DNA of 64,000 nucleotides from Phycisphaerae bacterium (GTDB taxonomy: Bacteria; Planctomycetota; Phycisphaerae; UBA1845; PWPN01), in the NCBI GenBank assembly GCA_012719955.1, contig JAAXZI010000158.1:1-64000 (forward strand), written 5' to 3'. How positions within the stretch are numbered: position 1 is the first letter of the stretch; every line of letters starts with the position of its first letter. The notes under the pieces were generated by a model. That model had not been told where the DNA came from. It did no database searches and was given only the letters and a program-made list of their open reading frames with translations. Shown here in pieces: positions 1-64,000 of this stretch. The position numbers were made by a program, and so were the translations under genes.

Positions 1-35
1 CTCCCTGAGCCATCCACGCTCCACACCCCCGGCCT

Positions 36-1421
36 TCACATAATCTCCCTAAGCCGTCCGCCGCTCCGCACGCCTTGCAGATTCGCTTCCAGGACCTTCA
101 CATCCATACCTCTCGGGTTGGGCAGAGGGCCGTCCGGATCGATCCCCAACAATTCATAAATGCTGCCGATCAGATCCTGCGGGGCCACCGGGCGGTCGGC
201 CACATCCTCGCCCTTCCGGTCCGAGGCCCCCACCACCTGTCCGCCCTTGAAGCCCCCGCCGGCCACCAGCGAACAGAATACGTTGCCCCAATGCCCACGC
301 CCGCCGTTCCACGGCGGCTCCCACTGAACCCGGGGCGTCCGGCCAAACTCGCCGCCCCACCACACGATGGTGCTCTCCAGCAAGCCGCGATCGGCAAGAT
401 CCTGCAGCAACGTGGCCAGGCCGGCGTCCAGTTCCGGCAGCTTGCGATTCATGATCTGAAAATGCTGCTTGTGGGTGTCCCAGCCCTTGTAGTTGATGGT
501 GACGTAGGGCACACCCCGCTCCACCAGCCGCCGGGCCATCAGGCACGACTGCCCGAAGGTATTCAGCCCATAGCGCTTGCGAAGCTCTTCTTTCTCGGCC
601 GAGAGGTCGAAGAGCTTGCGGGCCTCGCCGAACATCATCTCGTAAGCGGCCTCTCCGCAGGCATCGAACCGCTGGAAATTCGCATCCGTCGGCATGGCCC
701 GACCGAGCGTATCCAGCCCGACGAGCAGCTCGCGCCGCCGTTTCTGCCGCTCGTCGGAGATGCCCTCGGCCACGATGCCTTCCACGGCAAAGGGCTGCTT
801 AGCCGGGTCGCCCCCGGTGGCGAAGGGCTTATACTTCGGCCCCAGGAAACCCGCCTCGGAGAACCGCCCCTGCAGCTCAGTCAACACCACGTAAGGCGGA
901 ACGAGCCCCTGGTAGCCATGATCCACCCCCTTGAACAGCGACACCACCGCCCCCACCGAAGGATAAACCAGCCGGCCGGGCTTCTGTCCGGTCTGGACCA
1001 GGTAGGAGGCCGTCTCATGGGCGTTGACCCCGTGGGTCATGCTGCGGATGAGGGCGTACTTGTCGGCCTGCCGGGCCAGTAGCGGCAGCAGTTGGCAGAT
1101 ACGGATGCCCTTCACATTGGTCTCAACGGGCTTGTCCAACGGCCCACAATAGGCTTGCCCGGCCTCCGGCTTGGGATCAAAGGTTTCCAGATGCGAGGGC
1201 CCGCCCCACATCCAGATCTGAATCACGGACCTGGCCTTGGCCGTTCTTCCCAGTGCAGGCCGCGTGGCAGTACTCCCACGCCTGGCCGGAGAAGGTCCGT
1301 CGGCCGCTCGGGACGGGGCGCTGTGGGTCTGCACCAGCGCCAGCCCGGCCGCCCCCAGCAAGCCCCGTTTCAGCGCCGCACGGCGAGATACCGCCCGTTC
1401 ATCACCCAAACCGTGTTCCAT
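36..1421 (-). CDS. DUF1501 family protein, Tat-exported
   Basis: Secreted member of the DUF1501 (sulfatase-like fold) family that is greatly expanded in planctomycetes; biochemical role unknown. I place the start at 1421 (461 aa) because a twin-arginine signal (SRRAALKRGLLGAAGLAL) follows directly and AAGGG lies 8 nt upstream; the frame stays open to 1517 but adds nothing signal-like. Family features visible: the segment IQIWMWGGPSHLETFDPKP just after the signal, GVNAHETASYL in the middle, and WWGGEFGRTP followed by GRGHWG near the C-terminus. Such genes usually pair with a DUF1549/DUF1553 cytochrome-type gene; none is seen here, but a partner could lie left of position 1. The C-terminal codons and the bases just after the stop form an imperfect 26-bp direct repeat (1-26 and 46-71). 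Confidence 0.9.
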   Translation of the reverse strand: MEHGLGDERAVSRRAALKRGLLGAAGLALVQTHSAPSRAADGPSPARRGSTATRPALGRTAKARSVIQIWMWGGPSHLETFDPKPEAGQAYCGPLDKPVETNVKGIRICQLLPLLARQADKYALIRSMTHGVNAHETASYLVQTGQKPGRLVYPSVGAVVSLFKGVDHGYQGLVPPYVVLTELQGRFSEAGFLGPKYKPFATGGDPAKQPFAVEGIVAEGISDERQKRRRELLVGLDTLGRAMPTDANFQRFDACGEAAYEMMFGEARKLFDLSAEKEELRKRYGLNTFGQSCLMARRLVERGVPYVTINYKGWDTHKQHFQIMNRKLPELDAGLATLLQDLADRGLLESTIVWWGGEFGRTPRVQWEPPWNGGRGHWGNVFCSLVAGGGFKGGQVVGASDRKGEDVADRPVAPQDLIGSIYELLGIDPDGPLPNPRGMDVKVLEANLQGVRSGGRLREIM

Positions 1422-1581
1422 GGTTATGCCCTTGCCTACCAGTACCATACAGGTCAGAACGCGTGGGACGTCGCGATATTCCAATATTACCTCGGAGGTC
1501 AAAAATACCGTCTGCATCCGCTGCAGCTTGACTTAGGGCTGCTACAGTGAGTATGCATTCTGAGACAAGGAGATTGCGGTG

Positions 1582-2595
1582 ATGAAAGTCTACGAGATCC
1601 AGAAGAGCTTCAGCGGAATCGACGCCATCCGGCCGGCCGAACGGCCAAAGCCCCGGCCCGGTCCAAGGGAGGCCCTGATTCGCATGCAGGCGGTCTCGCT
1701 GAATTTCCGTGACTTGATGATCGCCAAGGGCATCTACAACCCCAACATCCCCCTGCCGCGCATTCCGCTCTCGGACGGCGTGGGAGAGGTGGTGGAGGTC
1801 GGACCCGAGGTCACGCGGGTCAAACGCGGTGATCGCGTGGCCGGCATCTTCATGCAGGGCTGGATCGACGGCGAGCCGACGATTGAGAAGACCGGCACCG
1901 CTCTGGGCGGCGAGATCGACGGCGTGCTGGCCGAATATGTGACCCTGCACGAGGATGGGCTGGTGCACGTGCCCGAGCATCTCACCGATGAGCAGGCCGC
2001 CACGCTGCCCTGTGCGGCCGTCACCGCCTGGAACGCCCTGGCCGTCAGCGGCTCGGTCAAGCCGGGCGATACCGTTCTCACCCTGGGCACCGGTGGCGTG
2101 TCGTTGTTCGCCCTGCAGTTCGCCCGGCTCATGGGCGCCCGGGTCATCATCACCTCCAGCAGCGATGCGAAACTGCTGCGCGCCGAAGGCATGGGCGCCG
2201 CCGTGGGCATCAACTACAAGAAAACGCCCGAGTGGCACCAGCAGGTGCTCGAACGGACCCATGGACGGGGCGTGGACCACGTGATCGAACTCGGCGGAGC
2301 CGGGACGCTGCCGCAATCCCTGCAGGCGGTTCGCATGGGCGGTCACATCAGCCTCATCGGCGTGCTCACCGGCGCGGGCGCGTTCAATCCCATTCCCCTG
2401 CTGATGAAACACGCCCGTGTGCAGGGCATCTTCGTCGGCAGCCGGGCCATGTTCGAATCAATGAACAAGGCCATCGCCCTGCACAAGATGCTGCCGGTCG
2501 TGGATCGGGTGTTCGCGTTCGACCAGGTCCATGACGCGCTGCGCTACATGGAGAGCGGCGAACACTTCGGGAAGATCGTGATACGCATCGGGTGA
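1582..2595 (+). CDS. zinc-independent MDR alcohol dehydrogenase/quinone reductase
   Basis: NAD(P)-dependent oxidoreductase of the medium-chain dehydrogenase/reductase superfamily, 337 aa, probably cytosolic; substrate unknown. The N-terminal GroES-like half contains SLNFRDLMIAKGIY and GDRVAGIF. The Rossmann half starts near residue 160 with VLTLGTGGVSLFALQFA, the glycine-rich NAD(P) loop. The structural and catalytic zinc cysteines of true alcohol dehydrogenases are absent. ATG 1582 is preferred over the GTG at 1579 because AAGGAG (1567-1572) sits 9 nt upstream. A possible promoter is TTGACT (1528-1533), 18 nt, TATGCA (1552-1557). The gene is monocistronic and diverges from the DUF1501 gene. 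Confidence 0.87.
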   Translation: MKVYEIQKSFSGIDAIRPAERPKPRPGPREALIRMQAVSLNFRDLMIAKGIYNPNIPLPRIPLSDGVGEVVEVGPEVTRVKRGDRVAGIFMQGWIDGEPTIEKTGTALGGEIDGVLAEYVTLHEDGLVHVPEHLTDEQAATLPCAAVTAWNALAVSGSVKPGDTVLTLGTGGVSLFALQFARLMGARVIITSSSDAKLLRAEGMGAAVGINYKKTPEWHQQVLERTHGRGVDHVIELGGAGTLPQSLQAVRMGGHISLIGVLTGAGAFNPIPLLMKHARVQGIFVGSRAMFESMNKAIALHKMLPVVDRVFAFDQVHDALRYMESGEHFGKIVIRIG

Positions 2596-2632
2596 GGCCG
2601 CGCCCGCGGGACGCTGTGATGGCTGGATCAAT

Positions 2633-2674
2633 AAAAAACTTCCGGGCCAGGACTGTCAGGTCCCATCCCGGAAG
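2633..2674 (-). terminator. intrinsic terminator of a minus-strand RNA
   Basis: Read on the minus strand: CTTCCGGG, atg, GGAC, six-base loop, GTCC, tgg, CCCGGAAG, then TTTTTT. Two perfect stems are separated by a symmetric 3x3 internal loop and the U-tract follows at once. The U-tract is on the minus strand although the nearest upstream protein gene (1582-2595) is on the plus strand, so it must end a minus-strand transcript. Confidence 0.8.
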
Positions 2675-2760
2675 TGCGCCACGGCTAAAACAGCCGAGAA
2701 TCGGGAAGATGCGTTGTTCATGCGCCTGGTCAGCTCATTACCAAACGCCCCCCTCGAACT
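2633..2760 (-). ncRNA. candidate stand-alone small RNA, about 130 nt
   Basis: A complete minus-strand transcription unit without an evident ORF: a near-consensus promoter (2767-2796), a predicted start near 2760, and an intrinsic terminator at 2633-2674. The RNA can form three stems. Stem 1 has nine pairs (GCGUUUGGU with ACCAGGCGC, loop AAUGAGCUG). Stem 2 is CGGCU-GUUUU-AGCCG. Stem 3 is the terminator. I looked for signatures of 5S rRNA, SRP RNA, tmRNA, tRNA and 6S RNA and recognise none. It lies between two plus-strand genes, so it is not the leader of a nearby gene. The assignment as an RNA gene is inference from promoter, structure and terminator; function unknown. Confidence 0.6.
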
Positions 2761-2766
2761 CCACTG

Positions 2767-2796
2767 ACTATAACGCGCGCTCAAAGGCCGTGTCAA
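2767..2796 (-). promoter_or_regulatory. sigma70-type promoter for the small RNA
   Basis: Minus strand: TTGACA (2791-2796), 18-nt spacer, TATAGT (2767-2772). One of the closest matches to the sigma70 consensus seen in the window. The predicted start near 2760 would place it about 130 nt upstream of the U-tract of the terminator. Confidence 0.7.
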
Positions 2797-3070
2797 TCAA
2801 TCCATCGGCGAATCGAGGGCTCGGCGATAAAAAACTTAACTATCTTATTTTCAATGACTTACAAACCAGGCAGCCGCCGCTCGTGCCCCGCACGAACGCA
2901 AGTGACGCGGCCATCAGGGGTTGGCATTCCAACCAAAACTCACAGGCTCCGAACAGTTCCTTGCAGGCTAAAAACGGAGCACTTCGTAATAAAAAACTCA
3001 CAACCCGCCCCGGCCCGGAAGGTGGCCGCTTCCTCATACCCCCTAATCCGTTTGTGATCTTGAACTTAGC
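2797..3070. other. AT-rich spacer between small RNA promoter and Nudix gene
   Basis: Contains an A/T-rich patch (about 2828-2860) just upstream of the small RNA promoter that could act as an UP element. No further gene, and no convincing promoter or ribosome binding site for the Nudix gene, was found. Confidence 0.4.
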
Positions 3071-3472
3071 ATGAACGAACCGCTGCACGTGGCATTGGCC
3101 TTGGTGAGTAGCCAGCACGGCTGGTTGATCAGCCGGCGGGCCAGCGGACGGATTTTCGCCGGCCTGTGGGAATTCCCCGGCGGCAAGCTGGCACCAGGGG
3201 AAACACCCCAGCAGGCGGCCGTTCGCGAGGTCCAGGAGGAAACCGGACTGGTTGTGGCGCCGGTGGCAGTCGTGGGAGTGCTCCGAACCGCACATGGCGG
3301 GCGTGAAGTCATTCTGCATTTGGTTCACTGTCGAGCGGCCGGCGATGAGCCCCAAGCGTGCGATCCGGCGGTTGAGGAGGTCCGCTGGGCCGCCGTCAGC
3401 GAGCTGGAGCGTCTGCCCATGCCCCCGGTCAACGCGGAGATCATCGCCCTGATCCGCCAACTCGCTCAATGA
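3071..3472 (+). CDS. Nudix hydrolase, MutT-like
   Basis: Probable (deoxy)nucleoside triphosphate pyrophosphohydrolase, 133 aa, of the MutT/8-oxo-dGTPase type that cleans the nucleotide pool. The complete Nudix box is visible: G38, E44, then R52-E53, E56-E57 and G59 (motif GX5EX7REUXEEXGU). The preceding [10 protein letters not shown] is typical of MutT and of the C-terminal domain of MutY. Length matches the family. No good Shine-Dalgarno sequence precedes the ATG. Its last 32 bp overlap the 3' end of the convergent methyltransferase gene. Substrate cannot be read from the sequence. Confidence 0.88.
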
Positions 3473-4190
3473 CGCAGAAGATCCGGAAACCCGCCAGCGC
3501 CGCGATCCAATCCAACCGGCGGTCCACGGCCAACACCCAGTCGTATAACCGCGCGTTGGAAATGAACGCATACGGCTTGAAGCCTCCGGCGAGCTGGAAG
3601 TCAAAGAGGCTGAAGCATTGCCGATGAATGATCCTCAGCTCGGGATGACGCGCCGGCCAGTCGGCTGCCTCCCGGGCAAACAGCAGGTTGGGCAATGCGA
3701 GATTGCCGGCCCACGGATCATCCTTGGCCGCGCAGCGATGGTATCCGCCGAAGTAGATGTCCTCGTGGTGCCGCAGGCGGTATCCCAGCCACGACAACGG
3801 CGTGATGTACGGCTCGATCGCCAATACCCGCCCGCCGGGTCGCAGCACGCGAACGGCCTCATCGAAGAACAGGTGCGGGTCGCGGAGGTGGTGCAGCAAA
3901 TCGACCACGAGAAGGTTGCCCAGACTCTCCGCCGCGATCGGCAAGCGCATGCCGTCCGCCACGAGGTCCACATAGGGCGTCGTGACAACGTCGGATTCGA
4001 TCAGCTCCGGCCAGAGGGTCTTGAAGTGGCCGCTGCCGGCGCCGATTTCGAGGCTTCGCCCGGGCGCAATGAACGGACGGAGCCGCTCGAACCAGCCGCG
4101 ATAACAGGCGCGGATGGCATACTTGCTCTCCCACACCCGCCGGCGGGCCAGATGCTGCCCGGCTGCTTCGTTGATCTGGCCAGAGGTCAT
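3441..4190 (-). CDS. class I SAM-dependent methyltransferase
   Basis: Methyltransferase with a Methyltransf_11-like Rossmann fold, 249 aa. Motif I is [11 protein letters not shown] near residue 46; the later [20 protein letters not shown] and [13 protein letters not shown] correspond to motifs II and III. The start at 4190 is chosen because its ATG overlaps the TGA of tadA by one base (TGATG), giving translational coupling, with GAAGAAG just upstream. The substrate is not evident; the C-terminal third does not resemble a ubiquinone or rRNA methyltransferase that I recognise. Confidence 0.85.
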
Positions 4191-4672
4191 CACTTCTTCC
4201 CTTTCGCGCGCTGCTGGGCGAAGAACGCTCGCAGCAGAGCGGCGCACTCCTGCTCCAGCACGCCCCGCTCGACCTGCACGCGGTGGTTGAGCCGCTTGTC
4301 CTCAACGAGGTTGTAAACCGAGCCGCACGCGCCTGCTTTGGGGTCGGTGGCCCCATAGACCAGCCGGTCGATCCGGGCCAACACCAGGGCCCCAGCGCAC
4401 ATGCTGCAGGGCTCCAGGGTCACGTACAAGGTGCAGCCGGAGAGCCGCCAGGAATTCAGGGCGGAGGCCGCGGCCGTCAGGGCGATCATCTCCGCGTGGG
4501 CGGTGGGATCCTGCATCAACTCGCGCTGGTTGTAGCCACGTCCGATAATTCGCCCCTCGTGGACAATGACGGCCCCTACGGGCACGTCGCCGGCCTCGCA
4601 GGCCGACTCGGCCTCCCGGATGGCCTGGCGCATGTATCGTTCGTCCACAGGCTGGATGCTTTCGTGAGTCAT
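4190..4672 (-). CDS. tadA: tRNA(adenine34) deaminase TadA
   Basis: Zinc deaminase that converts adenosine 34 of tRNA-Arg(ACG) to inosine, needed to read CGC and CGA codons; cytosolic. 160 aa, usual size. H59 and E61 (HAE) and C89/C92 (PCSMC) are the zinc ligands and proton shuttle of the cytidine/deoxycytidylate deaminase fold; DVPVGAVIV and TAHAEM are typical of TadA. First gene of a two-gene unit with the downstream methyltransferase, overlapping it by one base. Start ATG 4672 has AAGGA a few bases upstream. Confidence 0.93.
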   Translation of the reverse strand: MTHESIQPVDERYMRQAIREAESACEAGDVPVGAVIVHEGRIIGRGYNQRELMQDPTAHAEMIALTAAASALNSWRLSGCTLYVTLEPCSMCAGALVLARIDRLVYGATDPKAGACGSVYNLVEDKRLNHRVQVERGVLEQECAALLRAFFAQQRAKGKK

Positions 4673-4864
4673 GAGCGGTCCTTGTCGACCTTGATCATAC
4701 GGAGCCCGGAAGTGGAGTAAAATAGTTGACTGGACTTTGCCGGGGACGAAATATCATCATGGCCGCTTTGACAGGATGGCCGTGCGGGTTGGTCCGCGTC
4801 CCCCGCACGGCCTCGCGGCTTCTGGCCTGCTCTTTTTGCTTCCATACTGCAATCCGCCCCCGCC

Positions 4865-4870
4865 TATAAT
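4865..4870 (+). promoter_or_regulatory. -10 element TATAAT upstream of MBL-fold gene
   Basis: Exact consensus -10 hexamer 42 nt upstream of the proposed GTG start at 4913. No good -35 lies at the usual distance (TTGCTT at 4836-4841 is 23 nt away), so the assignment rests on the hexamer. Confidence 0.4.
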
Positions 4871-4912
4871 CGTCTCGTTTGTCGGCGCCTCTTGTTGGGA
4901 GGGTGTCTGGAA

Positions 4913-5899
4913 GTGAGCTGGCGAGATTACAGCGATTGGGCCAAGACTCGGCCGACCATGCTGCGTCTGGCGGAATGGCTCGGGAAGGGCCGCGGTGGCA
5001 CACGGCTGCTGGATGCCATCAATCCGCCACCACCCGCTCCCCGACGGCCCGAGCTGAGCGGATGGGAACGGCAGGAGCTGGCCGCCCTGTGGATCGGGCA
5101 CGCGACCGTGCTGCTGCGCATCGGCGGCCGAACCGTGCTGGCCGACCCCGTTTTTTCAAACCGGGTGGGAATCGGCCTGGGCCTGTTGACCGGGGGACCG
5201 CAACGGCTGGTCAAGCCCGCGTTGAGCCTTCACGAGCTGCCCCGCCTGGATCTCGTGCTGGTTTCCCATGCTCACTTCGACCACCTCGACCGTCCCACGC
5301 TCAGCCGGCTGCCCAAGCGCGTGCCGGTGGTCACGTCGGAGCACAACAGCGACCTCATCCGCGACCTGGGTTTCCACAGCGTCACCGAAGTCCGTTGGGG
5401 CCAGCGTGTCCTGGTGGGAGGCCTGTGTGTGACCGGCTGGCCGGTCCGGCACTGGGGGGCGCGAACCTTCATCGATCATCATCGCGGCTATGCGGCCTTC
5501 CTTTTGGAGGCGGAAGGACGCCGGATACTCTACGGCGGCGACACCGCCTGGGGGCTGCACTTCAAGGACGTGGGCCGCGTGGACCTGGCCGTTCTGGGCA
5601 TCGGCGCATACGACCCCTACATCGCCGCCCATGCCACGCCCGAGCAAGCTTGGGCCATGGCCGATCACGTGCGGGCGGACTTCATGCTGCCCATGCATCA
5701 CAGCACGTTCCGGCTCAGTCACGAACCGATACACGAGCCCCTGGAGCGCTTGCTCGCTGCCGCCGGGCGTAGCGAGGATCGAATCATCTGCCGGGAGATA
5801 GGCCAGCTCTGGACGCCTGATGCGGTCGCAACCGGGGACAGGCACGCCGGCCGTGTACCCGGTCCCGACGCGACTGTTGAGATGCGCCAGGTCTGCTGA
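4913..5899 (+). CDS. MBL-fold metal-dependent hydrolase (UlaG/NAPE-PLD-like)
   Basis: Metallo-beta-lactamase-fold hydrolase of the COG2220 type, 328 aa. The metal-binding motif SHAHFDHLD is near residue 117, and YGGDTAWG and LPMHHSTF supply further ligands. NAPE-PLD- and UlaG-like proteins share the pattern ALWIGHATVLLRIGG followed by DPVFS. The GTG at 4913 is preferred because GGGAGGG lies 9 nt upstream; a TTG at 4892 is in frame but lacks such a site. It converges with the next gene, the stop codons being only six bases apart. Substrate unknown (possibly a phosphodiester or lactone). Confidence 0.85.
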   Translation: MSWRDYSDWAKTRPTMLRLAEWLGKGRGGTRLLDAINPPPPAPRRPELSGWERQELAALWIGHATVLLRIGGRTVLADPVFSNRVGIGLGLLTGGPQRLVKPALSLHELPRLDLVLVSHAHFDHLDRPTLSRLPKRVPVVTSEHNSDLIRDLGFHSVTEVRWGQRVLVGGLCVTGWPVRHWGARTFIDHHRGYAAFLLEAEGRRILYGGDTAWGLHFKDVGRVDLAVLGIGAYDPYIAAHATPEQAWAMADHVRADFMLPMHHSTFRLSHEPIHEPLERLLAAAGRSEDRIICREIGQLWTPDAVATGDRHAGRVPGPDATVEMRQVC

Positions 5900-5905
5900 C
5901 CTGCC

Positions 5906-6922
5906 TTATGCCGGCGCAATTCGCACGAGCATTTTGCCGATGTTCTCGCCATGGAACAGGCCGATGAAGGCCCTGGGGGCGTTCTCCAGGCCTTCGATGA
6001 TCGTCTCACGCCACTTCATCCGGCCCTCCGCGATCCACCGCGTCATATCCGCGCGGAACTGCGGGAGCAGGTCCTTATGGTCATGCACCAGGAAGCCCTG
6101 CAGGCGAACCCGGCGAACGATCACCATGAACAGGTTCGCGGGGCCGGGCGGAGGCGTCTCCGCGTTGTAGCGGGAGATCATGCCGCAGACCGGGATCCGG
6201 CCAAAGACCTTCATGTGCCGCAGGGCGGCATCGAGATGATCGCCGCCCACGTTATCGAAGTAGACGTCCAGCCCGTCCGGTGCGGCCCGCCGGAGTTCGG
6301 CGAGAAGGTTGTCGGTCCGCTTGTAGTTGAAGGCGTAATCCACGCCGGCCTCCTCGCGGAGCCAGGCGATCTTTTCATCCGATCCCGCGCTGGCAATGAC
6401 CCGGCCACCCTTGATCTTGCCGAGCTGGCAGACCACCGATCCCACCGCGCCGGCCGCGCCGGAGACAAACAGCGTCTCCCCCGACTTGAACTCCGCGACC
6501 CGCAGCAGCCCCGCGTAGGCGGTCAAACCCGGCATGCCCAGCACGCCCAGGTAAGATTGAAGCGGCGCCGCCGGCTCAATCCGGGTTACGCCCGTCCCGT
6601 CAGAGACCCACCAGTCGCGCCAGCCCATCATGCTGAGGACATGATCGCCCGGCTTGAATGCCGGGTTTCGCGATTCGACCACTTCGCCGATCGCGCCGCC
6701 TTCCAGCGTCTGGCCGACCTCGAACGGCTCAACGTAGCTCCCACGGCCGGCCTTCATCCGCCCGCGCATGTACGGGTCTACGGACATCCACAGATTGCGG
6801 ACGAGGATCTGCCCTTCCTCAGGAGACGGCACCGGTACCTCAACCAGTTCGAAATGCTCCGGCGCGGGCATCCCCGTCGGGCGGGATTTCAAACGAATCT
6901 CACGGCTGGTCCTGTCAGGCAT
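5906..6922 (-). CDS. NADP-dependent oxidoreductase, CurA/leukotriene B4 dehydrogenase-like
   Basis: MDR-superfamily enoyl/alkenal reductase, 338 aa. The start WMSVDPYMRGRM, the nucleotide loop SGAAGAVGSVVCQLGKIKG (near residue 150) and NVGGDHLDAAL are typical of the zinc-free group containing curcumin reductase CurA and prostaglandin reductase 1. ATG 6922 is chosen over the upstream frame extension to 6961 because GGAGG stands directly before it. This is the second MDR protein in the window and is not close to the one at 1582. Expected reaction is NADPH-dependent reduction of an alpha,beta-unsaturated carbonyl; the natural substrate is not known. Confidence 0.9.
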   Translation of the reverse strand: MPDRTSREIRLKSRPTGMPAPEHFELVEVPVPSPEEGQILVRNLWMSVDPYMRGRMKAGRGSYVEPFEVGQTLEGGAIGEVVESRNPAFKPGDHVLSMMGWRDWWVSDGTGVTRIEPAAPLQSYLGVLGMPGLTAYAGLLRVAEFKSGETLFVSGAAGAVGSVVCQLGKIKGGRVIASAGSDEKIAWLREEAGVDYAFNYKRTDNLLAELRRAAPDGLDVYFDNVGGDHLDAALRHMKVFGRIPVCGMISRYNAETPPPGPANLFMVIVRRVRLQGFLVHDHKDLLPQFRADMTRWIAEGRMKWRETIIEGLENAPRAFIGLFHGENIGKMLVRIAPA

Positions 6923-7395
6923 GGCTATCCTCCGATCTGAGGTAAGTATATGCATTGGCACAGTATCATACTCCCCCGACTGTGCGCTCCCGGCGGAGCG
7001 CTACGGCCACCGCCACGCGCGTACGGATATGACGTCCCTCCAGAGGCTGCGCCAAGCGACCCCCGGTGTCTCGCCAATCCCGGGGGGGCGGGCATCCCTG
7101 CCCGCCTGCTTGAGCCCGGAGGGCGGGCATCTTGCCCGCCTTTATGAATCCGAATGGGGAGTTGGCGTTCTGTCCGGGGAACGGCCGGTACAGAGCCCGG
7201 CCGCTACGCCGGAAACGGCCCGTACTGAGCCTGGCCGCCACACAGAGGAAGCGGCCGGCGCGGAAGCCTTGCGCCAGGATCCATGATGGCCAGGGAAGCA
7301 AGCCGGTGAAATTCGAAACAGACATGTGGGAATCCGCTATACTGTTTCGTATGTGTCTTCTCCACCACACGGATGCGATTGTCCGGGGAGTCCCT
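6923..7395. other. spacer with GC-rich palindromic repeats
   Basis: No gene recognised. Two hairpin repeats (7087-7106 and 7122-7140) belong to the GGCGGGCA family described separately. The rest is GC-rich sequence with approximate tandem copies of 'ggccg-taca/tact-gagcc' around 7180-7240. Confidence 0.5.
7087..7140. repeat. two GGCGGGCA-type palindromes
   Basis: GGCGGGC-atccct-GCCCGCC (7087-7106) and GGCGGGC-atctt-GCCCGCC (7122-7140). Perfect 7-bp arms with short loops; the same unit recurs at 12777-12795, 31250-31268 and in the 57.4-kb spacer. Resembles REP-type elements in size and intergenic location. Confidence 0.75.
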
Positions 7396-7788
7396 ATGAG
7401 CACGGAAGGCCAGGCTGGCGAATATCATGCCGTTCACTACGCGGATACCTCTTTTTGGAAGAAGCTGCGCCGTCATTCCAGGCGGATCGGCCGGTCGCTG
7501 GTGCAGAAAGCACTCGAGCTGTATTACGTGCTCCAGAGCCGCGACCTTCCGCCCCGGGTCAGACTGACCATTCTCGGCGCCCTGGGCTACCTCATTTTCC
7601 CTCTGGATGCCATTCCCGACCTCCTGCCGGGCGCGGGTTACAGCGATGACCTGGCCGCGGTCGTGGCCGCCCTGGCCGTCGCCGCCGCCCACATCACGCC
7701 GGAGATGAGGATGAAGGCCTTCCTGGCCACCAACCGGCTCCTGGGAGACGCACCCCAGCCCGACCTGGAGGTGGACGCGGGCGAGTGA
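7396..7788 (+). CDS. YkvA/DUF1232 family small membrane-associated protein
   Basis: 130-aa protein with the DUF1232 (YkvA) domain in the centre: LPPRVRLTILGALGYLIFPLDAIPDLLPGAGYSDD is the hallmark, with a hydrophobic segment and the conserved P-D-x-I-PD-L-x-P-x-G-x-x-D-D pattern. Function of the family is unknown. The ATG at 7396 is preceded by GGGGAG six bases upstream; the frame is open further upstream but that part is low-complexity and Arg-rich. Alone in its transcription unit. Confidence 0.8.
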   Translation: MSTEGQAGEYHAVHYADTSFWKKLRRHSRRIGRSLVQKALELYYVLQSRDLPPRVRLTILGALGYLIFPLDAIPDLLPGAGYSDDLAAVVAALAVAAAHITPEMRMKAFLATNRLLGDAPQPDLEVDAGE

Positions 7789-8138
7789 GCGCATCGCGGC
7801 GGGGGCGCGAAGATTCAAGCGATCAACAACGTTGACGCCCCTCCACGGCTGAGTTACCCGCACAATGGCCCAGGTAGGGGCCGGCCCTGCGTTGTCCCGC
7901 GACCGCCGAGGCAGCACGCGATCGCGCGGGCGGATGACGCACGTTCTTTGTTTCGGTCATCCGGTCGAATCCACAGACTCCATAAGCCGCCGCTCTGGGT
8001 TGTTTTACAATCGCGCAGAGGCGTTGAGCGCCGCGTGCTTAAGAGCGCTTAAGTCTATGGATGAGTTTGACTTCCGTCTCATCGGGGCATTGTATCCTCT
8101 TAGCGTATGGGTGTCTTTTGGCAAGGGAGGAGTACACA
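7789..8138. other. spacer upstream of the secreted Arg/Glu-rich protein gene
   Basis: No gene found. Holds an 18-base sequence (7808-7825) repeated exactly at 38676-38693, two CTTAAG hexamers four bases apart (about 8038-8053), and a TTGACT (about 8068) that may be part of a promoter for the gene at 8139. Confidence 0.4.
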
Positions 8139-9650
8139 ATGCAAGGCATGAAAACAGGCAGAATCCTCAGGCAGGCGGTCTGTACGGCCGCGGTCCTGGG
8201 GCTAGCGTTCTCGGCGCAGGCTCAAAATACGAGCGGCGACGAGGCAGACCTTGACCGGTTTGATCGGGCTGTCAGGGAGGGCAATGTCCCTGAAACCCGT
8301 CCATCGGGCCAGTTGGACGAGCCCTACGGCAAGCCCGGGCGCACGCGCACGGACCTGGGCAAAGCCGCGACGCGCCCGAGCGGGGTAAGAGGCCACCCCA
8401 TCGGCCCCGGCGAGACCGGCGAGCAGAAAGAGTCGGGCTGGGTCCGTATCGGCTTTGACTACGACGACGACGGCCGGTTCGACAGTTTCGATTACGTTTC
8501 GTCGGAAGAAGCCGATCGTCTTCGCGCGGCCGGAGCGCGCGGCACGGAACGCGGCGACCAGACCTGGCGCGAAGAGCGCCGCACCATCTTGCGCGAGAGA
8601 GCCATGACGCGCGGGGACCAGGAGGAACGCCGCGGCGCGGAAGGTCGCTGGAGAGAACGTGCCGAGAGCATGGCCGCCAGGCGGGGCTGGCGTCAGCATG
8701 AACGCATCGAGGGCCGAGTGCTCAGCGTCACGCCGATGAACGTATACGACGAGGAGCACCTGGTGCTCAACCTGGAGACTTCTGACAATCGTCAGATCCA
8801 GGTGGATCTCGGACGCAGGGACCGGCTGGCCGAGGCCTTGAACCGCCTCCGCGAAGGTGCGCGGATCTCGGTGATGGGCCGCCGCAGCCCGTTCCGTGAG
8901 CGCCCGCTGGTCATCGCCCACCGCGTCCAGCATGACGGAGAATGGATCAACATCGATGTCGATTTCGAGCCGTTCGCCCGTGCCGGTCAGGGCCCGTTGC
9001 GCGAAATGGGCGGGCAGCAATACAGCGGAGAGGTCGTGAGCACGCGCGAGGCCTGGTTCTCAGGCCACGACCATGCCCACCTGCTGGCCAGCGTCCGACT
9101 GGAGGGCCAGGACTCGACCCTGGTGGTGGACCTGGGCCCCGCACAGCATCTGTCTGACCACACTTTCCGCAACGGTGACCAGATCAGCTTCGTGGCCCGC
9201 AACGGCTGCATCAACGGCCAGCAGGCCCTGATCGCCGATGAATTGACCACGGCGGATGGTCAGTACGTGATGCTGGAGAACTATGAGGCCCAAGGGCCGC
9301 TGCAACTGGGTGACGAGTCATTCCGCGGCCGGCTTCGCGGCCGACCGGTCGGCCCGGAAGGCGAGTATGAGGGCCGTCCCCTGGAACGGGAACGGGAGAG
9401 ATTCCGGGAGCGGTCGGATCGACCGGACCAGTACCGGGAGAAGGAATCCATCGAGCAGCGTCGCTATCAGCAGCGCTCCTATCGCGACGACATGAAAGAA
9501 GGGATGAAGGAAAGAATGAGGGGAGAGGATTATGACCAGCCCGGATCTCGTATCGATCAGCAGAACCGCGGCCTCAGGGGCCTGAACGGCGAGCGGGAGA
9601 TCGAGAGCGGTACTCCGCAATACGAGACAGAGCCGGAAACGAATCAGTAA
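8139..9650 (+). CDS. secreted Arg/Glu-rich protein of unknown function, two OB-like units
   Basis: 503-aa exported protein that I cannot assign to a named family. GGGAGGAG stands just before ATG 8139. The signal peptide ends at AFSAQA|QN near residue 29. Residues about 105-125 (GWVRIGFDYDDDGRFDSFDYV) resemble a Ca-binding Asp loop. Two similar beta-rich units follow: one from about residue 190 (EGRVLSVTPMNVYDEEHLVL, then LRFRERPLVIAHRV-like end) and one from about residue 295 (YSGEVVSTREAWFSGHDHAH, then QQALIADELTTADG). Each looks like a small OB/SH3 barrel in which a modulated 'ingredient' is followed by a strand about acceptability of the link. The C-terminal 110 residues are highly charged and disordered. 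Periplasmic location is inferred. Confidence 0.7.
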   Translation: MQGMKTGRILRQAVCTAAVLGLAFSAQAQNTSGDEADLDRFDRAVREGNVPETRPSGQLDEPYGKPGRTRTDLGKAATRPSGVRGHPIGPGETGEQKESGWVRIGFDYDDDGRFDSFDYVSSEEADRLRAAGARGTERGDQTWREERRTILRERAMTRGDQEERRGAEGRWRERAESMAARRGWRQHERIEGRVLSVTPMNVYDEEHLVLNLETSDNRQIQVDLGRRDRLAEALNRLREGARISVMGRRSPFRERPLVIAHRVQHDGEWINIDVDFEPFARAGQGPLREMGGQQYSGEVVSTREAWFSGHDHAHLLASVRLEGQDSTLVVDLGPAQHLSDHTFRNGDQISFVARNGCINGQQALIADELTTADGQYVMLENYEAQGPLQLGDESFRGRLRGRPVGPEGEYEGRPLERERERFRERSDRPDQYREKESIEQRRYQQRSYRDDMKEGMKERMRGEDYDQPGSRIDQQNRGLRGLNGEREIESGTPQYETEPETNQ

Positions 9651-9718
9651 TCGGTTCGCCAGACCTTAAGGCAATACGCGCCGGAACAGGGCCGGACAAA
9701 CAACAACCCGGCGTGATG

Positions 9719-9768
9719 ACAGGGTACCGGCTTACCCCTCGCGGGAAGTCGATGCCCTGTTGTTTTAT
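9719..9768 (+). terminator. probable terminator after the 8139 gene
   Basis: ACAGGG (9719-9724) pairs with CCCTGT (9754-9759) around an inner CTT-a-CCC/GGG-AAG stem, followed by TGTTTTAT. It lies about 70 bp after the stop codon. The outer stem is short, so confidence is moderate. Confidence 0.45.
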
Positions 9769-9864
9769 ATGCACGCCATCTCGCAGCCGGGCGGGATCGC
9801 TTTCTCAGCAGGTGAGGCGCCCGAAGCCGGGATTCGCCGGCCACTTCGATCACAAGCGCGCGTG

Positions 9865-11091
9865 TCATGGGGCCGGCGAGGGAACGCGCGTGCTGGTCAG
9901 CACGTCCGCCAACGGCTCGCGCGTGGCCGGATTGTCCAGGGGCACCACGACAAAATCCGCCCGCTTGCCCGGGGATAACGATCCGATTCGATCCTCCAGG
10001 CCGAGGGCCTTTGCGCCCGCGAGGGTCGCCATCGTCAACAACTGTTCGTCGGAGAGATGCCGATCTTCACGGCGCAGGAAGCGCAGCTCGTCGAGGACCG
10101 AGAGCGTTTCGTTGCTGGCCAGGGAGTCAGTGCCGATGCACACGTTGATGCCCCGGCGAAGCATCTCCGCATAACGGTGCGGCTGGTGCTCGAAAAACCG
10201 GTGCGTGCGCGGACAGTAAGCCACGCTCGCGCCGCTGCCGGCCAGCAGATCGAGATCCTCATCGCTTGCATAGTTTACGTGGGCCAGCAGCGGCCGGCAG
10301 GCCAGCAGACCCAGTCGGTGGGCGTAGCTTACCGGCGAGCAGCCCGGCGACTCGAAGGAACCGTCCCACAGGCCCCACTCCTCCAGCAGCTCCCGGAACG
10401 GACCGGTGGCATCTGCCAGGAATTGCCACTCTTCGCTGGTCTCGGCCAGGTGCGTGCAGATCGGCCGGCCCGTCCGGCGGCAAAACGCGATGGCCTGCCG
10501 GTACACGGCCGGATCTGTGCTGTAGGGAGCATGTGGGGAAAGGCCGATCCCGAACGTCGGCGGAGCGGGCGTCGAGGAAGCCTTTTCACAGACTCGCGCG
10601 GCCGCCTCGAAGGACCGCTCGTGATCCTGCCGGGCGCGGGGACCGATTCCCAGGACCTCATGGAAGCCGATCACGGCCAGGGGGGCCCGGCGCCAGCACT
10701 CCGCCGCCGCCCGGCCGTGCCCGATGTCCGCCACGGCCACCACGCCCGCCTGGAGTGATTCCCGGAGACCCGCTTCTATGGCCGTCTCCGGCGAGCCCGG
10801 CAGGTCCTGGCGGGCAGGTGAGGCCAGGTCACGAATCCATTGCGTAAAGCTTCCGCGATATGGCACCCTGCCCCGACAGAAGGTGAGCTGGAGGTGCGTG
10901 TGGGCGTTGACCAGGCCGGGCAGCACCGCGACATCACCCAGATCGAGCGCGTCGCCGCCGGGACCGGAGGCGCGCTGCACAGAGGCAATGCAACCATCCA
11001 CGACCTCCAGCCGGCCATTCTCGATCGGTGGTCCGGCCACGGGGATGATCCAGCGGGCACGATAGACCGCCGAGCCTTTCTCACTTCTCAC
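9865..11091 (-). CDS. amidohydrolase (chlorohydrolase/aminofutalosine deaminase-like)
   Basis: Metal-dependent aminohydrolase of the ATZ/TRZ (cytosine deaminase-like) branch, 408 aa. Visible metal and catalytic motifs: NAHTHLQLT near residue 62, GLSPHAPYS, CTHLAET, LLAHVNYA and CIGTDSLASNETL. The C-terminal SLSPGKRADFVVV is the typical composite domain. Family members deaminate S-adenosylhomocysteine, methylthioadenosine, guanine or 6-amino-6-deoxyfutalosine (MqnX, menaquinone synthesis); the sequence alone does not decide. The start is uncertain: GTG 11091 sits inside a simple repeat of TCTCACT and lacks a clear ribosome binding site. Confidence 0.85.
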   Translation of the reverse strand: MRSEKGSAVYRARWIIPVAGPPIENGRLEVVDGCIASVQRASGPGGDALDLGDVAVLPGLVNAHTHLQLTFCRGRVPYRGSFTQWIRDLASPARQDLPGSPETAIEAGLRESLQAGVVAVADIGHGRAAAECWRRAPLAVIGFHEVLGIGPRARQDHERSFEAAARVCEKASSTPAPPTFGIGLSPHAPYSTDPAVYRQAIAFCRRTGRPICTHLAETSEEWQFLADATGPFRELLEEWGLWDGSFESPGCSPVSYAHRLGLLACRPLLAHVNYASDEDLDLLAGSGASVAYCPRTHRFFEHQPHRYAEMLRRGINVCIGTDSLASNETLSVLDELRFLRREDRHLSDEQLLTMATLAGAKALGLEDRIGSLSPGKRADFVVVPLDNPATREPLADVLTSTRVPSPAP

Positions 11092-11739
11092 GTCTCACTT
11101 CTCACTTTCAGGCCGGCAGGATGTCCCCCCTGCTATCCGATCCGGGCCCGCAGCCATTCCGCGCTGCATTCAGCGGGACCTTCGGATCCCGCGAGGGGAC
11201 TGGCTGACCACAACCTGCTGTGCCCTTTTATCCGAGGGAGGCCCTGGCCGGCAAGGCCGGGGATTAAGGAAGGCTGAGAGATGGAAAGTTGGAGAGATGG
11301 AGAGTCGGAGGCTCGGCTTCGCCTCGTTGTTTTTTCGCGGTTCGGGTCGGATTTCCTTTCGTTATTCGAACCGCCAAGACGCCAAGAACGCGAAGAGGAT
11401 CAACCACAGATGGACGCGGATGAACGCTGATGGGAGCAGGCTCGCCAGGAGTATGGACGGGTTGGCCCGGTTCACTCAAGCTGGCGAAGTTCTGTCTTCA
11501 ATTTTCATCGCTAACGGAAAACCTGCACGATAACAGACGACATGTTATCGTGCATTTCGCGCGTTACGAAGAATGCCGTTGTCACTCATGCCTATCCGCC
11601 TGGCGATCGTCTGGTGGGCAAGGTCGAGGGCATAAACCGCGCCAAGACAAACGAAGCCCCCGCGCCAAAACCTGGCCCGACAGGAGGAGTGCCTCAGCCG
11701 GCTGGCTGAGGCAGCTCATCCCTTCCCGTCGCCCCGCGC
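11092..11739. other. 648-bp spacer with repeat fragments and an inverted repeat
   Basis: No gene recognised. Contains a TCTCACTT-type simple repeat next to the amidohydrolase start, a fragment of the 'cgccaagacgccaag' repeat (about 11368-11400), a short 'gatggacgcggatgaacgctgatg' stretch typical of dispersed bacterial repeats, and the perfect inverted repeat at 11524-11554. Confidence 0.45.
11524..11554. repeat. perfect 12-bp inverted repeat
   Basis: TGCACGATAACA, 7-nt loop, TGTTATCGTGCA. It lies about 185 bp downstream of the minus-strand MBL gene. As an RNA hairpin on the minus strand it is followed by GGTTTTCC, a weak U-tract, so it may be that gene's terminator; it may equally be a protein-binding palindrome. 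Confidence 0.6.
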
Positions 11740-12645
11740 CTAATCAATCCGGCACAGGCCTTCGGTCATGACGTAGTGGCGTTCGATGGGCAGCTTGTCC
11801 AGCCAGGCCCGCACTTCGAGGGTCTTCCAGGGGCCGGAGCCTTTGCCCTGGCCCTTGTCGTTGTCCCACAGCCACAGCGGGGTCGGCCACAGGCAGTAGC
11901 GCGGCTGGATGGCGCGGTAGACGTCCTCATCCACACCGTTCTGTCCGTGGTGGGCCATCTGCACGTAATCGGCGCGCAGGCGGTTTGCGTAGGGCGAGGC
12001 CAGCAGCTTACAGCCGCCCTCTTCACCCAGGTCGCCCAGGAAGAGCACCGATTTCCGCTCGTCCCACATCCGCCAGACCATGCTGGAGTTGTTGATCGCG
12101 TTCTTAGTGATCTCCGGGTTCCGCACGCCGAACACCTCCGTGCGCACGCCGTCGATCTCAAACGTGTCGCCGACCTTGGCCTCGACCACCTTCAGTCCGG
12201 CCTTGTCGACGGCCGCCAGGAACTGCTCATAAGGTTTGATGTCCTGCTCGTAGCCGTATTTTCGTAGCCAGTCCATGTCCGGCAGGGAGGCGTACATCCG
12301 GCCGATGGCCGGGGCGTCCGGCGTGGCCAGGATGGCGGTGAGCGCCCCGAAATGGTCATCGTGGGCGTGGGACATGATCCAGGTATCGACAACGCCGCCC
12401 AGCGCGGCGAGGAAGCCCTTGAGGTAGGGGCCGTCCCCGGTGGTGCCGCCGTCGATGACAATGATGCGCCCGTGCGCGGTCCGGATCACGTAGGACATGA
12501 TTTGCGAATGGGTCTGGTTGGGCAGTTGCCAGAGGGTGAAGGTCGCGGTCTGGGATCCGCGCGGGGCGGTCGCGCAGCCGGTCCCGGCGAGAAGAGCCAA
12601 CAGTAGTCCGAACCACGCAGTCTTCAATCGATCCACGGCTGTCAT
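11740..12645 (-). CDS. exported MBL-fold hydrolase (ComEC C-terminal-like)
   Basis: Metallo-beta-lactamase-fold protein, about 301 aa, with an N-terminal hydrophobic segment ending in LLAGTGC, a possible lipoprotein box (the -3 residue is atypical). The metal motif SHAHDDHFGALTA is near residue 95; VLFLGDLGEEG and QMAHHGQNG match the nuclease/hydrolase domain found at the C-terminus of the DNA-uptake protein ComEC and in stand-alone relatives. ATG 12645 is very close to AAAGGAG; the in-frame GTG at 12636 has that sequence 10 nt upstream and may be the true start. No competence genes are nearby, so a role in DNA uptake cannot be claimed. Confidence 0.8.
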   Translation of the reverse strand: MTAVDRLKTAWFGLLLALLAGTGCATAPRGSQTATFTLWQLPNQTHSQIMSYVIRTAHGRIIVIDGGTTGDGPYLKGFLAALGGVVDTWIMSHAHDDHFGALTAILATPDAPAIGRMYASLPDMDWLRKYGYEQDIKPYEQFLAAVDKAGLKVVEAKVGDTFEIDGVRTEVFGVRNPEITKNAINNSSMVWRMWDERKSVLFLGDLGEEGGCKLLASPYANRLRADYVQMAHHGQNGVDEDVYRAIQPRYCLWPTPLWLWDNDKGQGKGSGPWKTLEVRAWLDKLPIERHYVMTEGLCRID

Positions 12646-12741
12646 TCTCCTTTCAACGGTGTGAGAGATTCGGCCATTTTGACCTCTGGGGCGCTCCTCC
12701 GCAAGGATCACCCGGCGGCCGCCCGCTGCGGGGGTCTATCG

Positions 12742-12862
12742 AAAGATTATGGTGAAGCGGGCAGGCGCATCAGGGGGGCGGGCATCCTGCCCGCCTCAAA
12801 GGCGTGCAAGATGCACGCCCTCCGGGACCCCGCGTCACCGGGCCACAAAGAATTGCCACACC
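12742..12862 (+). repeat. 121-bp dispersed repeat, copy 1
   Basis: Very similar, in opposite orientation, to 57406-57526. Contains the hairpin GGCGGGC-atcct-GCCCGCC (12777-12795), then GGCGTGC/GCACGCC (12801-12819), flanked by the shared ends AAAGATTATGGTGAAGCGG and GAATTGCCACAC. Lies in the spacer ahead of the epimerase gene. No ORF. Confidence 0.8.
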
Positions 12863-13051
12863 CCACCGTGGAGCCGCTGCGGATGCCCCCGCTTGCCGAG
12901 GCCAGATCGGCGGGAACCGGCCTGATACGACAGTCCGTTGCCCCGGGGCGCAGGCGGTCGCCTTGGCGAAACTCAGCGGACTGGGTTAGCATACGGCCCG
13001 ACGTTACGTCGCGTAACAACCAGTTGCTTTCACTCGATGCGAGGTGCTTTT

Positions 13052-13921
13052 ATGAAGACGGGTGTCAACCTGATGCTGTGGACCGGATCTTTCTCCAGGA
13101 AGGACATTCCCCTGATCGAGAAGGTTCGGAAGATCGGTTTTGACAGCGTGGAATTGCCGTTGTTCAACTTGTCCGCCGTGGACGTGCGCAGCACGAAGAA
13201 GGCCCTGGCCGACAGCGGCTTGGGCGTGACGGCCTGCTCGGTGATTCCCGCCGGCATGTCGCTGATCAGCACCAATGCGTCGAAGCGCAAGGCCGCGATG
13301 GACCACATGCTGGCCACGCTGGACATCAGCAAGGAGCTGGGCGTGGAGGCCATCGCCGGTCCGCTGTACTCGCCGGTGGGCGAACTGGTCGGCCGGGCCC
13401 GGAACGAGGCGGAATGGAAGAACGCGGTCAAGAGCCTCCGGAAGCTGGCCGATCGGGCCGAAGAGCTCGACATCCGGCTGGCCGTGGAGCCCATCAACCG
13501 CTTCGAGACCTACTTCCTCAACATCTGCGAAGACGCCGTGCGGCTCTGCAAAGAGGTGAGCAGTTCGCACCTGGGCATTCTCTACGACACCTTCCACGCG
13601 AATATCGAGGAAAAAGATCCCGTCGCGGCCCTCAAGAAATGCGGCAAGTACCTGTTCCACGTCCACACCTGCGAAAACGACCGCGGGATCCCCGGCACGG
13701 GTCACGTGCCCTGGGACGCGACCATGAAGACGCTCAAGAGCATGGGTTACAAGGGCTACTGCACCATCGAGAGCTTCGTGCCGGCCATCAAGGAGCTGGC
13801 CGCGGCGGCGGCCATCTGGCGCCCGCTGGCCAAGGACGGCGATGATCTGGCCCGCAGCGGGTTGAAATATCTGCGGAAGCACATCTCCAGCAACGGCCGG
13901 TGCGGGTGCCGGCGTCGATAA
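13052..13921 (+). CDS. sugar phosphate isomerase/epimerase (D-psicose 3-epimerase-like)
   Basis: TIM-barrel protein of the xylose isomerase-like/AP endonuclease 2 superfamily, 289 aa. Likely metal-binding and catalytic residues match the D-tagatose/D-psicose 3-epimerase pattern: LAVEPINRFETYFLN (Glu), GILYDTFHANIEEKD (Asp), HVHTCENDRG (His) and CTIESF (Glu). The ATG at 13052 has GAGGTG six bases upstream. The substrate is probably a ketose or an inositol-type sugar, but is not determined. Monocistronic, with a strong terminator shortly after the stop. Confidence 0.85.
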   Translation: MKTGVNLMLWTGSFSRKDIPLIEKVRKIGFDSVELPLFNLSAVDVRSTKKALADSGLGVTACSVIPAGMSLISTNASKRKAAMDHMLATLDISKELGVEAIAGPLYSPVGELVGRARNEAEWKNAVKSLRKLADRAEELDIRLAVEPINRFETYFLNICEDAVRLCKEVSSSHLGILYDTFHANIEEKDPVAALKKCGKYLFHVHTCENDRGIPGTGHVPWDATMKTLKSMGYKGYCTIESFVPAIKELAAAAAIWRPLAKDGDDLARSGLKYLRKHISSNGRCGCRRR

Positions 13922-13980
13922 GGCCCAGGCTGGGGGTTGGCAACGGCTGATCACCATCCCCAACCAATCTCAACCACAAG

Positions 13981-14025
13981 AAACGGGCGGCGAGATCCTT
14001 TCGGACCTCGCCGCCCGTTTTCTTT
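13981..14025. terminator. bidirectional intrinsic terminator
   Basis: AAACGGGCGGCGAG (13981-13994) and CTCGCCGCCCGTTT (14007-14020) form a perfect 14-bp stem with a 12-nt loop, followed by TCTTTC on the plus strand and by TTTC on the minus strand. It sits between the convergent epimerase and secDF genes and can serve both. Confidence 0.85.
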
Positions 14026-14137
14026 CAAGCGGATCTTGCGGGAAGGAATTCCCACCCGGGGGAGGTGCGAGAAAGGAATCTCGCACCCATCCTGCCCCAC
14101 CCTGGAAGGCGGGGCCCCCGACTGAGAGCCGCAATTA

Positions 14138-17100
14138 CTACGCCGTTGCCGGTCGGCGGGCGGGCGCTGGCCCGGTCTGCTCCTGGCGGGCGGCGGCGAG
14201 CTGGCGGTATGCGCCCAGGCCGCCCAGGGCGGCCACCACCAGAACCAGGGACCACCGCAGCACATCGCTCTCGATCTGCCAGGTGAGCGCCAGGGTGGTG
14301 AGGACCGCAATGGCGATGGCCGTAATCCACATGGCCCGCGGATGCATGAGCATCGGCGTGGCGATACACAGCGTGGTGTAGGTACCGCTGATCGAGCCGA
14401 CGATCATGATGAAGGCGAAGCCGTGAATACCCTCGCCGCCCAGAACGTACATGATCAACAGGGTCATGAGCACGATCGAGACGAGCAGCACGGTTCTCGA
14501 CAGCGTCTGGTTCAACGAATCGTTGATCAGTTGCGGTGAGATGGTGCCCAACCGCCCGCGGTTTTCGCGGATGCGGTCGAAAATCACGATGGTGTCGTTG
14601 ATCTGGTAACCCACGATGGTCAACACGGCAGCCAGGATGGTGAGATCGAACTTGAAGTCGCTCAGCATCAGCAGGTTGCCCAGCCAGGTATCGTGAATGT
14701 AATGGCAGGCCATCAGGGCGGCGAGCGAAATCGCCGCGTCATGGTACAGGGCGATGATGCCGGCCACGCCGAACTCCAACGAACCGAACCGAATCCACAG
14801 GTACACGATCAGGGCGATGAAGGACAGCACCGACGCAATGATCGCCTTCTGGGCGGCCTCGGAGGCCACCTGCGGGAGGAAGGTGGTCACGCGCTGGAGG
14901 GACTGGCTCGAACCCAGAGCCGCCTGAGCCAGGGCCTTTTCGCGCCCGGCCACTTCGGCCTGCCAGGTCTCATTCGACCCGTCCGGCGCGTAGATCAGGT
15001 TCGTGTCCACCACCGCGATCGCCAGCTTCGAGTATGTGGGAACCTCCTCTTGCCTGCCGTCTTTTTTCACGGTAACCGTGCCGGCGGCTTCAAGACCGAA
15101 CACCTCCGAGCTGCGCCATCCCGTGGCCTCGAAGTCCGGCTGCATGCGCATCTGCTTGAGGCGTTCCCTGACGTCCTCGATGGTGGCCGGGGGATCCAGC
15201 CGGTCAAAGACCAGCACCAGGCCGCCCTTGTAGGCCGAGATGTCGGCCTGCGAGTTACCGCCGATCACGTCGGCGAGTACGTTGTCGTCGCGGCTCACCG
15301 GGAACACGCCGTCCGGGGCCCGCTCGGGGTCGGTGACCAGGGCGGCCTCGATGGAGTGCTTCACCTCCAGCATCTCCCCCAGCGAGGAGGCCATGAGGGC
15401 CTCCCCGACCAGCGTGCGGGCCGTCTCCGTGGTGATGATGTCGAAGGCGGTCGTACCGCTCTCCTGCACACTCTGGATCCGGGCATCCCTCATGCGCCGC
15501 GCGGCGGCCTCGGCATACTCGGCCGTGCCTTCGCGCACCAGTTTTTCAAAAGCGGCCTGGTCGGGCACCTGGCCGGTCCGCAGAAACTGGACGGCCACGC
15601 CACCATCCTGGACCGGCACGATGCCGCTGCGCTCCACGGTCGGATCGCCCTTCTGTCCGCTGAACAGCCGGGCGGAGAGCAGGGCCTGCAATTGATTCTG
15701 GCTCAGGGAGCCATCGGGGATCGAGACGATGTACCGGGCCTCGCCCGCGGGCTTCACTTCGGCCTTGCGCAACTGGTCGGCCGCGTTGCGCAACCAGCTT
15801 ACGACGGACGTTTCCTTGTCCGCGACGATCTGCTGCCGGACATCCTCGTCGCTCAGACCCTTGTACTGGTCCTTCAACTCGACCTGCACGTTGGTACCGC
15901 CGACGAACTCAATATCCAGGACTTCCTTCCAGACGCCGGCCATGAAGATGAGACCCGCAAGAATGACCACGGCCGAACCAGTCCAGTACTTCTTGTAGTG
16001 CTTCATCCAGTCGAGATTGGGCGTGGACATGAGCTGCAACATGGGCAGGCGATTGGCCTTCTGGTGGCCGGCCAACCGGTAGAGGGCCCGGAAACCCCAC
16101 ATGCTGGCCAGGATCACGGCCGCGGTCAGACCGATGACGCCCAGGAACTGGCCCAGCGCGAACGCGTTGGACTGATCCAGGGCCGACCGGTTAATGACCC
16201 AGCCGAGGGCCAGCATGACCGAGGCGATCAAGATCAGAATGGCCGGAAGCAGCCAGGCCTTCTTCGTCTCGTCCCGATTCAGCGTCTGCGGGATCATGAC
16301 GTAGTAGTACTGGCGGGTCACGAACAGGGCCGTGAACATGCTGATGGCCAGGGCGATGCCCAGGGTCAGACCGAAGCCCTTGATCTCTTCGCTGCCGATC
16401 CAGTAGAGGATGGCCGCGGTGATGATCGCCGTGACATTACCGTCGAAAATGGCGGAGAACGCCCGCTCATAGCCCAGCTTGACGGCCATGCGGACGGAGA
16501 CGCCGCGCTGAAGTTCCTCGCGCATGCGCTCGTAGATGAGCACGTTGGCGTCAACCGACATACCCAAGCTCAGGATCAAACCCGCGATGCCCGGCAGGGT
16601 AAAGGTCGCTCCGATGAAGCACATGATGCCCAGGGTGATGATCAGGTTCATCAGCAGGGCAATGTCTGCGATGGCGCCGTTGTAGGTGTAGTAGATGGCC
16701 AGGAAGGCGATGACCGCCAGAATCGAGACGGTGACGGCGGTCAGACCCTTGCGGATGTTGGTCTCACCCAGCGAGGGACCGACGTTGCGTTCCTGGATGG
16801 GCACCTCTTTGAGCCGGGCGGGCAGCGCACCGGCCTCGAGGGTCTGCACCAGGTAGCTGACTTCCTGAGGCGTGAAGGTGCCGGTGATCTGGCCGCGCGT
16901 CGAGATCCTGCTCTGGATGGTGGCGGCGGAAATGGCCTCCTCATCCAGGAAGATGGCCAGCGGCCGCTTGAGATTCGTGCTGGTCAGCTCGGAGAACTTG
17001 TCGCCGCCGCGTTGATCAAGCTGGAAAGCCACGGCCAGGCGGCCGGTGGTGGGATCCCGATCCGGGCTGGCCGCAACCAGCGACCAGGACTTGTCATTGA

Positions 17101-18187
17101 GCAGACCCATGTCCGGGGTGGCATGGGCCAGGACGTAGTCAACGCCCAGGTACTCGCCCAGCACGTAATAGCCGGGGGCATCCTTGATACTGTTTTCCCT
17201 GGGCTTGGCGATCTTGAACCAGGCATATTTGTCGCCCGCCTCGGGGCGCGGACCCCGCTTGGCGAGCTGGTCGATGTACTTCTGGGCCCGCTCGTTGTAC
17301 TCGGGCTTGGGCGACTGGAGCATGTCCGGGTTGCTCGGATCGCGCGTGGCCAGGATGCGGAACTCGAGTACGCCGGCGCCCTTGAGCAGGCGCAGCAGGT
17401 CGGCGGGGTCCTCCAGGACGCCCTTTCGCTCGCTCCACTTGTCGTAGGCTACGACCATCTCGTCGATGGTGCCGGCCAGATCCGGATGAGCTTTCTTGAT
17501 GGCCTCAATTTCCGCAGCCCGCGACTTGCTCTGCTTACCCAGTTCGAGGCGATCAACCAGGGCCGGCACACTGAGATTGGTGGCCAGCAACTTGTCGACC
17601 ATCTCGGCGCGGTTGTCGAGGATGGCCCCGATCTCCTGATCGGGACGGGTGCTGGTGGTCGGTTGGGTTGTGGCCGGCTGAGATTCCGCCAGGTGGACGG
17701 CCTGCCGATACTGGTCGTCAACCTTGGCGAGCTGTTCAAACAGGGGCTTGCGGGCGGAGATGCCCCGCACCAGGTCCGCAAACTTGGCGTCGCGCGCCTC
17801 GGGTGCGAGAGCCAGCGCGGCCCGGACCTCGGCCTCGGTGATATTCGTGGCCAGCAACTTGTCGCGTACGGCCTGGTACTCACGTGCGCCGGTCTCACCG
17901 CGGGCCCGGGGCATCTGGATTTCGAGGCGGTTGCGCCCCACCGGACGCCAGACCAGGTTACGGGTACTGCCGGGGTCAATTCGCTGCTTGAGGATGTCCA
18001 TCACCTTTTGAGCTAGATGGGGATCATCCTTCGCATTCGTGTCGTCGATCTCGAACAGCGCGCTGTAGCCGCCGCCCAGGTCGATACCCGGCTTGAGGTT
18101 CTTCTCCGGGGGCCAGATCTGCCAGATGGACAGTCCCACCAGGAGGACAATCAAGCCTACCTTGGACCAAAGGTTCTTTTCGCCCAT
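14138..18187 (-). CDS. secDF: fused protein translocase subunit SecDF
   Basis: Inner-membrane Sec accessory protein that uses the proton-motive force to help pull secreted proteins across the membrane; SecD and SecF are fused in one 1349-aa chain. The SecD half has an N-terminal membrane segment, then DLGGGYSALFEID, and five membrane segments from about residue 478, including GLILSLGMSVDANVLIYERM. The SecF half starts near residue 725 (FVGGTNVQVELKD) and ends with membrane segments bearing VGYQINDTIVIFDRIRENR near residue 1190. The SecF periplasmic loop is about 350 residues, far longer than in E. coli SecF (323 aa in total). AGAGGAA stands upstream of ATG 18187. Alone in its unit; YajC is not nearby. 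Confidence 0.95.
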   Translation of the reverse strand: MGEKNLWSKVGLIVLLVGLSIWQIWPPEKNLKPGIDLGGGYSALFEIDDTNAKDDPHLAQKVMDILKQRIDPGSTRNLVWRPVGRNRLEIQMPRARGETGAREYQAVRDKLLATNITEAEVRAALALAPEARDAKFADLVRGISARKPLFEQLAKVDDQYRQAVHLAESQPATTQPTTSTRPDQEIGAILDNRAEMVDKLLATNLSVPALVDRLELGKQSKSRAAEIEAIKKAHPDLAGTIDEMVVAYDKWSERKGVLEDPADLLRLLKGAGVLEFRILATRDPSNPDMLQSPKPEYNERAQKYIDQLAKRGPRPEAGDKYAWFKIAKPRENSIKDAPGYYVLGEYLGVDYVLAHATPDMGLLNDKSWSLVAASPDRDPTTGRLAVAFQLDQRGGDKFSELTSTNLKRPLAIFLDEEAISAATIQSRISTRGQITGTFTPQEVSYLVQTLEAGALPARLKEVPIQERNVGPSLGETNIRKGLTAVTVSILAVIAFLAIYYTYNGAIADIALLMNLIITLGIMCFIGATFTLPGIAGLILSLGMSVDANVLIYERMREELQRGVSVRMAVKLGYERAFSAIFDGNVTAIITAAILYWIGSEEIKGFGLTLGIALAISMFTALFVTRQYYYVMIPQTLNRDETKKAWLLPAILILIASVMLALGWVINRSALDQSNAFALGQFLGVIGLTAAVILASMWGFRALYRLAGHQKANRLPMLQLMSTPNLDWMKHYKKYWTGSAVVILAGLIFMAGVWKEVLDIEFVGGTNVQVELKDQYKGLSDEDVRQQIVADKETSVVSWLRNAADQLRKAEVKPAGEARYIVSIPDGSLSQNQLQALLSARLFSGQKGDPTVERSGIVPVQDGGVAVQFLRTGQVPDQAAFEKLVREGTAEYAEAAARRMRDARIQSVQESGTTAFDIITTETARTLVGEALMASSLGEMLEVKHSIEAALVTDPERAPDGVFPVSRDDNVLADVIGGNSQADISAYKGGLVLVFDRLDPPATIEDVRERLKQMRMQPDFEATGWRSSEVFGLEAAGTVTVKKDGRQEEVPTYSKLAIAVVDTNLIYAPDGSNETWQAEVAGREKALAQAALGSSQSLQRVTTFLPQVASEAAQKAIIASVLSFIALIVYLWIRFGSLEFGVAGIIALYHDAAISLAALMACHYIHDTWLGNLLMLSDFKFDLTILAAVLTIVGYQINDTIVIFDRIRENRGRLGTISPQLINDSLNQTLSRTVLLVSIVLMTLLIMYVLGGEGIHGFAFIMIVGSISGTYTTLCIATPMLMHPRAMWITAIAIAVLTTLALTWQIESDVLRWSLVLVVAALGGLGAYRQLAAARQEQTGPAPARRPATA

Positions 18188-18383
18188 GAATGTTCCTCTA
18201 CGTTACCTCGATGAAGTCATAAGTGTTGATATTTAACGGAGTTTCCGTTGGCACTCTTTCGCATTACTTTTTCGATGGGAATGACGGTCAGGCGTCTTAT
18301 CGACCCGCGGATGCCCCGCCCTCGCTTACGCCTTCGAGGCGGGCGCAATGCCGCACGGCGACGGAAACACGCCATTTACTGAA

Positions 18384-18791
18384 TTACGCGGGAGGCGCGT
18401 GGGGATAACGAGCCATCAGCCAGGCACGGGTGGCTTGGACAGGACGGTCGGCAGCCCCGCTTTCCAGAGCGTGCGGGGCCATGGTCGGCCCGAAGTCTGC
18501 CGGCGGGATACTGACCAGCATGGGCTCGATATCCGGACCCGGTCTGGACTCGTCGAGCAAGAGACGCTCAGCCGAATCGCTCCAGGCAGAGGTCTGCGGA
18601 GCAATGACCAGGATCAGCTCCCGCTTGGGCCGTTGCTGTTCTAACTCCCGATAAGGCTGAGTGTTACGGGCAGGCGACTGCTGGCGGGCAGGGTTCTGCG
18701 GGGTTTCCAGAAGCGCAGGGCGGGCATTGGCCTGGAAGGTGGTGGCTGCCACCGAGAACCCGATCAGGCCGGCCATTCGCATCAGCGACAT
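18384..18791 (-). CDS. small exported hypothetical protein
   Basis: 135-aa protein I cannot assign. Start 18791 is preferred because GGAG lies nine bases upstream and the product then opens with a signal peptide (MSLMRMAGLIGFSVAATTFQ, cleavage around ANA|RP). An upstream pair of ATGs (18845, 18848) would add 19 residues but lacks a ribosome site. The mature part has a disordered Gln/Pro-rich stretch, then a compact region with KRELILVIAPQTSAWSDSAE and a Pro-rich end. It diverges from the MEMO gene with about 100 bp between starts. The frame continues far upstream antisense to the MEMO gene, which is a shadow. Confidence 0.5.
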   Translation of the reverse strand: MSLMRMAGLIGFSVAATTFQANARPALLETPQNPARQQSPARNTQPYRELEQQRPKRELILVIAPQTSAWSDSAERLLLDESRPGPDIEPMLVSIPPADFGPTMAPHALESGAADRPVQATRAWLMARYPHAPPA

Positions 18792-18882
18792 TCGCCCAAA
18801 CTCCGACAATTCCTGAACCCCCAGCCAGTCATAAGGGATGTTCATCATAGCGGATCGAGCAGCCCATGCCAAATCCTCCGCG

Positions 18883-18888
18883 TACAAT
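18883..18888 (+). promoter_or_regulatory. -10 element for a possibly leaderless mRNA
   Basis: TACAAT ends five bases before the ATG at 18894 and no Shine-Dalgarno sequence precedes the gene. Transcription starting at the usual distance would begin at or next to the A of ATG. No recognisable -35. Confidence 0.4.
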
Positions 18889-18893
18889 GGGGC

Positions 18894-20204
18894 ATGAAAC
18901 CCTACCCGAGAGTACGACCGGTTGAAGCCTTTCCGATTGAACATGGCGGCCATCAGCTCATCCTGATGCACGACCCCACCGGCTTTGCGGATGGTCCGAT
19001 TACCGTTTCCCCGGCAGCCCTGTTCCTCATCCTCATGCTGGATGGGCAAAAGGGACCTGATGAGCTTCAGAAGGCCTTCCGCGAGCAGTTCGGGCAATCC
19101 ATCGACCGCGAGCAGATCGAGGAACTCATCAGTCAGCTTGACGCGGCCAAGTACCTCGACAGCGAGACTTTCGCCCGGCATTATCAGTCGCTGGTGGACG
19201 ACTATCGGGCCGCACCGGCCCGGCTGTGCCGTGACCTGGAGGTCTACGGTATCGATGCGGGCGCGGTCGGGGCCGATGGCACTATTCCGGGTTCGCAGGC
19301 TGGAGAAACCAAGGAGACGGCCGGCCGACGCCGGGCCTACGAGGCCCAGGTGGCGGACCTGAGATCCTCGCTCACCCGCATGATCTCTCAGTGCCGGGCC
19401 GGCGTGGTCGGGAAGGGCAACCGCCGGCTGGCCGGCCTGATCGCCCCGCACCTGGATTATCCCCGGGGCGAGCCCTGCTATGCGGACGCCTACGGCCTGC
19501 TGGCCAGCACCGGCATCGCTCCCCGGGTGGTCATACTGGGGACAAACCACTATGGCCGGGGCACCTCTGTGGTCGCCACCAGCAAAGACTTCCAAACGCC
19601 CCTGGGCACTACGCGGACGGACCGCGCGTTCCTGGAGGCGCTGCAGACCCGCTGCGGTGCCGACCTGTGCGCCCACGAGTTCGACCATTCCCGCGAGCAC
19701 TCGGTAGAACTCCAGGTGGTGCTGCTTCAACACCTCTTCGGAGCAGATGCCTTCCAGATCGTGCCCGTACTCTGCCATGACCCGTGCGGACCGACAGGAA
19801 CGAAACCCTATGACGGCCAGGGGGTGGATCTGCGCGTTTTCGGGGAAGCGCTGGGAGAACTGATCCGTTCCGACAGCGTCCCCACGTTGATTATCGCGGG
19901 GGCGGACTTGAGCCACGTCGGCCGGCGTTTCGGGGATGATTGCGAGCTGGAACCGACGTTTCTTTCCACAGTCGAGCGTCAGGATCGCGAGGCCATCGAG
20001 GAGATTGTTAACGGCCGGCCGGATGAATTCGTCCGCGTGCTGGCCGGACGGGAGAACGCCACGCGCGTGTGCAGCGCCGGCTGCATCTACGCGCTGCGCG
20101 TCGCACTGGATGGTGCCGAGGGCGAGCTCCTGCGGTATCATCAGGCTATCGACGCGCCGAACGGCACGGGCGTGACCTGCTGTGCGGCGGCTTTCTGGGC
20201 GTAG
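18894..20204 (+). CDS. amrB: MEMO1-family protein (AmmeMemoRadiSam system protein B)
   Basis: 436 aa. The C-terminal two thirds (from about residue 180) form a MEMO domain of the dioxygenase-like LigB fold: AGLIAPHLDYPRG, VVILGTNHYGRG, DHSREHSVELQVVLLQHLF and IIAGADLSHVG carry the conserved His/Asp/Cys positions. The first 130 residues look like a PqqD-type winged helix (SPAALFLILMLDGQKGPDEL). In many genomes MEMO genes sit with AMMECR1 and a radical SAM gene; neither is present here. The molecular function is unsettled. The symbol follows the family name only. Confidence 0.8.
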   Translation: MKPYPRVRPVEAFPIEHGGHQLILMHDPTGFADGPITVSPAALFLILMLDGQKGPDELQKAFREQFGQSIDREQIEELISQLDAAKYLDSETFARHYQSLVDDYRAAPARLCRDLEVYGIDAGAVGADGTIPGSQAGETKETAGRRRAYEAQVADLRSSLTRMISQCRAGVVGKGNRRLAGLIAPHLDYPRGEPCYADAYGLLASTGIAPRVVILGTNHYGRGTSVVATSKDFQTPLGTTRTDRAFLEALQTRCGADLCAHEFDHSREHSVELQVVLLQHLFGADAFQIVPVLCHDPCGPTGTKPYDGQGVDLRVFGEALGELIRSDSVPTLIIAGADLSHVGRRFGDDCELEPTFLSTVERQDREAIEEIVNGRPDEFVRVLAGRENATRVCSAGCIYALRVALDGAEGELLRYHQAIDAPNGTGVTCCAAAFWA

Positions 20205-20207
20205 CTC

Positions 20208-20256
20208 GGAGGACACAGAGGGTTTGGCCACAGAGGGCACAGAGGACACAGAGGTT
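20208..20256. repeat. 'acagagg' dispersed repeat
   Basis: Four close copies of G(A/G)CACAGAGG-type units (consensus ggacacagaggnnnnggccacagagg). The reverse complement appears at 20538-20580 just before lpxK, so the two flank a 280-bp segment. Confidence 0.7.
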
Positions 20257-20281
20257 TTTACTTTAACCACATGGGGTCCTG

Positions 20282-20475
20282 CGCGGGCTGCGCCTGCAAC
20301 CCAGGTGCTTGAGCAGGATGTCAGTGGTCAGTTGTTAGTTGTCAGTTGTTGGGTCCGTGGTCCTTTTGTCAGTTGTTGGGGGCGACAGCACGGCACCTGA
20401 CTTCTGTTGCGAACAAACGAATCGTGGGGAAAGAACAAGCCCTGACGAGCTTGTTCTCCAGAGGAGCAGAAACTA
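20282..20475 (+). repeat. about 190-bp composite dispersed repeat, copy 1
   Basis: Matches 59220-59410 in the same orientation. Starts with gcgggctgc, then gatgtcagtggtcagt, two copies of 'tcagttgttggg', and ends in a hairpin GAACAAGC-cctgacga-GCTTGTTC. Shorter relatives of the middle part are at 29033-29085 and, inverted, at 63744-63802. No ORF of its own. Confidence 0.75.
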
Positions 20476-20537
20476 AACCGCAGCGGTCGTAGAGGCTGCG
20501 GAGAATTCAGAACAGGCCACAGGTGGACCCGCCTCTT

Positions 20538-20580
20538 GTTCTCTGTGTCCTCTGTGCCCTCTGTGGCCTCTGTGGCTGAT
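20538..20580. repeat. 'ctctgtg' dispersed repeat before lpxK
   Basis: Tandem 'gtcctctgtgccctctgtggc' units, the reverse complement of the repeat at 20208-20256. It ends 13 bp before the lpxK start; if read as protein it would give SVSSVPSVASVAD, so the lpxK frame only appears open across it. Confidence 0.7.
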
Positions 20581-20592
20581 GCGTTGCTTGAG

Positions 20593-21696
20593 ATGGATGA
20601 GCGTCGTTACCTGGATTTGATTGCCGGCCGAACGCGCGGCCCTGTGGCCGCGGCGACGCGGGCTGCGTTGGGCGCGCTTGCGCTGCCCTACCGCGCCGTT
20701 ACCGGCCTGCGCAACGCGTGGTTCGATTACGTGGCCTTTCCGGCGTGGCTCGATGTTCCCACGATTTCCGTCGGAAATCTCACCGTGGGCGGGACGGGCA
20801 AGACGCCTTTGACTCTGTGGCTCTGCGAGCGTTTGCTGGGCCGCGGCCTCAAGCCGGCCGTGCTCAGTCGCGGTTATCGCGCCGATGAAGAGGGCCGGGC
20901 CGATGAACTCATGCTGGTGACGCGCCGCTGTCCCAAGGCGGTTGCGGTGGGTCACCCGGATCGCGCCGCGTCCGGCCGACTGGCCATCGAGGAATATCAC
21001 GTGCGGGCTGCGATCCTTGACGACGGCTTTCAGCACCGCCGCCTGGGCCGCGATCTGGATATCGTGCTCATCGACGCGATGGAGCCGTGGGGTCATGGAC
21101 GGTTGTTGCCCCGTGGTTTGTTGCGCGAGCATCCGAAAGGTCTGCGTCGAGCCGACGTGGCGGTGATCACGCGCTGCGATCAGGTGGAAGCGGACGCACT
21201 GGCCGCCCTCACGCGCACCATCAACGAGCTGAACCCGGATATTCCCGTCATCCGTTGCGCGCACGAGCCGACCGGCTTTGTGGATCTGCATGACCAGGAG
21301 ATGGCGCTCTCGAAGTCGGCCCGCATCGGACTCTTCGCCGGCATTGCTCGTCCGGAGGCATTCGCCCGCACCATGGCCGGCTTTCATGCCGCGCCCGCGG
21401 ACACCTTCTGGTGGCCCGATCATCATATCTACTCGCCGGAGGATGCCCGCGAGTTGATCGCCTGGAGCCGCGATGCCCGCCTGGACGCACTGGTCACCAC
21501 CGAGAAGGACGCGGTCAAGCTGGCCGGTCTGGAGGTGGACTGGCCCGTGCCGGTGGCGGCACTGCGAATTGAAATCGAATTCTGGGGCCATGACGATAAG
21601 ATACTCGAACGTCTGATTGACCAGGCGCTCGAGGAGTACAAGAATGTCCGCGAATCCCAACCCCGATCCGATCCCGATGCCGGGCACGCCCGCTGA
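20593..21696 (+). CDS. lpxK: tetraacyldisaccharide 4'-kinase
   Basis: Membrane-associated kinase that adds the 4'-phosphate to the lipid A precursor, 367 aa. The P-loop SVGNLTVGGTGKTPL (about residues 57-71) and the following AVLSRGYRADEEG, ILDDGFQHRRLGRDLDIVLID and LLPRGLLREH are diagnostic. The ATG at 20593 is chosen because everything upstream is repeat DNA; no strong ribosome site precedes it. The end overlaps the start of the next gene by 53 bp, indicating coupling. Presence of lpxK implies that this organism makes lipid A. No other lpx or kdt genes are in the window. Confidence 0.93.
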   Translation: MDERRYLDLIAGRTRGPVAAATRAALGALALPYRAVTGLRNAWFDYVAFPAWLDVPTISVGNLTVGGTGKTPLTLWLCERLLGRGLKPAVLSRGYRADEEGRADELMLVTRRCPKAVAVGHPDRAASGRLAIEEYHVRAAILDDGFQHRRLGRDLDIVLIDAMEPWGHGRLLPRGLLREHPKGLRRADVAVITRCDQVEADALAALTRTINELNPDIPVIRCAHEPTGFVDLHDQEMALSKSARIGLFAGIARPEAFARTMAGFHAAPADTFWWPDHHIYSPEDARELIAWSRDARLDALVTTEKDAVKLAGLEVDWPVPVAALRIEIEFWGHDDKILERLIDQALEEYKNVRESQPRSDPDAGHAR

Positions 21697-22768
21697 GAAA
21701 TCCCAGGCCATGAGGCCGGGGCAGACAAGCCCGCAGCGTGCCGGAAGCGAGAGCAAAGCCGCTCATCCCTCCGGGGACGAATCAACAGGCGGCCAGAAGA
21801 CCCGCCCCACCGAGGCCGTACCCGCGCTGGACTTCGCCGCGCTGCGGCTGCACTCCATTTATGAGCGCCGGCACATCGCCCAGATCGACGCCTTCGCCAA
21901 GACTCCCCCACCGGGGGCGTCCTTCCTCGAGTGGTTTGAGTCCCTGCCGGGCTTCCTGGGCGCCAGCCGGTTGCGGGCCGTGGTGAACGCGATCGTCGCA
22001 GCGCGCAAAGCGGGCAAACCGGTGGTCTTCGCTATCGGCGGACACGTCGTCAAGGTGGGCTGCGGGCCCATTCTCATTGATCTGATGCGACGGGGAATCG
22101 TCACTGCGATCGCCTGCAACGGTGCGGCGGCCATTCACGACAGTGAGATTGCGATGATCGGCGCGACCAGCGAAGACGTGGCCGAGACCATCCGCGACGG
22201 CCGTTTCGGGATGGTTCGCGAGACGGCCGAGTTCTTCGCCGAGGCCGCGCGCCAGGCGGCGCAAACGCATGCGGGCTATGGACAGTCCATCGGCCGCCTC
22301 ATCCGGTCGCGGAATCTACCGCATGCGCAACTCAGCGTATTGGCCGTGGCCGCTGAACTGGGTATACCGGCCACGGTCCACGTAGCCGTCGGGACCGACA
22401 CGGTACACATGCCGACGTTCGCCGATGGCGGCCTCATCGGGGCGGCAAGTTTGGCCGATTTCCGCACGATTTGCGGGGTGGTGGCTGCCATGGGCGGCTC
22501 TGCCGGCGAGGCCGGGGGCGTGTGGTGCAACATTGGCTCGGCGGTTCTGCTGCCGGAGGTTTTCCTCAAGGCCGTGTCCGTCGTGCGCAACCTGGGAACC
22601 AATCTGGATGCGCTGTGCACGGCCAATTTCGATCAGCTTCGCCACTACCGACCGGCTCAAAACGTGGTGGGAAGGCCGGTTTTGAAAGGTCAGGGTTTTG
22701 ACCTGGCAGGTCATCACGAGATCCTGCTACCCCTTCTGCGGCAGGCCATTTTGGACCAAAACCGCTAA
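21644..22768 (+). CDS. conserved protein with deoxyhypusine synthase-like fold
   Basis: 374 aa, coupled to lpxK by a 53-bp overlap; GGAG stands eight bases before ATG 21644. The first 65 residues are Pro/Ser-rich and disordered. The core looks like an NAD-binding Rossmann protein related to the deoxyhypusine synthase family: AIGGHVVKVGCGPILIDLMR, AIACNGAAAIHDSEIAMIGAT, then VHVAVGTDTVHMPTF and AMGGSAGEAGGVWCNIGSAVLLPEVFLKAVSVVRN. Bacteria lack eIF5A, so hypusine formation is not expected. The assignment to DHS is by resemblance and is uncertain; the function is unknown. Confidence 0.6.
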   Translation: MSANPNPDPIPMPGTPAEKSQAMRPGQTSPQRAGSESKAAHPSGDESTGGQKTRPTEAVPALDFAALRLHSIYERRHIAQIDAFAKTPPPGASFLEWFESLPGFLGASRLRAVVNAIVAARKAGKPVVFAIGGHVVKVGCGPILIDLMRRGIVTAIACNGAAAIHDSEIAMIGATSEDVAETIRDGRFGMVRETAEFFAEAARQAAQTHAGYGQSIGRLIRSRNLPHAQLSVLAVAAELGIPATVHVAVGTDTVHMPTFADGGLIGAASLADFRTICGVVAAMGGSAGEAGGVWCNIGSAVLLPEVFLKAVSVVRNLGTNLDALCTANFDQLRHYRPAQNVVGRPVLKGQGFDLAGHHEILLPLLRQAILDQNR

Positions 22769-22833
22769 AAAACGGTTGTTTTTGGGGTCCGACCGCCAAA
22801 AAACCCAATGTTTTCAAGGCTTTTGGCTAGACC

Positions 22834-22861
22834 TGCCGATAACATTTCCTTATTATCGGCA
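22834..22861. promoter_or_regulatory. 9-bp inverted repeat over the HU promoter
   Basis: TGCCGATAA (22834-22842) and TTATCGGCA (22853-22861) are perfect arms around ten bases. The -10-like TATTAT (22851-22856) lies within the right arm, 57 bp before the HU start codon. It is placed as an operator would be; autoregulation or an unknown repressor are both possible. Confidence 0.5.
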
Positions 22862-22913
22862 CCGAAACGGGCTCACAGAGGGCCCTCCGATGTTTCTATC
22901 AAAGGAGCGCAGA

Positions 22914-23237
22914 ATGGCTAAAGCAGCTAAGAAGATGTCAAAATCGGCCATCGCCGCGACACTGGCTGAGAAGGTGGACATCACCAAGAAGCAGGCCAAC
23001 CTGTTCCTGGAGGAACTGGCGAACCTGGCTTACAAGGAGGCCAAGAACAGCTTCACCCTGCCGGGTATCGGCAAGCTCGTGCTTGTGCAGCGCAAGGCGC
23101 GTATGGGCCGCAACCCCGCCACCGGCGAACCGATGAAGTTCCCCGCCAAGAAGGTGGTCAAGTTCCGGGTGGCCAAGGCCGCCAAGGACGCCATCCTCGG
23201 CCCCAGCGGCACCAAGGCCGCCAAGAAGAAGAAGTAA
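22914..23237 (+). CDS. HU/IHF-family DNA-binding protein
   Basis: Nucleoid-associated histone-like protein, 107 aa, acting as a dimer that bends DNA. The core (about residues 10-95) is a standard HU domain: SAIAATLAEKVDITKKQANLFLEEL, FTLPGIGKLVLVQRKARMGRNPATGEP and KVVKFRVAKAAKDAIL. Both ends carry short Lys/Ala extensions (MAKAAKKMSK and GTKAAKKKK), so it is more basic than E. coli HU. The ATG at 22914 is preceded by AAAGGAG six bases away; upstream ATGs in frame lack such a site. An inverted repeat covers its presumed promoter. Confidence 0.95.
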   Translation: MAKAAKKMSKSAIAATLAEKVDITKKQANLFLEELANLAYKEAKNSFTLPGIGKLVLVQRKARMGRNPATGEPMKFPAKKVVKFRVAKAAKDAILGPSGTKAAKKKK

Positions 23238-23269
23238 TTCCCACGCGCCACGGCCGAGAGGCCGCACAA

Positions 23270-23465
23270 AACAATTGAACCGCAGAGACGCGGAGATGCA
23301 GAGGGGAATTCGATGAATATACTCCCCTGTGCCTTCGCGTCTCTGCGCTTCTATTCCATTCTTCGCCCCTTCCGAGAATTGAACCGCAGAAACACAAAAA
23401 CGCAGAGAAAGAATCACATTGATTCCCTCTCTGCGTCTCCGCGTCTCCGCGGTTCAATTCAATTC
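23270..23465. repeat. 'gaaccgcagagacgc' repeat cluster
   Basis: Three stretches: ttgaaccgcagagacgcggag (about 23275), ttgaaccgcagaaacacaaaa (about 23380) and the reversed tctgcgtctccgcgtctccgcggttcaatt (about 23430-23460). The outer ones are inverted relative to each other. The same unit recurs at 59190-59222, 59478-59505 and 59530-59555. It fills the whole spacer between the convergent HU and accD genes. Confidence 0.75.
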
Positions 23466-23482
23466 TCCGCCCCCTCCCGCTC

Positions 23483-24385
23483 TCACTTACCCGCGTAATC
23501 GATAATCCGCGCAATCTCCGTCCGCAGATGCTGGCGATGCACGATGCGGTCGATGAAACCGTGTTCGAGCATGAACTCGGCCGACTGGAAGCCTTCCGGC
23601 AGCTTGGCCTTGATGGTGTTTTCGATGACGCGCGGGCCGGCGAAGCCGATCATGGCCCCCGGCTCGGCCAGGTGGAAATCCCCCAGCCAGGCGAAGCTGG
23701 CCGCCACGCCTGCGGTGGTGGGATCGGTCATCACCACGATGTACAGGCCGCCGGCGTCATCCAGCCGTGCGACCGCCGCCGAGGTCTTGGCCATCTGCAC
23801 CAGCGAGACCATGCCTTCCTGCATCCGCGCCCCGCCAGAGGCCGTTACCACTACCACAGGGATATTCTCATCCGTGGCCCGCTCGATGGCGGCGGTGATT
23901 TTCTCCCCGACCACGGCACCCATGGAGGCCATGATGAAGAACGGATCCATGACCGCCAGAATCACCGGCCGGCCGCGGATGAACGCCTTGCCGACCACGA
24001 CCGCCTCTTTCTCGCCGGTGGCCTCCTGGGCGGCCTTGAGCCGGTCCTTGTACTTGAGCCGCTCTTTGAACTTGAGGGGATCGGTACTGACCAGGTCAGG
24101 GAGGAATTCCTCGAAGGTGTCCGGATCAACGAGCTGCTTAATACGCGTTCGCGCCGAGATGCGGTGATGGTAACCACATTCGGGGCACACGTAGAGGGCC
24201 TCTTCCACGGCCTTCTGGTAGACCGTGGCCTGACAGCCCGGGCACTGGGTGAACACGCCCTTAGGCACGTCCAGCCGGGCCGGGCCGGGGGCCGCTATCC
24301 CGGGAGAACCGTTTGGATCTGTCGGGGTGGGGGTTACATCTGCCAAGGATTCACTGCTCCGTTCAGAATACTCGTCCTCAACCAA
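23483..24385 (-). CDS. accD: acetyl-CoA carboxylase carboxyltransferase subunit beta
   Basis: Beta subunit of the carboxyltransferase that makes malonyl-CoA for fatty acid synthesis, 300 aa. An N-terminal zinc ribbon (CPGC at about residues 48-51, CPEC about 67-70) precedes the crotonase-like domain with PVVVVTASGGARMQEGMVSLVQMAKT and FAGPRVIENT. There is no ATG near the start: TTG 24385 is taken here, and TTG 24346 with CGGAG nine bases upstream is an equally good choice. The first 35 residues are disordered. accA is not in the window. Confidence 0.93.
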   Translation of the reverse strand: MVEDEYSERSSESLADVTPTPTDPNGSPGIAAPGPARLDVPKGVFTQCPGCQATVYQKAVEEALYVCPECGYHHRISARTRIKQLVDPDTFEEFLPDLVSTDPLKFKERLKYKDRLKAAQEATGEKEAVVVGKAFIRGRPVILAVMDPFFIMASMGAVVGEKITAAIERATDENIPVVVVTASGGARMQEGMVSLVQMAKTSAAVARLDDAGGLYIVVMTDPTTAGVAASFAWLGDFHLAEPGAMIGFAGPRVIENTIKAKLPEGFQSAEFMLEHGFIDRIVHRQHLRTEIARIIDYAGK

Positions 24386-24429
24386 CCACCGAGTGGAGGC
24401 TCATCCGCGCCCTCCGCCCCGGAAAGGGC

Positions 24430-24566
24430 ACTTTTCTAAGCGATTTTAGCCGGACTGTCCATCCCGGGGCGGCCGGCCGGGGCGCCACCCGCCCGGCGAA
24501 ACGCACGGGGTGCCGGCCGGGCTCGGGCCATCATGCCGGATGGGCGGCCGGCAGCCCATATTCCGC
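24430..24566. other. GC-rich spacer upstream of thrS promoters
   Basis: Very GC-rich (ccggccggggcg-type) sequence between accD and the thrS promoters; no gene or clear signal. Confidence 0.35.
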
Positions 24567-24594
24567 TTGACGCCCTTGGCGAGACTGCTATATT
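24567..24594 (+). promoter_or_regulatory. thrS promoter P1
   Basis: TTGACG (24567-24572), 16-nt spacer, TATATT (24589-24594). Transcription from here would give a leader of about 190 nt before thrS. Confidence 0.6.
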
Positions 24595-24642
24595 GAAGGA
24601 TGCCCGGTAGGCTGACCGTGGTTCGGCAACGGCTCGTCCGGA

Positions 24643-24671
24643 TTCTCATAAAGCGTATGTTAGTCTATAAT
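24643..24671 (+). promoter_or_regulatory. thrS promoter P2
   Basis: TTCTCA (24643-24648), 17-nt spacer, TATAAT (24666-24671), an exact -10. The predicted start near 24678 falls within the 5' arm of the long leader helix. Confidence 0.5.
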
Positions 24672-24674
24672 CTG

Positions 24675-24773
24675 ACGGCATTTATTCTCATGACGCCCAC
24701 GATTGCTTAGCATGGCACTTTTCCGCGACCAACGGCGAAGTGCAAGCGTGCGCGTCAGCGGAATAAATGCCGT
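24675..24773 (+). promoter_or_regulatory. structured leader RNA of thrS
   Basis: Nested perfect helices in the thrS 5' region: A, ACGGCATTTATTC with GAATAAATGCCGT (24675-24687/24761-24773, 13 bp); B, TGACGC with GCGTCA (24691-24696/24752-24757); C, CACG with CGTG (24698-24701/24747-24750); D, GCACTT with AAGTGC (24715-24720/24738-24743); E, CCG with CGG closing a seven-base loop. T-rich sequence follows helix A. A micro-ORF (24690-24710, MTPTIA) with two Thr codons lies inside. No T-box motif was found. A cis-regulatory role, by attenuation or by ThrRS binding, is inferred. Confidence 0.6.
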
Positions 24774-24793
24774 TGTCTTTTGGTTTAGGTCTG

Positions 24794-26938
24794 ATGCCTC
24801 AAGTTACACTGCCTGACGGAAAAACTCTGGAAGTCGCACCTGGCACCACGGTCGGCCAGGTTGCCGCCATGATCGGCCCGGGCCTGGCCAAGGCGGCCGT
24901 GGCCGGCAAGGTGAACGGCGAGATCGTCGATCTAAGCCATCCGCTTGAGGCCGACTGCCGGCTCGAGCTGCTCAAGCTGGACGCCGCCGACCCGGACAGC
25001 CTTTACGTGCTGCGCCACAGCGCCGCCCACGTCATGGCCGAGGCCATCTGCTCGCTGTTTCCGGAGACCAAGCTGGTCTACGGGCCTCCGGTAGACAACG
25101 GATTCTACTACGATATCGATCTGGACCGCCCGCTCTCCAGCCAAGACTTTGAGGCCATTGAGCAACGGATGGCCCAGATCATCAAGGAAGACCGTCCTTT
25201 CACCCGGTACGAGGTCGACCGCCAGGAAGCGTTCAAGAAGCTTCAGGCCGAGGGCAATCGCTACAAGATCGACAACGCCGAGCGGGCGGAGGGACCGCTG
25301 AGCTTCTATGTCACGGGCCCTGAACCCGGCCGGTATTTTGAGGACCTCTGCCGGGGTCCGCACCTGCCCAGTACCGGGCGGATCGGCGCCTTCAAGGTCA
25401 TGCAGGTCAGCGGGGCCTACTACCGGGGCGATCAGAAGGAAAAGCAGCTTCAGCGGGTCTACGGCACCGCCTGGCCGACCCGGAAGGACCTGGACAAGTA
25501 TCTCGCCCAGCTCGAAGAAGCGAAAAAACGCGATCACCGCAAACTCGGCCAGGAGCTGGGCTTGTTCACCGTCGATCCGCTGGTAGGCAGCGGGTTGGTG
25601 CTCTGGAAGCCCAAGGGGGCGGTGATCCGGGCTCAGCTTGAGGATTTTCTCCGGGCCGAGCTGATCAAGAGCGGTTATCAGCCGGTTTACACCCCGCATA
25701 TCGGCAAGCTGGGCCTGTATCGGACCAGCGGCCACTTCCCGTATTACAAGGATAGCCAGTTCCCGCCGATCTTTGAGAGCCGCACCGCGGAGATTCTGAA
25801 CCGGCTCTGGGAGGCGGCCCGGGGGCGGCCCAGCGGGGAGATCTGCCCGGAAGAGCGCCAAATCCTGGCGGAGCTTCGTCAAACCGACGCCGCGGCCTAC
25901 GAGGCCCTCACGGGGCACAGCGCCTACAAAGCCGGCGGCGACAAGGCGGCCCACCTGAAGGCGATCGAGGCTCAGTTGGAGGTATCCGACGGGTATCTGC
26001 TGAAGCCGATGAACTGTCCGCACCACATCCGCATCTACGCGTCAGAGCCGCGGAGCTACCGGGATCTGCCCATCCGGCTGGCGGAGTTCGGCACCGTCTA
26101 CCGCTACGAGCAGAGCGGCGAGCTTTCCGGCATGACCCGCGTGCGCGGCTTCACCCAGGATGACGCCCACCTGTTCTGCCGGCCGGACCAGCTCCTCGAA
26201 GAGATTACCGGATGCGTTAATCTTACTCGCAAGGTCCTGGATCTGCTGGGCTTAAGCGACTACAGCGTGCGGGTCAGTCTGCGTGATCCGGCCAGCGACA
26301 AGTATGTGGGCAGCGCGGAGAACTGGGCCCTGGCCGAGCAGGCCGTGCGCGAGGCGGTCAAGGCCAGCGGCATGGTCTTCACCGAGGCCCTCGGAGAGGC
26401 CGCCTTCTACGGGCCTAAGATCGACTTCATCGTCAAGGACTGCATCGGGCGGGAGTGGCAGCTCGGGACCGTGCAGGTGGACTACAACCTGCCGGAGCGG
26501 TTCGAGCTGACCTACATCGGCGCCGACAACGCGGCACACCAGCCGGTAATGATCCACCGTGCGCCTTTTGGCAGTATGGAGCGGTTCGTCGGTATATTGA
26601 TCGAGCATTTTGCGGGCGCGTTCCCTCTCTGGCTGGCGCCGTTGCAGGTGGTGGTCGCCTCGGTGAGCGAGAAGAGCGCCGACTACGCCCGGACCGTCCG
26701 CGATCGGCTGTTCGCGGCCGGCGTGCGCGTGGAGCTGGACGACTCCCCGGAAAAGATCGGGCCCAAGAAACACAACGCCCGCAAGCAGAAAGTGCCATAT
26801 ATTCTGGTGGTTGGCGAGAAGGAAGCCGCCGAACAATCGGTGAATGTGAACGACCGCAATGGCCGAAATCTCGGAAACGAGGATCTTGCGGCGTTCGTGG
26901 AGCGCTGTACCCGCGAAATCAGGGAACGGGTGCTCTGA
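24794..26938 (+). CDS. thrS: threonyl-tRNA synthetase
   Basis: Class II aminoacyl-tRNA synthetase charging tRNA-Thr, cytosolic, 714 aa. Domains: TGS (about 1-65), the second editing domain with HSAAHVMAEAI and YYDIDLDRPL (about 75-225), the catalytic core and the C-terminal anticodon-binding domain with PLQVVVASVSEK. Zinc ligands are visible in MNCPHH, DDAHLF and MIHRAPFGSMER. Start MPQVTLPDGK at 24794 matches the TGS start in other ThrRS; the ATG at 24767 lies inside the leader helix. A segment of about 65 residues (about 335-400) is inserted between the FPPI motif and the LKPMNCPHH motif; E. coli ThrS is 642 aa and lacks it. Confidence 0.96.
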   Translation: MPQVTLPDGKTLEVAPGTTVGQVAAMIGPGLAKAAVAGKVNGEIVDLSHPLEADCRLELLKLDAADPDSLYVLRHSAAHVMAEAICSLFPETKLVYGPPVDNGFYYDIDLDRPLSSQDFEAIEQRMAQIIKEDRPFTRYEVDRQEAFKKLQAEGNRYKIDNAERAEGPLSFYVTGPEPGRYFEDLCRGPHLPSTGRIGAFKVMQVSGAYYRGDQKEKQLQRVYGTAWPTRKDLDKYLAQLEEAKKRDHRKLGQELGLFTVDPLVGSGLVLWKPKGAVIRAQLEDFLRAELIKSGYQPVYTPHIGKLGLYRTSGHFPYYKDSQFPPIFESRTAEILNRLWEAARGRPSGEICPEERQILAELRQTDAAAYEALTGHSAYKAGGDKAAHLKAIEAQLEVSDGYLLKPMNCPHHIRIYASEPRSYRDLPIRLAEFGTVYRYEQSGELSGMTRVRGFTQDDAHLFCRPDQLLEEITGCVNLTRKVLDLLGLSDYSVRVSLRDPASDKYVGSAENWALAEQAVREAVKASGMVFTEALGEAAFYGPKIDFIVKDCIGREWQLGTVQVDYNLPERFELTYIGADNAAHQPVMIHRAPFGSMERFVGILIEHFAGAFPLWLAPLQVVVASVSEKSADYARTVRDRLFAAGVRVELDDSPEKIGPKKHNARKQKVPYILVVGEKEAAEQSVNVNDRNGRNLGNEDLAAFVERCTREIRERVL

Positions 26939-27073
26939 GCCTCTGTCCCCCGGACCGGTCGTGCGTCGGCCAGAGGTGGCGTTGAGGCCGTTACGGCGGT
27001 GCCAGATATGCGGCCGGCACTGTTGAGCAGCGGCATACGCCCTTCCGGGACAGCAACCTAACGAGGAATCAAC

Positions 27074-27101
27074 GTCGCGCGCGTGGCGCGACAGGTTTTT
27101 T
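27074..27101 (+). terminator. intrinsic terminator/attenuator between thrS and infC
   Basis: GTCGCGC (27074-27080), loop gcgtg, GCGCGAC (27086-27092), agg, then TTTTTT (27096-27101). It ends only 23 nt before the proposed infC start and before its ribosome binding site. It may end thrS transcription, or act as an attenuator for infC, since there is no space for a separate infC promoter downstream of it. Confidence 0.75.
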
Positions 27102-27124
27102 GTCTAACAAGAAAGGATTTAGCC

Positions 27125-27622
27125 ATCGCCCAGCATCGCTGTAACGAGCAGATCCGGCTCTCTCCGATCCGGCTGATCGACCATGAGAACAACCAGTTGG
27201 GGATTGTACCCACCGACGAAGCCTTGCGGATGGCCCGGTCGGTCGGCCTGGATCTGGTAGAAGTCGCACCGACGGAGCGGCCGCCCGTCTGCCGGATCAT
27301 GGATTACGGGAAGTTCAAGTATTCCCAGAAAAAGAAGAAGCAGAAGCACACCGAACAGAAGCTCAAGGAGGTCCGCCTTCACCCGCGGACCGACAGCAAC
27401 GACCAGAAAATCAAGCTCAACCAGGCCGTCGGTTTCCTGGACAAGGGCAACAAGGTGCAGTTCACTATGATCTTCCGCGGCCGCGAGCGGTTCCACCAGG
27501 ACATTGGCTACGAGGTGTTCAACACCATCCTCGCCCAGTTGGGTGACAAGGCCAAGGTGGAGCGTCCGCCGCGCAGCGAAGGACGGCGGATCATCATGGT
27601 GGTGGCGCCGGCAAAGCATTGA
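27125..27622 (+). CDS. infC: translation initiation factor IF-3
   Basis: Initiation factor that proofreads the start codon and prevents premature subunit joining, 165 aa. N-domain: NEQIRLSPIRLIDHENNQLGIVPTDEAL; linker rich in Lys (SQKKKKQKH); C-domain with KEVRLHPRTDSNDQKIKLNQA and QFTMIFRGRER. The likely start is the AUC codon at 27125: AAAGGAT lies eight bases upstream and the product then begins IAQHRCNEQIR, as IF-3 normally does. The only in-frame upstream start, GTG 27083, lies inside the terminator hairpin. Rare AUU/AUC starts are a known feature of infC and allow autoregulation. rpmI and rplT, the usual followers, are absent. Confidence 0.93.
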   Translation: MAQHRCNEQIRLSPIRLIDHENNQLGIVPTDEALRMARSVGLDLVEVAPTERPPVCRIMDYGKFKYSQKKKKQKHTEQKLKEVRLHPRTDSNDQKIKLNQAVGFLDKGNKVQFTMIFRGRERFHQDIGYEVFNTILAQLGDKAKVERPPRSEGRRIIMVVAPAKH

Positions 27623-27771
27623 ACGGGCCGCGGACCGGCGTTCGCGAACCATTAGAACCCAACCATTCAGAGCTGAACGACGGCTCACTGAGGACCGGCC
27701 TATTGTTCTCAGCGATCCACGATCAGCGGCGGTGGTGTATTGTTGCGATTGACAAGGAGTAGTCGTAAGGC

Positions 27772-29028
27772 ATGCCAGACCTGATCCCCCCCCATGGCGG
27801 GCTTACCGAGCCCATGAACCGTACCGTACCGGCCGATCGTCAGGCCCAGTTCAAGCGCGAGGCGGCCGGATTGCCCGCCCTGGTGGTCAGCGATGCCGAC
27901 CTGTCCAGTGTGTACCGCATCGGCGACGGCGGCCTGAGCCCGCTGGTCGGCCCCATGATCAAGCCGGTCTACGACCAGGTGCTGCGCGAGGCGAGCCTCA
28001 CCCGCAATGGGCGGAAATACGCGTGGACGATTCCGATTTCGCTGCCGGCCACGTCTGAAGAGGCCGGCTCGATGCGGCCGGGCCAGCGCGTCCGGCTGGT
28101 CAACTCGGCGGGCGAGACGGTCGGCATCCTCACCGTCGAAGACATCTTCCCGTGGGACAAAGCCGCCTACATCGAAGGCGTCTACCAGACCAAGCGCACC
28201 GACCACCCAGGCGCCCGGATGGTCTTGACCGACCCGCGCGAGATGCTGGTCGGCGGTGAGATCGAGGTCCTCCCCCAGCCCAAGCATCCCGAGTACGGCA
28301 AGTACGTGCTGACCCCGCGCGAGACGCGGGCCCTCTTTGCCAGCAAAGGCTGGGAGCGGGTGGTGGCCTTCCAGACCCGCAATCCGCTGCACCGGGCCCA
28401 CGAGTACGCCCTGGTCCACGGGGCCGAGGTCCTGACCCGCGAGGGGTACAAGACCGGCGTGGTGCTCAATCCGCTGATCGGCGAAACCAAGTCCGACGAC
28501 GTCAACGCCGCGACCCGGATGCGCACCTACGAAGCCCTGATTCAGACCAAACAGCTCGGCCAGGGCGACAAGGATGAAGAGCTCTGGAAGAGCAAAGGCT
28601 ACGATCTGCTCGATGTGACCTTGCTGCTCGGGCTGGATATCAAGATGTTCTACGGCGGACCCAAAGAGGCGATCATGCACGCCATCTATCGCCAGAACTT
28701 CGGGTTCACGGACATCATCATCGGCCGCAAGCACGCCGACGCCCCCTATGACGACGGCACGGACATCTGGGACCCGCTGGCGGCCCAGCGCATTTTCGAC
28801 GAGATCACCGGCGAACTCCTCATCAAGCCGGTGAAGGTGGGCTTTGCCGCCTATTACGAGGAGCTGGGGCGGGTCGGCCTGGTGGATGAATGCAGCAAGA
28901 AGGGGTGGAAGCCCATCCCCATCAGCGGGCGCGACGTTCGCGAGGCGCTGGCGGCCGGCCGGCTGCCGGACCCCCGGGTCATGCGCGAGTCTACGGCGCG
29001 GATTCTGATTGAGGCCATGAAAAAGTAA
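27772..29028 (+). CDS. sat: sulfate adenylyltransferase (ATP sulfurylase)
   Basis: Makes adenylyl sulfate from ATP and sulfate, first step of sulfate activation, or runs in reverse in sulfur oxidation; cytosolic, homo-oligomeric, 418 aa. Motifs: [15 protein letters not shown] (the QxRNPxHxxH nucleotide motif), [11 protein letters not shown] and [10 protein letters not shown]. No APS-kinase domain is attached. AAGGAG (about 27752) is 14 nt upstream and TAAGG closer. No aprAB, cysH or cysC follows, so direction and pathway cannot be decided. Next gene is an NrnA-type phosphatase, which could remove 3'-phosphoadenosine 5'-phosphate. Confidence 0.93.
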
Positions 29029-29032
29029 TAGG

Positions 29033-29145
29033 TCAGTTGTCAGTAGTCAGTTGTTGGCTCCTTTGTCCTTTGGTCAGGTGTGGAGGCCGCCGGGCGCTTC
29101 CGATGGGTCGGATCAGTCGGATAAGCCCGATCAGCCGGTCTCACC
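29033..29145. repeat. partial 'cagttgttgg' repeat plus 'ggatcagtcggat' repeat
   Basis: tcagttgtcagtagtcagttgttgg (about 29034-29058) is a short relative of the repeat at 20282-20475. Directly after it, tcggatcagtcggataagcccgatcagccgg (about 29106-29137) is a second simple dispersed repeat. Both precede the proposed start of the nrnA-like gene and make its frame look longer than it is. Confidence 0.6.
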
Positions 29146-29171
29146 ATTCTCTGACTATCGTCGGATTAAAC

Positions 29172-30152
29172 GTGGCTCCGCCCAGCGAACTCATTGAAGT
29201 GCTTTCCAACGCAAAACGGCCGCTGGTCGTCGGGCACGTCACGCCCGACGCCGACGCCATCGCCTCCATGCTGAGCCTGGCCCGGGTGTTGCCCTCCCAG
29301 GCCGCCAGGGTGGCCCTCGAGCGGGGCAAGGTCGCCCAGAAGCTTCGCTTCATGGTGGAGATGGGCCAAGTGCCTTCCGCCGACGCGGCCGAAATCGCCG
29401 ATGCCGACCTGGTGGCCGTCGTGGACACCGCCGGCACCAACCGCGTCAACGTCGAGGGCAAGTGGGAGGCCATCGCCGGCAAGTTCGTGGTCAACATCGA
29501 TCATCACATCACCAACCCGGATTTCGGCCGGATCAACTGGGTGGTCGATTCGGCCAGCAGCACCAGCGAGTTGATTTACCGGCTGATCACCACCGCGGGC
29601 TGGCCGCTGGATGCCACCACCGCCTCACTGCTCTATGCCGGTATCCACTCCGACACCGGGGGCTTCTCCCTGCCCAACACCACGGCCGACGCCCTGGAGG
29701 TGGCGGCGGCGCTGGTGCGCGGCGGCGCGGACATCGATATGCTGGGCGCCCGCCTGTGCCGCTCCCAACGCCGCAGCGAATTCGACCTCATCCGCGTGGT
29801 GTATCACAACACCCGCCTGGCCGCGGACGGACAGATCGCCTACAGCACCCTCTCGCACCAGGAAATCGTCAGCTCGGGCTGCACGGCCGAGGACATCGAT
29901 GACCAGGTCTCGATCCCGCGGTCGCTCTCGGGGGTGCGGATAGCCATGCTGTTTTCGGAGGGCGAGCCGGGCGTCATCCGCATCAATTTCCGCGGCGAAA
30001 ATGGCACGCCGGTGCTGCCGCTGGCCCAGAAACTCGGCGGCGGCGGGCACACCTTCTCGGCCGGGGCCAGGATCCGCGATGCCATGGAGCGGGTGGTGGA
30101 GCGGGTGCTGGGCGAGGCGACAAGCCTGCTGCAGGCGCCGAGCCCTGAATGA
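29172..30152 (+). CDS. DHH/DHHA1 phosphoesterase, NrnA-like
   Basis: 326 aa. Manganese-dependent phosphoesterase of the kind that degrades short oligoribonucleotides or converts pAp to AMP. DHH domain: VVGHVTPDADAIASML, VVDTAGTNRV and NIDHHITNPDFG; SGIHSDTGGFSLPNT-like and the DHHA1 end GGGGHTFSAGARI are typical. The first motif reads DADAIAS where DGDAIGS is usual, keeping both Asp ligands. Start GTG 29172 is chosen because upstream sequence is repeat DNA; its ribosome site is weak. Following sat, a pAp phosphatase role is attractive but inferred. Confidence 0.85.
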   Translation: MAPPSELIEVLSNAKRPLVVGHVTPDADAIASMLSLARVLPSQAARVALERGKVAQKLRFMVEMGQVPSADAAEIADADLVAVVDTAGTNRVNVEGKWEAIAGKFVVNIDHHITNPDFGRINWVVDSASSTSELIYRLITTAGWPLDATTASLLYAGIHSDTGGFSLPNTTADALEVAAALVRGGADIDMLGARLCRSQRRSEFDLIRVVYHNTRLAADGQIAYSTLSHQEIVSSGCTAEDIDDQVSIPRSLSGVRIAMLFSEGEPGVIRINFRGENGTPVLPLAQKLGGGGHTFSAGARIRDAMERVVERVLGEATSLLQAPSPE

Positions 30153-30154
30153 CG

Positions 30155-30282
30155 AATGTCTAATGACCAATGTCTAAAGAATGTCGAATGTCCTAATGAC
30201 TAATGACTGAGGGGTGGCGGCCAGCCGTTTAGTCATTGGGGCATTCTTCAGACATTAGGATTTAGACATTAGTCATTCCTGC
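30155..30282. repeat. 'aatgtctaatgac' repeat forming an inverted repeat
   Basis: Direct copies of gaatgtctaatgac-type units (30157-30210) are answered by their reverse complement (ttagtcattggggcattc, ttcagacattagg, gacattagtcattc; 30230-30277) around a GC-rich centre (gtggcggccagcc). The whole could fold as one long hairpin. No ORF. Confidence 0.65.
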
Positions 30283-30384
30283 CCGCTGTCCGCCGGTTGA
30301 TCTAAAACCCGTCTCGGGTTAAAACCCCCGTACGTGCTGAATCCTGAGCTTCGACAACGGAACCCCTAATGGAGGAGCTTTGCC

Positions 30385-31209
30385 ATGCAGCCTCTACAGA
30401 TTGGCGTCTGCAACTGGTCCCTGCAAATTCCCGACCTGCGTAAGTGCCTGCTGACGGTGAAAGAGCAACTTGGCCTGAAGCTGGTGCACCTGGGCTTCTT
30501 CGACGACTCGTACAAGGATCCCGCCTCGGTCCTCAAGACGGTCGAGGAGAGCGGATTGGAGATCAGCGCCACCTGCGTGGCCTTCGCCGGCGAGGATTAC
30601 TCCACCATCCAGCGCATCGCCGAGACCGGTGGCTACAAGCCGGATAGCGAATGGGAGGCCCGCTACGCCAAGACGCTGGGCGTGGCCGACATTACCAAAC
30701 AGCTTGGCGTGGAGCTGCTGTCGGTGCATATCGGTTTCGTGCCCCACGACAAGTCCGACCCGAAATACGGCGTGATGGTCGAGCGGCTCAAGCGGCTGTC
30801 CGGCGCGCTGGCCGAGCGCGGCCTGACCCTGGTCATGGAGACCGGCCAGGAGAAGGCCGAGGACCTGGTGGCCTTCATGGATGCCGTGGGCGCCCCCAAC
30901 CTGGCGGTTAATTTCGACCCAGCCAACATGATCCTCTACGGCGTCGGCGACCCGGTCGAGGCCATCGGCATTCTCAAGGATCGCATCGCCCACGTGCACA
31001 TGAAGGATGCCAACTGGTCCAAGAAGCCGACGCAGGAATGGGGCGAAGAGGTGGTCCTGGGCTCCGGCGAGGCGGACATCCCGCGGGTGGTAAGCAAGCT
31101 GCGTTCCATCGGCTATCGCGGTGCGCTGTCCATCGAGCGCGAGGCCGGCAACCAGCGCATCGCGGACATTCTCGAAGGCAAGCGGCTGCTGGAATCGCTG
31201 CTGGGCTGA
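30385..31209 (+). CDS. sugar phosphate isomerase/epimerase, TIM barrel
   Basis: 274-aa xylose isomerase-like TIM-barrel protein. Likely metal-site residues: LVMETGQEKAEDL (Glu near residue 152), LAVNFDPANMILYG (Asp), HVHMKDANW (His) and GALSIEREAGNQ (Glu). The sequence differs clearly from the other epimerase at 13052. GGAGGAG stands nine bases before ATG 30385. Family members include IolE/IolH-like dehydratases, hydroxypyruvate isomerase and ketose epimerases; the substrate is undetermined. Monocistronic, preceded by a long repeat-filled spacer. Confidence 0.83.
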   Translation: MQPLQIGVCNWSLQIPDLRKCLLTVKEQLGLKLVHLGFFDDSYKDPASVLKTVEESGLEISATCVAFAGEDYSTIQRIAETGGYKPDSEWEARYAKTLGVADITKQLGVELLSVHIGFVPHDKSDPKYGVMVERLKRLSGALAERGLTLVMETGQEKAEDLVAFMDAVGAPNLAVNFDPANMILYGVGDPVEAIGILKDRIAHVHMKDANWSKKPTQEWGEEVVLGSGEADIPRVVSKLRSIGYRGALSIEREAGNQRIADILEGKRLLESLLG

Positions 31210-31249
31210 TACTCTTTCCAGTCCGGGAGTTTCGCGCTTCGGCCCATGA

Positions 31250-31268
31250 GGCGGGCAGGATGCCCGCC
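31250..31268. repeat. GGCGGGCA-type palindrome
   Basis: GGCGGGC-aggat-GCCCGCC, shortly after the epimerase stop. Same unit as at 7087, 7122 and 12777. Confidence 0.7.
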
Positions 31269-31395
31269 CCCCCGCCAACGGCCGGGGCATCACTGAACAT
31301 CGACGTCGGTGATCGGCGCTCCAGCGCCGATCGCCGACGGTTTATTGGGGCCGGATTCCCGCCTTTCCCGCTGAGCCGCGTCCACGGAATCGAGA

Positions 31396-31953
31396 CTACC
31401 CCAGCTCGTGCAACAGAATCGCTACCATCGGGGGCACCATGCCCGCGGCGATCAGCCACTTGCCACGGCCTGAAATGCCGTACTTGCCCCGAAGGATCAG
31501 CAGCCCGGTCACGTTGATCAGAATAAGCAGGATCGCAAGCACGTCGGAAACCCATTTCCATCCCGCCACGCTGTTCCGATGCAGTATGTTGCTGTGATAG
31601 AAGATGGGTCGCCGGGAGACCCTTTCATAGACGCCTTCGCCGTCGGCCAGGCGAAGGTGAAGAGTAGCGTTGTCATAGTAGATCTTCACCTGGTTTTCGG
31701 TCGGAGCGTCATAGACCTTGTAGCGGCTTTCCCCCACCAAGGCCCCGAAACCCGCGACGACCTCATCGTTGATCTCGGCGGGACTGTAGGCCCGGTCGAG
31801 TCGGACCGGGACCCGGGTGATGATGAAATCGGGGTTCCAGTCGTCGATGTGATTCAGGGCCAGCCCCGAGAGGCAGTAGGCCATCACCAGCGCGGTACAG
31901 AGATAACCCAGATCCCGGTGCAGGGCCGCATTGAGTTTTCGCCACCCAGCCAC
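31396..31953 (-). CDS. PepSY-associated transmembrane protein
   Basis: 185-aa inner-membrane protein with an N-terminal segment (YLCTALVMAYCLSGLALNHI), a periplasmic PepSY-like domain containing YDNATLHLRLADGEG, a conserved LHRNSVAGWKWVSDVLAILLILINVTGLLILRGKYG helix region, and a last helix (LIAAGMVPPMVAILLHELG). Such proteins occur in iron-regulated clusters and in heme or siderophore handling. It starts with GTG 31953, GGAG about 10 bases upstream, two bases after the stop of the CbiX-like gene, so the two are co-transcribed. Confidence 0.8.
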   Translation of the reverse strand: MAGWRKLNAALHRDLGYLCTALVMAYCLSGLALNHIDDWNPDFIITRVPVRLDRAYSPAEINDEVVAGFGALVGESRYKVYDAPTENQVKIYYDNATLHLRLADGEGVYERVSRRPIFYHSNILHRNSVAGWKWVSDVLAILLILINVTGLLILRGKYGISGRGKWLIAAGMVPPMVAILLHELG

Positions 31954-31955
31954 GG

Positions 31956-32939
31956 TCAGCTCGCTCCGTTCCCGCCCGGGACAGCCTTGGCCGCCCGCTC
32001 GGCGTATTCAAGGGCGATCCGCGTGACCCAATCCTCGATGTTCGGATCCGGCAGGATGGCGTCCGGCTTGTAGCGAACCCGTTCCCTGTGGTTGGAAATC
32101 CGCGCAATGCCGTCGCCGATGATTTTCACCTGGAACATCTCGTCCCGGGCCACCAGCACGGGAACCACGAGGGCGGTCTGCCGCTTCGCGAGCACGCGCT
32201 CGATGGCATCGGTGGTGACCTGGGGATCGTAGCGGGCGACATGCCCGCACCAGCCGTGGGAGTGTTCGGCGATCCCGGTTTGCTCCTTCACGTATTCCCC
32301 CACCCGGTTCAGCAAAGCGGACCACTGGTCGCTGTAGGTGTGGTCTCCGTAGGCAATGAGCACCAGCCCCTCTTCGGCCGGATTGGTGGAGAGGGCCCGG
32401 GCCCGCCTGAGCACGTTCTGCTGCAACACGTCGGTGAAGTCGAGAAGCGGCGTGATCCACGCCCTGGCCCGGGGCGTGTATCGCTCGATCTTCTCAACCT
32501 TGAGCAGTTCCAGCGACCGGGGATCCTCCTTTTGCCCGATAATGGTGGGAATGTCATCGAAGGAATGCGGGCTCACGGTCAGGAAAACGGGCACGATGAC
32601 CACATCGGTGAAGCCGGCGGCGTCGAATTCCTTCAGCCGGGTGGCGATGGACGGTTCCGTGTATTCCATGAAGGCGGTCTTGACCTCTTTCACCAGCCCC
32701 CCGGCGCGGACCCGCTCGGTCACGCTTTTTTCGAGATCCAGCAGGCTTTCCCGCCACGTGCTGGACCGGGACCCGTGATTGACCAGCAGCACTCCGATCT
32801 TCTTCTGCCCGGCGAGCGGCTCGACCGAGCCCTGTGCATCCTGCCGACAGGCCCCGGAACCCAGAGCCCCCAAAGCGATCAGGATCATCGACACAATGCC
32901 TGGCGAACGCAGGCGGATATGTTGTGCGGTTCGATACAT
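31956..32939 (-). CDS. exported CbiX-like sirohydrochlorin chelatase
   Basis: 327 aa. Two CbiX/SirB-type half domains: GVLLVNHGSRSSTWRESLLDLE with the catalytic His near residue 52, and VVIVPVFLTVSPHSFDDIP with VVPVLVARDEM in the second half. These enzymes insert cobalt or iron into sirohydrochlorin. Unusually, the start carries a signal sequence ending in ALGSGACRQ, so the protein is probably a lipoprotein or periplasmic. ATG 32939 is preferred; upstream sequence belongs to the pseudopilin end. A periplasmic CbiK is known in Desulfovibrio, where it sits with heme transport. Operon with the PepSY-type protein downstream. Confidence 0.78.
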   Translation of the reverse strand: MYRTAQHIRLRSPGIVSMILIALGALGSGACRQDAQGSVEPLAGQKKIGVLLVNHGSRSSTWRESLLDLEKSVTERVRAGGLVKEVKTAFMEYTEPSIATRLKEFDAAGFTDVVIVPVFLTVSPHSFDDIPTIIGQKEDPRSLELLKVEKIERYTPRARAWITPLLDFTDVLQQNVLRRARALSTNPAEEGLVLIAYGDHTYSDQWSALLNRVGEYVKEQTGIAEHSHGWCGHVARYDPQVTTDAIERVLAKRQTALVVPVLVARDEMFQVKIIGDGIARISNHRERVRYKPDAILPDPNIEDWVTRIALEYAERAAKAVPGGNGAS

Positions 32940-32968
32940 CTTCTGTTTTCCCTGCTTACAAACTCCAG

Positions 32969-33784
32969 TCAGTATCCCGGCCAATGGGGCATCCAGTAGC
33001 GGGTTAGAAACACTTCCGCCTGATCCTTGTCCGCGTGCAGTTCGTGATACGCGGGCTTGAGCGCGGCCCCCGGGGCCAGCACATTGGCTTCAAACTGGGC
33101 GCGGGCCTTGCCCAGATCCGTCCGGACGGCCACCAGGCCGCGGTGGGGATAGCGGGGCTTGCCCAGCGATGGCTCCCCGGCCAGAGCTTCGGCGACGATC
33201 GGTCGTCGCACGTTCCATTCGCCCTTGCGATTGCGATTCAGGCCGTTCGTCTGAACATAGCGACGCCCGTCGAGCAACCGCAGCGGCCGGCCGTCAAAGT
33301 GAACATAGTTGCTGATGGCCGGATCAAAGATGCCGCTGGTGTTGGCCTGAGGATTGCTGTCGTAAGGGACGCCCTTGCCGATGGCCCCCGCCGCGCTGAA
33401 GGTATAGGTCATCTTCCAGTTGCCCGGCCGGTTTTTCGGAAAGCCGGCCACCGCATCGGGACAGATCCAGCTTCCCGGCGTCACGTGCTTGAAGAGCACC
33501 CGCCCCACCGTGGTCGGATAGGCCGGATTGAACGGATCGGCGTTCGGATCGCTCAGATTGACGTCTTCCATGAACGGCAGTCGCTCCCGGTGTTCCAGGG
33601 TGTAACCGAGAATGCCCGTCCAGATGCTCCGCAGGTTCTGACGGCACACCATTTGCCGGGCGCGTTGGCGGGCCTGGCTCAGCGAAGGCAGCAGGATCGC
33701 CACCAGCAGAGCGATGATGGCCACCACCACCAGCACCTCGATCAGGGTGAAACCGTCTCTAGGCCTATGCTTTTGCGCTGTCAT
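32969..33784 (-). CDS. prepilin-type pseudopilin (DUF1559-like/PulG-like)
   Basis: 271-aa secreted protein with a type IV prepilin signal: [27 protein letters not shown], cleaved after Gly by prepilin peptidase and N-methylated on Phe. The remainder is a globular domain with Cys pairs ([17 protein letters not shown]), typical of the large planctomycete family of H-X9-DG-type pseudopilins. GAGG lies five bases before ATG 33784; GTG 33790 is also in frame. The gene lies 29 bp upstream of the chelatase gene on the same strand. Function in secretion or surface structure is inferred. Confidence 0.88.
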
Positions 33785-33805
33785 ATTCACCTCTTCCTGG
33801 GAGAA

Positions 33806-34966
33806 TCAGGATGCGCAGGCGGGATCGGGTTCGATTCCGTCGCCGCTCAGGCAGTGCTGCAGAATGCCGAAATCTTCCTGATCGACGTCGCCATCGCCAT
33901 CGAAGTCCGCCCGTGCGCATCCCTCCTCAACCGGGCCCTTGGCCGGACCGGTCACGCATTGCTCAAAGCGTTCCAGATCGGCGGAGTCCACGTCGCAGTC
34001 CATGTCGAGGTCCGGCCTCACCGCCAGGCAGGCGTACAGGTCCAGTCGCGGCGCCTTGGCCCCGGGAATACCCACGGCCTCCTTGGTGTAGAAGGCGGGA
34101 ACACCCCCCTGCGGCCCCTCCTGGATCGTCTCCGTCAGCGAGGTGACCGCGACAAACACCCGGCCTGCGGAAAGCTGCTCCTGGAAGTAGCGCCGAACGG
34201 CGCCCTCGGAGAGCGTCAGGTCCACCTGAAACACCACGTCAAAGGGCACCGGCTGGTTGCCGGGCGTATAGTCGATCGGGACGCCAATCGCCCAAGGCGT
34301 CGGCGTAAAGCCATAGACCGGCACAGGCAAATGATCGTTGTGCAGGCCCTTGACGTTGTCTTCGACGTGCAACAACGCGCCGGTTACATCCTGAAAAACA
34401 AACGGAAATGGATCACGGGCAACGCCGGGACTGTTGGCGGAACCGATGAAGAGGCTGAGCTCGTTCCAGCTTTGAGCCGTGTAGAACGGCCCGAAGCCGG
34501 CTCCGAACAGCTCGATGGGCCGGCCGGGGTCCTCGTCGTCGCTTTCACCGTCCACGTCCCCGGGCTCTCCCCGAGGCACGCCGTCGAGATTGAGGATGTC
34601 ATTGCCGTCGACGTCATAGGTAAACCATTCATCGACGGTGAGATCGACCGGCCAGGCGGCATCGGCGGTGTTGGTCAGGGTGACCGTGACTGACCTGATT
34701 CCATACGCGTCCGCGGCCAATCCGGGCGCAATTTCATTTCCGGTCTGCCAGGCAATGATCATGATGCCGTCACGGTCATTGAAGGTCGGGGTGCCGGCGG
34801 TCCCGAAACAGGTGGCGATGGTTCGACCGCCGACGCTGAAGTTGTAGGGATAGTGCCAGCGGTCATCGCTGGGAACCGCAAAGACATACTCGGCCGCCTG
34901 GCCGTTGCGGGCGCTCATCAGCAGCGCGGCCGCAAGCGACAGCAGAAGGGTCCTCTTCCACACCAT
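33806..34966 (-). CDS. secreted protein with C-terminal dockerin-like repeats
   Basis: 386 aa. AAGGAGAG stands a few bases before ATG 34966, and a signal peptide follows (cleavage near GQA|AEYVFAV). The main part is a beta-rich domain I cannot name, with Asp-rich loops (DVDGESDDEDPG). The last 60 residues hold two dockerin/EF-hand-like units, DMDCDVDSADLERFEQCV and ADFDGDGDVDQEDFGILQHC, a frequent ending in Phycisphaerae secreted proteins. No cohesin is seen. The stop lies 22 bp upstream of the pseudopilin start, so the two may form one unit. Confidence 0.75.
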   Translation of the reverse strand: MVWKRTLLLSLAAALLMSARNGQAAEYVFAVPSDDRWHYPYNFSVGGRTIATCFGTAGTPTFNDRDGIMIIAWQTGNEIAPGLAADAYGIRSVTVTLTNTADAAWPVDLTVDEWFTYDVDGNDILNLDGVPRGEPGDVDGESDDEDPGRPIELFGAGFGPFYTAQSWNELSLFIGSANSPGVARDPFPFVFQDVTGALLHVEDNVKGLHNDHLPVPVYGFTPTPWAIGVPIDYTPGNQPVPFDVVFQVDLTLSEGAVRRYFQEQLSAGRVFVAVTSLTETIQEGPQGGVPAFYTKEAVGIPGAKAPRLDLYACLAVRPDLDMDCDVDSADLERFEQCVTGPAKGPVEEGCARADFDGDGDVDQEDFGILQHCLSGDGIEPDPACAS

Positions 34967-35132
34967 GCAAGCTCTCCTTATGTGGGTCTGACACAAACCG
35001 GCAGTCAGGCGCAGCCGGGCCCCACAGCCCTGTTGTCCAGAGAGCATCCCCAGTCAGAAATGTGCTTGCGGACAGCCTTTTGAAAGGCAATAATCACGCG
35101 CAAGCGGCAACCCTGACCGGTTGTCGCCCTCC

Positions 35133-35170
35133 GGGCGGTCAGGAGACTTTTGCGAGGACTCTGACCGCCC
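35133..35170. repeat. 10-bp inverted repeat, possible hairpin
   Basis: GGGCGGTCAG (35133-35142) and CTGACCGCCC (35161-35170) with an 18-nt loop that can pair further (GAG/CTC). No U-tract on either side. Upstream of the dockerin-like gene, between it and the BMC operon. Confidence 0.6.
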
Positions 35171-35189
35171 GCCTTTCGCCATCTCAATG

Positions 35190-35212
35190 CACTTGAGACT
35201 CAGTCTCAAGTG
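35190..35212. promoter_or_regulatory. 23-bp perfect palindrome, operator-like
   Basis: CACTTGAGACT, central C, AGTCTCAAGTG. With only one central base it is better suited to binding a dimeric regulator than to forming an RNA hairpin. A second imperfect palindrome (GGGGA-10 nt-TCCCC, 35212-35231) touches it. It lies downstream of the BMC shell gene and about 225 bp upstream of the dockerin-like gene, both on the minus strand. Confidence 0.55.
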
Positions 35213-35326
35213 GGGATCATGATAATTCCCCTCCGCTGCCTGTCAAGCGCGAAATGCCGGCCTCCCGGCGAATAAACCTTTCGTGAAATCGCGTGTGTGT
35301 TCTGGCGGTGTTCCCCAGGAAAGGGA

Positions 35327-35668
35327 TCAGGCCCGTGGCGGGGTGCGGTCGGGACGGCGAGGCTCCACGTCCGGGGCGGTCGCCCGGATCTCCGGGCCGG
35401 GCGGCAGCAGCGCGGTCAGTTCCTCGTGCGGGCGGGGAATGACGCGGGCCTGGACCAGTTGGCCGCCGACCTGCTCCAGAGCACTCCGGCCGGCGTCCAC
35501 CGCCGCGCGAACCGCGGCCACATCGCCCTTTACGATGACCGAGACGAAGCCCCCGCCGATTTTTTCCCGGGCCACGACGTGCACGTCAGCGGCCTTGAGC
35601 ATCGCGTCCGTGGCCTCCAGCAGGCCGACGAGCCCTCGGGTCTCAATCAATCCCCATGCTTCGTTCAT
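35327..35668 (-). CDS. bacterial microcompartment shell protein, BMC-H type
   Basis: 113 aa. The first 90 residues are a single BMC domain like PduA, EutM and CcmK: EAWGLIETRGLVGLLEATDA, VVAREKIGGGFVSVIVKGDV, AAVRAAVDAG and VIPRPHEEL. Hexamers of such proteins tile microcompartment shells, with a pore lined by the KIGGG-type loop. A 20-residue charged tail follows. GGAGG precedes ATG 35668, 19 bp after the glycosyltransferase stop. No BMC-P gene, second BMC-H, aldehyde dehydrogenase or aldolase is near, so this is an orphan shell gene in an unusual operon. Confidence 0.9.
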   Translation of the reverse strand: MNEAWGLIETRGLVGLLEATDAMLKAADVHVVAREKIGGGFVSVIVKGDVAAVRAAVDAGRSALEQVGGQLVQARVIPRPHEELTALLPPGPEIRATAPDVEPRRPDRTPPRA

Positions 35669-35687
35669 GGCCGCCTCCGCTCTCCGG

Positions 35688-36692
35688 CTACAGCCGCTCG
35701 GCTTCGTCCGGGTTCTGAAGCCTCACGGCCTCCCTGGTTTGTCCATCGGCTCCGTTCCTGTGCGTCACCTCTTGAACCTGTGCCGACCCGAGCGCTCTGG
35801 GCGGCACGTGTTCGCGGACCACGTACAGGGGGCGCTGTTTGACCTCGTCGAAGATACGGCCAATGTACTCGGCGATAAGTCCCAGGCACAAAAGTTGCAC
35901 GCCGCCCAGGAAGAGAATGGCGATCAGCAGACTGGCCCAGCCCTTTTCCATGGGGATGCCGGCCACGTACGCGTAGAGGACGTACACGGCGTAGAGAAAG
36001 CCCAGCACCAGCGTGCAGATGCCCATGACGGCGGCCACCCGCAGAGGCATGCTGGAGAAGGCCAGCACCGCGTTGACGGCCATGCGAACGGTCTGCCGCA
36101 GGGTGTAGGCGCGCTCGCCGGCGAAGCGCTCGCGCTGCTGATAGCCCAGACCGATCTGCCGGAACCCCAGCCAACTGATCATGCCGCGAATGAACCGGGC
36201 CCGCTCGGGCATGGACTTGAAGGCGTCCACCAGCCGTCGGTCCATCAGCCGGAAGTCGGCCGCCTCCGGCGGGATGCGCACCTTCATCAACGCGTTGATG
36301 ATGCGATAACCCCAGCGCGGCTTGACGCCCTCGCGGTAGGCGTAGACCAGCTCATACCCCTCCCGCCACTTTTCCAGGAACTGGAGGATCATTTCGGGGG
36401 GGTGCTGCAAATCCGCGTCCATGACCACCACCGCGTCACCGGTGGCATAATCCATGCCCGCGGACAGGGCCGCCTGGTGCCCGAAGTTGCGCGAGAAGCT
36501 GATCACGCGGACGCGCGGGTCTTTGACCGCCAACTCCTTGAGTTTCTCGCAGGTTGCGTCGCGGCTCCCGTCGTCCACGAACACGAACTCGACCAGGCCC
36601 TCGATCCGGGCGGCCACATGATCGAGCTGGCGGTAGAGTTCGTCGATGTTGGCCGCCTCGTTGTAGCAGGGAACCACGATCGACAGGCGCAT
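35688..36692 (-). CDS. GT2 glycosyltransferase, GtrB/DPM1-like
   Basis: Membrane-bound glycosyltransferase, 334 aa, expected to move a sugar from a nucleotide to polyprenyl phosphate. GT-A domain: VVPCYNEAANIDELY, VFVDDGSRDAT and VVMDADLQHPPEMI (DxD). RFIRGMISWLGFRQ is typical for GtrB-type enzymes. Two C-terminal membrane helices (ICTLVLGFLYAVYVLYAYVA and LLIAILFLGGVQLLCLGLIAE). The ATG directly follows the panB stop (TAAATG). Middle gene of the panB-GT-BMC operon; its link to CoA synthesis is not obvious. Confidence 0.88.
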   Translation of the reverse strand: MRLSIVVPCYNEAANIDELYRQLDHVAARIEGLVEFVFVDDGSRDATCEKLKELAVKDPRVRVISFSRNFGHQAALSAGMDYATGDAVVVMDADLQHPPEMILQFLEKWREGYELVYAYREGVKPRWGYRIINALMKVRIPPEAADFRLMDRRLVDAFKSMPERARFIRGMISWLGFRQIGLGYQQRERFAGERAYTLRQTVRMAVNAVLAFSSMPLRVAAVMGICTLVLGFLYAVYVLYAYVAGIPMEKGWASLLIAILFLGGVQLLCLGLIAEYIGRIFDEVKQRPLYVVREHVPPRALGSAQVQEVTHRNGADGQTREAVRLQNPDEAERL

Positions 36693-37550
36693 TTAAGCCT
36701 CTCCCAGTTCGGCCGTCAGCTTCTCCAGTTCGCCCGGACGCATGTGAATGGAATCGGCCTCCACCGGAAAGGCGCCCTCGTGGATGTCTCTCACGTATTC
36801 GGCGAACGCCCGTTCCAGCACTTCGGCCAGATTCACGTATTGCTTGACGGCCCGCGGCGGATGCCCACCGCCCCAGGCGACCATATCGTGCAGCACCACG
36901 ACCGTGCCGTCGCAGTGCGGGCCGGCCACACAGCCAATGACCGGAACCGAGCTGGCGGCGGTAATTCGCCCGGCCACTTCGGAAGCCACCGCCTCCAACA
37001 GCAGGCCGACCGCCCCCGCTTCCTCCATCTCCCGCGCGGTCCGCATCAGCGCGAGGGCCCCGGCGGCATCGCGGGCCTGAGCCCGGTAACCAACGGTCGG
37101 ATCAATATATTGCGGCAACAGGCCCAGGTGAGCGATCACGGGCACGCCGAGCTGAGCCATGGCGCGGATCAAGGGTGCTTCACCGGCCTGTACCTCCACT
37201 TTTACGCCATCACAGCCGGTTTCGTCCACAAAACGGCGGGCCCAGCGGACCAATTCTTCCTCGCCATGAAGCCGGCAGGCGTACGGCAGATCGGCCATGA
37301 CGTAGGCCCGGGGGGCGCCCCGTCGCACGGCCGCGGTAATCGTAAGTAGGTAATCTACAGGGATTTCCCGCGTGCTGGGCAGGCCCAGAACCACTTCCCC
37401 GGCGGTGTCCCCTACCAGCAGGACCTCAACCCCGGCTTGTTCCATCAGACGTGCGGTTGGGGCGTCGTAGCAGGTGAGCACGCTGAATTTCCGCCCCGCC
37501 TTCTTGCGTTCGCGCAAGCTGTCATTGGTGATTCGTTCTAAGCTGCTCAT
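36693..37550 (-). CDS. panB: ketopantoate hydroxymethyltransferase
   Basis: Transfers a hydroxymethyl group from methylene-THF to ketoisovalerate, the first committed step to pantothenate and CoA, 285 aa. Family features: KFSVLTCYDAPTARLMEQAGV, LLVGDTAGEVVLG (normally GDSxGMV), EIPVDYLLTIT, HLGLLPQ, and the C-terminal VIGCVAGPHCDGTVVVLHDM. ATG 37550 is used; a GTG at 37571 is in frame but neither has a strong ribosome site. The stop abuts the next start. panC and panD are not in the window; coaD of the same pathway is at 61725. Confidence 0.92.
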   Translation of the reverse strand: MSSLERITNDSLRERKKAGRKFSVLTCYDAPTARLMEQAGVEVLLVGDTAGEVVLGLPSTREIPVDYLLTITAAVRRGAPRAYVMADLPYACRLHGEEELVRWARRFVDETGCDGVKVEVQAGEAPLIRAMAQLGVPVIAHLGLLPQYIDPTVGYRAQARDAAGALALMRTAREMEEAGAVGLLLEAVASEVAGRITAASSVPVIGCVAGPHCDGTVVVLHDMVAWGGGHPPRAVKQYVNLAEVLERAFAEYVRDIHEGAFPVEADSIHMRPGELEKLTAELGEA

Positions 37551-37595
37551 GTCTGAAGCATACGACTGCACTTACCCGAGAACAAGCCGATGGGC

Positions 37596-37624
37596 TTGAA
37601 CATTCCCCGGGGATGATGCATACT
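37596..37624 (+). promoter_or_regulatory. promoter of the zinc-ribbon gene
   Basis: TTGAAC (37596-37601), 17-nt spacer, CATACT (37619-37624); about 58 bp before ATG 37683. Lies in the divergent spacer shared with panB. Confidence 0.5.
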
Positions 37625-37682
37625 AAAACTGGTTTTTGACATCACAATATCGGCGCCAGTCGCGCCAGAATGGATACAAGGC

Positions 37683-38423
37683 ATGGGAGCTACGCTCGAC
37701 GCCCTGCAACGTTTACAATCTATTGAACTGCAACTTCGTTCCGCGCGAGATCAGATCGAATCCAAATTCCGCACCGTCGACGCCCAGCGCCGCAAGATCG
37801 CAACCCTCCAACGACAAGCCACCGACATCCGCGACACGATTCGTCGCACGCAGGCCGACGCCGACAAGCTGGAACTGGAGCGGAAAGCCCGTGAGGCTCA
37901 TCTGGCCAAGCTCCGCGAAGCCCTGAACCGATCCAAGACCAACAAGGAATACGCGGCCGTCCTGACGCAGCTCAACACGGACAAGGCAGACGCGCTCAAA
38001 TTCGAGGACCAGGTTCTCTCCGCGCTGACCAAGGTGGACGATCTCAAGAAGCAGGCGGCGGAAATCGATGCCCGGCTGCAGAAGGAGCAGACGCGCGTGG
38101 CCGAGCTGGAGCAAGCCGCCCGCGACACGGAGCAGAAGCTGGCCGGCCAGATCAGCGCCCTGGAAGCTCAGCGGGAAGAGGCCACCGAGGGAATCCCCCT
38201 GGAGGCTCTGCGGCTCTTCGAACGCGCCTGCGAGCACCATGACGGCGAAGGCATGGCTATGATCGAGCAACCGCACCCCAAGCGGGCCGAGTACATCTGC
38301 AGCGGATGCTACATGGCCGTCACGCTGGAATCGATCAACGCCCTGCAGAGCCGCGACGCGGTCATCACGTGCCCGAACTGCTCGAGAATCCTCTATTTGG
38401 AATCCCAGGCCCTGACCGTGTAA
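37683..38423 (+). CDS. coiled-coil protein with C4 zinc ribbon (CdsZ/COG1579)
   Basis: 246 aa. Residues about 5-165 form a long antiparallel coiled coil rich in Gln, Lys and Glu (for example KTNKEYAAVLTQLNTDKADA). The end is a zinc ribbon: YICSGCYMAVTLESIN and ITCPNCSRILYLE supply four cysteines. This architecture defines the COG1579 family, a chlamydial member of which (CdsZ) is linked to type III secretion; most bacterial members are uncharacterised. AAGG lies directly before the ATG. Monocistronic as far as can be seen. Confidence 0.85.
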   Translation: MGATLDALQRLQSIELQLRSARDQIESKFRTVDAQRRKIATLQRQATDIRDTIRRTQADADKLELERKAREAHLAKLREALNRSKTNKEYAAVLTQLNTDKADALKFEDQVLSALTKVDDLKKQAAEIDARLQKEQTRVAELEQAARDTEQKLAGQISALEAQREEATEGIPLEALRLFERACEHHDGEGMAMIEQPHPKRAEYICSGCYMAVTLESINALQSRDAVITCPNCSRILYLESQALTV

Positions 38424-38737
38424 CCTCCGTAACCTCCAGCACCGGTTGACCCGCCCCCGGCATTGGGTGGCCCACCTCTGCCAGAGGTAGGTTCACGATT
38501 TGGACAACCAATGAGGGTGCCGACGGCATCAACCGCAAGCCCGGCTGAAACCCGAGCGAGTCTGAGGCCGGAGATGTGTCTGTCGCTCAGGTCATCGCCA
38601 GTGGCCCCGAGAGGGGCCAGGTGAGAGTAGCGTCGGGCGCCCCGCCTCTTCAGAGGGTGAGGTACTCCGAACGCACGAAGATTCAAGCGATCAGCAGCGA
38701 GGCTCCCAGCAACCCGGCAGGAACCACCCGCCCGCGG
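38424..38737. other. 314-bp spacer with several hairpins
   Basis: No protein recognised. Contains GGCCCC-GAGA-GGGGCC (about 38602-38617), a stem capped by a GNRA tetraloop, ACCTCT-gcc-AGAGGT (about 38474-38488), and the 18-mer at 38676-38693 shared with 7808-7825. The pattern could be a structured RNA or a dispersed element. RNase P and tmRNA signatures were not found. Confidence 0.35.
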
Positions 38738-40159
38738 TTAACTCATTGCCGGTTCTATGGCCGGCCGCTCAAAGAACCTGCCGCGAAGCAGGTTGGCCAG
38801 CAGCACCGCCCATAACACCAGCAGCATGGCCGGGTGCATCCCGATGGCCCGCAAAACGCTGACCGATGAGAGCGGAAAGCTCACGGCAAAAGCCCAGATC
38901 GGCCAGGCGTTCAGTCTGTCCGGCCGGGCTTCGAGCAGATCGCGCCGCGCCACGTAGCCCATCAGGACCGCCACCGGCCACAAGGCCCAGGCCATGTAAT
39001 AGACGGCCAGGTGGGGGCTCGTCAGGACCATCCACACCAGCACCAGCCCGTACTGCGTGGCCAGGGCCTCGGGTGGCTCGGCGTCCACCCGGCGCCGACA
39101 CATCCAGAAGCTGACCACGCCCATCACCAGCACGAGCAACTGATACCCCCTGTAGACGGCCCGTTGCGGGAAATGAGCCACCGGCAGGAAGGGGGTGTGA
39201 TAGTCCCGCGGATACTCGCTCAGCCAGCGCAACAGGGTCACACTCAACGACGGGTTCAGGAAAGAGGCCGGCTTCGTCCAGCGGATGCGGCCCTGGTATT
39301 CGACCGGGTGGCTCTTCGGCCAGGCGACGTTGGCATAATAGGCTTTCCAGCCGTCAACGAGTTTGGCCGGTCCGAACATCACCAGGCCGGGCAAGACGCC
39401 GAAAGCCAGGGTCAGCAGCCCGGTCGCCAGGACCATCTTCCACTGGCGTTTCACGAGAAAGAACACCACCGCCGCGCCCGGCAGCAGTTTGAACACGATG
39501 CCCACGGCCAGGGCCGCCGCCCCCCGCCAGATCCAGCCCCGCCGCCAGCAGACGTAGCCCACCACCAGGGCGAAGATGGGGATGCCCGAAACCTGCCCGG
39601 TGGTGATGTCGTAGGTGATATACCCGCCCACCACCAGAGCCAGGAACAGCCAGGCGTGCCAGGCTTGCCGGGGATGGATGCGCATGGCCTCCCACGGCAG
39701 CAGCCGAACGGCCAGGAAGAACAGCAACCCATAAACCGCACAAGACGCAAAGCAGGCCAGGACCGGCGGCATGGCCGACCAGAGCATGTAAATCGGCATT
39801 CCACTGGGGGGATAGAACCCGGAGGGCAGGTCCTGGGGGGGCCAATCCCGGTCCGGCTTGATCTTAAGGAATTCCGGAATCGTGCCGGGAGGGTAAAAGG
39901 TCGAGGCCGGGGCCTGCTGGTAGACCGAATCGATCCGCCAGGTCTGAATCACCCGCCGGCCGTTCTCGTACAGCTCCTGGAAATCGGTTTCGACGTCCAG
40001 GAGGAAGATCATGATCACGGTGGAGACCGCCGGCCAGGCCAGCACAAAACCCCACAGCAGCCACAGCACCCATCTGGGCCCGGGCGGGGGAAGGTGGTCG
40101 AGACGCGGCAAGCGGGGAGCGGAGCCGACCTCAGAATGCGTGCAAACCGATGAACTCAT
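38738..40159 (-). CDS. GT87-like polytopic mannosyltransferase family protein
   Basis: 473-aa membrane protein with about ten hydrophobic helices, resembling the DUF2029/GT87 family of polyprenyl-phosphate-sugar-dependent transferases. The first loop has an acidic motif (LLDVETDFQELYENGRRV) as in GT-C enzymes, followed by SVYQQAPASTFYPPGT and further on FKLLPGAAVVFFLVKRQWK. ATG 40159 with GAGGG nine bases upstream is taken. The frame runs to 40354 but that part is low-complexity. Donor and acceptor are unknown; it may work with the polyprenyl-sugar made by the GtrB-like enzyme at 35688. Confidence 0.78.
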   Translation of the reverse strand: MSSSVCTHSEVGSAPRLPRLDHLPPPGPRWVLWLLWGFVLAWPAVSTVIMIFLLDVETDFQELYENGRRVIQTWRIDSVYQQAPASTFYPPGTIPEFLKIKPDRDWPPQDLPSGFYPPSGMPIYMLWSAMPPVLACFASCAVYGLLFFLAVRLLPWEAMRIHPRQAWHAWLFLALVVGGYITYDITTGQVSGIPIFALVVGYVCWRRGWIWRGAAALAVGIVFKLLPGAAVVFFLVKRQWKMVLATGLLTLAFGVLPGLVMFGPAKLVDGWKAYYANVAWPKSHPVEYQGRIRWTKPASFLNPSLSVTLLRWLSEYPRDYHTPFLPVAHFPQRAVYRGYQLLVLVMGVVSFWMCRRRVDAEPPEALATQYGLVLVWMVLTSPHLAVYYMAWALWPVAVLMGYVARRDLLEARPDRLNAWPIWAFAVSFPLSSVSVLRAIGMHPAMLLVLWAVLLANLLRGRFFERPAIEPAMS

Positions 40160-40776
40160 AACAACCCTCAACCAACCCGAAGGTACTCGGCGCGGGCTCC
40201 GCCCGCAACCCGGGGGCCGGGGTTCGGGAGCAAAGGGTTCAGGGTTCAGGGAATCTTGTTGGGAAAGCAGGGCATCGCGCGATCGTTGTACGGCCTCTCT
40301 GTGGGCGGCCCTGCGAGACAGGCGGACGGACGGCGGGGATTGCCCGGAAGCCATGAGGCAAGATCTTCAGCCCCGGCGGGAAAGGCACCGAGCGGGTAGC
40401 CGGCCATGGGCTTCGATTGGGGGCTGTTTTGAGGAGAGCAGCGCGACCTTTCGGGCGCAAGTATATATTTGGTTTGAACATACGATTCTAATGCACTTCA
40501 ATCGGCAACTTCGTTCGGTGCCGGCTGTATGGGGCGTCGTGTGGTCCTTCGGTCGTGAAGGGGCCACAGTGTTGAGAATGCCACCCCGGAGATCACCCGT
40601 TGCGTCGCCGTTTCGGGCCATTTCCCTTCGACACGACCGAGGGCCTACCCCGCCGGAGGGCGAAAGTCGCAAGGCGAGCCCGTCCCGACTCGCTTGCTCG
40701 CAGGCTCAGTCAGTCTGCCATTGGAAAACGCGGAGCTGTTCCAATCTGCCGTGCCGGCATCGCAGTCCTTTCAGCT
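40160..40776. other. 617-bp spacer without recognisable gene
   Basis: Contains 'gggttcagggttcaggg'-type repeat near 40225 and an A/T-rich patch (40455-40515) with several -10-like hexamers on both strands; no gene they could serve is evident. Confidence 0.35.
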
Positions 40777-41463
40777 TCATGGAGAGCTTGGAAGGACCTC
40801 AGGAGTCTCTCTAAGCAGCTTCTGCACAGCCTCATACCTGGCTTTCTGCAGACGGTCGGCCTTCTCCAGCTTGCGTTCAACCTGGAACCGCGCAGTGCTG
40901 CCGCCTTCGACCCGACCGATGATCTAGGCACACAGCTCGCGCTCCAATGGATCGTCGGCCATCGCGATGCGATACCATGCATGCGGAAGGGCAGGGTGGC
41001 CGATCCGGACCAACGCCCCCACCGCCGGATACTGGCGATCCAAGTTACCCACGGCACTGGTACCTCCGAACGGATCTTTGACCTCGTATTTGAGGTGTTT
41101 GGCGATAGCTCGAATCGTGGCTGGGTCATCCGGGCGAAGCTCGCCGAGCAGTTCCATTGCGGTCCGTTTCGGCTTGTACCAGCGCGCGACGAGGTCAGAC
41201 TCATCGTCATCTTGATCAATGATTACCAGCAAACCCTCAATAAGCTTGCTTCGTTGTTCCCGGATGGCCTGATGGCCCTTGACGTTGTCAAGGGTATTCG
41301 TGGACCGCAGGAGTTCCAGAGGTGAGCGCCCGTCGGGCGTGTTGTCGGGCGCGCGGGGGAGGACACCGACCGTGGTCGTTGGCGCTTGGCCTGCCCTTCC
41401 TTGAATGACGATCATTCCCACAACAATAGTGAGTGCCAACGCGGCCAGGCTTTCTTTTCGCAT
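40777..41463 (-). pseudogene. exported HEAT-like protein gene interrupted by an in-frame TAG
   Basis: The reading frame starts with a signal peptide (MRKESLAALALTIVVGMIVI) at 41463, AGGGGA about eight bases upstream, and runs through a helical domain to PLERELCA, then meets TAG (40924-40926). The same frame continues as sensible protein, IIGRVEGGSTARFQVERKL and RLQKARYEAVQKLLRE, to a TGA at 40777-40779. Full length would be 228 codons plus stop. The context CA-stop-IIGRVEG suggests that a Trp codon TGG became TAG. Options: recent pseudogene, sequencing error, or read-through. The protein family itself is not recognised. Confidence 0.6.
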
Positions 41464-41591
41464 CGCCATTTCCCCTGAGGATTGGGACTATCCGGGCTTT
41501 CAATCCCGCCTTCACCAAGAAGCTAACAACCGGAGACGTTATAACGCGTACGTTCTACGGCATTCTCAGGCCCAACGATACCTTTTGAATA

Positions 41592-41773
41592 TCATTCAAA
41601 GTAATCAGAGCACTGGCGCACCTTGCCATTACTCTCAACGAACTCGCACTCTTTGAAGTCAAGCACCTGGGCGGCCAACTCAGCGTTGGTGTGCCCGAGG
41701 TTATCGCGAAAACCAGGTCCGTCTATGTGGTAGATATGATTATATTCTGGGGAAAACAGGGCGCAGAAGCCAT
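41592..41773 (-). other. possible gene remnant
   Basis: The minus frame ending at 41592 reads as plausible protein for about 55 residues (FCALFSPEYNHIYHIDGPGF, then LAAQVLDFKECEFVESN) in a stretch with more A/T than its surroundings. No good start or ribosome site is visible. It may be a decayed gene end. Confidence 0.2.
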
Positions 41774-41818
41774 TTGGCGAGGGGCGTTGATTGGCGGTAG
41801 ACTGCCCTGCATGGCACG

Positions 41819-42037
41819 ATGACCGCGGACGGCCCCCGGCCGGCTGGCCTGTCAGGTGATGAACCGCAGCTCCGGCCACCCGGTGTCGTCATCACGTCCA
41901 TCCGGACCGGCTCATCAAACCCGGTGTTGCGCGAACGCTCCTGGTCTTTCCGGCTCGCACTCATCGCAACCGGCGCAGTGTTGCTCGCAGCCGGCGTTTA
42001 TGCTGTGCGACACTGCCGACGGACATCCACCGGGTGA
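41819..42037 (+). CDS. possible small single-pass membrane protein
   Basis: 72 codons with one clear hydrophobic helix (FRLALIATGAVLLAAGVYAV) and a basic tail. No ribosome binding site; could be chance. Nothing is known of similar proteins. Confidence 0.25.
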   Translation: MTADGPRPAGLSGDEPQLRPPGVVITSIRTGSSNPVLRERSWSFRLALIATGAVLLAAGVYAVRHCRRTSTG

Positions 42038-42220
42038 AGGCACATCCCACCGGCAGCGCGGGAAGCGGCATGCGAGGAGGCTACATTGCTTGGAGAGGCC
42101 ACTTTTGCTGAAACAGCCCCCTCATCGCAAGACAGCCCTCTCCCTGACTGTCCATCCCCGATGGACTTATCCATCCCAGATCAACGAAAGGGTGTGCTAC
42201 CTGGAAGGAATGCGGAGGCG

Positions 42221-42466
42221 TCAGCCCGCGGCCAATAGGGCTAATTCCTCAGGCAGGTCGTCGAGCAGGTCGTCCAGGCGGGCGTCGAGGTCGTAGTGGC
42301 CGGTGGTCAGGGCGGCTCGGACGGACCGGACTTTTTCCCAGCGGATGGCCAGCAGCGGGTCGGCGGTTGGCAGCCCCCCGCCGCTCCCCCGCCACGCGCG
42401 GTTGAGGACCGCCGTCCTGTCGGCATCCTGCTCGAAGAGGTCGGTGCTGATCCGGTTCCGGGTCAA
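42221..42466 (-). CDS. FlgM-like small protein (anti-sigma-28 type)
   Basis: 81 aa from a TTG start at 42466, with AAAGGAA nine bases upstream. The C-terminal half, WEKVRSVRAALTTGHYDLDA followed by RLDDLLDDLPEELALL, has the pattern of the C-terminal sigma28-binding part of FlgM. A GCCGATAA box, the consensus -10 for sigma28, occurs on this strand about 50 bp upstream (about 42515-42522), though a matching -35 (TAAA) was not found. No flagellar genes are in the window. The family call is by pattern only. Confidence 0.5.
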   Translation of the reverse strand: MTRNRISTDLFEQDADRTAVLNRAWRGSGGGLPTADPLLAIRWEKVRSVRAALTTGHYDLDARLDDLLDDLPEELALLAAG

Positions 42467-42774
42467 GGCGAGCTTCCTTTAAACCAAAAGCTTAAACCAG
42501 CGTCAGGCTTTTATCGGCCGGAAGCCGCCTCCTTCTGCACCGCCAACGAAAAGACGCCCAAAAGCCTGCTCCGTGGCGCGAGAATGGCCCCCCGGAGGGG
42601 CGGCACGGCTCGCCCGGCGGCGCACGGCTTGTTCGGGGTTCCTCCGAACCGGTACGGGCGCTCCATCCAGCTCAGGCGGCGGGACACTCCAAAGGGCTTT
42701 GACAAGCGGTGCGGGGGCAATTAGCCTCTCTTCGGTCATTCAGGAAAACACCTTATCTGTTCCGAGGTTTGGTC
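42467..42774. other. spacer between FlgM-like gene and glycoside hydrolase
   Basis: Holds the GCCGATAA box mentioned under the FlgM-like gene; otherwise GC-rich sequence with no gene seen. Confidence 0.35.
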
Positions 42775-45700
42775 ATGAAACGATCTGTGCCATTTCTCCT
42801 GTCACTGGCTATGGCGTATCTGCTGGGGGGGACGCACGCCCGGGCGATTGATTCGAGCCAGGTCAAGGCGTTGATGAGCAAGCCGCCGCGGGAATACGCC
42901 ACCGCGCCGCTCTGGGTCTGGAACGACATGCTCACCGAGGAGCAGGTGCTGGGCACGCTGCGCGACCTGGCCGGGCAGAACGTCAAGCAGGTCTTCGTGC
43001 ACCCCCGGCCGGGGCTGATGACCCCCTATCTGAGCGAGGAATGGTTCAAGCTGTGGAAGGCCGTTCTGGCGGAGGCCGAGCGGCTGGACATGAACGTCTG
43101 GATTTACGATGAGAACTCCTATCCATCGGGCTTTGCCGGCGGGTGGGTGCCGGAGCTCATGCCCGAGTCCCGGGGCCGCGGGCTGGTCTTGAAGGAATAC
43201 AAAGAGGGCGAGACCGTGCCGAAGGAGCTCGTGGGGATCTACCGCGTCACCGGCGGCACAGATTCGATCCTTACTCGCCCGAGCACGGACAAGCCTGAAG
43301 CCGGGGACTTGCTGGCCGTTGTTCAGCGGGCGGGGAACAGCCCCTGGCACGGCAACCGCTGCTACGTCGATCTGCTGTACCCCGGCGTGACGGAGAAGTT
43401 CCTGGAGGTCACCCTCGAACCGTACCGGAAGCACTTCGGCGAGCAGTTCGGGAAGCGCATTCCGGGATCGTTCACCGACGAGCCGGAGATCCGCCCGGCC
43501 GGGGGGCTACCCTGGACGCCGGACCTGCCGGAGGTCTTTCAGAAGCGCTGGGGCTATTCGCTGGTGGAGAACATCCCCAGCCTGTTCCGCGAGGTAGGCG
43601 ACTGGAAGCGCGTCCGGCACAACTACTACCAGACGCTCAACGACCTGTTCGTCGAGCGCTGGGCCAAGCCGTATCACGACTATTGCGAGAAGAACAAGCT
43701 CGAATTCACCGGCCATTACTGGGAGCACTCCTGGCCGATCTGCACCCAGGTGCCTGATAACATGGCCATGTACGCCTGGCACCAGCGGCCGGCGATCGAC
43801 GTTCTGATGAACCATTACAGGGAAGACGTGCATGCCCAGTTCGGCAACGCCCGGGCGGTGCGCGAGCTGGCCAGCGTGGCCAACCAGCTTGGCCGGTCGC
43901 GGACGCTGTGCGAGGCCTACGGGGCCGGCGGCTGGGACCTGCGCTTTGAGGATATGAAGCGGATCGGCGACTGGCTGTACGTGCTGGGCGTGAACACGAT
44001 GAACGAGCACCTGTCGTTCGTCACGATCCGCGGCGCCCGCAAATACGACCATCCGCAAAGCTTCTCGTACCACGAGCCGTGGTGGACCGACTACCACGTG
44101 ATGGCCGACTACTGGGCCCGGTTGTCGGCGGTGATGTCGCAGGGCGAGCAGATCAACAAGGTCCTGCTGCTGCAGCCGACGACGACGGCGTGGATGTACA
44201 ACAATGAGCAGGCCAACCACAAGCGGCTCGGGGAGATCGGCGCCGCCTTCCAGAAAATGGTGCTGGATTTCGAGGCTGCCCAGGTCGAGTACGACATCGG
44301 TTCGGAGGACATCATCACCCGGCATGGCTCGGTTGAAGGCAAGGCCCTCAAGGTGGGCAAGCGAAGTTACACCAAGGTGGTCCTGCCGCCGTTGACGGAG
44401 AACCTGAACGCCAAAACGCTGGAGCTGCTGGAGACCTACAGCCGCAACGGCGGGGCGCTCATCAACCTGGGAGAACTCACCCTGGCGGACGGGCGGCCCT
44501 CGGACCGGGCTCGCCAACTCGCTCGTACCGAGTCGCTGCCCAACCTGGCGGTGTCGCTGCGGGAAGACGGACTGAGCATCACCCGGGCCCAGGGCGACAA
44601 AGGCATTCTGTTCCACCATCGGCGGCACATCGACGACGGGCAGATCCTGTTCCTGGTAAATACCAGTATCGACCACCCGTCCGCCGGCACCCTGGAGTGC
44701 GTAGCCGGTGGTATCGAGCGCTGGGATCTGTGGACCGGCAAAACGGAGGCGTACCCCTTCACTGCGGGTTCGGACAACACCGTCCGCGCCGAGTTCCAGC
44801 TTCCGCCCTGCGGCAGCCTGTTGTTGTTCCTGTCCAAGAAGCCCCTTGAGCCGGCCAAGGCCGTGGTCGAAAAGATCACCGAAATTCCGCCGGTCAGCGG
44901 GGTTCAAGCCCAGCCGGTTGAGCCCAACGTTCTCGTGTTGGATTACATGGACGTCACCGCCGGCGGCGAGACGAAGAAGGACGTCTACCGTTTCCAGGCC
45001 CAGCAGTTTGTTTTCCAGAAGAACGGCCTGTCGCGCAATCCGTGGAACACGGCCGTGCAGTTCAAGGATGAGCTGATCTCGAAGAAGTTCCCGGAGGACA
45101 GCGGTTTTGAGGCCAGCTACAAGTTCACCATCGCCGAGAAGCCGCCCGCACCACTGTTCATTGTCATTGAGCGGCCGGACCTGTATACCATCCTCTGCAA
45201 CGGCCAGGAGGTCACGGCGGCCGAGGGCCAGTGGTGGCTGGACAAGGCCTTCGGGAAGATCGACATCTCCCGGGCGGTCAAGAGCGGCGAGAACGTGGTG
45301 ACCATCAAAGCCCGGCCGTTCACCATCTACCACGAATTGGAGCCCGCATACGTGCTGGGGGATTTTGCGCTCAAGCCGGCGGAGAAGGGCTTTGTGATCC
45401 TGCCGTCGCAGCCGCTGAAGCTGGGACCATGGAACGAGCAGGGCCGGCCGTTCTATGCCGCCGGAGTGAGATATATCCAGACGTTTGATGTGCCCGCCCC
45501 GACCGCAGGCCGGTACCGGGTGTCCCTGGCTCCGAGCGGGGCCGACTCCACCGGCCAGGCGCCGGAGCGACACTGGTACGGCAGCGTGGCCCGGGTCACG
45601 GTGAACGGCAAAGACGTCGGACACATCTTCCACGCGCCGTGGGAGTGCGACGTGACCAGCGCCATCCAGCCGGGGGAGAACGTGGTTGAGGTGACGGTGG

Positions 45701-45870
45701 TCGGCACGCTCAAGAACACGCTCGGCCCGCATCACGGCAATCCGCCATTGGGGATCGCCTCGCCGAATATGTTCTACCAGGGTCCCGAGGACGGCCCACC
45801 GACGGGCAGCCAGTATTCGACGGTCGGTTACGGGCTGTTCAAGCCGTTCGCCCTGAGGCAGACGAAGTAG
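42775..45870 (+). CDS. large secreted glycoside hydrolase, GH106-like
   Basis: 1031 aa with a signal peptide (MKRSVPFLLSLAMAYLLGGT, cleavage near ARA|ID). The catalytic part looks like the alpha-L-rhamnosidase-type family GH106: PLWVWNDMLTEEQVLGTLRDL, QVFVHPRPGLMTPYLSEEW, NVWIYDENSYPSGFAGG, SFTDEPEI and TGHYWEHSWP carry the conserved acidic residues. The last 300 residues are beta-sandwich, galactose-binding-like units (ARVTVNGKDVGHIFHAPWECDVTSA). GAGG stands just before ATG 42775. Exported enzyme for plant or algal polysaccharides; the substrate is inferred from family only. Confidence 0.8.
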   Translation: MKRSVPFLLSLAMAYLLGGTHARAIDSSQVKALMSKPPREYATAPLWVWNDMLTEEQVLGTLRDLAGQNVKQVFVHPRPGLMTPYLSEEWFKLWKAVLAEAERLDMNVWIYDENSYPSGFAGGWVPELMPESRGRGLVLKEYKEGETVPKELVGIYRVTGGTDSILTRPSTDKPEAGDLLAVVQRAGNSPWHGNRCYVDLLYPGVTEKFLEVTLEPYRKHFGEQFGKRIPGSFTDEPEIRPAGGLPWTPDLPEVFQKRWGYSLVENIPSLFREVGDWKRVRHNYYQTLNDLFVERWAKPYHDYCEKNKLEFTGHYWEHSWPICTQVPDNMAMYAWHQRPAIDVLMNHYREDVHAQFGNARAVRELASVANQLGRSRTLCEAYGAGGWDLRFEDMKRIGDWLYVLGVNTMNEHLSFVTIRGARKYDHPQSFSYHEPWWTDYHVMADYWARLSAVMSQGEQINKVLLLQPTTTAWMYNNEQANHKRLGEIGAAFQKMVLDFEAAQVEYDIGSEDIITRHGSVEGKALKVGKRSYTKVVLPPLTENLNAKTLELLETYSRNGGALINLGELTLADGRPSDRARQLARTESLPNLAVSLREDGLSITRAQGDKGILFHHRRHIDDGQILFLVNTSIDHPSAGTLECVAGGIERWDLWTGKTEAYPFTAGSDNTVRAEFQLPPCGSLLLFLSKKPLEPAKAVVEKITEIPPVSGVQAQPVEPNVLVLDYMDVTAGGETKKDVYRFQAQQFVFQKNGLSRNPWNTAVQFKDELISKKFPEDSGFEASYKFTIAEKPPAPLFIVIERPDLYTILCNGQEVTAAEGQWWLDKAFGKIDISRAVKSGENVVTIKARPFTIYHELEPAYVLGDFALKPAEKGFVILPSQPLKLGPWNEQGRPFYAAGVRYIQTFDVPAPTAGRYRVSLAPSGADSTGQAPERHWYGSVARVTVNGKDVGHIFHAPWECDVTSAIQPGENVVEVTVVGTLKNTLGPHHGNPPLGIASPNMFYQGPEDGPPTGSQYSTVGYGLFKPFALRQTK

Positions 45871-45953
45871 GAGAGGGTTCAGGGTTCTGGGTTCAGAAAT
45901 CCGGAACCGGCGCACTCTCAGCGCGCCCATAGCCCTCAGACGGAAAATCGCGA

Positions 45954-45998
45954 GCCCACCTTCAGAGCGATCTTCTGAAGGTGGGCCGTCCGTCGTTT
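45954..45998 (+). terminator. 13-bp perfect hairpin after the glycoside hydrolase
   Basis: GCCCACCTTCAGA (45954-45966), seven-base loop, TCTGAAGGTGGGC (45974-45986). A short T-run (GTTTTC) follows only after nine bases, so termination is likely but not textbook. Confidence 0.6.
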
Positions 45999-46026
45999 TC
46001 ACTTCTCCCGTCCGACTTCGGGCGGG

Positions 46027-46056
46027 TGGACATCGTATGACTTAATACGGGATAAT
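46027..46056 (+). promoter_or_regulatory. kinase gene promoter with palindromic -10 region
   Basis: TGGACA (46027-46032), 18-nt spacer, GATAAT (46051-46056), each one base from consensus. The -10 is embedded in ACGGG-ATAATA-CCCGT, a 5-bp inverted repeat. ATG of the kinase is at 46111. Confidence 0.6.
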
Positions 46057-46110
46057 ACCCGTGGTCATCGACCCGCCTCGGGGCGGCGTCCAGCCGGTTC
46101 AGGTGTTTGC

Positions 46111-49100
46111 ATGTTGATCCCGCGTGCCGGGCAATGTATTGGCGATTTTGAGCTGATCCGCCGAATCGGAGCCGGCGGCATGGGGGTGGTCTATGAAGCC
46201 CGGCAGCTCACCACCGGCCGGCAGGTGGCCCTGAAAATTCTCAGCCCGGCCCTGTCCCGGGAAAAGAACCGGCTGCGTTTTCTGCGCGAGGCCGAGGCGG
46301 CGGCGCGTCTGCATCACCCCAATATCGTGGCCGTCTACGCCATCCGCGAGGATGCCGAGCTGTGCTATTACGCCATGGAGTACATCCAGGGCTGGCCCCT
46401 GTCGCGGGTAATCGAGCAGCTTGCGGCCGTGTCGCGGTCCGGTTCTCAAGAGTTCAGTCAAGTGTCGTTGGCTGAATTCATGTACACCCACGCGGACCAG
46501 AATGCCGGATGCGATTCGACAGCGGCGACGGTTATCGAGGGCCCGGCCACTTCCGCAGGAGGGCGGAGCACCGGTCCGGCGGATAGCGCGGCACGATCCG
46601 ACGACAGTTCAAAAACCCTCTCCAGGCTCTCCTTCGCCCCAGCGGGAGAAGCCGGCCGGAAGGCGAGTCGCCTCACCGAAGATCGGCGGGACGCCAGCGA
46701 TACAGCAAGCGGGCAAGACGTCGGCGACGGGGGAGATGCCGACAGCACTGGAAGCATGCACAGCGCAGGGATCTCAGGGTGGCCATCGGCCATCCGCAAG
46801 CCGCAAGGCGCGGTTTCCCCGCGGTCTCTCATCGGCGACGAGTCCTACGTGCGCCAGGTTGTGACCATGATCCGGGACATCGCCCAGGCCCTGCAATATG
46901 CCCATTCGCAGGGCGTCACGCACCGGGACATCAAGCCCGACAACCTGCTCATGGATCAGGAGGGCAAGCTGCACCTGGTGGACTTCGGGCTGGCCCGGGT
47001 CCTGGAAGAGGACAACCTGACCCTGACCGGGGAGCTGATGGGCACCCCGTTGTATATGAGCCCCGAGCAGGTGGCCGCCGGTCGAATCGGCATCGACCAT
47101 CGCACCGACCTCTATTCGCTGGGCGTCGTGCTCTACCATCTGCTCTGCCTGCAACCGCCCTACGAGGCCCCTACCCGCGAGGCGTTGTTGCGGGCCATCG
47201 TCATCCATTCGCCGCCCCCGCTTTCATCGCGCAATCCGGCCGTCTCCAGGGAGCTGGAAACCATCGTCCATCACGCCATGGAGAAAGATCCCGACCGCCG
47301 CTACGCCTCCGGGGCAGAACTGGCTGACGACCTGGACCGCTGGCTGGCCGGCAAGCCCATTTCGCTCCGCCCTCCCAGCCGGCTGCGACAATGGTGGAAC
47401 GGTTTGTCGGGTTCGAGGCGAAAGGCGTGGGCCGGCGCTGCGGGGACGGCCCTGGCGGCGCTGGCGACGGCCATATTCCTGACGGCGGGGCCGCGGGATA
47501 GGGGCAAAATCGCCGTCGCACCACCCAGCCCCGGGGAGGCCGTTCAGCGGGCCGCGCAGGAAGCCGCGGCCGGCGACTATTTCCACAGTGCGCTCTGGTA
47601 CGCGGAAGCGTTTCGGCGGGGCGCAGGGCCGAAAGAGGTCTCCAACCTGCAGGCCTCGATTATTTTCAACGAGCTGGCTGTACCTTACGGGCGTTTCCCG
47701 CTGAGCGCGGCCCGGCGGTCGTGGGGCCTGCATCCAGCCCAGGCGCTGTGCGCTTTTGCGGAGGCCGGCGGCGGAATGCGCGTGTGGGACCTCTTGGCGG
47801 GCCCCGCGGCAACGTCCGCCTTCGGACCCGAGGCGTCGCCGCAGTGGCTCACCTTTGATGACAGCGGCCGGGTGCTCTGGTCCATCCAGGCAGGCGACGA
47901 CGGCGACCTCCTGCAGCTCTGGACGCCTACCGGCGAGCCGCTCACCGCCGAACCCGTAAAAGTCGCCGGGCGAATCACCGGCGTGCGAATCGCGGAGGGC
48001 GGGCGCACCGCCGGCGCCGACGCGTACACGGTGATGGTCTTAGTCAGCCCGTCGCCCCCGGCAGCGGGACAGCCTGGCGGCCGGAGGCTTCAGAACGTAG
48101 CCGTCTACCGGATCCAGCCGGGGCACCCGGGGAAGCTGCTTCGACAGATGTCCGGCGTTCGGCGGGCCGATTTGAGTCACGACGGACGGTGGCTGGCCGC
48201 CTTGAGCGCGGACGATGTCTTCCAGACCGTTCTTCTGACCAGCGCGAGCTCGATCCCGCTGGGACCGGCCGGGACGACGGCCCTGTTTGCCTTCTCTCCG
48301 ACCGCGGAGGACATGGCCCTGGCCGACCCCAAGGGCGAGATCTCGTTCCGGGAGCCGCGCCCCGGCGAACCGGCCCGGCAGGTGGGCGTGGCTCTGGAAA
48401 TCTCCGGCCTTCGGCCCGGAGTGACGCCGGCGTACCTGCGTTTCAGCTCTGACGGGAAGCATTTGCTGGTGGTGGGAACCGATACCGAGGTCATCCCGCC
48501 CCACCGGCGTTCCGTGGCCATCCTCAGCACGCAATCGGCCACGGAGCTGCACCGGGCTTTCGCCCGCGACGCCTGTTTCAGCGCGGACGGCCGGACCGTG
48601 GCGTGGTGGGATGACGAAGGCGTGACGCTGGCCATCTGCGAAGAAAACCAGGTCAAGCCCCGACCACCGATCCGCGTGCCGGTTTTGAAACGGCCGGTTG
48701 CGCCGGCCGGCGGCATGGGCGGGGCTTTTTCCGACACGCGCCCGCTGCCCGTACAACTCGACGCCCGGGGACAACGCATGGTGTGCATCGAGTCCATGGG
48801 CCGCAACCAGCCCGATGTTCAGTCGGGTCGCGTTTCCGTCTGGGATGTGCACACCGGCGAGCGATTGCGAATCCTGCGCGTGCCGGCGAACGTGAACGCG
48901 TGCGGCCTGGACGCGACCGGCCGGTTCGCCCTGGTTCAGTTGGATCAACCCCGACCGACGCTGCTGGCCTGGGACTTGGGATCGCCGGAAGCGCCATATC
49001 TGCGCAGCGCCCCGATCTCCGCCGTACCGGTTTCGCTCAGCGATCTTCGCTTAACTCCCAGTCCGCTGCTGGTGATGCGGTCGCAGACGGACGACGGGCC

Positions 49101-50097
49101 GCAATGGCTGGTGCTGGATCCGGCCACGCGGCGGTCGGTCTACCCACCGGTTCCCGCGGAAAGGTCGGACTCCACCTGGCTGACCAGCGAGGACGCCACC
49201 CTTCTGCTGCAAGTGATCGGCGACGGGATACGGACCCTGGATACACGCAGCGGCCGCTGGGGCCCGCTGATCACGTTCACCGAGAGTCCGGAAAGCGTGC
49301 TGGCCCTTTCGCCGGACAAGCGCACCGTCGCGACGTCCCACGATTTCCGGCTGATTCTGCACAGGGTCGATACCGGCACGGTGGAGCTGGAGCTGCCCGC
49401 GTTGTCTTACCGGCCGGTGCGGGCGCGTTTCAGCCCCAGCGGCCGTTACCTTGCGGTCGCCGGGCAGGGGCGGATCACGGTGTATTCGCTGGATCCGGCA
49501 GGCCGCACCATGGAGGTTGATACCGGTCAACCCGTCGAGCAGATGGTGTTCTGCTTTGAGGAAACCCTGCTGGCGGTCGGCCATACCGCGGGTGCGGCCA
49601 GTCTCTGGTCCGTTCCCGAAGGGCGTTGCGTCGGCAAAGTCGAACCCGCCGCCGGGCCACAACTTCCCACCTTTATCGCGGTACGGGACCAACCGGTGGG
49701 CTCCGCTCCACCGCTGCTGGCCACCGCGTGCGCGAACCGGATCGAACTGCGAGCCTTGCCGCCCTCACCGGCCGGAGGAGCGGAGGTGCGGCTGGATCCG
49801 ATCGGGCCGCCGCTCGAAACCATGGATGGCATCGTGGCACTCGCATTTCCACCCTGCCAGACCGACCCGGCCTTGCCGGATGCGAAGGCAGGGGCGAGCC
49901 CGTCGGCGGAGACCCGGCCATCCAATGAGAACGAGTCCCGACCCTGCGAGCGGCTCCTGGTGCTTACCGACAACCCGGCCGTGTGCTGGTTCGATCTGGC
50001 CGCCCATGCGTGGACGCCTGAGCAGTGGCGGCGTCAGATTGCGGCCCGCACGGGGATGATGATCGACGCGGAGGGAAAACCGGCTCCCGCCCACTGA
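46111..50097 (+). CDS. Ser/Thr protein kinase with C-terminal WD40-like propeller
   Basis: 1328-aa membrane kinase of the PknB type. Kinase motifs: GAGGMGVVYEARQ (about 17-29), VALKIL, HRDIKPDNLL (about 271) and DFGLARVL, LMGTPLYMSPEQ. A low-complexity insert of about 120 residues (about 125-245, rich in Ser, Gly, Asp) sits in the kinase domain between the hinge-following helix and the catalytic loop. One membrane helix (about 442-458, AGAAGTALAALATAIFL). The large extracytoplasmic part has repeated propeller blades (for example LVQLDQPRPTLLAWDLG, TVATSHDFRLILHRVDTG). Such fusions are common in planctomycetes; targets unknown. Confidence 0.9.
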   Translation: MLIPRAGQCIGDFELIRRIGAGGMGVVYEARQLTTGRQVALKILSPALSREKNRLRFLREAEAAARLHHPNIVAVYAIREDAELCYYAMEYIQGWPLSRVIEQLAAVSRSGSQEFSQVSLAEFMYTHADQNAGCDSTAATVIEGPATSAGGRSTGPADSAARSDDSSKTLSRLSFAPAGEAGRKASRLTEDRRDASDTASGQDVGDGGDADSTGSMHSAGISGWPSAIRKPQGAVSPRSLIGDESYVRQVVTMIRDIAQALQYAHSQGVTHRDIKPDNLLMDQEGKLHLVDFGLARVLEEDNLTLTGELMGTPLYMSPEQVAAGRIGIDHRTDLYSLGVVLYHLLCLQPPYEAPTREALLRAIVIHSPPPLSSRNPAVSRELETIVHHAMEKDPDRRYASGAELADDLDRWLAGKPISLRPPSRLRQWWNGLSGSRRKAWAGAAGTALAALATAIFLTAGPRDRGKIAVAPPSPGEAVQRAAQEAAAGDYFHSALWYAEAFRRGAGPKEVSNLQASIIFNELAVPYGRFPLSAARRSWGLHPAQALCAFAEAGGGMRVWDLLAGPAATSAFGPEASPQWLTFDDSGRVLWSIQAGDDGDLLQLWTPTGEPLTAEPVKVAGRITGVRIAEGGRTAGADAYTVMVLVSPSPPAAGQPGGRRLQNVAVYRIQPGHPGKLLRQMSGVRRADLSHDGRWLAALSADDVFQTVLLTSASSIPLGPAGTTALFAFSPTAEDMALADPKGEISFREPRPGEPARQVGVALEISGLRPGVTPAYLRFSSDGKHLLVVGTDTEVIPPHRRSVAILSTQSATELHRAFARDACFSADGRTVAWWDDEGVTLAICEENQVKPRPPIRVPVLKRPVAPAGGMGGAFSDTRPLPVQLDARGQRMVCIESMGRNQPDVQSGRVSVWDVHTGERLRILRVPANVNACGLDATGRFALVQLDQPRPTLLAWDLGSPEAPYLRSAPISAVPVSLSDLRLTPSPLLVMRSQTDDGPQWLVLDPATRRSVYPPVPAERSDSTWLTSEDATLLLQVIGDGIRTLDTRSGRWGPLITFTESPESVLALSPDKRTVATSHDFRLILHRVDTGTVELELPALSYRPVRARFSPSGRYLAVAGQGRITVYSLDPAGRTMEVDTGQPVEQMVFCFEETLLAVGHTAGAASLWSVPEGRCVGKVEPAAGPQLPTFIAVRDQPVGSAPPLLATACANRIELRALPPSPAGGAEVRLDPIGPPLETMDGIVALAFPPCQTDPALPDAKAGASPSAETRPSNENESRPCERLLVLTDNPAVCWFDLAAHAWTPEQWRRQIAARTGMMIDAEGKPAPAH

Positions 50098-50145
50098 CCT
50101 TAAGACCGTCGCGGCGGGCCGGTAACACGTCGCCGCCAAGCCTGA

Positions 50146-50151
50146 TACAAT
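50146..50151 (+). promoter_or_regulatory. -10 element directly before tsaB
   Basis: TACAAT ends six bases before ATG 50158 and no Shine-Dalgarno sequence precedes the gene, suggesting a leaderless mRNA, as at 18883-18894. TAACAC at 50123-50128 is a weak -35. Confidence 0.4.
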
Positions 50152-50157
50152 CTGCCT

Positions 50158-50892
50158 ATGGATTCCGCTCGTATTCTGCTGATGGACACTTCCGGTAAGA
50201 CCGGCGCGGTCGGTTTGGCTACCGGCACGGAGGTATTGACGGCCACGCATCTGCCGGGCGTGATGCGGCACGCGGCCGAACTGCTGCCCACGATCGAGAC
50301 ACTTCTACGCGGCGTCAACTGGGCGCCCGATTCGCTGACGGATGTGTTTTTGACCATTGGGCCGGGGAGCTTCACCGGCCTGCGGCTGGGCGTATCGGTG
50401 GCGCGCACGCTGGCGTGGTCTGCCGGGGCGCGCATTGTGGCGGTGCCGACGCTGGACGTGCTGGCCCGCAACGCGCTGGCGGAGAATCCGCCGCCCCATG
50501 TGGCCGTGGTGCTTGACGCCAAGCGCGGCCAGGCCTTCATGGCCTGCTTTGAACATCGTCAGGGGCAATACGTGACCGTTCTCGATGCGTGCCTGGACGA
50601 GCCGCGCGCGTTTCTGGCCCGCTGCCCCCGCCCCCTGGCCGTGCTGGGCGAGGGTCTGGCCGTCCATGGGCCGGCAGTGGCCGAAAGCGGCGCGGTGATG
50701 CTGCCCCCGGAGCGCTGGCCGGGCCGGGCCGAGCACGTCTTCGCCCTGGGCATCCAGCAGGCCCGTGCCGGTGGATACACCCCGCCGGGTGATCTGGTCC
50801 CGCGGTACATTCGCCGGCCGGAGATGGAAGAACGGTGGGAGAAACGGCAGGCGCAGCTCCAGGCCGGGCCGACAGGAGAGCATTCGCACTGA
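50158..50892 (+). CDS. tsaB: tRNA threonylcarbamoyladenosine biosynthesis protein TsaB
   Basis: Dimerisation subunit of the TsaD-TsaB-TsaE complex that makes t6A at position 37 of ANN-decoding tRNAs, 244 aa. ASKHA-type N-terminal half: [14 protein letters not shown], the diagnostic [20 protein letters not shown] and [15 protein letters not shown]. The C-terminal part is shorter and degenerate, as usual for TsaB. No RBS; a -10 element adjoins the start. Overlaps rnhA by one base (TGATG), so both are translated from one mRNA. tsaD and tsaE are elsewhere. Confidence 0.9.
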
Positions 50893-51413
50893 TGAAGAAG
50901 GTGACCATCTACAGTGACGGCGCATGCCAGGGCAACCCCGGTCCGGGGGGATGGGCGGCCCTTCTGATTTACGGCAAGAACCGCAAGGAAATCAGCGGCG
51001 CCTGTCCGGCCACCACCAACAATCGGATGGAACTCACCGCCGCCATTCAGGGTCTGCAGACGCTCAAGGAGCCTTGCGAAGTCGACTTCTGGACCGACTC
51101 GGAGTATGTCCGCCAGGGCATCACCGAGTGGCTCCCCAACTGGAAGCGCCGCGGCTGGCGTACGGCCGGCAAGAAGCCGGTGAAAAACATCGACCTGTGG
51201 CAAGCCCTCGATGCGGCTGCCGGCCGGCACCAGATCCACTGGCACTGGGTCCGCGGCCACAACCAGCAGCCGGAGAACGAGCGCTGCGATCAGTTGGCCA
51301 CCGAGGCGATCGAACGGTTGCGCCAGGAAATGTCTCCTCTCGAACTGGACCGGGCACTGCGGGAATTCCAGTCTTGCCCCACGCCGCTGCTGGATTCAGC
51401 GAACGGCGAATAG
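50892..51413 (+). CDS. rnhA: ribonuclease HI
   Basis: Degrades the RNA strand of RNA-DNA hybrids, 173 aa. Catalytic residues in order: D9 ([14 protein letters not shown]), E47 (NNRMELTAA), D69 (WTDSEYV) and D133 (NERCDQLA), with His123 (VRGHN). The basic protrusion [16 protein letters not shown] is that of E. coli RNase HI. The last 20 residues are an extension. Start ATG 50892 overlaps the tsaB stop; the frame is open further upstream but only inside tsaB. Confidence 0.95.
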
Positions 51414-51482
51414 GGAAGCCGGCAGAGTCGAAAGGTGACAAGGTGCGAAAGTGAGGGAGGCATGCGACAAGGAGGCAGTGAG

Positions 51483-53225
51483 ATGAACAGCCGAACTCAG
51501 CAGCCATTTTCGATTCTCAATTCTCGATTCCTGCTCATCGCACTCAACTGCATCTGCCTGCTGGCCATCACTACCGCAACCGCCTTCGCCGCCGAGCGCC
51601 CCAATGTGGTTTTCATTCTGACCGACGATCAAGGTTGGTTTGACGTGGGCGCACATGGCAATACGACCATCGAGACCCCGGTCATGGATCGACTGGCGAA
51701 GGATGGCGTCGAGTTCACCCGCTTCTATGCCTCTCCGGTCTGCGCGCCGACGCGGGCGGCCCTGATGACCGGCCGGCACCACCAGCGAACCGGCGTGGTG
51801 GATACCTTCAAGGGCCTAGACGTGCTGGACGCCCGCGAGGTCACGATCGCCGACGTGTTTCGCAAGGCCGGCTATCGCACGGGCTGCTTCGGCAAGTGGC
51901 ACCTGGGCCGCTACGCCAGGTACCACCCGAACAGTCGCGGCTTCGACGAATACCTGGGCTTCTGGCAGTACGGGTTCATGAACCGCTACGAGGATAGCGA
52001 CGAATTGTGGCACAACCGCGAGCGGATTCTGGCCACGGGCTACATCACGGACGTGCTGACCGACGCGGCCATCGACTTCGTGAAGGCCAACCACAAATCT
52101 CCGTTCTTCCTGTACGTGCCGTATAACGCGCCGCACAGCCCGTACGTCGCACCGGATCGATACATCGAGAAGTACCTCCAGAAGGGCCTCCCGCTGCGCG
52201 AGGCGCGCATTTACGGCATGATCACCTGTCTCGACGAGAACATCGGACGGCTGCTAAAAACGCTCGACGACACCGGCGTGGCGCAGAACACGATCGTCAT
52301 TTTCATGACGGACAACGGCGGCGTGAGTGGACACTACAAGGCCGGCCTGCGGGGCAGGAAGGGCACCGTGTACGAGGGCGGCGTGCGCGTGCCGTTCTTC
52401 GTCCGCTGGCCGGGGAAATTCCCCGCCGGCAAGAAGATCGATGCCATGGTCCAGCACATCGACGTGTTTCCCACGCTGTGCGAGCTGATCGGCGCCGACC
52501 CGCCGGTCGACCGGGTCATCGACGGGAAGAGCCTTTTGCCTCTGATTCGCTCTGAAACGACGGCCAGCCCGCACCAATATCTGTTCCACCAATGGAATCG
52601 CGGCAAGCCCAACCCGGACGAGAGCTGGGCGGCTTTCGACGGGCGGTTCAAGCTGGCCAACGGCGAGCTGTTCGACCTCGCTGAGGATCCAGGCGAGCAG
52701 AGGAACATTGCCGCCCGGAGACCTGACAAAGCCAGGGAGCTCCGCGAGGCGTTTCTGGCCTGGTTTGCCGACGTCACGGCCGGGCGAGACTACACCCACG
52801 TGCCTATCGAGGTCGGCCGGGAGGATGAGAATCCGGTGGAGCTGGATGTGACCTGGGCCGATCCGGTCGGTCAGAAGGTCAAGCCGGATTACCACGGCTA
52901 CATCCGCGATTTGGTGGACAACTGGACGCAGGAAGGCGACGCAATTCGCTGGAAGATCGAAGTGGTCAGACCGGGCACGTACGAAGTCCAGCTCGTCTAT
53001 GGCTGCGCGCCCGCCGATGCCGGCTCCGTCTTCAGCATCTCTTCGGGAGCGGCGCGGCTGGAAGGCAAGACGCGTCCGCCCGCCGGCTCACGGGGGTTCC
53101 AATCCGAGGTCGTGGGCCGGTTGGACCTCGCAGCCGGGCCCGCCAACCTGGAAATCAAGGCCGAAAAGATCACCGGTCGCGAGCTGATGGTGCTGCACAA
53201 GGTATGGTTGCGGCGACTGCCGTGA
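51483..53225 (+). CDS. secreted sulfatase, arylsulfatase A family
   Basis: 580 aa, signal peptide ending AFA|AE. Calcium and catalytic motifs: NVVFILTDDQGW (about 41-52) and CAPTR (C87-R91), where C87 would be converted to formylglycine, followed by TGRHHQRTG. GCFGKWHLG supplies the catalytic Lys and His, MTDNGG the metal Asp-Asn. A C-terminal beta domain of about 100 residues (GTYEVQLVYGCAPADAGSVF) follows. GGAGG precedes ATG 51483. Hydrolyses a sulfate ester, probably on a polysaccharide, though the substrate is unknown. No sulfatase-maturing enzyme is nearby. Confidence 0.92.
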   Translation: MNSRTQQPFSILNSRFLLIALNCICLLAITTATAFAAERPNVVFILTDDQGWFDVGAHGNTTIETPVMDRLAKDGVEFTRFYASPVCAPTRAALMTGRHHQRTGVVDTFKGLDVLDAREVTIADVFRKAGYRTGCFGKWHLGRYARYHPNSRGFDEYLGFWQYGFMNRYEDSDELWHNRERILATGYITDVLTDAAIDFVKANHKSPFFLYVPYNAPHSPYVAPDRYIEKYLQKGLPLREARIYGMITCLDENIGRLLKTLDDTGVAQNTIVIFMTDNGGVSGHYKAGLRGRKGTVYEGGVRVPFFVRWPGKFPAGKKIDAMVQHIDVFPTLCELIGADPPVDRVIDGKSLLPLIRSETTASPHQYLFHQWNRGKPNPDESWAAFDGRFKLANGELFDLAEDPGEQRNIAARRPDKARELREAFLAWFADVTAGRDYTHVPIEVGREDENPVELDVTWADPVGQKVKPDYHGYIRDLVDNWTQEGDAIRWKIEVVRPGTYEVQLVYGCAPADAGSVFSISSGAARLEGKTRPPAGSRGFQSEVVGRLDLAAGPANLEIKAEKITGRELMVLHKVWLRRLP

Positions 53226-53452
53226 ATACACGGGAGAAGGTTGGGCGCGAGAGAACCGCAACATATCACCTGGTTTACCGGGCGGCCCCAGGAGAAGGAT
53301 TGCTCCAGGATTCAAAAAGCTCGGCCGCGAGGTGGAGCTTCGAGAAGTGTTTGTCGCAAAAGGTGCCTCTCATAGTGTGATGTGCTATACTCTGCGATAA
53401 CCTGGAACCGGCCGGGAATCTTCAGGTCGGCATCCATCTTGCGGATTCGAAT

Positions 53453-53851
53453 ATGAGCACAGCAGCAGGGCCAAAGCCGGATACGAGGCGCAAGCTTCGA
53501 GTCCTGGTGGTGGACGATCAGAAGGACACCGCCCGGATGCTTCAGCTTTTTATCGCCGGCGCGGGGCACGAGGTCCAGACCGCGGGCACCAAGGCGGCGG
53601 CCCTGGAACTGGCCGGGCAGACGCCGTTTGACGTGGTGGTCAGCGATCTGCGCCTGCCGGACGGCTCGGGGAATGAGCTGATCAAGGAGCTGCAGGCCCG
53701 CCAGGCCATCAAGGGGATCGCGTTTACCGGCCTGAGCGGAGCGGAAGAGCAGGTCACGAGCCGTGCGGCCGGCTTCTCCGCCCTGCTGGTCAAGCCGCAG
53801 GGCCTCGACAGCCTGCTGGAGACCATCGACCGGGTAGCCGCGGAGGGCTGA
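53453..53851 (+). CDS. single-domain response regulator
   Basis: 132 aa CheY-like receiver without an output domain. D21/D22 bind Mg, D65 (VVVSDLRLPDGSG) is the phosphate acceptor, IAFTGLS carries the conserved Thr and LLVKPQG the Lys. The Lys is followed by PQ rather than PF. It presumably signals by protein contact, or works with a hybrid kinase elsewhere; no histidine kinase is near. A TATACT (about 53387) upstream may be its -10. The ribosome site is weak. Confidence 0.88.
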   Translation: MSTAAGPKPDTRRKLRVLVVDDQKDTARMLQLFIAGAGHEVQTAGTKAAALELAGQTPFDVVVSDLRLPDGSGNELIKELQARQAIKGIAFTGLSGAEEQVTSRAAGFSALLVKPQGLDSLLETIDRVAAEG

Positions 53852-54024
53852 TCCGGCCCGCTGGCCAACCCCAGAACGCACCCACGCAAATTAAAGCGTA
53901 CCCGAACACGACCGAGCCATTGCCCTGCCCGCACTCTCGCCCAGCGGCTGTGGATGACCCGGCGCGGACGCGCATTTCGTCATCATTGCGGACGCCGAAA
54001 TATGCTCATCCTAAGCCCGTCAGT

Positions 54025-54053
54025 TTGACACCTGTGGGCCCCATCGCCATGAT
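54025..54053 (+). promoter_or_regulatory. carB promoter
   Basis: TTGACA (54025-54030), 17-nt spacer, CATGAT (54048-54053); about 67 bp before ATG 54120. A run of eight T follows (about 54062-54069). Confidence 0.5.
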
Positions 54054-54119
54054 ATCGCCCGGTTTTTTTTGCAAGCTGATGCAGGGAATCAGCCTTTCTT
54101 ATCGATCCGGGAGGATCGG

Positions 54120-57323
<3,204 letters not shown>

Positions 57324-57405
57324 CCGCCCGTGCGCTGAACCCCGCTGCACCCAAGGTCTTCCAAATGGCGAGCCCGGGTTCGGCGTGCCCGGCTCACCCG
57401 CCTGC

Positions 57406-57526
57406 GGTGTGGCAACTCTTCGTGGCGGGGTGGCGCGCAGCCCTGGAGGGCGTGCATCTTGCACGCTTTCGAGGCGGGCAGGATGCCCGCCCCGCTGATG
57501 CGCTGGCCGCTTCACCATAATCCTTT
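57406..57526 (-). repeat. 121-bp dispersed repeat, copy 2
   Basis: Inverted copy of 12742-12862. Both share outer ends (gtgtggcaactctt here; the other end ttcaccataatccttt), the GGCGTGC-type hairpin and the GGCGGGC-aggat-GCCCGCC hairpin in the same order and spacing. Lies between carB and murJ. Confidence 0.8.
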
Positions 57527-57600
57527 GCCAGCCGCCCACTTGCCGGAAGGCGCCGGGCAAGCTTGTTAAGCCGGCCGCCGGCCGTTATCTTCCGGCCTCC

Positions 57601-59160
57601 ATGCCGTCGCATCTGCTTCGCTCGGCCCGGTTGATTGGCGCGCTCACGCTCGTGTCCCGCGTGTTGGGGCTGGCGCGGGATATGGCCGTCACCAACGCCT
57701 TTGGGGTAAGCTCGGCGGCATCCGCCTTCTGGACGGCTTTTCAGATTCCCAACCTGTTTCGGCGCTTGTTCGGCGAGGGGGCCCTCTCGGCGGCCAGTAT
57801 TCCCGTCCTCACAGAAACCGCATCCAAGGCGGGTAAAGATGCCGCCGACCGGCTGGCCGGGCGCATTCTGGGGCTCTTGCTGGTGATACTGACCGGCCTG
57901 TGCATCGTGGGCGAGGTCGCCGTCGCCCTCCTGTACTGGCTGTTCGCCGAGGACACCCAGAACGCATTGATGCTGGGCCTGACCGCGTTGATGCTGCCGT
58001 ACATGATCTTCATCTGCGCGGCGGCCATGCTCGGGGGCGTGCAGAACGTCTTCGAGCGGTTCGCGTCCGCCGCGGCGGCCCCATTGATCCTGAACGTGTT
58101 CGTGATCGCGGCCGCGGTGGGCGGACGCTGGATCGGGGCCACCGAGGCCCGCGGGGTCATGCTGCTGGGGACGGCGGTGGTGATCTCCGGCATCTTTCAG
58201 ATGGCCTGGCAATGGGCGGCGACCCGGCGGATCGGCCTGCGGTTGCCCCTGAGCCTGGACATCCACGACCCGGCCATTCGCCGCATCGGGCTGACTATGC
58301 TGCCCATGGTGGTGGGCCTGGCCACGGTGCAGTTCAACACTGTGGCGGATGCGCTGATCGCCTGGTGGTTTGTGCCCGAAGAGGTTATGCAGCCCGGTGG
58401 CCCTGGTCAGCACGTGGGGCCCACCATCCTCTCGCTGGCCCAGCGGCTGTACCAATTCCCCATCGGGGTGTTCGCGATCGCGCTGGCCACGGCCATCTAT
58501 CCGGCCCTGAGCCGGCATGCGGCCGAAAGCGACCTGGCCGGGTTGGGCCGGACATTGTCGCGCGGCATTCGCATCGTGAGCTTCGAAGGGCTGCCCAGCA
58601 TGGTCGGGCTGATCCTGATTCGCGAGCCGCTGGTCCGGCTGTTGTTTGAGCACGGAAAATTCACGGAATGGCCGGAGGCGGCCGATCGAGTGTCGTTCGC
58701 GTTGCTGATGTACGCGCTGGGCATCTGGGCCTTCGGGGTGAACCAGCTTGTGGTGCGGACCTTCTACGCCCTGGGAGACGCGAAGACCCCGCTGGGGGTC
58801 TCGGTACGCAATGTGGGCCTCAACCTTGTTCTGAACCTGCTGCTGGTGCACACGTTCCTGCGCGAGGCCGGCCTGGCCCTGGCAACCACCATCTGCGCAG
58901 TGCTGCAGGCGGCCGTGCTACTGTATCGCTTTTCGCGGCGCGGGGGGCACCTGGAATGGGCCCCGACGCTGCAGAGCATCGGGCGAACGGCCGTGGCCAC
59001 GGTAATCATGGCCGGCGCGGTCGCCGCCGTAGAACACGCTCTCGGCGCTGCCCCGGCAGTGCTGGCGGTCCCAACCCTAGTGGTTACCGGCGGAATCTCA
59101 TTCATTGGCGCGGCCCGGTTGATACGGTGTGAGGAGTTGGGGGAGATCATGAGGAGGTGA
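57601..59160 (+). CDS. murJ: lipid II flippase MurJ
   Basis: Polytopic inner-membrane protein of the MOP superfamily that flips lipid II for peptidoglycan synthesis, 519 aa, about 14 hydrophobic segments. The start SARLIGALTLVSRVLGLARDMAVTNAFG and FQIPNLFRRLFGEGALSAASIPV are the signature, including the Arg residues of the central cavity. LYQFPIGVFAIALATAIYPALSRHA and VNQLVVRTFYALGDAKTPL are also typical. No ribosome site is obvious at ATG 57601. Its presence supports peptidoglycan in this organism. Confidence 0.95.
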   Translation: MPSHLLRSARLIGALTLVSRVLGLARDMAVTNAFGVSSAASAFWTAFQIPNLFRRLFGEGALSAASIPVLTETASKAGKDAADRLAGRILGLLLVILTGLCIVGEVAVALLYWLFAEDTQNALMLGLTALMLPYMIFICAAAMLGGVQNVFERFASAAAAPLILNVFVIAAAVGGRWIGATEARGVMLLGTAVVISGIFQMAWQWAATRRIGLRLPLSLDIHDPAIRRIGLTMLPMVVGLATVQFNTVADALIAWWFVPEEVMQPGGPGQHVGPTILSLAQRLYQFPIGVFAIALATAIYPALSRHAAESDLAGLGRTLSRGIRIVSFEGLPSMVGLILIREPLVRLLFEHGKFTEWPEAADRVSFALLMYALGIWAFGVNQLVVRTFYALGDAKTPLGVSVRNVGLNLVLNLLLVHTFLREAGLALATTICAVLQAAVLLYRFSRRGGHLEWAPTLQSIGRTAVATVIMAGAVAAVEHALGAAPAVLAVPTLVVTGGISFIGAARLIRCEELGEIMRR

Positions 59161-59187
59161 GGGAGCGGAGGGCGCAGAGGAGGCAGA

Positions 59188-59222
59188 GAGATTGAACCGC
59201 AGAGACGCTGAGACGCAGAGCG
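59188..59222. repeat. 'gaaccgcagagacgc' repeat
   Basis: ttgaaccgcagagacgctga-type unit directly after murJ, related to the cluster at 23270-23465. Confidence 0.65.
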
Positions 59223-59410
59223 GGCTGCACTCGCAACCCAAGATGCTTGGGTATGATGTCAGTGGTCAGTAGTCAGTTGTCAATTGTTGGGTCAGTGGTC
59301 CTTTTGTCAGTTGTTGGGAGCGGAACAGACACCCTGCTCGAAGGTCTCCGTTCGGCAACCGAGACTGCTCAAGAGAACAAGCTCTGATGAGCTTGTTCCA
59401 CAGAAAAGAT
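59220..59410 (+). repeat. about 190-bp composite dispersed repeat, copy 2
   Basis: Same order of parts as 20282-20475: gcgggctgc, cgcaaccca, gatgtcagtggtcagt, two 'tcagttgttggg' units, gagaacaagctctgatgagcttgttc. Clear similarity over nearly the whole length with small indels. Confidence 0.75.
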
Positions 59411-59556
59411 TGCATCTTGGCGTCTTTGCGTCTTGGCGGTTCAATTCCGTCTGCCTGATCGGAACGGAGCAGTATAACCGTGGAGACGCCGAGACGCAGA
59501 GACACACTATTTATCTCTTTCTTCTCAAAACGATTACATCTCTGCGTCTCTGCGGT
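59411..59556. repeat. 'cttggcgtctttgcg' and 'gagacgccgagacgc' repeats
   Basis: atcttggcgtctttgcgtcttggcggttcaatt (about 59412-59446), gtggagacgccgagacgcagagaca (about 59480-59505) and the inverted tctgcgtctctgcggttcaattc (about 59531-59554). They belong to the same 'accgcagagacgc' group as at 23270. They abut the end of cimA. Confidence 0.65.
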
Positions 59557-61173
59557 TCAATTCTCCCTCTGCTTCCTCCGCTTACTCTGCCCCCTCTCCA
59601 GATCGTTCACCAGCTTGTATTCCACCCCGTCAACCAGGGCGTTCCAGGAAGCCTCGATGATGTTCTCGTTAACCCCGACGGTGCTAAAGATTTCGTGCGT
59701 GTCTTCGTCGAGGAACTCGATGGAGACGCGCACGCGGGCGGCGGTTGCGGCGTGGGGGTTGATCACGCGAACCTTGTAATCGATGAGTCGGATCCGCTCG
59801 ACGGCCGGATAATGAGACCTCAGCGCCCGGACCAGGGCGTGGGCCATGGCGTCCACCGGGCCGTGGCCGTCGGAGACCTGGTGCTCGATCTGGCCTTTGA
59901 CCTGAAGCTTGATAATGACCTCGGTATTGGGCTCGCCGTTGTTGGCGTCGCGCAGGGCCGCCGCCCGCCAGTGCTCCAGTTTCCAGAAAGGTTCGTAGAG
60001 GCCCAGCTCCCGCCGGCAGAGCAGCTCGAAACTGGCCTCGGCCGACTCATACACGTAACCCTGTTCCTCGCGTTCCTGAAGCCGCTTGAGCAGGCGGCGC
60101 TGGATGGCCTTGTCTTCGATATCGAGCTTGCGGCCGATCTTCTCGGCCACGCCGCTGGCCCCGCTGAGCTCGCTGATGAGGATACGCCGGGAATTGCCCA
60201 CGCTGTCGGGGGCCACATGCTCATAGCTGCGGGCCACCCGCCGAACGGCGTGCACGTGCATGCCGCCCTTGTGGGCGAAGGCGGCCTGCCCGACGTAGGG
60301 CTGGCCGTCCACGGGCACGAGATTGGCAACCTCGTAGACGTAGCGGCTTACCTCCGTGAGCTGCTTGAGCCCACCCGGAATCAGCACCTCCTTGTCCAGC
60401 TTGAGAGCCAGATTGGCGGCCGCGGCGATCAGATCCATGTTGCCGCACCGCTCGCCGATGCCGTTGATGGTACCCTGAACATGGGTAGCCCCAACGCGGA
60501 CGGCGGCCAAGGCATTGGCCACGGCCAGCCCGCTGTCGTTGTGCGTATGGATGCCGATCTTCACCGCGACGTGGGGACGGATCGCGGTGATGAACTCCGC
60601 GATGCGCTCCGGCAGGGACCCGCCGTTGGTATCGCAGAGGCACAGGCACTTGGCGCCGGCTTCCTGGGCAGCCAGCAGCGTCTTGAGGGCGTACTCCGGG
60701 TTGGCCGCGTAGCCGTCGAAAAAGTGCTCGGCGTCGTAAATGACCTCGCGACCCTGCCTGGCACAGTAGCGCACGGAGTCGGCGATCATCGCGAGGTTCT
60801 CATCCAGGCTCACGCTCAGCACCTCGCGGACGTGCAGGTCCCAGGTCTTGCCGACGATGGTGACCACCGGCGTGCGGGCCTCGATCAGGGCCTTCATGCC
60901 CTCGTCCTGGTCGGGACGGCAGCCCTTGCGGCGGGTCATCCCAAAGGCGACCGGGCGGGCATGCCGGAGCTTGAGCTGCCGGACGTGCTCGAAAAAGGCG
61001 GCGTCCTTGGCATTGCTGAGCGGGTAGCCGCCCTCGATATAGTCCACCCCGATTTCATCGAGCTTGGCCGCGATCAGCAGCTTGTCCTTGAGGCTCAGAC
61101 TGACGTTCTGGGCCTGCGTGCCGTCGCGGAGGGTGGTGTCATAAAGTTCAATGCGTGGTCGGGCCGTTGCCAT
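59557..61173 (-). CDS. cimA: citramalate synthase
   Basis: Condenses pyruvate with acetyl-CoA to citramalate, opening a threonine-independent route to isoleucine; 538 aa. LeuA/HMGL-like TIM barrel: ELYDTTLRDGTQAQNVSLSLKD, DYIEGGYPLSNAKD, LCLCDTNGG, IHTHNDSGLAVANA (metal His) and INGIGERCGN. FAHKGGMHVHAV is typical for this clade. The C-terminal regulatory LeuA_dimer domain (about 400-530) is present. The double substitution pattern and length fit the CimA branch rather than LeuA or homocitrate synthase. AAGGTGA precedes ATG 61173. An Ile-rich leader peptide and a terminator stand directly upstream. Confidence 0.92.
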   Translation of the reverse strand: MATARPRIELYDTTLRDGTQAQNVSLSLKDKLLIAAKLDEIGVDYIEGGYPLSNAKDAAFFEHVRQLKLRHARPVAFGMTRRKGCRPDQDEGMKALIEARTPVVTIVGKTWDLHVREVLSVSLDENLAMIADSVRYCARQGREVIYDAEHFFDGYAANPEYALKTLLAAQEAGAKCLCLCDTNGGSLPERIAEFITAIRPHVAVKIGIHTHNDSGLAVANALAAVRVGATHVQGTINGIGERCGNMDLIAAAANLALKLDKEVLIPGGLKQLTEVSRYVYEVANLVPVDGQPYVGQAAFAHKGGMHVHAVRRVARSYEHVAPDSVGNSRRILISELSGASGVAEKIGRKLDIEDKAIQRRLLKRLQEREEQGYVYESAEASFELLCRRELGLYEPFWKLEHWRAAALRDANNGEPNTEVIIKLQVKGQIEHQVSDGHGPVDAMAHALVRALRSHYPAVERIRLIDYKVRVINPHAATAARVRVSIEFLDEDTHEIFSTVGVNENIIEASWNALVDGVEYKLVNDLERGQSKRRKQREN

Positions 61174-61195
61174 TTGAATCACCTTGCTGGATAAC

Positions 61196-61226
61196 AAAAA
61201 AGGCCCCGCCGTCTGGGGCAGGGCCT
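61196..61226 (-). terminator. cimA attenuator terminator
   Basis: Minus strand: GCCCC-agacggc-GGGGC, then C and TTTTTT (61196-61201); the alternative outer pairing AGGCCC/GGGCCT gives the same end point. Located between the leader peptide and cimA, so it must be read through for cimA to be expressed. GGG-cg-GCAGG just after the leader stop can pair with CCTGC-CCC of the terminator 5' arm, forming an antiterminator. Confidence 0.8.
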
Positions 61227-61254
61227 GCATTCTCCACATCGTGAGCCTGCCGCC

Positions 61255-61356
61255 CTACCCGGTGATGCCGATAATAATGGCGATAATGATGCCGCTGGCG
61301 GCGACTAGGCCGTCATGGGGCCGAAAGGTCGGGATGGAGCGGGTTCCGAAGTTCAT
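61255..61356 (-). CDS. isoleucine-rich leader peptide of cimA
   Basis: 33-codon ORF from ATG 61356 to TAG 61255. Its last twelve residues are GIIIAIIIGITG: seven Ile codons (ATC and ATT) in nine positions, close to the stop. It is followed by mutually exclusive stems and a U-tract terminator before cimA, an isoleucine pathway gene. GCCGCC in the peptide's codons just before the Ile run can pair with GGCGGC just after the stop, the classical 1:2 stem; when a ribosome stalls at Ile codons this is masked and the antiterminator can form. The ribosome site is weak; the promoter suggests a nearly leaderless mRNA. Confidence 0.8.
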   Translation of the reverse strand: MNFGTRSIPTFRPHDGLVAASGIIIAIIIGITG

Positions 61357-61366
61357 GCTCGGCTGT

Positions 61367-61395
61367 ATCTTAGTATCAAGTTCGGCCCGCGCCAA
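61367..61395 (-). promoter_or_regulatory. promoter of the cimA leader
   Basis: Minus strand: TTGGCG (61390-61395), 17-nt spacer, TAAGAT (61367-61372). The predicted start near 61360 is only a few bases before the leader ATG at 61356. Confidence 0.55.
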
Positions 61396-61404
61396 GGGGT
61401 CGTT

Positions 61405-61578
61405 TTACCCCCGATGGTCCTTCCCATTTTTCACCCATGCGCCGGGGGAACGTTTCCCAGGCCGGCCCTCCGGCCTTTCCCGGCGATAACCTCGATGCCT
61501 ACGGATGCCCCCCTCCGGCAGACGGGAGCCTTCCAGTCTGGCTCTTTTGCCTTCTTCGATGGCTCCTGTGTGAGTCAT
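61405..61578 (-). CDS. small basic protein, 57 aa
   Basis: ATG 61578 is preceded by AGGAGGT at ideal distance, one of the best ribosome binding sites in the window. The product is rich in Arg, Gly and Glu (for example GGIRRHRGYRRERPEGRPGK) and has no hydrophobic part. No family recognised. It lies upstream of the cimA leader on the same strand, and its stop is 48 bp before the leader start. Might bind nucleic acid, but that is a guess from charge only. Confidence 0.45.
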   Translation of the reverse strand: MTHTGAIEEGKRARLEGSRLPEGGIRRHRGYRRERPEGRPGKRSPGAWVKNGKDHRG

Positions 61579-61724
61579 GGTCTACCTCCTGCCCGGGTCA
61601 TTGCTTAAAGCCACCCCGAACGGCAATCCGCCTTGCTTGGCCCCACGGGACAGCCTTAGAATCGAGGAAATGCCCGGCCACTCGCGGCCGGTGATCAAGG
61701 CTCATCAACACAGGCAGTGACGTA

Positions 61725-62273
61725 ATGGCGATTAGAAAGCCGATTCGCGCGGTGTTTCCAGGCATGTTCGATCCGATCACCAACGGACACCTGGACATCA
61801 TCAAGCGGGCCGCCGTTCTGGTAGATGAGCTGATTGTGGCGGTAGGCAACAATCCGGCCAAGCAGCCCCTGTTCAGCACCCGGGAACGCGTCGAGATGAT
61901 TCAGGAGCTGCTGGAGGGCACCGAAGGCGTCCGGGTGGAGGCTTACGAAGGCCTGACCGCGGATTTCGTCAAAGCGATCCAGGCCAAAGTGCTCATCCGC
62001 GGCATCCGCGACAACGTAGACCTGCACTACGAACTTGAACAGGCCAACATCAACATGGTCATCGGAGAGGTGGAGACCGTGTTTCTGTTGACCCGGGACC
62101 AATTCGCCCTGACGTCCAGCACGTACATTAAACAGATCGTGGAGCTGGGCTGCCTGGATCCCAAGCGGCTGACCCGGTTCGTTCCGCTCACGGTGGCGCA
62201 CCGCCTGCGCGAGAAACTGGCCGGGGGCATGCCGGCCGAGTTGTCCTCGTCGCTGCTGCGGCCGAGGGATTAA
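61725..62273 (+). CDS. coaD: phosphopantetheine adenylyltransferase
   Basis: Penultimate enzyme of CoA synthesis: transfers AMP to 4'-phosphopantetheine, homohexamer, 182 aa. The nucleotidyltransferase motif FPGMFDPITNGHLDI carries the HxGH-type TNGH, KVLIRGIRDNVDLHYE the second motif and SSTYIKQI the third (ISSTxVR-type). Length is about 20 residues above the norm owing to the C-terminal tail. Diverges from the small basic ORF; the ribosome site is weak. panB of the same pathway is at 36693. Confidence 0.94.
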   Translation: MAIRKPIRAVFPGMFDPITNGHLDIIKRAAVLVDELIVAVGNNPAKQPLFSTRERVEMIQELLEGTEGVRVEAYEGLTADFVKAIQAKVLIRGIRDNVDLHYELEQANINMVIGEVETVFLLTRDQFALTSSTYIKQIVELGCLDPKRLTRFVPLTVAHRLREKLAGGMPAELSSSLLRPRD

Positions 62274-62421
62274 GGGACGGTCGGCGATCGGGCATGGCCA
62301 CGGGAAAGAAGCGATAGAAAGATCAAAGACAAAGGACTAAACCTATGGAAAGACGAGTCGCCGGCGAGGCGAGGGCCGACGACGCGCCAGGCGCATGCAG
62401 GTGCCAGCAGGAGAGTCACTT

Positions 62422-63597
62422 ATGTCTAACAAGCGGATCGGTATTCTCACCGGCGGGGGAGACGTCCCGGGTTTGAACTCGGTGATCAAGTCGGTGGTAT
62501 ACTCAGCCTCGGCGCAGCCCGGGTATGAGGTCATCGGTCTGCGGCGCGGATGGGAAGCGCTCACCCACATGGACATCTCCGCGGAGATGGACCCGGACTA
62601 TGTCCTTCCACTGGACCGCATCAACACGCGCTCCATCGACCGCTACGGCGGAACCTTTCTGCACACCTCGCGGACCAAGCCTTCCAAGATGAAGGCGGAC
62701 CGGCTGCCCGACCATGTCCAAGCCCGGCTCAAGAGAGCCAAAGAGTTGGGCGACGGGCTCTTTGACCTCACCCCCCTGGTTTTGGAGAACATCGAGCGGC
62801 TCAAACTGGACTGGTTGGTCGCCATCGGCGGCGACGACACGCTGAGCTACGCGGCGGAACTCAACCGGCAGGGCTTCCCCGTGGTGGCCGTCCCCAAGAC
62901 CATGGACAACGACGTGCGCAACACCGAGTACTGCATCGGTTTCTCCACCGCCCTGACCCGGGCCTCGGACGCTATCACCCGCCAGCGCACCACCATCGGC
63001 TCACACGAACGCATCGGCGTCTTCCGCATCTTCGGCCGGGATGCCGGCTTCACCGCTCTGTACACGGCCTACGTGACCTCGGCCCGCTGCTGCATCCCCG
63101 AAGTGGAGTTCGATGTGCACAAGGTGATCGACCTGCTGGTGGCCGACAAACGCAGCAACCCCAGCCGGTATGCGCTCATCATCCTCTCGGAGGGCGCGAC
63201 CTGGAAAGGTTATCAGCTCCAGGAATACGGCGAGCCGGACGCTTACGGCCATCGCAAGAAGGTGAGCGTCGCCGAGGCCTTTGCGGAAGCGGTCAAACAA
63301 ATCTCCGGCGAAGAATGCATCGTCTCCGACCTGACCTACGACCTGCGCAGCGGCGAGCCGGCGATTCTCGACCGCATGGTGGCCACCACATTCGCGAACA
63401 TGGCCGTCGAGTGCATCCTGGCCAACGGCCCGGGCCGCATGATGGCCATTCGCAACGGCTGCTACACGGATACCGACATCCCCGACCCCGAGCTGGGGCC
63501 GCGCACGGTGGACGTGGCCAACATGTACAACGTCGAACGCTTCCGGCCCAGCTACAAGGTCGAACCCGGCACGCCCATCTTCCTGACCCGGGTCTAA
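62422..63597 (+). CDS. 6-phosphofructokinase, probably pyrophosphate-dependent
   Basis: Phosphorylates fructose 6-phosphate; 391 aa, cytosolic. Phosphate-binding start GILTGGGDVPGLNSVI; the nucleotide-site motif reads VAIGGDDTLSYAAEL and is followed by VPKTMDNDV. In this family a second Asp (GGDD, instead of GGDG) together with Lys in PKT-D-ND marks use of pyrophosphate, making the reaction reversible. GGAGAG stands about ten bases before ATG 62422. Typical of group III/short PFP-like enzymes by length. Biochemical donor preference is inferred from these residues. Confidence 0.9.
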   Translation: MSNKRIGILTGGGDVPGLNSVIKSVVYSASAQPGYEVIGLRRGWEALTHMDISAEMDPDYVLPLDRINTRSIDRYGGTFLHTSRTKPSKMKADRLPDHVQARLKRAKELGDGLFDLTPLVLENIERLKLDWLVAIGGDDTLSYAAELNRQGFPVVAVPKTMDNDVRNTEYCIGFSTALTRASDAITRQRTTIGSHERIGVFRIFGRDAGFTALYTAYVTSARCCIPEVEFDVHKVIDLLVADKRSNPSRYALIILSEGATWKGYQLQEYGEPDAYGHRKKVSVAEAFAEAVKQISGEECIVSDLTYDLRSGEPAILDRMVATTFANMAVECILANGPGRMMAIRNGCYTDTDIPDPELGPRTVDVANMYNVERFRPSYKVEPGTPIFLTRV

Positions 63598-63743
63598 AGA
63601 GCCATCCGGCCACGCGGAGGCCGGTCGAGTTCAAGGTTTCGATCCCAACCTGGAGCCAGCAGGGCAAGCCCGAATAAGCACGGTTCGCGGGCAAGAGTCT
63701 CCGCAAAGGAGAAGACGCGAAAAGCTGCCCGTTGCCGCCGTAA

Positions 63744-63802
63744 ACAACTGACAAAAGGACAACTGACACAACAACTGACCACTGACTACTGACCACGGAC
63801 CC
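63744..63802 (-). repeat. partial 'cagttgttgg' repeat, inverted
   Basis: Reverse complement reads gtggtcagtagtcagtggtcagttgttgtgtcagttgtccttttgtcagttg, matching the middle of the repeat at 20282-20475. Lies between convergent genes. Confidence 0.7.
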
Positions 63803-63820
63803 GAAATACCGATCGCGCAT

Positions 63821-64000
63821 TCATCCCAGCCACTGCGGATACCGCGCGGTGCCATCGAAATCGGCGGTGGTCTTGAAGCGTTCGAACTTGCCCATGCGGG
63901 CGTGAGGAGCGACACGGGCCAGCAGGGCGCGCATTTCCTCGCCGCCGAGCGGCTTGAAGTTCCTGACGATCTCGAGGTTTTGTTCGAGCACCTCCATGCT
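63821..64000 (-). CDS. 3' end of an aldo/keto reductase-like gene (partial)
   Basis: The last 59 codons of a minus-strand gene that runs out of the window; stop TGA at 63821. Sequence VLEQNLEIVRNFKPLGGEEM and GKFERFKTTADFDGT then YPQWLG resembles the C-terminal tail of planctomycete NADP-dependent aldo/keto reductases. Too short for a firm call. Confidence 0.5.
   Translation of the reverse strand, partial: SMEVLEQNLEIVRNFKPLGGEEMRALLARVAPHARMGKFERFKTTADFDGTARYPQWLG

Follow-up and report, generated by a model that had tools for sequence, protein, structure and literature searches.

Attenuation by leader peptides is a classical mode of control of amino acid genes. The DNA between coaD and cimA, the citramalate synthase gene, raises the question of whether such an attenuator controls cimA in this Phycisphaerae bacterium. 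In the window, by which we mean the whole 64,000-nt stretch that was analysed, cimA occupies positions 59557..61173 of the minus strand, and its product matched the NCBIfam equivalog TIGR00977 with 647 bits (E = 1e-194; cut-off 450). The first-pass annotation had placed a promoter, a 33-codon leader, a terminator with a U-tract and a gap of 22 nt in front of this gene. Direct reading showed that all of these coordinates are correct. The coaD gene lies upstream of the cimA leader region in the divergent orientation. Thus, on the cimA strand there is no gene further upstream whose transcription the terminator could end.

The elements described below are on the minus strand. The -35 element, TTGGCG (61390..61395), and the -10 element, TAAGAT (61367..61372), are separated by a spacer of 17 nt. 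This promoter was absent from the output of the automatic promoter scan of the window at a strict threshold. The motif TTGnCn at the -35 position is common to 10/10 family leaders, at 17-18 nt from the -10 element, and each of the ten shows at least 8 of 12 promoter matches (the shuffle null is 1.9% per sequence). The distance from the end of the -10 box to the leader ATG is 10 nt in the window and 6-10 nt in the ten family leaders. Since this distance is so short, the 5' UTR would consist of a few nt, and the leader mRNA would be near-leaderless. The leader peptide ORF, MNFGTRSIPTFRPHDGLVAASGIIIAIIIGITG (61255..61356; 33 codons plus TAG), was read directly, and an Ile-rich ORF is found at the equivalent place in relatives. 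It begins with the ATG at 61356 and ends with the TAG at 61257-61255, and its last part reads GIIIAIIIGITG. Seven of the nine codons in the regulatory run IIIAIIIGI (61264..61290) encode Ile. The ORF is presumably translated.

The intrinsic terminator consists of a hairpin with 10 pairs, AGGCCCTGCC-CCAGAC-GGCGGGGCCT (61201..61226), and a U-tract of T5 (61196..61200), from which 22 nt remain to the cimA ATG at 61173. When the segment 61245-61196 was folded, this terminator was obtained at -22.9 kcal/mol (z = -2.9). When the segment 61280-61214 was folded alone, the minimum-energy structure was the antiterminator GGGUAGGGC:GCCCUGCCC (-28.8 kcal/mol, z = -2.3). The antiterminator 5' arm, GGGTAGGGC (61252..61260), contains the leader stop codon, and the 3' arm, GCCCTGCCC (61216..61224), overlaps the terminator 5' arm; both arms are supported by the minimum-energy fold, the swap test and covariation. 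Since GCCCUGCC is common to the antiterminator and the terminator, the two structures are mutually exclusive. The minimum free energy of the full leader was ordinary compared with shuffled sequences (z = -1.6), as is hardly surprising when an RNA has two alternative states. In the bacterium's own genome, the pattern GTAGGGC-N-CCCTGCC occurs at two other sites, and a leader with a terminator was found at neither.

The first-pass annotation had proposed GGG-cg-GCAGG:CCTGC-CCC as the antiterminator. This pairing is possible, but GGGUAGGGC:GCCCUGCCC folds best and is conserved; as the 5' arm, GGG-cg-GCAGG was replaced by GGGUAGGGC, which contains the leader stop codon. Three mutually exclusive segments had also been described, with GCCGCC (61297..61302) as the first. 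Pairing of this candidate optional segment 1 (protector) with 61254-61249 (GCCGCC:GGCGGC) is possible in the window, but its relatives in the family have not conserved it (swap z = -2.2). The conserved cimA device is predicted to be one of two alternative hairpins, not three. A protector (1:2) hairpin is present in the textbook trp case and is not defining for every attenuator.

Comparison of relatives for conserved Ile codons and stems had been set beforehand as the refuting test, and the finding survived it. In the own family, cimA was found in 12 of 13 genomes, and the layout was detected in 10 of these 12, the own genome included. The same layout was observed in L012, from another family of the order. 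In 11 relatives, 46 of the 132 codons from -4 to -15 encode Ile, against a background of 5.1% (p = 5e-26). Four family members (L003, L006, L009 and L010) keep just two or three Ile codons in the run. L004 and L005, which belong to one genus (g4), have a terminator before cimA and no Ile leader. Their terminator is strong and lies 51 nt upstream of cimA, and promoter-like TTGTCA/TAAAAG elements are found close upstream.

We also analyzed the phylum, with 79 usable cimA upstream regions among 80 fetched. The detector required an ORF with at least four Ile in ten codons that ends just before a terminator. Such an arrangement was found in 28/79 regions versus 3/395 dinucleotide-shuffled controls; about two thirds of the sampled regions failed the detector. 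In the phylum-wide test of upstream ORFs, Ile was the most enriched amino acid of all. In the 64-kb window, one of eight terminator-like sites, namely the cimA one, follows an Ile-rich short ORF. Among 109 terminator-like sites in 981 kb of other fetched loci (both strands of 80 loci), none outside the cimA upstream regions is accompanied by an Ile-rich ORF. When 20 cimA-type upstream loci in which no leader had been detected were scanned with Rfam, T-boxes were absent. The hits in these 20 loci were to one tRNA and to one c-di-GMP-I riboswitch on the other strand. The c-di-GMP-I aptamer at L153:142-281 (-), upstream of a planctomycete cimA, scored 44.5 bits (gathering 35) and is opposite to the locus strand.

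The co-evolution of the alternative pairings was analyzed by a swap test with 54 non-redundant leaders, which were picked by an Ile ORF plus terminator or, in the case of 11 from the own order, by the family core. Pairing of the antiterminator arms with the terminator arms of their own leaders scored 20.7, as compared with 15.3 +/- 0.5 for the terminator arms of others (z = 10.9). None of the 20000 permutations was as good, and the effect persisted without the GGTAGGG-type leaders. When the test was confined to UGA-type leaders, the difference was not significant. The best antiterminator helix overlaps the stop codon in 37 of the 54 leaders. Furthermore, the stop codon tracks the terminator arm: without correction for kinship, UAG occurs mostly with CCCUG/CCCUA and UGA mostly with CUCAGG. 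Such a match is what pairing of the arm with the stop codon would require.

Alignment A2 consists of 28 related sequences that were partly selected for clear arms, and its covariation numbers are supportive and not probabilities: 22 double-change cells were counted in the antiterminator helix versus 9.6 +/- 2.1 in shuffled alignments (0/500). Slid helix registers gave lower scores, and the outermost antiterminator pair is C-G in 10 and G-C in 8 sequences. In 11 relatives, 100% of the terminator cells are paired, with double changes in two pairs. At the level of sequence comparison, these analyses demonstrate that the parts are present, that Ile is enriched and that the alternative pairings have co-evolved.

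In the leaders, Ile codons cluster between -6 and -13, counted back from the stop, and few occur at -1 to -5. The usual ribosome footprint reaches some 15 nt past the A site. Thus, a ribosome stalled at -6 to -13 would leave the arm free, and a ribosome at the stop codon would cover it. At -1 to -5, a stalled ribosome would already cover the arm. The Ile codons of the family leaders are ATT and ATC in a ratio of 27:18, versus 23:262 in cimA (p = 1e-14). The leaders may be biased towards ATT either because decoding is then slower or because GC-rich structure is avoided. No threonine dehydratase (ilvA, TIGR01127) was found above the cut-off in the 13 family genomes. Thus, CimA appears to be the entry to isoleucine.

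End-product codons, a terminator before the gene, a supported exclusive antiterminator and the arm geometry of an attenuator were all found at this locus. The element is very probably a leader-peptide (ribosome-mediated) transcription attenuator that ties cimA expression to charged tRNA-Ile. Attenuation of cimA cued by Ile had already been proposed in the first reading of the sequence, and all of the comparative evidence supports it. Transcription would start at about 61357-61361, practically at the leader ATG, with the ribosome trailing RNA polymerase. When isoleucine is plentiful, the ribosome would pass the seven Ile codons, reach the UAG and cover the antiterminator 5' arm; GCCCUGCC would then pair downstream as the terminator, and transcription would end before cimA. 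When isoleucine is scarce, the ribosome would stall about 15-35 nt upstream and leave the arm GGGUAGGGC free. This arm would pair with GCCCUGCCC, no terminator would form, and cimA would be transcribed. The stalling, the termination efficiency and the response in vivo are what we infer.

The leuA gene, which is paralogous to cimA (NF002086 and TIGR00973 matches above the cut-off), possesses a counterpart. In the same genomes, the own included, a Leu-rich leader and a terminator are located upstream of leuA, and Leu accounts for 62 of the 150 leader codons. The family leuA upstream regions are L227-L236, and that of the own genome is G000:C144. The antiterminator arm, GCGUAGGG, is located 20 nt before the stop codon, and its partner is CCCUACGC. 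The arm encodes Arg-Val-Gly near the end of the peptide. The arms are compensated, being GCGUGGGG and CCCCACGC in the own genome and GCGCGGGG and CCCCGCGC in L236, and the swap test with ten sequences gave p = 0.03. The distance from the key codon to the antiterminator arm is the same, with medians of 24 nt for cimA and 22 nt for leuA, although the two stop offsets are 17 nt apart. In the L235 leuA leader, the TAG is inside the antiterminator arm (CGTAGGGC), as in cimA, instead of the usual position about 20 nt further on. In 5 of 20 other leuA upstream regions of the phylum, a Leu-rich leader with a terminator was found. No such element was detected in the ilvB, ilvD and trpE upstream regions of the family. 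Thus, CimA and LeuA look like two committed branch steps that are separately regulated.

The same RNA switch would be expected if the short ORF encoded a nascent-chain arrest peptide that senses free isoleucine or another ligand and not a shortage of charged tRNA-Ile. Arrest peptides require specific residues, whereas this peptide is not conserved beyond its Ile residues and the ORF lengths vary widely. Since the amino acid changes to Leu at leuA and the biased choice of Ile codons points to decoding, we consider an arrest peptide very unlikely.

The terminator might instead act constitutively, or it might be an unrelated signal between the divergent genes coaD and cimA, beside which an Ile-rich ORF occurs by coincidence. 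Genus g4 might suggest this, since L004 and L005 have a terminator in front of cimA but no Ile leader. However, with coaD divergent, there is nothing upstream on the cimA strand to terminate, the combination of an Ile ORF and a terminator is missing from the 981-kb background, and the terminator and the antiterminator arm have evolved together. These results make coincidence highly improbable. A T-box or a metabolite riboswitch could also act through the cimA terminator, and in Firmicutes T-boxes are common at genes for branched-chain amino acids. Nevertheless, no Rfam family, the T-box included, reached its gathering threshold in the window, and the sole weak match was to Thr_leader (E 0.84), itself a leader-peptide attenuator. 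Moreover, the leader ORF starts near the 5' end of the transcript and leaves little room for an aptamer. An aptamer-based switch therefore has next to no probability, and a leader-peptide attenuator is the reading that we follow below.

Like the trp, his, leu, thr and ilv attenuators of Proteobacteria, the cimA element has an ORF with end-product codons, an exclusive antiterminator and terminator, and a terminator before the gene. It differs from them in its target, since cimA does not appear among the controlled genes in the literature covered, in its pure Ile run, in the stop codon inside the antiterminator arm, in the lack of a conserved protector hairpin, in the near-leaderless mRNA and in its Planctomycetota host. 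The element may be regarded as a well-supported candidate for the known class of leader-peptide attenuators, with an unusual layout. The whole element aligned weakly with Rfam Thr_leader (RF00506) at 22.3 bits, below the gathering threshold of 55; RF00506 elements carry Thr and Ile codons before the enterobacterial thr operon, unlike the pure-Ile cimA leader.

The actinobacterial ilvB and leuA leader peptides (PMC1262725, PMC10272879, PMC8079986) also combine a short ORF of branched-chain codons with a terminator. However, Ile, Leu and Val codons occur together in the ilvB peptides, whereas here a separate amino acid belongs to each branch enzyme and ilvB of the planctomycete family has no detected leader. 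Several leader peptides of Streptomyces are transcribed leaderless (PMC8079986). Branched-chain leader ORFs precede ilvB in several phyla (PMC10272879, PMC1262725); the ilvB-OMG and Leptospira ilvB motifs (PMC10272879) are upstream ORFs of this kind in other phyla, but at ilvB and not at cimA. The authors of a survey from 2010 wrote that they knew of no leader-peptide attenuator demonstrated beyond Proteobacteria and Actinobacteria prior to the case in Firmicutes that they presented (PMC2965389). In the open-access literature covered here, we found no attenuator for cimA and no leader-peptide attenuator in Planctomycetota, an absence that is not proof.

The cimA element would extend classical attenuation to a phylum and a gene for which this search found none. 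We suggest tentatively that Planctomycetota may use a distinct phylum-wide attenuator, in which a near-leaderless leader is combined with a two-hairpin switch, the antiterminator contains the leader's stop codon (cimA) or lies just before it (leuA), and translation termination is the off-signal; CimA would be cued by Ile and LeuA by Leu, and the shared ilv genes would be without such control. A genome in which one enzyme has a pure-Ile leader and a related enzyme has a Leu-rich one offers a clean natural test of codon specificity. The stop codon inside the antiterminator illustrates how compact a switch of this kind may be. Furthermore, end-product control of the threonine-independent isoleucine route is predicted, which would be useful in metabolic engineering.

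Ile-rich leaders with a terminator were also observed at cimA homologues in two records titled Deltaproteobacteria, L078 (upstream of 292) and L110 (upstream of 2501). In both, the terminator arm pairs with GGCCTGATAATG inside the leader. Thus, cimA attenuators may extend beyond Planctomycetota.
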